A stretch of 38,183 nt of DNA, from assembly GCA_937860115.1 (NCBI GenBank), contig CALMBI010000024.1, positions 1-38,183 of the forward strand. The letters are read 5' to 3'. The translations under genes were made by a program, and so were the position numbers. The DNA comes from an uncultured Arcobacter sp. GTDB lineage: Bacteria; Campylobacterota; Campylobacteria; Campylobacterales; Arcobacteraceae. The notes below the pieces were generated by a model. That model was not told where the DNA came from, did no database searches, and worked only from the letters and a program-made list of their open reading frames with translations. Shown piece after piece: positions 1 through 38,183 of this stretch (position 1 is the stretch's first letter; each line of letters begins with the position of its first letter).

Positions 1-128
1 ACTAAATTTTGAATCAAATGACTTAATTCATTTTCAAATTTTTTGGCTGCTGTGTTTTTATCTTTTGCTATAAATTTTAAAATATGTCCTAAGGCTTTGA
101 TAAACTTAGGTTTTTTTTCAATTTTCAT
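1..128 (-). CDS. RelE/ParE-family-like toxin, partial (C-terminus off the left edge)
   Basis: Minus-strand reading from the ATG at 128..126: MKIEKKPKFIKALGHILKFIAKDKNTAAKKFENELSHLIQNL, resembling RelE/ParE toxin N-termini. ATGA overlap with the upstream gene. Not in the ORF track because it is truncated. Confidence 0.6.
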   Translation of the reverse strand, partial: MKIEKKPKFIKALGHILKFIAKDKNTAAKKFENELSHLIQNL

Positions 129-418
129 CGTTGTATTCCAAGTTCATCTTGAAAAAATTTATCCATCAAAATATTATATTCTTCTTCTGTGACACCCGTT
201 TCTTGTTCAGCTTCAAAAACTCTTCGCCTAACCTCTTCAATACTACTTACCACTACACTTTGTGGATAATTATTTTCATAATCGTAGCTATCATCGATAA
301 CTCGTACTTTTCTATCATTGACAAAACTATCTATCATAGCTTTAAAATGGGGAAAAAAACTATCATCAATTTGTAAATTCATCGTTTGCATCACTAACTC
401 CTTTTGAGCATTGCTCAT
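125..418 (-). CDS. Putative antitoxin of a type II TA pair
   Basis: 97-aa ORF, 4-nt ATGA overlap with the toxin-like ORF; acidic, C-terminal region SSIEEVRRRVFEAEQETGVTEEEY. Confidence 0.5.
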   Translation of the reverse strand: MSNAQKELVMQTMNLQIDDSFFPHFKAMIDSFVNDRKVRVIDDSYDYENNYPQSVVVSSIEEVRRRVFEAEQETGVTEEEYNILMDKFFQDELGIQR

Positions 419-419
419 T

Positions 420-644
420 TTAGCAAATAGTTTTAATATCTCTCTTTAGATAAATATCAATCTCATCTATGGCGATTTGATTTATCTCTCTAAAACTTTT
501 ATCAAGATGTCGATAGACCGATTCAAAAAGTGGGTCTTGTGAGTGGTATTTTTTAAATCTTTCACTATCTTCTTCATATTTTATAAAATAAGCTCCTCGT
601 AATCTTTTCCAATTTTCAATAAGTTGTTCTTTTTCATTCATCAT
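420..644 (-). CDS. Hypothetical protein
   Basis: 74-aa ORF, 4-nt overlap with the NUDIX gene upstream and tightly spaced to the next gene. Confidence 0.6.
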   Translation of the reverse strand: MMNEKEQLIENWKRLRGAYFIKYEEDSERFKKYHSQDPLFESVYRHLDKSFREINQIAIDEIDIYLKRDIKTIC

Positions 645-1057
645 TTTATATCCATATTTAAATAATCTTGAATGATTTTTTTATGATCAAACACCAATTG
701 ATCAAGTGGAATATCAACATCTTGATAGATAAATACTTTTTTTGCATCATCTGCAGCTTTTGGAACTCCACTTGCTTTACAAATATAAACAATACTTGCC
801 GTATGAAATCTCTCATCTCTAGAAGGATCAGAATAAACTCCAAGCAATTTTTCTATCTTTACATCCAATGTAACTTCTTCTTTCATCTCTCTTATTAGTG
901 CAGCTTCAACACTTTCTCCAATATCAACAAAACCACCAGGAAGTGCTAATCCAAAAGGTTTATTTTTTCTCTCAATAAAAACAATTCCTAAATATTTTCC
1001 ATCTTCATTAAAAAGCTGAATCACCCCATCAGTTGCTAAAAAAGGTGTTTGTATCAT
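641..1057 (-). CDS. NUDIX hydrolase
   Basis: Nudix-box-like GGFVDIGESVEAALIREMKEEV. Confidence 0.93.
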   Translation of the reverse strand: MIQTPFLATDGVIQLFNEDGKYLGIVFIERKNKPFGLALPGGFVDIGESVEAALIREMKEEVTLDVKIEKLLGVYSDPSRDERFHTASIVYICKASGVPKAADDAKKVFIYQDVDIPLDQLVFDHKKIIQDYLNMDIK

Positions 1058-1500
1058 TTAAATTCCTTAAAGATATTGTGTACACAACTTTCAATCATCG
1101 TAAAAACTTTCTCAAACCCCTCAAATCTATCAAAAAAATATGGGTCTGGAACATCTTGATTGTCATATCCAAAAAAACCAAGTTTATGAAGTTTCTCTGT
1201 TGGGCAACCCATTTTTAGAAGATTTGAGATATTACTATCATCAAGTGCCACGATAAAGTCAAACTTTTTAAAATCCTCTTTCGTTATCGCTCTTGCTCTA
1301 TGTTGAGCTATATCTATCCCATGCTGTTTAGAAACTTTTATAGAGTTTGGACAAGGATTTTCCCCTTTGTGATAATCTCCAGTCCCACAACTATCAACAC
1401 TTATAGATAAATTATGATTTTTTATAAATTCTCTTGCCACTCCCTCAGCAAGAGGTGAACGACAAATATTTCCTAAACATACAAAAAGAATCGATTTCAA
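1054..1500 (-). CDS. Low molecular weight protein-tyrosine-phosphatase
   Basis: N-terminal VCLGNICRSPLAEGV (CX5R loop) and VPDPYF motif. Confidence 0.93.
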   Translation of the reverse strand: MKSILFVCLGNICRSPLAEGVAREFIKNHNLSISVDSCGTGDYHKGENPCPNSIKVSKQHGIDIAQHRARAITKEDFKKFDFIVALDDSNISNLLKMGCPTEKLHKLGFFGYDNQDVPDPYFFDRFEGFEKVFTMIESCVHNIFKEFK

Positions 1501-1600
1501 ATTAGTACCTTATGTGATTAAATTATAAGATTTTATTCTACCATAAAACTATTTTGTTAAGATAAACACAACTCTAATAAGCCTTGAACTAGAATAAAGG

Positions 1601-1606
1601 TATAAT
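1601..1606 (+). promoter_or_regulatory. Candidate -10 element of the DEAD-box helicase promoter
   Basis: TATAAT 33 nt upstream of the ATG at 1639; no clear -35 at canonical spacing. Confidence 0.4.
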
Positions 1607-1638
1607 CTACGAATATATACAAAAAAATTGGAGCAATT

Positions 1639-3039
1639 ATGAATTTTAAAGAACTAAACCTTTCACGTGAGGTACTAGCAGCGCTAGCTGTTTGCGACTA
1701 CAAAAAACCAACTCCAATCCAAGAAGCAATAATCTCTCAAATCCTAAAAAACAAAGATGTTCAAGCGATTGCCCCAACAGGAAGTGGTAAAACTGCTGCA
1801 TTTTCACTCCCTATCATCGACAAATTAAATAAAAATCTAGCAGATGATTTTAAACTTCCACGAGCTTTGATACTTGTCCCTACAAGAGAATTAGCTGTAC
1901 AAATTGATGCAAGTATCAAAAAATATGCGATCCATACTGACCTTAAATCAGCGACTATTTTTGGTGGAACAAAGATGGAACCACAAGTAAATAAACTTAA
2001 AAAAACGATTGATATTTTAGTAGCCACTCCTGGGCGACTTGCAGAACATATCAAAGAGAAAAACGTAAATCTTGCACATATCAATACACTTGTACTTGAT
2101 GAAGCAGATACAATGCTTGAGATGGGATTTTCTGAAGAGATGGGTGTAATATTTGATAGTTTTGAAACAAAGCCTCAAACGATGCTTTTTAGTGCAACTT
2201 TAGGGGAAAGTATCAAAAAACTTGGGGAGAAAATCCTAGAGAGTGCATATTGTGTAAACATAGATAAAACACAAAAAGGGACACACAAAATCGTCCAGTC
2301 AGTTTATTATATCAATCGTGATGAGAAAAATGCCCTCACCTCTTATCTTATAGGGAAACAATATCAACATCAATTTATCGTTTTTACAAGAACAAAACAA
2401 ACAGCCGAAGAGGTTTTTAACTATTTAGTTGAGAGTGGTTTGAAATGTGATAGTTTACATGGGGATAAAACACATGGGAAACGACAAGTAGCAATCCAAA
2501 GGTTTAGAGATAAAGAGGTGCAAGTTTTAGTAGCGACTGATATTACAGCTCGTGGAATTGATATCAAAGGGCTTGAATATATTATCAATTATGATATCCC
2601 AAATAGTGTGGAGGATTATATCCATAGAATTGGACGAACTGGAAGAGCTGGGATGGATGGAAATGCTATTAGCCTTGTAAGTTCAAGTGAAGTGTATAGT
2701 CAAAAAGTAATTGAGCGAAAACTTCATATCAAGATGAAAGTAGTGAAAGAGAAAGGGTTTGGAAATGATGTCGAAGATACTATCAAAGCCCCTAAAATCC
2801 TGATACGAAAAGAAGCTAAAAGGGATGTCACTGGAGCTTTTGGGCAACAAAAGAAAAAAGTAAAACCAAAGAAAAAAACAACCAAAAGAGATGGCGATCC
2901 AAAAGCTGAAAAGTTTGAAAAGAAAACTTCAAAAACGGTGGCAAAAACACCAACAAAAGAGAAAAAAGCAAAAAAGTTGATAGATTCTAAAACATATGCT
3001 AAAAAAACAAAATCGTACAAAGATATAAGAGGTAGATAA
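1639..3039 (+). CDS. DEAD/DEAH box RNA helicase with Lys-rich C-terminal tail
   Basis: APTGSGKT, PTRELAVQI, VLDEADTML, SAT, HRIGRTGRAG motifs. Confidence 0.95.
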   Translation: MNFKELNLSREVLAALAVCDYKKPTPIQEAIISQILKNKDVQAIAPTGSGKTAAFSLPIIDKLNKNLADDFKLPRALILVPTRELAVQIDASIKKYAIHTDLKSATIFGGTKMEPQVNKLKKTIDILVATPGRLAEHIKEKNVNLAHINTLVLDEADTMLEMGFSEEMGVIFDSFETKPQTMLFSATLGESIKKLGEKILESAYCVNIDKTQKGTHKIVQSVYYINRDEKNALTSYLIGKQYQHQFIVFTRTKQTAEEVFNYLVESGLKCDSLHGDKTHGKRQVAIQRFRDKEVQVLVATDITARGIDIKGLEYIINYDIPNSVEDYIHRIGRTGRAGMDGNAISLVSSSEVYSQKVIERKLHIKMKVVKEKGFGNDVEDTIKAPKILIRKEAKRDVTGAFGQQKKKVKPKKKTTKRDGDPKAEKFEKKTSKTVAKTPTKEKKAKKLIDSKTYAKKTKSYKDIRGR

Positions 3040-3656
3040 TGTTTACTGGTCTTATAAGAGAGATGGCAAAAGTTGAAAGTTTTGTGGGAAGTTTGCTCAC
3101 TATCAAAGCTTCATACAAACCCAAAATAGGAGATAGCATCGCTATAAATGGAGCATGTTTAACTGTTGTCCAAATAAAAAATGGTTCTTTTAGTGTGGAA
3201 CTTTCCCCCGAATCACAAAGTGTCCTAGCCCTTGAAAACTATAAAAATGAAGTCCATATCGAACCAGCTATGATGATGGGAGATAGATTTGAAGGACATA
3301 TAGTTCAAGGTCATGTGGATTGTATAGGAAAAATTGTAGCTATTAAAAACAATGGAAATTCGGCTGATTTTTATATTGAGCTTCCAAAAGAGTATATGAA
3401 ATTTGTTATCCCAAAAGGGAGTATCACAGTTGATGGAGTGAGCCTTACAGTCAATGATGTAATAGGAACTAAAAATCAATTTAGACTTACTATCATTCCT
3501 CATACAATAGAAAATACACTTTTTAAGACTTATAAAATAAACTCAAAAGTAAATATAGAAACCGATATGTTCGCACGATATATTTATAATATGTTTAAAG
3601 GTTCTAAAGATAAATTAGATTGGGATACTGTAGATAGTATTATGGCTAGATACTAA
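3039..3656 (+). CDS. ribE: Riboflavin synthase alpha subunit
   Basis: MFTGLIREMA start, duplicated lumazine-binding domain signatures (GACLTVV, GVSLTVND), EGHIVQGHVD. Confidence 0.92.
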   Translation: MFTGLIREMAKVESFVGSLLTIKASYKPKIGDSIAINGACLTVVQIKNGSFSVELSPESQSVLALENYKNEVHIEPAMMMGDRFEGHIVQGHVDCIGKIVAIKNNGNSADFYIELPKEYMKFVIPKGSITVDGVSLTVNDVIGTKNQFRLTIIPHTIENTLFKTYKINSKVNIETDMFARYIYNMFKGSKDKLDWDTVDSIMARY

Positions 3657-3763
3657 TTTTCCCAATACCAAAATCAAAATCTAATTACGATTTTTATTAA
3701 AAGATTAACTCCAATCGTTCTACAATTTCTTATAAAAAAACCAAATATAAGGAGGAAAAGGTT

Positions 3764-3928
3764 ATGTTAGGTGATATTATTGCCTCATTATTTATTGCGG
3801 GATTTTTCTTTTTTATGTATAAGATCGGACAGGCATTTGTTCCAAAAGAAAATCCAATATCAAAGGTTTTTGCAATAGGATCTATTGTTCTTAGTACATT
3901 TTTAATAGGACTAGTGATTAGTGCCTAA
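3764..3928 (+). CDS. Small (54 aa) predicted two-helix membrane protein
   Basis: ATG preceded by strong SD (AAGGAGG). Translation MLGDIIASLFIAGFFFFMYKIGQAFVPKENPISKVFAIGSIVLSTFLIGLVISA. Below the ORF-track size cutoff. Confidence 0.65.
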   Translation: MLGDIIASLFIAGFFFFMYKIGQAFVPKENPISKVFAIGSIVLSTFLIGLVISA

Positions 3929-3933
3929 GTAAA

Positions 3934-3959
3934 AGACTAGCATTTTTGCTAGTCTCTTT
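3934..3959. terminator. Bidirectional intrinsic-terminator-like hairpin
   Basis: AGACTAGCA-TTTT-TGCTAGTCT perfect 9-bp stem followed by a T-rich run, between convergent genes. Confidence 0.75.
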
Positions 3960-5400
3960 TATTCTTTGATTTTTAGAGGTATTTTAATAGTAAATTGTGC
4001 TCCCAAATACTTTTGCTCACTGTATTCCATCTCTTTGTTTTCCACACTAATCGTACAATCCATATATTTTTCAATCATCTCTTTGGACATATAGAGCCCA
4101 ATCCCCGTGCCATTAGTATCTGATTTTGTTGTAAATTTTGAATCAAATATTTTATCAATAATATTTTCAGGTATCCCACCTGCATTATCTTGAATGACAA
4201 TCACTCCACTGTTACCATCTTTGAGAATCTTTGTTTTCAAAATTTTAAACTCTTGTTTTTCTGCTTTTCTTTCAAATTCATCGATCGCATTTACAAAAAT
4301 ATTCATAAATATTTGAATCAATTCCCTCGGATATCCAAGAATTTCTAAATCCTCATCATATTCTTCTAACATCTTAATAGAATTTTTTTTGATTTTTTGA
4401 ACTAAAAGCTCAATAGTATGTGCATATATTGTACTTAAAAAGAAACTCTCTTTTCTCTATCCTCTTTAAAAAAATTTCTAAAATCATTTATGGTTTCAGA
4501 TAGATGCATAACGTGTTGAGTAATTTTATTAAAATGATCAATATTATCTATCGGAAGCCCTATCTCATTGTGTACGACTCCAGAACTTGAAAGTGTTGAT
4601 ATGGCACTAAGTGGTTATTTCCATTGATGAATTATGTTTTCAAGCATCTCTCCCATCATAGCCATTTTTGATTGTTGATAAATGAGTTGCTCTTTGATTT
4701 GAAGTTCCCTTTTTGCTTGAAGCTCTTTTGTGATATCCCTACCACTTCCTACAGTTCCAAGTAGTCTTCCACTATCATCAAAAAAAGGTGCTTTATGCAC
4801 CTCCAAAATTAGATACTCACCTTTTACATTTCCATACTCTTCAAAAACCATATTTTTCATATTTTGTAAAACAACTTCATCAGAATTAAAACAAAGTTCT
4901 CCAAACGTATGCCACTCTTTATTCTCTTTATGTTTCTCTCTTTCTCTCAAAGCAAAATAAATATCACCTTTACCAATAGGTTCCTCTGTATCTTTTGCCA
5001 TCAAAAGATTTTCACAGATTGCTTTGTTTGCAAAGATATATTTTCCATTTACATCTTTTGCCCACAACATATCAGGAAGATTATCAGCAAGCAACCGAAG
5101 TAATTTATTTGGATCGAGTACACCATCAAGTGAGCTATCCTCTAGATCATTTTTCTGACCATGAAAAATAATCACTCCATCATCCATTTTATCCACATCA
5201 AATATATACTGCTCACCTTGACAATAAAAAAATGTTCTCCCCATATCTTTATTGTATAGAGCATTCACGCCATCTTTAATAAGTGTATTAAGATCTGTAT
5301 TGAAAGAAAAATCATCACTAAATAGTTTCTTGAAATTATGATTATAATGTTTAATTTGATTAGATTTTACATCATATAAAAATATAATTGTTCTCTTCAT
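3959..5400 (-). pseudogene. PAS-domain sensor histidine kinase, disrupted
   Basis: Two ORF fragments (4615..5400 PAS plus H-box start IIHQWK; 3959..4372 ATPase domain NAIDEFERKAEK, DNAGGIP, GTGIGLYMSKEMIEKYM). Sequence between still encodes HisKA-like PLSAISTLSSSGVVHNEIGLPIDNIDHFNKITQHVMHLSETINDFRNFF, interrupted by TAA at 4615..4617 and a frame change near 4436..4450. Confidence 0.85.
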
Positions 5401-5554
5401 ACTAACTCCTCAAGGATGTCATTTTTAGAATTTTTATGACATGATTATAGTATCACAGTGGCACATAAGATTAGTAATTTTTTTGTAATTCGATAGTATT
5501 TTTAAATGCTTCTAAATCTTGAATCGTTAACAAAAGATTTTCAATCTGATTTTG

Positions 5555-6430
5555 TTATAAAACTGGATTCATCAGAGCACCTTTTGTGTCAATATGTGCA
5601 ACACCAATAAGATGTCCTATTTCGTGAGCTAAAATAACTTTAAGCTCTTGTAGATTTTCAAAACCATAAATCTCTATACGATCCATGCTACTTGTGATTG
5701 TTTTTTCCCTTTGAAACTTTCCATCTTTATAAATAGTTTTTAATGTTGTTTCAATATATCCAATAGCTGCACCTTTTGTCTCTTTAAAACTTTTAGACAG
5801 ATTTTCTATCTCCCTTCGGATTCTATTATAGTTTCTTACTATCATATTATAGTTTGTAATTTTTTGATTATATTGACCCACAAGCCCTTTATATTTCATC
5901 AGTTTTTGTTGGTAGAAATTTTTCTCTTTCTTGATATTTTGTTGTTCATCTTTTACAAAATTACTTATCTTTTCATATTCCTCTTGAGTATGTTGTTTTT
6001 GATTTTCATTTTCAATGTAGTTGTTGAGCTTTTCTATTTTGATATTTATATTTTGATTTAAAAATTCAACTTCACTTTGTTTTACTACAATCTCTTCTTC
6101 TAACTGTGGGAGTATATTTTGAATATTTTCCAATTTTTCTTGGAGTTTTTTACTATTAGAGAGATTTCTTTCAATCGCAATCTTTCGATTTGAACGATTA
6201 ACAAATACTATATTGACTGGTTTTCCATCATTTGAAATATCAAAAAGATTTGCTCCAACTTGTGATTCAAGTTCTTGCTCTATATTTTTAAGAAGAGATT
6301 TCAAAATCTCTTTTGAGAGAATTGTACTAAAATGAGGATCTATAGAGCCAACTTTTATTTTTTCTACCTGTCCATATAAAAATTCTACAGAAATAAAAAA
6401 TAAAAATAGATACTTGAATATTCTTTTCAA
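5555..6430 (-). CDS. Secreted coiled-coil protein with C-terminal metzincin (matrixin-like) zinc metalloprotease domain
   Basis: N-terminal signal peptide-like MKRIFKYLFLFFISVEFLYG; zinc motif HEIGHLIGVAH; Met-turn-like ALMNPVL. Coding-like sequence continues in frame past the TAA to 5471. Confidence 0.8.
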   Translation of the reverse strand: MKRIFKYLFLFFISVEFLYGQVEKIKVGSIDPHFSTILSKEILKSLLKNIEQELESQVGANLFDISNDGKPVNIVFVNRSNRKIAIERNLSNSKKLQEKLENIQNILPQLEEEIVVKQSEVEFLNQNINIKIEKLNNYIENENQKQHTQEEYEKISNFVKDEQQNIKKEKNFYQQKLMKYKGLVGQYNQKITNYNMIVRNYNRIRREIENLSKSFKETKGAAIGYIETTLKTIYKDGKFQREKTITSSMDRIEIYGFENLQELKVILAHEIGHLIGVAHIDTKGALMNPVL

Positions 6431-6488
6431 ACCTCATCCTATTTATTGGTGAAGTGATAATAGATAGCTATTGCTATCTATTAAAAAA

Positions 6489-6983
6489 TTATAAAATAAC
6501 CTCAATCTCTTTTGAATCATTAACAACTTTTTTCTCTTTGACGATTCTATCTTCTTTTAATTTTACAGCTAACTCTTTATCGGCGATAGCTAATATTTGC
6601 ATTGCTAAAAACGCAGCATTTACAGCTCCTGCTTTTCCAAGTGCAACAGTTGCTACAGGCATACCTGAAGGCATTTGAACAGTAGAAAGCATAGCATCCA
6701 TACCATCCATCGCTCCACCTTTCATAGGTACACCAATAACAGGTTTTGTAGTAGTGGCTGCTAAAGCACCAGCTAAGTGTGCAGCCATACCAGCTGCAGC
6801 TATAAATACTTTTGCACCTTTTTCTTCAGCTTCTTTAATATATTTTTTTGTTCGTTCAGGCGATCTATGAGCTGAACTAATGATAAGTTCATATTTTACA
6901 TTGAACTCTTCTAAAGTCTCAGCACAACTTTTCATTACATCATAATCACTTTTACTACCCATAATAATCGAAACAAAATTCAT
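6489..6983 (-). CDS. purE: 5-(carboxyamino)imidazole ribonucleotide mutase
   Basis: MGSKSDYDVM, SAHRSPER, AAAGMAAHLAG, GVPMKGGAMDGMDAMLS motifs. Confidence 0.96.
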   Translation of the reverse strand: MNFVSIIMGSKSDYDVMKSCAETLEEFNVKYELIISSAHRSPERTKKYIKEAEEKGAKVFIAAAGMAAHLAGALAATTTKPVIGVPMKGGAMDGMDAMLSTVQMPSGMPVATVALGKAGAVNAAFLAMQILAIADKELAVKLKEDRIVKEKKVVNDSKEIEVIL

Positions 6984-7035
6984 TCTCTACCCTTTTTTTA
7001 TTTTTTTAAAGTCCAATATAGTACCAAATATTTTA

Positions 7036-10000
7036 TTAAAGAGCTAACTTTTTCACACCTGCAAAATCTATTTTTCCACTTCCTAAAAGAGGAATATTTG
7101 CTACAACTTTTACTTCACTTGGGATCCATAAAGGTTCAATTCCAAACTCTATGATGATTTGTTTTAACTCTTCTATCTCTTGATTGATAAGAAGCACTAT
7201 TTTTTCACCTTTTTTTTCATCAGGAAGATTTACTGCAGCAAGTTTCAGATCTTCTAAATCACCAAATGCTTCGTAAATCTTATTTTCAACTGCAGTAAGA
7301 CTTATCATCTCCCCTGCTACTTTTGCAAACCTTGAATATCTATCAACAATAGTAACAAAACCATCTTCATCAACATGCCCTTTATCACCTGTTTTATACC
7401 ATACTCTATCACCCAATCTAACCAAAACATCATTTGTTTTTTCTTTATTATTAAGATACCCAACCATCACATTAGAACCTGTTACAATAATAAGTCCATC
7501 TTCACCTATTGGGAGTTCATCCATACTATTTGGATCAACAATTTTTACAGCACATCCAGGAAGTGGCATACCGATTGTCCCTCTTTTATTACCAGTTTGC
7601 ACTTGCCAATAGTTCATATCTAGATTATCAGGGATATTTGCACTTATTACAGGGGAACACTCTGTTGCACCATACCCCTCATATACTTCCACACCAAACT
7701 TTTGTTTAAATTCATCAGCAACTGCAGGATTCAGTTTTTCAGCTCCAGCAAAAACCATATTGAGAGTTTCAAACATCAAAGGAGTGAGCTTTTTATTTCT
7801 AAGATAGAGTCTAATAAAAGTCGAAGTTGCACACATGAATGTAACTTTATTTTTTGCAACTGTTTTTCCTATCCCATATCCATCAGTTGGATCTGGATGA
7901 CATACAAGTTTAATCCCTTCTATAAGAGGAAGAAGTGTAGTTACAGTTAATCCAAAAGCATGGAAGATTGGAAGAGTTCCTAAAAAAACCTCTTTATCTG
8001 TGATATTGAGCATCTCACCTATTTGTTTCACATTTGTAAGAAGATTTCTATGAGAGAGCATCACACCTTTTGGTGTCCCTTCACTCCCACTACTAAATAA
8101 AATAGCTCCAATTGAATCAATTGTATTTTTTGATCCATAAAGTGATTTAACCAAAAATGTTGGTGCAAACTTTATAAATCCGTATCGTAAAAGTATAGGA
8201 ATCATATCGAGTTTTGAACTATTTTTTTTGATATCTTCAAGATAAGTAACATTTAGATTTTCAAAAAGTGAATTTACATCTATCCCTTTATCTTTAAGCT
8301 TGTCACAAAACTTTCTTGAAGTATAGATATTTTTAATTTTTGCTTGCTCTATCCCAAACAAAATCGCCTCTTTTGAAGCTGTATAGTTAAGATTTACTGT
8401 AGTTTTTCCAGCAAGGAGTGTAGCGATATTTAAAATCGCTCCGATTGAAGTTGTTGGAAGAAGTAATCCTATATTTTGTTCACTATTTTTTTGGATGATA
8501 TTTCTAAAAAATAGTGCCATTGTGAGCATTTTATTGTAACTAAACTCTTCACCACTAATATCCACAAGTGCTATCTTTGAGCCATTTCTTTTTACAGTTT
8601 CTATTAAAACACTATCGATGTTTTGAAATTCATTGATATAATTATCCCAACTTTCACTAGCTATCTCAAATAGATTCTTTTTCACTTCACTTGCACTCGC
8701 TTTAATGTTTTTAGGTTTACCAAATGACACTATAACATCCTTTTTATATTTAGTTTCTTTTATCTCTTTGAAGTTTATGTTTGATCTTGACCACTTTGTA
8801 CCCCAAAGTCCACTGATATAAAATGGGATAATTGTTCCATTTTCTAGGTGTGAAGTTGCTATCTCAAATCCTTTTTTGAATTCTCCTAAATGTCCACTTC
8901 GGCTGATAGTTCCTTCTGGAAATATACAAACTACTTCCCCATTTGCTATATATTTTGCCACCTCTTCAAGTGATTTCTTCCCACCTCCACTTGAGATTGG
9001 TATTACTTTAAAAAAATCCAAAAATGGTTTGAGGATCTTTTTTTCATAGATACTTCGCTCCATCACAAAACGGATCGGTCTTGGAGATGCCATTTGAACA
9101 AATGCCCAATCAAGCCAGCTGATATGATTACCAAGTAATAAAAGTCCACCATTTTGCGGGATGTTTTCGATCCCTTTTACTTTTAATCTATATTTGAAAG
9201 AGAAAAAAACTGAGATAAAAAGTTTGATAAGGGATTGTGGCAATTTATATATTGTATAAAGTGAGCTTCCAAAAGCTATAAACGCTACAAGATATAGTAT
9301 CTGTGTATCGTTTACTTCTAAAAAACTAAAGCTAACAGTAGCAACCAAAAATGAAAACATAAAGATATTTTGTATAAAGTTATTTCCAGATAATATAAGT
9401 CCAAGTCTTTTATTTGAGGCATGAAATTGGATAAGTGAATTAAGAGGAACAAGCAATAAACCACCAAATACACCAAAAAAGAAAAAATTTAATCCTGTTA
9501 GGTAAAGATCACTAATAAAAGGTATAAGAAGTAAAGTAATAAATACGCCTATAGATCCAACTGGAACCATTCCAAGTTCTATATAGTTTTTTGATAATTT
9601 AGAAGCTAGCATTGATCCAACAATGATTCCTATAGCAGATACAGCCATAAGTCCTTGTATCACTATGACATTTGTAACTTCAAAATGCTCTTTGACGTAT
9701 GCTGGAAATACTGCAAGGACAACTTGCGATACCGCCCAAAAAATAGAGAGTCCGATAATTGAAATGAGTATAATCTCATTTGTTTTAATGAGCTTTAGAT
9801 TTTTTTGAAGATATTTTCCTTTGATATAATCACTCAATATGAATTTTTGGTAATTTTTTTCTATTGTTTTATTTGGAAGTTTATATGCTAAAAATAATTC
9901 AAGTAACGATCCACCAATGAGTGCAAATCCAAGTGGAGCGATATTTTTTAAAATCGACTCTTCACTTGTTGTATCCATAAGTAGATTTTCAAATCCGATA

Positions 10001-10476
10001 GAATAAGCAAACATTCCTAAAAGAATAGCAACTATAGTGACAGACTGTACCGCTCCATTTCCAGCTGCTATATTGTTACTTCCTAAAAGTTCTTTAATAT
10101 AGCCATATTTCGCTGGAGAATACAATGCACTTTGAGCAGCAAGCAAAAAAGTGAGTCCAAAAGCAATCCAAAAAAATCCAAGATAATATGAAGTTGTGAT
10201 TCCAATAGTAATAAATACTGCAAACCATGCCGATATTTGCATAACACGATCTTTTTTGAAGCGATCACTAAGAAATCCAGCAGGAGAAAAAAGAAGGATA
10301 AAAGGAAGTAATATCAAACCATTTACAATAGCCGTTAAGATTATCTGCTCACTTCCATCATAGACTTTAAAAATTGTATTTTGGATAATTATTTTATGCC
10401 CAAGGTCTGTAAAAGCATTTAAAAATACAACAACTATATAAGGAAGAAATCCTCCTATTTTCAGTAGATTGGACAT
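7036..10476 (-). CDS. Three-domain MFS transporter / 1-acyl-glycerophosphate acyltransferase / AMP-dependent acyl-ACP synthetase fusion (Aas-like)
   Basis: N-terminal MFS helices; PlsC-like GNHISWLDW and FPEGTISR; AMP-binding SSGSEGTPKGVMLSHRN, GYGATECSPV. Confidence 0.9.
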   Translation of the reverse strand: MSNLLKIGGFLPYIVVVFLNAFTDLGHKIIIQNTIFKVYDGSEQIILTAIVNGLILLPFILLFSPAGFLSDRFKKDRVMQISAWFAVFITIGITTSYYLGFFWIAFGLTFLLAAQSALYSPAKYGYIKELLGSNNIAAGNGAVQSVTIVAILLGMFAYSIGFENLLMDTTSEESILKNIAPLGFALIGGSLLELFLAYKLPNKTIEKNYQKFILSDYIKGKYLQKNLKLIKTNEIILISIIGLSIFWAVSQVVLAVFPAYVKEHFEVTNVIVIQGLMAVSAIGIIVGSMLASKLSKNYIELGMVPVGSIGVFITLLLIPFISDLYLTGLNFFFFGVFGGLLLVPLNSLIQFHASNKRLGLILSGNNFIQNIFMFSFLVATVSFSFLEVNDTQILYLVAFIAFGSSLYTIYKLPQSLIKLFISVFFSFKYRLKVKGIENIPQNGGLLLLGNHISWLDWAFVQMASPRPIRFVMERSIYEKKILKPFLDFFKVIPISSGGGKKSLEEVAKYIANGEVVCIFPEGTISRSGHLGEFKKGFEIATSHLENGTIIPFYISGLWGTKWSRSNINFKEIKETKYKKDVIVSFGKPKNIKASASEVKKNLFEIASESWDNYINEFQNIDSVLIETVKRNGSKIALVDISGEEFSYNKMLTMALFFRNIIQKNSEQNIGLLLPTTSIGAILNIATLLAGKTTVNLNYTASKEAILFGIEQAKIKNIYTSRKFCDKLKDKGIDVNSLFENLNVTYLEDIKKNSSKLDMIPILLRYGFIKFAPTFLVKSLYGSKNTIDSIGAILFSSGSEGTPKGVMLSHRNLLTNVKQIGEMLNITDKEVFLGTLPIFHAFGLTVTTLLPLIEGIKLVCHPDPTDGYGIGKTVAKNKVTFMCATSTFIRLYLRNKKLTPLMFETLNMVFAGAEKLNPAVADEFKQKFGVEVYEGYGATECSPVISANIPDNLDMNYWQVQTGNKRGTIGMPLPGCAVKIVDPNSMDELPIGEDGLIIVTGSNVMVGYLNNKEKTNDVLVRLGDRVWYKTGDKGHVDEDGFVTIVDRYSRFAKVAGEMISLTAVENKIYEAFGDLEDLKLAAVNLPDEKKGEKIVLLINQEIEELKQIIIEFGIEPLWIPSEVKVVANIPLLGSGKIDFAGVKKLAL

Positions 10477-10494
10477 AATCTCCCCTTTTGTAGA

Positions 10495-11772
10495 TTATTC
10501 GACAAAATCCTCAGTTTCGATTCTAAAGATTGTAAGATATGGCAATTTTATAGGGAGTTTTATTGGATTGATATTTCCACTATGTACAGATTCAAGTTCT
10601 TTTCCTGATTCTGTTGTAAGTTTTTTAAATTTTATATAAGTTTTGCCATCTCTTTTATAGATAGTACCTATTTCATTATCAACTTCAGATATCTCCGCTC
10701 CAAGTGGGGCAAATACTTCCACCTCTTCATTGAGATAAGTTTTGTATTTACACATAAAATGCTCCCCATCAGCTGTCACCAATCCACTCACTTCAAATGC
10801 ACCTTTACTCATCGTATAATCATGGTTTTCTGTCCCTTGTTTTTCAAATGGTTTATGTACAAGATAAGCATCTGTAAAGCCTCGATTTTTAGTTGTTTTA
10901 AGTTCATCTTGGTATTTTTGTGCTACAAATTTTCCAGCATAAAAATCATCTATTGCCATACGATATGTGTATGCAGTAATTGCTGCATAATAAGGTGATT
11001 TTGTTCTCCCTTCAATTTTTATACTATCAACTGCTCCACTTGCAAGTATCTCATCGATATGACTAGCAAGGTTCATATCTTTTGCATTGAAGATATATGT
11101 TCCAATCTCTGGTTGCTCTTCAAGTCTAAAAAGTGTCCCGTGATTTTCGTTTCCAGCATACAAAGTGTATTCAAATCGACAATCATTTGCACAACTTCCA
11201 CGATTTGGGACTCTTCCCATTTGAACAGCACTTACCAAACATCTTCCACTATACGCAAAACACATAGATCCATGGACAAATATCTCTATCTCAAGATCTG
11301 GCAATCTTTTTTTTATCTCTTCCACATCTTTTAAACTTATCTCACGTGCTGCAATAATTCTTCGCACACCCATATCATAATAGACTTTTGCATCAAGGTA
11401 GTTCATCACATTTGCCTGAGTTGAAAGATGAATCGGAATATGTGGAGCTATCTCACGACAGAGTCCAACAACCCCAGGAGTTGCTACAATAAGTGCATCA
11501 GGATTTAGTTCACTCATCGCTTTTATATGGTTTTTAAGAAGCTCAATTTGTGAATTAAATGGAAAACCATTGATAGTAACATAGACTTTTTTTCCTAATG
11601 AGTGAGCATAGTCTATTCCCTCTTTAAAAGTTTCAACAGTAAACTCTTTTCCACTTCGTATTCTAAGTGAAAAATGGCTCACCCCTCCATAAACTGCATC
11701 AGCTCCATAAGCAAATGCTATTTTTAATTTTTCTAAATTTCCAGCTGGTGATAATAATTCTACTTTTTTCAT
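10495..11772 (-). CDS. U32 family peptidase / tRNA hydroxylation protein TrhP(YegQ)-like
   Basis: KVELLSPAGNLEKLKIAFAYGADAVYGG, GSMCFAYSGRCLVS, GRVPNRGSCANDCRF, IKIEGRTKSPYYAA. Confidence 0.92.
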   Translation of the reverse strand: MKKVELLSPAGNLEKLKIAFAYGADAVYGGVSHFSLRIRSGKEFTVETFKEGIDYAHSLGKKVYVTINGFPFNSQIELLKNHIKAMSELNPDALIVATPGVVGLCREIAPHIPIHLSTQANVMNYLDAKVYYDMGVRRIIAAREISLKDVEEIKKRLPDLEIEIFVHGSMCFAYSGRCLVSAVQMGRVPNRGSCANDCRFEYTLYAGNENHGTLFRLEEQPEIGTYIFNAKDMNLASHIDEILASGAVDSIKIEGRTKSPYYAAITAYTYRMAIDDFYAGKFVAQKYQDELKTTKNRGFTDAYLVHKPFEKQGTENHDYTMSKGAFEVSGLVTADGEHFMCKYKTYLNEEVEVFAPLGAEISEVDNEIGTIYKRDGKTYIKFKKLTTESGKELESVHSGNINPIKLPIKLPYLTIFRIETEDFVE

Positions 11773-11890
11773 ATAACTCTTTTGTATTAATATTGTATTT
11801 GATTTGTTTTTTGATTATATCGAAGCTCAACTAAATTATGAAAGTTCAAGATAATATCTAATCAAAAGTTTAAGAAGTTTATTTGGAAGT

Positions 11891-11918
11891 TTAAAGAGGA
11901 GTGATCTCTCCTCTTTAA
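11891..11918 (-). terminator. rpoC downstream terminator-like hairpin
   Basis: Perfect 11-bp stem TTAAAGAGGAG...CTCCTCTTTAA just after the rpoC stop. Confidence 0.65.
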
Positions 11919-11921
11919 TTT

Positions 11922-20646
<8,725 letters not shown>

Positions 20647-20663
20647 TTAATAAAGCTTAAAAA

Positions 20664-20704
20664 AGCACTCTAAGATACATGACTAACATGTATCATAGAA
20701 TGCT
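20664..20704 (-). promoter_or_regulatory. Long hairpin in the rplL-rpoB intergenic region (attenuator/processing candidate)
   Basis: 18-nt arms matching at 16/18 positions, 5-nt loop, followed on the minus strand by TTTTTT. Confidence 0.6.
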
Positions 20705-20721
20705 AACTTTTTTAAACCACT

Positions 20722-20747
20722 AATGCTTCGCCGTATGGCGAAGCATT
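20722..20747 (-). promoter_or_regulatory. Second hairpin in the rplL-rpoB intergenic region
   Basis: Perfect 11-bp stem AATGCTTCGCC/GGCGAAGCATT with 4-nt loop. Confidence 0.6.
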
Positions 20748-20771
20748 ATAAGGGTTTTTTACTAAGAAAAA

Positions 20772-21143
20772 TTATTTAATAATAACTTTTGCTCCAGCTT
20801 CTTCTAATTGTTTTTTAGCAGCTTCTGCAACATCTTTAGGAACACTTTCTTTTACGATAGAGTTTGCTTCTTCAGACATAGTTTTAGCTTCTTTTAATCC
20901 AAGACCAGTTAATGCTCTAATCTCTTTAATAACGTTGATTTTTTTGTCTCCAGAGTCAACTAAAACAACTGTAAACTCAGTTTGCTCTTCAGCAGCTTCA
21001 ACAGCAGCAACAGCTCCACCAGCAACAGCTACAGGTTGAGCTGATACTCCAAATTTTTCTTCAAACTCTTTTACTAATTCTGAAAGCTCTAATACGCTTA
21101 AACCAGAAATAAATTCTAATACATCTTCTTTAGAAATTGCCAT
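20772..21143 (-). CDS. rplL: 50S ribosomal protein L7/L12
   Basis: Ala-rich hinge, [29 protein letters not shown]. Confidence 0.99.
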
Positions 21144-21211
21144 TTCAAATCCTTTTTATTTTTTATTTTAAATATTGTTGTTGTTCACACATTCTGTTGC
21201 TAATCATAAAA

Positions 21212-21700
21212 TTATGCAGCAGTTTCTTCTTTTTGTCTTCTAAGAGCATCAAGACCAATTGTAAAGTTTCTAATAGGTCCCATCCAAACAGAAGCAAGCA
21301 TTCCAAGTAATTCTTCTCTACCTGGTAATTTAGCAAATGCATTAACTCTAGCAGCGTCAGCAATTTCTCCTTCAATAATACCACCTTTGATAACAAAAGT
21401 GTCTTTATTTTCAGAAGCGAATTTCTCAGCAACTTTACAAGCAGTAATTTGATCGTTTGACCAAATAAACATACTTTCAGCTTTAAGATCCATTTCTGGC
21501 ATTCCAGCAGCTTTAAGAGCAACATTTACTAATGTATTTTTCGCAACTTGAACTTTTACTTCAGCATCTTTTGCAGTAAGTCTTAAAGACTCTAATTTTT
21601 TGTGTGTTGAACCTTTATAATTAACAACAACAATAGCACCTGCAGATTTGAATTCTTCAGAAAGCGCATTAACGATTACATTTTTTTCTTGTCTAGTCAT
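21212..21700 (-). CDS. rplJ: 50S ribosomal protein L10
   Basis: MTRQEKNVIVNALSEEFKSAGAIVVVNYKGST; position between rplA and rplL. Confidence 0.98.
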   Translation of the reverse strand: MTRQEKNVIVNALSEEFKSAGAIVVVNYKGSTHKKLESLRLTAKDAEVKVQVAKNTLVNVALKAAGMPEMDLKAESMFIWSNDQITACKVAEKFASENKDTFVIKGGIIEGEIADAARVNAFAKLPGREELLGMLASVWMGPIRNFTIGLDALRRQKEETAA

Positions 21701-21837
21701 AGTTTTCCTCCTTCCAAAACAAAAAAACTTCGGTAGGATTTACGAAAAAAGTAATCGAAGTGAATTTAATCACTCTTTTTACAATTCTCACCCACTGTCT
21801 TTAGTTTTAAGATAAAGCCAAATATTATTTTGGCTAA
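21701..21837 (-). promoter_or_regulatory. Candidate L10 leader (rplJ 5' UTR)
   Basis: 137-nt gap between rplA and rplJ containing several small hairpins (e.g. AGCCAAA..TTTGGCT and ACTTCG..CGAAGT), at the position where L10 leaders are known. Confidence 0.45.
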
Positions 21838-22533
21838 TTAGTTTTTAATATCCATCATCTCTTGAGTATCAATTTTGATACCTGGAGACATTGTTAATGA
21901 AATAGTAGCAGTAGTTACATATTTACCTTTTGCAGTTGAAGGTTTTTGTCTATTTACAGCTGCCATTAAAGCTTTTGCGTTTGCTTTGATATCTTCAGCA
22001 GAGAAAGATGCTTTACCAATTCCAGCATGAATAATACCTTTTTTATCAACTCTATATGTGATTTGACCACCTTTAGCATCTTTAACAGCCTTAGTAACAT
22101 CCATAGTTACAGTTCCAACTTTTGGATTTGGCATTAAACCTTTTGGTCCAAGAATTCTACCAATTTTACCAACTAATCCCATTGTATCTGGAGTAGCGAT
22201 AAGTACATCAAAATTGATTACACCACCTTGGATTTGCTCAACTAAATCATCATTTCCAACTAAGTCAGCACCAGCGGCAAGAGCTTCATCCATTTTAGTT
22301 CCCTTAGCAAACACTGCAACTCTTACAGTTTTACCAGTTCCAGCAGGAAGTACAACAGAACCTCTAATCATTTGATCAGCATGTCTTGGATCTACATTTA
22401 AGTTTAATGCTAATTCTACAGTTTCGTCAAATTTAGCAGAAACTAATTCTTTAACATTTGCAACAGCATCAGTTAAATTATATACTTTTGTTGTATCTAC
22501 TTTAGCAAGTAGATTCTTTAATCTTTTACTCAT
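21838..22533 (-). CDS. rplA: 50S ribosomal protein L1
   Basis: [19 protein letters not shown]; likely start MSKRLKNLL at 22533. Confidence 0.97.
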
Positions 22534-22611
22534 TTCATTTTCCTTCGCATTTTTGTTTGCTACCACATTTAATGCCTTGTGGTCTTAACGGCAACTAAAT
22601 AATTTTAAAAA

Positions 22612-23037
22612 TTATTTTTCTACTTCTACACCAATACTTCTACATTGACCTTCAACAATTTTAACCGCTTGATCAACATCATTTGTGTTAAGGTCAGCAA
22701 TTTTTTGTTTTACGATATCTAAAACTTGCGCTTTAGAAAGTTTAGCAACTTTATTTTTAAGTGCGTTATTACTTCCTTTTTTAATTCCAGCAGCTTTCAT
22801 AATAAGCTCTGACATTGGAGGTTGTTTTGTAACAAATGTAAAACTTTTATCTGTATATACTGTAATTACAACTGGGATTTTAAATCCAGCATTAGCTTTT
22901 GTTCTTTCGTTGAAAGCTTTACAGAATTCCATAATATTAACACCTCTTTGACCAAGTGCAGGTCCAACTGGTGGTGACGGATTAGCAGCTCCAGCTGGTA
23001 TTTGAAGCTTGATAAAACCTTGTATTTTTTTAGCCAT
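22612..23037 (-). CDS. rplK: 50S ribosomal protein L11
   Basis: [35 protein letters not shown]. Confidence 0.99.
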
Positions 23038-23060
23038 TTTAATTCCTTTTTATGTTTTGA

Positions 23061-23120
23061 AATAGGTATTAGGCAATACTACTAAAATTAGAAGCTAGTA
23101 CCTATTGCCTAATACCTATT
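23061..23120. repeat. 18-bp perfect inverted repeat in the nusG-rplK gap
   Basis: AATAGGTATTAGGCAATA (23061..23078) and TATTGCCTAATACCTATT (23103..23120) are exact reverse complements. Confidence 0.9.
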
Positions 23121-23137
23121 AACTGATATTTAAAATA

Positions 23138-23665
23138 TCAAACTACCCTTTCTACTTGCGTATAAGAGATTTCAACTGGTGTATTTCTTCCAAAGATTAA
23201 TACATTTAAAGTTAATAATCCCGAAGCCATGTCAAATGATTCAACATTTCCATTAAAGTTCGCAAATGAACCATCTTTGATTCTTACCATTTCACCTTGA
23301 TCAAATGAAATTTTTGGTTTAGCTGCTGCTCTATGATTAACTTTTTCTAAGATTTGATTGATATCTTTTTCACTTAACGGTGATGGTTTTTTTGCTTCAC
23401 CAATAAATCTTCCTACTTTTGCCATTGATTGGATCTTGTGCCAAAGTGCTGTATCAAGATCGATTCTAGCAAATACATATGCAGAGTACAAAGGTTTTTC
23501 GATAATCACTTTTGCACCTTTTTTAATTTCAATAAGATCTTCAGTTGGAACAAGTACTTGCTCTATTCTTCCATCATTCATCTCGCTACTCAATCTCTCA
23601 AGTTGCTTTTTAATAGTTAATTCACTACCTGAATGTGTTTGTATTGCATACCAATTATGTGCCAC
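23138..23665 (-). CDS. nusG: Transcription termination/antitermination protein NusG
   Basis: WYAIQTHSGSE; KOW-type GEMVRIKDGSFANFNG. Confidence 0.98.
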   Translation of the reverse strand: MAHNWYAIQTHSGSELTIKKQLERLSSEMNDGRIEQVLVPTEDLIEIKKGAKVIIEKPLYSAYVFARIDLDTALWHKIQSMAKVGRFIGEAKKPSPLSEKDINQILEKVNHRAAAKPKISFDQGEMVRIKDGSFANFNGNVESFDMASGLLTLNVLIFGRNTPVEISYTQVERVV

Positions 23666-23674
23666 TTTAAATCC

Positions 23675-23857
23675 TTAGTTCATTATAGATGTTAGACTTA
23701 ACGACATAATTGCGTCAATAAGTGCTAAAAATAGTGATATTACAGTTACCACAACAAAAACTGACAAATAAGCACTTTTCACTTGCTCTTTTATCGGAAA
23801 TATTACTTTATTTAATTCGTCTTTAGCTTGTTTATAATAATTACTTAATTTGCTCAA
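23675..23857 (-). CDS. secE: Preprotein translocase subunit SecE
   Basis: Short single-TM protein, YYKQAKDELNKVIFPIKEQV, adjacent to nusG. Confidence 0.95.
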   Translation of the reverse strand: MSKLSNYYKQAKDELNKVIFPIKEQVKSAYLSVFVVVTVISLFLALIDAIMSLSLTSIMN

Positions 23858-23936
23858 AATTTAACCTTTTTAGTGAAAAAATAAAAACAAAAAGTTAACA
23901 TTTTTACTTTTAATTTATCACGTTCAGAATTTTTAG

Positions 23937-24012
23937 TGGCAGGCCAAGAGGGACTCGAACCCCCATCACTCGGATTTGGAATCCGATGCTCTACCATTGG
24001 AGCTATTGGCCT
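23937..24012 (-). tRNA. tRNA-Trp (CCA anticodon)
   Basis: Cloverleaf AGGCCAA...TTGGCCT-G-CCA, anticodon loop ATTCCAAAT, GGTTCGAGTCC T-arm, encoded CCA. Confidence 0.97.
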
Positions 24013-24017
24013 AAAGA

Positions 24018-24040
24018 CTAGGTAGGGATTCCCTACCTAG
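24018..24040. repeat. Perfect 23-nt palindrome between rpmG and tRNA-Trp
   Basis: CTAGGTAGGGATTCCCTACCTAG (11-bp arms around a single central base). Confidence 0.85.
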
Positions 24041-24049
24041 GAAAGAAGA

Positions 24050-24226
24050 CTAAGATTTTAACTTAACTTCTTTGTGAATTGTGTGTTTTCTTAATTTTGG
24101 TGAATATTTTTTCACTTCAAATTTTTCAGTGTGTGTTTTTGGGTTTTTCATTGTTGTGTAGTTAATGTCACCAGTTTCTACACATTTCAAACCTATTTTG
24201 ATTCTAACTTTACCTTTTGCTGCCAT
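24050..24226 (-). CDS. rpmG: 50S ribosomal protein L33
   Basis: Manual translation [58 protein letters not shown]. Missing from the ORF track (58 aa). Confidence 0.96.
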
Positions 24227-24239
24227 AATTTAATACCGA

Positions 24240-25448
24240 CTACTCAATAATTTTAGAAACAACACCAGCACCAACAGTTCTTCCACCTTCTCTGATAGCG
24301 AACTTAGTTCCCTCTTCAAGAGCGATTGGAGCAACTAATTGTACAGTTAATTTAGTGTTATCACCTGGCATAACCATTTCAACACCGTCTGCTAATGTAA
24401 CAGCACCAGTTACGTCTGTTGTTCTAACGTAGAATTGTGGTCTATAGTTAGTAAAGAATGGTGTATGTCTTCCACCCTCTTCTTTAGAAAGGATATACAC
24501 TTCACACTCGAATTTTGTATGTGGAGTAATTGTTCCTGGTTTAATAAGAACTTGCCCTCTTTCAACATCTTCTTTTTTAACACCTCTTAAAAGGATACCA
24601 CAGTTATCACCAGCTTGTCCTTGATCCATCTCTTTTCTGAACATCTCAACACCTGTTACAGTTGTTTTGATAGTATCTCTAATACCAACGATCTCGATAA
24701 CTTCACCGATTTTAATTGTTCCTTTTTCAATTCTTCCAGTAACAACTGTTCCTCTTCCAGAAATTGAGAATACATCTTCAACTGGCATTAAGAAATCTTG
24801 GTCGATATCTCTAACTGGAGTTGGGATATAAGAATCAACAGCATCCATTAATGCAACAACTTTCTCTCCCCATGGTCCAACTGTACCAGCTTTAGCTTCT
24901 TCTAATGCTTGGAATGCAGAACCAGGAATAATTGGAGTATCATCACCTGGGAAATCATACATAGAAAGAAGTTCTCTAACTTCCATTTCAACTAATTCTA
25001 ACATTTCATCTTTATCATCTTCATCTAATTGATCTTCTTTATTTAAGAATACTACTAGGTATGGAACACCAACTTGTTTAGAAAGAAGGATATGCTCTCT
25101 AGTTTGAGCCATTGGACCATCTGTAGCAGCGATAACTAAGATAGCTCCATCCATTTGTGCAGCACCAGTAATCATGTTTTTAACGTAGTCAGCATGTCCT
25201 GGACAGTCAACGTGCGCATAATGTCTAGCTGCAGTTTCGTATTCGATATGTGAAGTAGCGATTGTAATCCCTCTTTCTCTTTCTTCTGGAGCGTTATCAA
25301 TTTGATCGTAATCTTTCATTTCTCCACCGAATTTAGTTGCAAGAACTGCAGAAATAGCAGCAGTTAATGTAGTTTTACCGTGGTCAACGTGTCCGATTGT
25401 TCCAATGTTAACGTGTGGTTTATTTCGTGTAAATTTTTCTTTAGCCAT
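24240..25448 (-). CDS. tuf: Elongation factor Tu
   Basis: [45 protein letters not shown]. Confidence 0.99.
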
Positions 25449-25478
25449 TTTTTTTCCTTTTTAGTATTTTTAATTTTA

Positions 25479-25519
25479 CCCTTTGAGTAGATAAGTCAAG
25501 GACTTGTCTATTCAAAGGG
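25479..25519 (-). promoter_or_regulatory. Long hairpin between tRNA-Thr(GGT) and tuf
   Basis: CCCTTTGAGTAGATAAGTC / GACTTGTCTATTCAAAGGG, 17 of 19 Watson-Crick pairs, 3-nt loop. Confidence 0.7.
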
Positions 25520-25533
25520 CCTCAATGCCTTTA

Positions 25534-25608
<75 letters not shown>

Positions 25609-25713
25609 TCAATTGTAAAAAAGTTGGGAATTGTACAATAAAAAACTTTAAATGTAGCTTTAATTAATTTTTATTATTTGAAGTTATTTATTTGATTGAT
25701 TTTTGATTTAAAG

Positions 25714-25790
25714 TGGAGCGGGAGACGAGACTCGAACTCGCGACAATCTGCTTGGAAGGCAGAAGCTCTAGCCAACTGAGCTACTCCCGC
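25714..25790 (-). tRNA. tRNA-Gly (TCC anticodon)
   Basis: GCGGGAG...CTCCCGC acceptor stem, anticodon loop CTTCCAA, encoded CCA. Confidence 0.96.
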
Positions 25791-25794
25791 AAAG

Positions 25795-25879
25795 TGGTGG
25801 TGAGAGAAGGATTTGAACCTTCGAAGCCGTAGGCGGCGGATTTACAGTCCGCAGGATTTGACCACTCTCCAACCTCACC
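25795..25879 (-). tRNA. tRNA-Tyr (GTA anticodon)
   Basis: 85 nt with long variable arm, anticodon loop CTGTAAA, encoded CCA. Confidence 0.96.
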
Positions 25880-25909
25880 GTTAAAAATTTGCGTTTTAAA
25901 ATAAATTAA

Positions 25910-25985
25910 TGGAGCTGGATATAGGACTTGAACCTACGACCTGCTGATTACAAATCAGCTGCTCTACCAACTGAGCTAATCCAGC
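25910..25985 (-). tRNA. tRNA-Thr (TGT anticodon)
   Basis: GCTGGAT...ATCCAGC acceptor stem, anticodon loop TTTGTAA, encoded CCA. Confidence 0.96.
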
Positions 25986-25998
25986 TTAATTTATTTAG

Positions 25999-26074
25999 TG
26001 GTGGCGCGGGGCGGAATCGAACCGCCGACACAAGGATTTTCAATCCTTTGCTCTACCGACTGAGCTACCGAGCC
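25999..26074 (-). tRNA. tRNA-Phe (GAA anticodon)
   Basis: GGCTCGG...CCGCGCC acceptor stem (one mismatch), anticodon loop TTGAAAA, encoded CCA. Confidence 0.94.
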
Positions 26075-26169
26075 ATCTATTTAAGAAGATCATCTTCGTA
26101 AATTGGAGTGGAAGTATAACTAAAGAAACTTAAATAACTCTTAATATTCTAAACATTTTTTGAGATTTT

Positions 26170-27330
26170 TTATAATCTCGTAAATTGTTTAAATTTTTCC
26201 CCTCTTTCTTTGTATGAAGTAAATTGATCAAGTGATGCTGCAGCTGGTGAAAGAAGTGCAATCTCCTCATCATTTTGTGTTATCTTCATATTGTTTGAGA
26301 TATCTTCTACTGCATTTTCTAAAAAATAACATTTATGACAAGTAAGATTATTATACTCTTTTGATAATTGATCTAATTTATCACAATTTGTTCCTATTGC
26401 ATATATCTCTAAATTGTATTGATAAAACTCTTTAAAAAGAGGACTTAGATCTACACCTTTATCATCTCCACCTAATATAATATGGATCTTTTTTTCTTTG
26501 TATCTTTTAATAGCTTGTAATGTTGCATCAAAATTAGTAGCTTTAGAATCATCAACCCACAACCTATGATGTTTATCTCTAAATTCTTCCATTTTATGTG
26601 GATCTTGAATAAAACTATTTATGGTCTCATAAGAGATATTATCAAATAAAATTTTATCTACACTCATAGCTAATAGAGCATCTGTTAAAAATGGTTCTTG
26701 AAAATTGATCTTTGATTTATCGATTCCAAAAGCATTAGCTAAATCATCACAATTATCATAACAAATTTTAAATCCTTTTGTAGGATATGATTCATATTTT
26801 TTTGGAATAATTGCTACTTCTCCTTCAAGTAAACTATCAAGAGGTTTTAGTTTTGCTTTTTCGTACTCTATAAAACTTCCATGCCAACTTGTATGATCTT
26901 CTGTGATCGGTAGTAACACATAGATATTTGGTTTTGCTTGATTTGTGTAATGGATCGTAAATGATGATGTCTCTAAAATCCAAATATTTTTTGATTTATC
27001 CATTTGCGCGAGTGGTAATCCAATATTTCCCCCAGCTTGTGCATTTTTATATTTTAAGACGTGTTCCATCATTGCTGTGGTTGTTGTTTTACCGTTTGTC
27101 CCACTGATCCAAATAGTATATGGTGCATCTTTACAGATAAGATCATATTCACTTATTAAATTTTTTGTATTTTGCACAAGATGATTATAAGGAGGAATAC
27201 CAGGACTTACAACAGTTAGTTCTTCACTATGAATATCATACAACTCGTTATCATTATCATCATAGAGCACTGCATTTGGATAGATTTCTGCTATAGCTTG
27301 AGCAGTTTTACCTTTACCTAATATTCTCAT
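26170..27330 (-). CDS. murD: UDP-N-acetylmuramoylalanine--D-glutamate ligase
   Basis: ISGTNGKTTTTAM, GGNIGLPL, HRLWVDDSKATNFDATLQAI, SPAAASLDQFTSYKERGEKF. Confidence 0.96.
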   Translation of the reverse strand: MRILGKGKTAQAIAEIYPNAVLYDDNDNELYDIHSEELTVVSPGIPPYNHLVQNTKNLISEYDLICKDAPYTIWISGTNGKTTTTAMMEHVLKYKNAQAGGNIGLPLAQMDKSKNIWILETSSFTIHYTNQAKPNIYVLLPITEDHTSWHGSFIEYEKAKLKPLDSLLEGEVAIIPKKYESYPTKGFKICYDNCDDLANAFGIDKSKINFQEPFLTDALLAMSVDKILFDNISYETINSFIQDPHKMEEFRDKHHRLWVDDSKATNFDATLQAIKRYKEKKIHIILGGDDKGVDLSPLFKEFYQYNLEIYAIGTNCDKLDQLSKEYNNLTCHKCYFLENAVEDISNNMKITQNDEEIALLSPAAASLDQFTSYKERGEKFKQFTRL

Positions 27331-27348
27331 TTTTTCTCCAATATCACA

Positions 27349-28401
27349 TTATCTAATTTTTAAACTAAGGATTGCTAATAGATTAGCCATAAACGCTATG
27401 ATCCAAAATCTTATAATGATCTTATTCTCATGCCAACCTTTTTTTTCAAAATGATGATGGATTGGAGCCATGAGAAAAACTCTTTTTTGTCTATATTTAT
27501 AACTTCCAACTTGTAAAATTACTGAAACTGCTTCAATTACAAAAATAAGTCCTATTAAAATTAAAAGCACCTCACTTTTTGCAACAATTGCAAGATAACC
27601 CATAAATCCACCCATAGCTAAACTACCACTATCACCCATAAAAACTTGTGCAGGATGTGAGTTAAACCATAAAAATGCGATTAAGCTCCCAATAAAGCTA
27701 GCTCCAATAACCGATAGTTCACCAACATCAGCAATGTATGGTAAAAGTAAATATCCGCTAAATATAACGTGCCCTGTAATATACACTAAAACAGACAATG
27801 TAAAAAATGCGATAATAGAAGGTACAGTCGCAAGTCCATCTAGCCCATCTGTTAGATTTACAGCATTTGATGTTGCTACCATCACAAGTACCCAAAAAGC
27901 AATAGCAAAGAGCCCCATATCAAAAAGTGGCATCTTATAAAATGGTGCATAAAACATAGTTGTATGATTAGCAAATAAAAGTACACCAACAACTATCAAT
28001 GATGCAACAAATTGTAAAATTAATTTAGCCCTTGGTGAGAGTCCAGAATCATTTTTATTTGCAAATATTTTTGATAGATCATCTTTAACCCCAATAGCAC
28101 TAAAAAGAGCTATACTTAAAATTGCTCCTATTACATAAAGATTGTTGAGTTTAGCTGTAAGAATAGTTGCAAATAACGTACCTGCAATAAATACAATACC
28201 ACCCATAGTAGGTGTTCCTACTTTTACTTTATGTGTTTCTGGTGCATATTCATAGATGGGTTGATTAGCTTTTCTTTTTCTAGCCCACTTTATAAACTTT
28301 GGCATAAAATAGATCGTAAAAACGAAACCTATAAAGAATCCTAGTCCTGCACGAACTGAGATATATTGAAGAATATTAATATCTAAAAATCTATAAAACA
28401 A
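27349..28401 (-). CDS. mraY: Phospho-N-acetylmuramoyl-pentapeptide-transferase
   Basis: [43 protein letters not shown]. Confidence 0.98.
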
Positions 28402-28470
28402 TTTTTAAAGCCTTTTTTTTGTAAAATGAGGAGTATTATATATAAAAAATTATTAAAAAGGTTTAAGAAA

Positions 28471-29946
28471 ATGGCGGAGAAAACTTTACTCATCATCACA
28501 GATGGAATAGGATTTAATAGTTCAAAACATTACAATGCTTTTTGTAACGCAAATAAATCAACTTATGATTATCTTTTTGAAAATGTTCCAAATAGTCTCA
28601 TCAAAACATATGGTGAATTTGTAGGTCTACCAGATGGTCAAATGGGAAATAGTGAAGTGGGACATATGAGTATTGGGAGTGGAAGAATTCTTTATCAAGA
28701 TCTTGTAAAAGTAAATCTTGAAATCAAAAACAACACTCTAAAAAACAATCCTGTTTTACAAGATACAATAATAAAATCAAACAATATCCATATAATTGGA
28801 CTACTGAGTGATGGCGGTGTTCACTCACATATTGATCATATTATCGCTTTAGCTGCAATCGCTTCAGAAAATAAAAAAGTATTTTTACATCTTATAACAG
28901 ATGGAAGAGATGTATCTCCAAGTAGTGCTAGTCATTATATAGATCAAATAAATGCAATCTGCAATGAAAATATCACTATTGCTACACTTGGTGGTAGATA
29001 CTATGGAATGGATAGAGATAACAACTGGGATAGAATACAACTAGCATACGATGTAATGACATCTAAAGATTTAAAAATAGAATCTCTTTCGCCTAAAGAA
29101 TATATTACAAACCAATATGAACACAATATTTTTGATGAATTTATACTCCCTGTAAGATTTAATAATTTTAAAGGGATTAAAAATAATGATGGGGTGATAT
29201 TTGCAAACTTTAGAAGTGATAGAGCAAGAGAACTTACAACTGCTTTTGCAAGTGGTTCTTTTGATGGATTTCAAAGAGAATTACTTCAACTAAATATCGC
29301 AACAATGACAGAGTATGACAAAAAACTTCCACTACCTGTGATGTTTCCAAAAGAGAATCCAACGAATACTCTTTCTGAAGTTATTGCAAAAGCTGGATTA
29401 ACACAACTTCATACAGCTGAAACTGAAAAATATGCTCATGTTACTTTTTTCTTTAATGGTGGGAAAGAGGAGCCATTTCCAAACGAAAAAAGAGTTCTTA
29501 TCCCTAGCCCAAAAGTTGCTACTTATGATATGCAACCACAAATGTCAGCACCTGAAGTTGGTATAGCTGTGAGAGACGGAATGGATCAAGAGATCGATTT
29601 TATTGTTGTTAATTTTGCTAATGGTGATATGGTTGGTCACACTGGTGTATATGAAGCTGGTATCAAAGCTGTTGAAGCAGTTGATAAAGAACTTGGACTT
29701 ATTTTAGAAAAAGCAAAAGAGAAAAATTACAAAATTATTATCACAAGTGATCATGGAAACTGTGAAATGATGCAAGATGAAAATGGACATGTTCTTACAA
29801 ATCATACGGTTGGAGATGTATTTTGTTTTGTAATAGCTCCTGAAGTAAAAACTATTAAAGATGGTGGATTAAACAATATTGCACCGACCGTGCTTAAACT
29901 GATGGGATTAGAGATTCCAAGTGAAATGGATGAGCCATTATTTTAA
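28471..29946 (+). CDS. gpmI: 2,3-bisphosphoglycerate-independent phosphoglycerate mutase
   Basis: [39 protein letters not shown]; likely start [12 protein letters not shown] at 28471. Confidence 0.96.
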
Positions 29947-30656
29947 TGTCACAAAATATTTTTACTATTAAATCACTTCAGATTTCAAAAAAATCACCCA
30001 TAGAGTCTAAGTTATTAGATATCAATTTTTTTATTGCTGATTCTACTGCACTCATTGGAGAGAGTGGAAGTGGAAAGTCAATCACTATTAAAGCATTTTT
30101 AAATATGCTCCCATCTAACTTAGAGTTGCATATTGATTATAAAAGTGATTTTGAACTTAATAGTCAAACAATAGGATACGTCCCACAAAATCCATTTACT
30201 TCACTCTCCCCTCTTACAAAAATAAAAAAACAATTTTCAACGTCAGCAAATAGACAAAAAGAACTTTTAAAACTTGTGAATCTTGAAAGTGATACTTTAG
30301 ATAAATATCCAATGGAACTCAGTGGTGGACAACTACAAAGAGTTGTCATTGCACTCTCTTTAGAAAATGATCCAAAAATATTACTTCTTGATGAACCAAC
30401 TACTGCACTTGATACAAATAATAAACAAATGATCTTACAACTTTTAAAAGATCTTCAAAATGAACTTCATTTTAAGATGCTTTTTGTGACTCATGATATA
30501 GATTCGATAAAAAATATTTGTAATGATGTAGTAATTTTAAAAAATGGAAAAATCTGTGAATATGGAACAATCGATGAAATATTAACCGATCCGAAAACAC
30601 ACTACACACGAAATTTAATAAATGCAAGTTTTACTAACAAGGAGTTTAGAAAATAA
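29946..30656 (+). CDS. ABC transporter ATP-binding protein (Dpp/Opp-type single ATPase)
   Basis: Walker A GESGSGKS, signature LSGGQLQR, Walker B ILLLDEPT, H-loop THD. Confidence 0.88.
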   Translation: MSQNIFTIKSLQISKKSPIESKLLDINFFIADSTALIGESGSGKSITIKAFLNMLPSNLELHIDYKSDFELNSQTIGYVPQNPFTSLSPLTKIKKQFSTSANRQKELLKLVNLESDTLDKYPMELSGGQLQRVVIALSLENDPKILLLDEPTTALDTNNKQMILQLLKDLQNELHFKMLFVTHDIDSIKNICNDVVILKNGKICEYGTIDEILTDPKTHYTRNLINASFTNKEFRK

Positions 30657-30657
30657 T

Positions 30658-32577
30658 ATGAAAAAAAAATTAACAATACTATTTATGATCTTAAGTGGAA
30701 TATTTCTGATTTGGGTTTTATATATAATTAATCAAATACGAATCGATATAAATAAGGTAGTTGATTACAATCCATCAATTACTACACAAATTTTTGATAG
30801 AAATAATAAACTTGTAGCAAATGCATTTGATGGTGAACATAGATTTTATGCTCCTTATAAAACTATACCAAGTCAAGTGATCGAATCATTAGTTGCTATT
30901 GAGGATACAAACTTTTTTGAACATGGTGGGATCAATGTTGAAGCTATCTACAGAGCTATCATTAAAGATATTAGACATATGAGCCTTGTTGAAGGAGCGA
31001 GCACTCTTACACAACAACTTGTTAAAACTATGCTTCTTACAAGAGAGAAAAAATTTACTAGAAAAATAAAAGAGGTCGTACTTACTTTTCAAATAGAAGC
31101 TTCTCTTTCAAAAGAAGAAATTCTTGAAAGATATCTCAATGAGGTCTATTTTGGACATGGATACTATGGGATAAGAACAGCGGCCCTTGGATATTTTCAC
31201 AAAGATCTTAATCAACTTAATCTTAAAGAGATCGCGATCTTGGTTGGGTTACCAAAAGCACCAAGTTTTTACGATCCTACAAAAAACATAAAATTTTCAC
31301 TTAGTAGAGGAAATCAAGTGATCACACGACTAAGAACTCTTGGTTGGATCAATGATAAACAATACAATGAAGCTATCAATTTTACCCCTATTGTATACAA
31401 TGAAACACAAACAAAAAATAAAGCACCTTATGTAGTTGAAATGGTGTTAAATGAACTTGAAGTAAAATATCCAGATATTAGAACAGGTGGCTATAAAATC
31501 AATTTAACAATCGATGTAGATGCTCAAAAAATTGCTGAAGATGCCTTAAGATTTGGATATGATAGTATCAAAAGCAGAGATAAATACGCAGATACAAACA
31601 AAAGTAAAACTCAATCACTCAATGGTGCTATTGTAGTTTTAGATAGTGCAACAGGAGGCATTTTAGCACTTAGTGGTGGAGTTGATTATGCTAAATCATC
31701 TTATAATAGGGCAATATCTGCTATTAGACAACCTGGAAGTTCTATAAAACCATTTGTTTACCAAACTGCACTCAATCTTGGCTATGGTACAGAGAGTGAG
31801 ATATCAGATGTCGCTAGAACTTTTGAATATAAAACAGAAGATGGGACGAAAAAAACATGGCAACCAAAAAACTCTCACAATGATTACAAAGGATTTGTGA
31901 CGATAAGAGACGCATTGGTGCATTCTAGAAACTTAGCAACTATCAATTTAGTAATGGATATTGGACTCGATAAAGTGACAGATAATCTCAAATTATATGG
32001 TTTTAAAAATCTACCTTATAATATGTCTATAGCACTTGGAAGTTTTGGTGTTACACCTATGCAAATGAGTGAAATGTATACGATATTTTCAAATAATGGA
32101 ACGCAAGTGAAACCCTATCTTGTAGAATCAATAGAACAAAAATCAAAAATTTTAGAAAAAGCAATTGTTCAAAAAAGAGAATTAGTAGAACCTGAAAAGA
32201 TTGCTAAGATGACATCTATTTTACGTGATGTTGTAAGATATGGAACTGGTGGTGGAGCTGCTGTTGGTGGAGTTGATATCGCTGGAAAAACTGGAACAAC
32301 AAATAATAGTATAGATACTTGGTTTTGTTCTTATACTCCATCAGTTCAAGCTGTAGTTTGGTTTGGAAATGATGATAATAAACCACTCAGTGGTGGTGAA
32401 TCAGGTGGAAGTGGTCCTGCTAGAGTAGCTGGGCAATTTTATAAAAACTGGATTCAGATACGTCCTCAAAGTAAAAGGTATTTCGATAATCTTGTTGTTC
32501 CAGTAGATCAAAATGCTACAATAGAAACGCAAAATCTAACAGAAGCACCCCCAACAAACAATAATGTAGAATTTTAA
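30658..32577 (+). CDS. Penicillin-binding protein 1A (glycosyltransferase/transpeptidase)
   Basis: GT51 EDTNFFEHGG, EGASTLTQQLVK; transpeptidase RQPGSSIKPFVYQ, GKTGTTN. Likely start MKKKLTILF at 30658. Confidence 0.93.
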   Translation: MKKKLTILFMILSGIFLIWVLYIINQIRIDINKVVDYNPSITTQIFDRNNKLVANAFDGEHRFYAPYKTIPSQVIESLVAIEDTNFFEHGGINVEAIYRAIIKDIRHMSLVEGASTLTQQLVKTMLLTREKKFTRKIKEVVLTFQIEASLSKEEILERYLNEVYFGHGYYGIRTAALGYFHKDLNQLNLKEIAILVGLPKAPSFYDPTKNIKFSLSRGNQVITRLRTLGWINDKQYNEAINFTPIVYNETQTKNKAPYVVEMVLNELEVKYPDIRTGGYKINLTIDVDAQKIAEDALRFGYDSIKSRDKYADTNKSKTQSLNGAIVVLDSATGGILALSGGVDYAKSSYNRAISAIRQPGSSIKPFVYQTALNLGYGTESEISDVARTFEYKTEDGTKKTWQPKNSHNDYKGFVTIRDALVHSRNLATINLVMDIGLDKVTDNLKLYGFKNLPYNMSIALGSFGVTPMQMSEMYTIFSNNGTQVKPYLVESIEQKSKILEKAIVQKRELVEPEKIAKMTSILRDVVRYGTGGGAAVGGVDIAGKTGTTNNSIDTWFCSYTPSVQAVVWFGNDDNKPLSGGESGGSGPARVAGQFYKNWIQIRPQSKRYFDNLVVPVDQNATIETQNLTEAPPTNNNVEF

Positions 32578-32587
32578 AAGGCTTTAA

Positions 32588-33466
32588 ATGATTACACTAG
32601 ATAAATCTACAAAAGAGCTTTTTAGCTCTTTTTGTATCAATAACAATCTGACAGAAAATATGGAACAAGCGATTGAATACTTTACGATATTTGGTGGGCT
32701 TGATGAAAAACTTGACTTTACAATCCCTATCAAAGAACTCATTAAAAAAGTTGTTTTGGTAAACTATGATACGTTTAGAAAAGAGATCAATCAAATCATA
32801 GGTGGTTATGGTGTCGAGTATGCAATTCTTAGTGGTATTGCACTTGGAGATCGTAAAACAACTACTACTTTTAAAAGAGCACATCTTAGTTTTGAGGAAG
32901 GGATGAAATGTGTTGATAATCTTTTAGATACTGAGATTATTGAGATCGAATCATCACAATACTTTCTTCTTGGAAAAAGAAATGATACAAAGACTGCAAA
33001 AAAACTTTTCTTTACCGTGCCATTTATTCGGTTTTGGTTTGGATTTATTTCTCCTATATATAAAGGAATCAAAGAGGGAAATTTTGAAGAATTTGATAAA
33101 AGATACGATAACTATATGGGTGAATTTGCTCAATTTATTTTTGAAGAGTTGTGTTTAATATTTTTACAAAATTATAATTTTGATGATGAGATCAAACAGA
33201 TAGGAAAATTTTGGGACAATAATCTTCAAATCGATATCGTTGCAAAGACTAAAGGCGATAAATTGATCGTTGCTAACTGCAAATACACAAATAATAAACT
33301 CAAAAAAAGTGAACTCAATAGATTAGTTGATGATTGTAGTAATTTACAGATTGATCCTGATATTTTGATCTTATTTTCAAAAAGTGGATTTTCGAGTGAA
33401 CTTAAGAGTTTAAAAAGTGAAAAGTTTAAGCTTTTTAGTGTGAAGCATTTGAAGCAATTAATTTAA
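32588..33466 (+). CDS. DUF234-like domain protein, no N-terminal ATPase domain
   Basis: FWFGFISPIYKGIKEGNFEEF...MGEFAQFIFEELC...IDIVAKTKGDKLIVANCKY resembles the C-terminal DUF234 region of archaeal-type ATPases. Confidence 0.6.
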   Translation: MITLDKSTKELFSSFCINNNLTENMEQAIEYFTIFGGLDEKLDFTIPIKELIKKVVLVNYDTFRKEINQIIGGYGVEYAILSGIALGDRKTTTTFKRAHLSFEEGMKCVDNLLDTEIIEIESSQYFLLGKRNDTKTAKKLFFTVPFIRFWFGFISPIYKGIKEGNFEEFDKRYDNYMGEFAQFIFEELCLIFLQNYNFDDEIKQIGKFWDNNLQIDIVAKTKGDKLIVANCKYTNNKLKKSELNRLVDDCSNLQIDPDILILFSKSGFSSELKSLKSEKFKLFSVKHLKQLI

Positions 33467-33548
33467 AAAATATTTAAATACTTTACATTTCTTAAATTTA
33501 AATTATTTTTTAACTCTTAATGAGATATTACTAAAGGGTCCAAATAAT

Positions 33549-34612
33549 TTGAAAAACTTTTTAAAATACTATTATTTCTATCTTTTATATACAATACTAT
33601 CCAAGCACAAACTATCAAAGATGTCTCAAATATAGTAGGAATTAGGGAAAATCAACTTATCGGGTATGGTCTTGTAGTTGGTCTTCCTGGAACTGGTGAT
33701 AAGAGTAAATTTACAATGCAATCACTCCAAAATCTCCTGAGAAACTCTTACGTAAAGATCCCAACATCTTCAATTAATTCTAAAAATATTGCTACAGTTA
33801 TGGTAACGGCAACATTGCCAGCTTTTGCTAGACAAGGGGATAAAATCAAAGTCAACGTATCTTCAATTGGGGATGCAAAATCGATCAATGGTGGAGAGCT
33901 ACTCCTTACACAATTAAAAGCAGTTGATGGAAAAGTATATGCTTTAGCTCAAGGTAATATTGTTTCAAATGCAAATAGTGCAACCACTGGTTACATCTAT
34001 GAAGGTGCATCTGTTGAAAATGAAATCAATTTTTCACTCAAAGATGAAGAATCTATAACTTTAAGTCTCTTACAAAATGATGCCAAAACAGCAGCAACTA
34101 TAGAAAAAAAGATCAATCAAACTTTCAATCAAAAGATTGCGTATGCAACTGATACAAGAACAATATTAGTAAATAAACCAAAAGATTCATCAATCGTAGG
34201 ATTTATCGCAAAAGTTGAAGGGATTGAGCTTGAGTCTGATATTCAAAAGAAAATTATCATAGATATAGCACGAGAAATAATAGTCGCAGGATCAGATATA
34301 CCAATCAAACCAATCACTGTGACTCAAAAAGATTTTACAATTAAAATCAAACAATCAAAACTAAACGAAACTGATTTCAAAGATGCTACTAAAAATGTAG
34401 GAGTTGATATAGGTGATGATGTTTCTGTTGGAAATAAACCAGTTGAGATCAATCTAAATAATGCTCTTGTGAATTCTTTGGCAGAACCAACTGTTTCAGA
34501 TCTTATGAGAGCAATGAAGATTATGAAAATCGATATTAATCAAATCATTAAGACATTAGAGATGCTAAAAGATCTTAATGCAATCGATGCAAAATTGGAG
34601 ATAATAAGATAA
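33549..34612 (+). pseudogene. flgI: Flagellar P-ring protein FlgI, apparently frameshifted at its 5' end (intact frame from 33551)
   Basis: Continuous FlgI frame KLFKILLFLSFIYNTIQAQTIKDVSNIVGIRENQLIGYGLVVGLPGTGDKS...; no start codon between the in-frame TAA at 33545 and 33716. Confidence 0.8.
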
Positions 34613-34613
34613 T

Positions 34614-35717
34614 ATGGCAGAGTTTTTAAGTCAAGATGAGATTGATGCACTTCTAGGGATCGCAGAAGATGGTAATGCCGACCTTGATGAAGTAGCGCAC
34701 TCAAAGCCTGCTACAAAAGAAAAAAGTTATACAATTTATGACTTTAAAAAACCAAATACAATTACAGTTGATCAACAAAAAGCATTTGAAGCACTCCATG
34801 AAAAACTTGTCCGTGCAGTTGTAACAAATCTTTCTTCTATGATGAGAAAAATAGTTGAAGTAAAAGTCTCTTCGATTGAACAAATGACTTATGGGGAATT
34901 TATTCTTTCGATTCCTCCAATTACTAGTTTAAATACCCTTTCAATGAAACCACTTGAAGGAAGAATTGTTATCGAGTGTAATCCAGGGATTAGTCATAAG
35001 ATCATTGCTGAATTACTTGGAAATGGGAAAAGCTATTCTCCAACAAATCAAGACAAAGAACTAACAGATCTTGAAGTTGAGATTTTAGGACATTTTTACA
35101 ATCTATTAATAACTGATTTAAAATTAACATGGGATGAGATCGCAACTATCAACTTTAAAATAGAATCACGTGATACAAATGCAAATGCTATTCAAGTTAT
35201 ATCAAACCATGAAGTTGTATTACTTGTGGTTATAGAGATCACCATTGATGATGAGATAGGAAATGTATCTATTTGTTATCCGATTGCTTATATTGAACCA
35301 CTTTTAAATAAAATCGTTACAAAACTTCTTGGAAGTGGCGGAAATAAAAAAGCAAGTAAGAGAAAAGATCTCAACACTCTCATCTCAGGTGCAAGGATGG
35401 AAGTTGAAGCTGTTTTAGCTGAAACTCACTTGAATGTACTAGAACTATTAAATCTCAAAAAAGATGATGTTGTAGTATTTAATAAAAATGCAACAAGTTC
35501 ATCAGCAAAAGTATATATCAATAAAAAAGAGAAATTTGAAGCGATAGCAGGTCTTTCAAATAATCGAAAAGCTGTACAAATTTTAACAAATGTTGACCAT
35601 GAAAAAATGGAAACACTTGAAAAACTAAAAGTACTTAGAGAAGATAGAGAGCAAAGACAAAGAGAGCAAAACGAAAGAATTGCTCGTCTTATTGAAACAA
35701 AAAACGATATATACTAA
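34614..35717 (+). CDS. fliM: Flagellar motor switch protein FliM
   Basis: LSQDEIDALLG N-terminal CheY-binding motif; IVECNPGISHKIIAELLG; C-terminal SpoA-like domain. Confidence 0.95.
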   Translation: MAEFLSQDEIDALLGIAEDGNADLDEVAHSKPATKEKSYTIYDFKKPNTITVDQQKAFEALHEKLVRAVVTNLSSMMRKIVEVKVSSIEQMTYGEFILSIPPITSLNTLSMKPLEGRIVIECNPGISHKIIAELLGNGKSYSPTNQDKELTDLEVEILGHFYNLLITDLKLTWDEIATINFKIESRDTNANAIQVISNHEVVLLVVIEITIDDEIGNVSICYPIAYIEPLLNKIVTKLLGSGGNKKASKRKDLNTLISGARMEVEAVLAETHLNVLELLNLKKDDVVVFNKNATSSSAKVYINKKEKFEAIAGLSNNRKAVQILTNVDHEKMETLEKLKVLREDREQRQREQNERIARLIETKNDIY

Positions 35718-35745
35718 ATCAAAATTTATAAAATTTTTTGACTTT

Positions 35746-36657
35746 TTAATCTAATAGTTCTTTTGCTATATCAAACCGATTTGCTGTCATAAGATGAATT
35801 TTTGGATGAAATTTTTTTACCTCTTTCAGTAAACTAAAACTTAAATCCATCCCTACTTTATATTCTTCCTCTTCACCTATTTTGGAAGCGTTTGTAAGGG
35901 CATCTATCCATGTATCAGGTACATAGATCCCAGGTACATGAGAAGCTAAAAACTGAGCAGTTCTTAGTTTTGTGATAGGAAAAATCCCTAAAATAAGCTG
36001 TGAATTAGCTCTTTCATCTCTAAATTCACTTTTTGCACTATTAAATGATTCAAGAAGTGCTTTACCATTTTCGAGATCATAGATCGGCTGAGTGATAATC
36101 CCTACAGCACGATTTGCAATTTTTTTATTCATCTTTTTTTCTAAAGTTTTAAAATTTTTTGCGTATGAATTTACAACCGCAAAAGGATAAAGTGGTTTTG
36201 GAGCTATTTTAAACGGTTTTCCAGTGAAATCCATTCCATTATTAAACGAATTAATTATCTCTAGTAGAAGATTTGAATTACCCTCAAATACCCCTTTTGT
36301 ATGAGGCTGATCACTCATATGGATTGGATCACCAGTGAGAGCCAAAATAGCTCGTATGTCAAAATCGTTTCCACCAAGTAGATCACTTTGGAGTGCTATT
36401 TTATTTCTATCTCTCATTGACATTGTAGCTATTACTGGTTTTTGAAATGTTTGTTGGAGCTTTAAAGCTGCAAAAAAAGCATTGTATTTCAGTTTTGAGA
36501 GTGGATTATCAGTTGTTGAAAAACCATCAACTTTACTTGCAAGATCGTACTCTTTAATTTTTTCAATCACTCCATCAAAAGTTGGTTCATGTGATGGTGT
36601 AGTCTCTAAAGTAAGATACTCTTCATTTTGTAATTTTTCGATAAGTTTTTGAAACAT
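35746..36657 (-). CDS. Methylenetetrahydrofolate reductase family protein
   Basis: ETTPSHEP, ALTGDPIH, GIITQPIYD, LILGIFPI. Confidence 0.8.
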   Translation of the reverse strand: MFQKLIEKLQNEEYLTLETTPSHEPTFDGVIEKIKEYDLASKVDGFSTTDNPLSKLKYNAFFAALKLQQTFQKPVIATMSMRDRNKIALQSDLLGGNDFDIRAILALTGDPIHMSDQPHTKGVFEGNSNLLLEIINSFNNGMDFTGKPFKIAPKPLYPFAVVNSYAKNFKTLEKKMNKKIANRAVGIITQPIYDLENGKALLESFNSAKSEFRDERANSQLILGIFPITKLRTAQFLASHVPGIYVPDTWIDALTNASKIGEEEEYKVGMDLSFSLLKEVKKFHPKIHLMTANRFDIAKELLD

Positions 36658-36764
36658 ATATAAGACAACCTTTTTTAAAATTGTGCGATTGTACCACAGA
36701 TAAGTTTTTAAGAAGCAAAAGTCGTACTGATAAGTACAGACTAAACAGATATCGTGTGAAGATT

Positions 36765-37169
36765 TTACTCTACAGTTAGTTTTCGAAATAGATGAAATTT
36801 TTCTTTTTCGAGCATCTCTTGTGTGTATTTTTTTGTAGCTTTATTACATTTATGCCAAATCCCTGATGGTAGTCGCACCTCTAATCTCTTTTTCTCTTTT
36901 AATTTTATAATCTTTTTTGGTGTCAAGATTTTTGATACAGGTGAAAAATCAACCTCTGTTAGATCAATATCACTTTTATAAAAAAGCGTTTGTTCTTTAA
37001 ATTTACCCCAACCTGGAATCCCCTCTTCAGTATAAGGTATCTCATATTCGTTTTCAAAATCTACTACAATTTTGTAGTGACTATTCTCATAAACATCTTT
37101 GATCATCCCTTTTCCAAAAACGAGCCCAAAGACGATATCCCCTTTTTTAGCATTTTCAAAATATCCCAT
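36765..37169 (-). CDS. Hypothetical protein
   Basis: 134-aa ORF with good SD (AGGAGG upstream of the ATG); KGDIVFGLVFGKGMIKDVYENSHYKIVVDFEN suggests an SH3/beta-barrel-like N-terminus. Confidence 0.75.
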   Translation of the reverse strand: MGYFENAKKGDIVFGLVFGKGMIKDVYENSHYKIVVDFENEYEIPYTEEGIPGWGKFKEQTLFYKSDIDLTEVDFSPVSKILTPKKIIKLKEKKRLEVRLPSGIWHKCNKATKKYTQEMLEKEKFHLFRKLTVE

Positions 37170-37240
37170 TTTTCCTCCTTGATATTTTTGGAATTATCGC
37201 AAAAATCTGTTGCAACTTGGTAACAAAAATGTGTCAAAAT

Positions 37241-37269
37241 AAAAAAACAGGCTTTCACCTGCTTTTTTT
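37241..37269 (-). terminator. Terminator-like hairpin downstream of the MCP gene
   Basis: Minus strand GCAGG-TGAAAG-CCTG followed by TTTTTTT. Confidence 0.7.
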
Positions 37270-37293
37270 CTGTGCTCTTTTCAAAAAAATCTT

Positions 37294-38183
37294 TTAGAAA
37301 CTTGCCCACTCATCGTCATCATCATTTGATGCTACGATTGGTTTGATTGGTGTAGTTGAAGTTACAGCTTTTGGTATAACTGGTTTTGTAGAAGCAGCCA
37401 TTGAAGCTGATGATGTTTTTACTGCTGGTTTAGGTGTAGTTTTGAGTACAGGTGTTGGAGTATGATTATGTTTACTCATAGTTTTAGCTTGTACTGTATC
37501 TTTCCCTGTAAACTCTTTTTCATTTGCATTAGAAACAACAAGTTTAGCTATAGCATCTGTATCAACAGCAATATCATGTGTTTGAGATGCAATCGCTGCA
37601 TTTTTTTGTGTTTGTTGATCTAAAGAAGCTACTGCATCATTGATTTGATTAATCCCTTGGAGTTGCTCTTTAGAAGCGAGTTCTACATCTTTAATAATAT
37701 TGATAGTTTGTTCTATATTCTCATTAAGTGTTTCATATCCACTAATCATACTATCAGCTATTTTTTTACCATTATTTGCTTTAGTAGTTGCATTTTGAAC
37801 AAGTTTTTTAATCTCATTTGCAGCATCAGCGCTTCTTGTAGCAAGGTTTCGCACTTCCCCAGCAACAACAGCAAACCCTTTTCCAGCTTCCCCAGCTGTC
37901 GCAGCTTCAACAGCAGCATTTAAAGAGAGAATATTTGTTTGGAATGCAATTTGATCAATAATACTAATAGCTTCATTAATAGCATTTACTTCTTTATTGA
38001 TCTCATCCATAGCTTTAGTAGTTTCACTTGCAAGTGCTTTTCCTTCACTAGACGCCTCAGTCACGCTAGAAGCTAAGTTTGCCATTTTTACAATATTGGT
38101 TGTATTAGAAGAGATATTAGATGTAACTTCTTCTAATGCTGCTGCTGTTTCTTCTAAAGCTGCTGCAGCTTCGTTTGAGTTTT
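37294..38183 (-). CDS. Methyl-accepting chemotaxis protein, partial (N-terminus off the right edge)
   Basis: [51 protein letters not shown]; the frame stays open to 38183. Confidence 0.95.

Follow-up and report, generated by a model that had tools for sequence, protein, structure and literature searches.

The closest described counterpart of the gene studied here is flgI of other Arcobacteraceae, which encodes the P-ring protein (PF02119/PRK05303). Experimental evolution of Campylobacter jejuni has yielded slip-strand mutations and genome reduction with loss of flagellar genes (PMC7677240), and the correction of frameshifted genes by ribosomal frameshifting or transcriptional slippage has been reviewed (PMC5009743). 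A literature search on flagellar loss in Arcobacter returned no account of it under the terms used. We analysed a stretch of 38,183 nucleotides (the window), which is one whole contig (G000:C24) of an uncultured Arcobacter assembly (G000; 1.73 Mb, 255 contigs, 97% complete). The flgI of the window shares with its Arcobacteraceae counterparts the full mature domain, the flgI-fliM gene order and a recognisable TTG and Shine-Dalgarno site, but differs in that its start is out of frame and that an upstream promoter-like element and the neighbouring flagellar genes are lost. In both the evolved C. jejuni (PMC7677240) and the window lineage, flagellar genes have suffered deletions and homopolymer indels, with an apparently irreversible loss of motility; in C. 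jejuni, however, deletion of rpoN drives the loss, in the laboratory, whereas the window lineage is uncultured, has structural and export genes deleted, and still contains rpoN sequence. A slip-prone sequence at the lesion and a compatible frame recall corrective slippage (PMC5009743), but the window site has neither the conservation, the stimulator nor the functional context of such cases.

The flgI remnant (33548-34612; window positions are on the forward strand unless stated) is an open FlgI frame that has no usable start codon and a mature domain otherwise of full length. It begins directly after a TAA at 33545-33547 and stays open to 34612, and its 5′ part translates as FEKLFKILLFLSFIYNTIQA-QTIKDVSN..., in which a signal peptide is readable. 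The frame passed the curated cut-off for PF02119 by a wide margin (E 1.5e-93; 313.9 bits against 25.3) and fell just below that for PRK05303 (297.7 against 300). A scan of the frame from the TAA found no ATG, GTG or TTG upstream of the ATG at 33716, and the signal peptide is therefore not translatable from any standard in-frame start. An orphaned TTG lies at 33549-33551, 10 nt after a Shine-Dalgarno-like AAAGGG (33533-33538; relatives have a similar AAGG), and the pair look like a normal initiation site. This TTG is offset from the FlgI frame by one base, and translation from it would give only a 28-codon reading before a stop. An earlier note on this DNA had described the missing start, the readable signal peptide and the out-of-frame TTG, and its description agrees with the letters and coordinates.

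Comparison with 29 Arcobacteraceae relatives, whose named counterparts are largely metagenome assemblies, placed the lesion in the window lineage. In all 29, the flgI frame extends without a stop to a start at the corresponding site, nearly always a TTG, and the start is followed by a signal peptide and then QTIKD. Since every relative has an in-frame start here, the one-base lesion in the window is derived, and it disables a gene whose orthologues are intact; the frameshift that the earlier note had proposed is thus upheld by the sister starts. By the same homology, the TTG at 33549 is taken to be the genuine ancestral flgI start. The earlier note had located the lesion in the A-run at 33552-33556, which is off by a few bases. 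The two nearest relatives (L003 of G007 and L004 of G001) have the same AAAAAC directly behind the TTG, so that the A-run is not the lesion site, and the length difference falls instead in the T-run at 33558-33562, one base shorter than in L003. Of the 29 relatives, 27 have an GATAAAAT element 23-50 nt upstream of flgI; the window flgI lacks it. A plasmid search with the flgI locus gave no match. One public record from this genus, CAMCYD010000086.1 (L033), is titled 'Helicobacter pylori PMSS1' and carries a flgI 87% identical to that of the window; the title looks wrong.

The surroundings of flgI are altered too. Most of the window is collinear with contig C34 of congener G007. There, MCP is followed by a 134-aa gene, metF, two flagellins, a Maf-like glycosyltransferase, many sugar-biosynthesis genes, fliM and flgI; beyond flgI lie divergent genes including FliQ, FliL, FlgH, FlgK, FliD and FliS, and then DUF234, pbp1A, ABC, gpmI, mraY and further genes to rpoBC. 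In G007, fliM-flgI is separated from metF by 18.8 kb and from DUF234-pbp1A by 7.8 kb, and both blocks are missing in the window. At the first junction (35718-35745, unstranded), 28 bp between metF and fliM stand where G007 has about 18.8 kb, assigned by family to two flagellins and to maf-like and sialic/pseudaminic-type sugar genes, including NeuB. At the second (33467-33532, unstranded), synteny and families place about 7.8 kb in G007 with fliQ, fliL, flgH, flgK, fliD and fliS, and the DUF234 gene of the window now lies about 80 bp from flgI. This left neighbour (32588-33466; PF03008) is 73% identical to the G007 gene at C34:31575-32384, and the right neighbour, metF (35746-36657, reverse strand; PF02219), is 88% identical to its G007 counterpart; in G007 they lie beyond the flagellar block from flgI and beyond the flagellin and glycosylation block from fliM, respectively. 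The flgH cluster adjoins flgI in G002, G003 and G005 too, and hence its absence from the window is derived. Loss of the GATAAAAT element is explained by the 7.8-kb deletion, which ends very near flgI. Between the junctions, the second gene of the stranded island, fliM (34614-35717), is full length and scores above the TIGR01397 cut-off.

We then examined the rest of the flagellar gene set in G000. No match to FlhA, FlgH or FliF was found in its contigs (97% complete, 255 contigs), whereas all three are present in five of seven congeners. The MS-ring protein FliF and the export gate protein FlhA are essential for a flagellum. One rod/hook-type match, flgG, was found against the usual seven of flagellated congeners, and one FliM/N match against three, with fliN/fliY not found in G000. 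The flgG gene (L108, G000:C69, 12633-13151) has an in-frame deletion of 91 codons, and fliG (L107, G000:C15, 1-569) lacks its first 161 codons and begins at residue 162. The first ~45 bases of that contig are unrelated to fliG and are possibly the end of a mobile element or a deletion junction. The functional partners of flgI are thus lost or broken, and the gene set that G000 retains allows no known route to a flagellum. Against a reading as flagellar loss, the missing genes could partly lie in gaps of the assembly.

Other flagellar sequences persist in G000, which likewise speaks against flagellar loss. The fliH gene is still present, and fliP is split over the end of one contig (L105, G000:C21) and the start of another (L106, G000:C190), which overlap by exactly 55 bp; this break falls at an A/T run that possibly varies in length in the population. 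A divergent flagellin also persists (L087, G000:C169, 8013-8816), about 40% identical to the G007 flagellins, though flhA was not found. The rpoN sequence is still there and is cut by a contig end (G000:C234); loss of rpoN was considered from this short frame and rejected, the contig end being its only cause. Upstream of flgG, the end of G000:C69 holds a transposase N-terminus (PF13808). It had raised, together with the truncated match, the suspicion of an insertion sequence in flgG, which the in-frame deletion ruled out.

The two remaining genes were examined for signs of relaxed selection. All 91 FlgI columns that are invariant in relatives are kept in the window, and dN/dS for fliM is ~0.08. 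Terminal branches are somewhat longer in G000 than in G007 for both flgI (0.12 against 0.045) and fliM (0.088 against 0.02); non-flagellar genes of G000 also evolve faster, and any relaxation of selection would be weak and lineage-wide. Both FliM and the mature FlgI domain remain well conserved, and the decay of flgI must therefore be recent, from which we infer that flagella were lost recently relative to the split from G007. On this evidence it is highly likely that flgI is a recently inactivated remnant, in a lineage that lost its flagellum by stepwise deletion and then, or in the same course, one base of the T-run. The flgI of the window is very probably dead, and synteny and gene content argue that flgI-fliM is a remnant left stranded when the flagellum was recently lost, with the frameshift one lesion among several. 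The warning in the earlier note that this allele should impair flagellum assembly is consequently moot, as the start is indeed broken but flhA, fliF, flgH and fliN/fliY are missing, flgG and fliG damaged and the flanking genes deleted.

An error of sequencing or assembly, with the base present in the cell and the flgI start intact, is unlikely but is the alternative that fares best. Only one base differs, within a short homopolymer, and a second T-run lesion lies on the same contig, in a gene for a PAS-type histidine kinase (3959-5400, reverse strand), at 4437-4441. However, that gene has, besides the one-base frameshift, a nonsense codon at 4615-4617 and is a real pseudogene, its orthologues in G007 and G001 having open frames over ~480 codons; the two lesions fit a general decay of dispensable genes. 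None of the 351 A/T runs of at least five bases that fall in the intact genes of the window (31 kb) has an apparent frameshift, and the 55-bp contig overlap points to short-read assembly. Short reads rarely err at 5-mers. Even with the base present, flgI would be stranded in a genome that has no flhA, fliF or flgH.

Correction of the lesion during expression, by a ribosomal -1 shift at U_UUA_AAA (33560-33566) or by RNA polymerase slippage to give full-length FlgI, is very unlikely. The T_TTA_AAA heptamer fits the X_XXY_YYZ pattern and lies in the frame of the TTG, so placed that a -1 shift would lead into the FlgI frame and include the signal peptide; in AT-rich endosymbionts, slippage is documented to rescue indels (PMC5009743). 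Yet the heptamer is a mechanical by-product of the T-run lesion in TTTTTTAAAA and probably incidental, since the intact genes of the window, 10330 codons in all, contain the same heptamer 14 times in frame. The RNA 3′ of the slip site folds no better than shuffled sequences (z 0.93) and offers no stimulatory structure, and shifting is not conserved, as in the relatives the start codon is already in the FlgI frame and no shift is required. Slippage could not restore a flagellum whose partner genes are missing, and the correction by slippage entertained in the earlier note did not hold up on these grounds.

The phase-variable switch also raised there, by which slipped-strand changes of the run would turn flgI on and off, is still less credible. 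In Campylobacterota, flagellar genes are known to undergo reversible A/T-tract indels, for example fliR of C. jejuni (PMC7677240). The run in the window, however, is of five T only, is not a conserved tract in relatives and provides no long or conserved hypermutable repeat, and the deletion of other flagellar genes is irreversible. It is just as improbable that flgI and fliM are selected for a non-motility role in an aflagellate cell, with FlgI made at a low level by -1 slippage at U_UUA_AAA. There is equally little to commend a functional FlgI begun at a non-canonical ATA or ATT codon or at the ATG at 33716, for that ATG is the first standard start in the frame but drops, as the earlier note had recognised, the signal peptide and conserved N-terminus (the first ~38 mature residues), which all relatives keep.

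The inactivated remnant that we favour would have arisen as follows. The lineage would have lost its flagellum by stepwise deletion: ~19 kb are gone from one flank of flgI-fliM and ~8 kb from the other, along with the promoter-like element upstream of flgI, and further flagellar loci have been truncated or deleted. Once flagella were no longer selected for, one base could then have been lost from the short T-run of the signal-peptide codons, throwing the ancestral TTG out of frame. The cell would accordingly be aflagellate, its loss recent and the base truly missing in it. In this account the deletions may have preceded the frameshift.

Two other congeners, G004 and G006, have none of flgI, flhA, fliF, flgH and flagellin. 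Flagella therefore seem to have disappeared on more than one occasion within the genus. The flgI case opens no new question: it is ordinary reductive evolution and gene decay, not a reversible switch, and it shows that the operon context must be checked before a start-codon frameshift in a single gene is taken for a switch. What the window adds is one more independent, apparently recent flagellar loss in the Arcobacteraceae, caught while its last genes are still readable.
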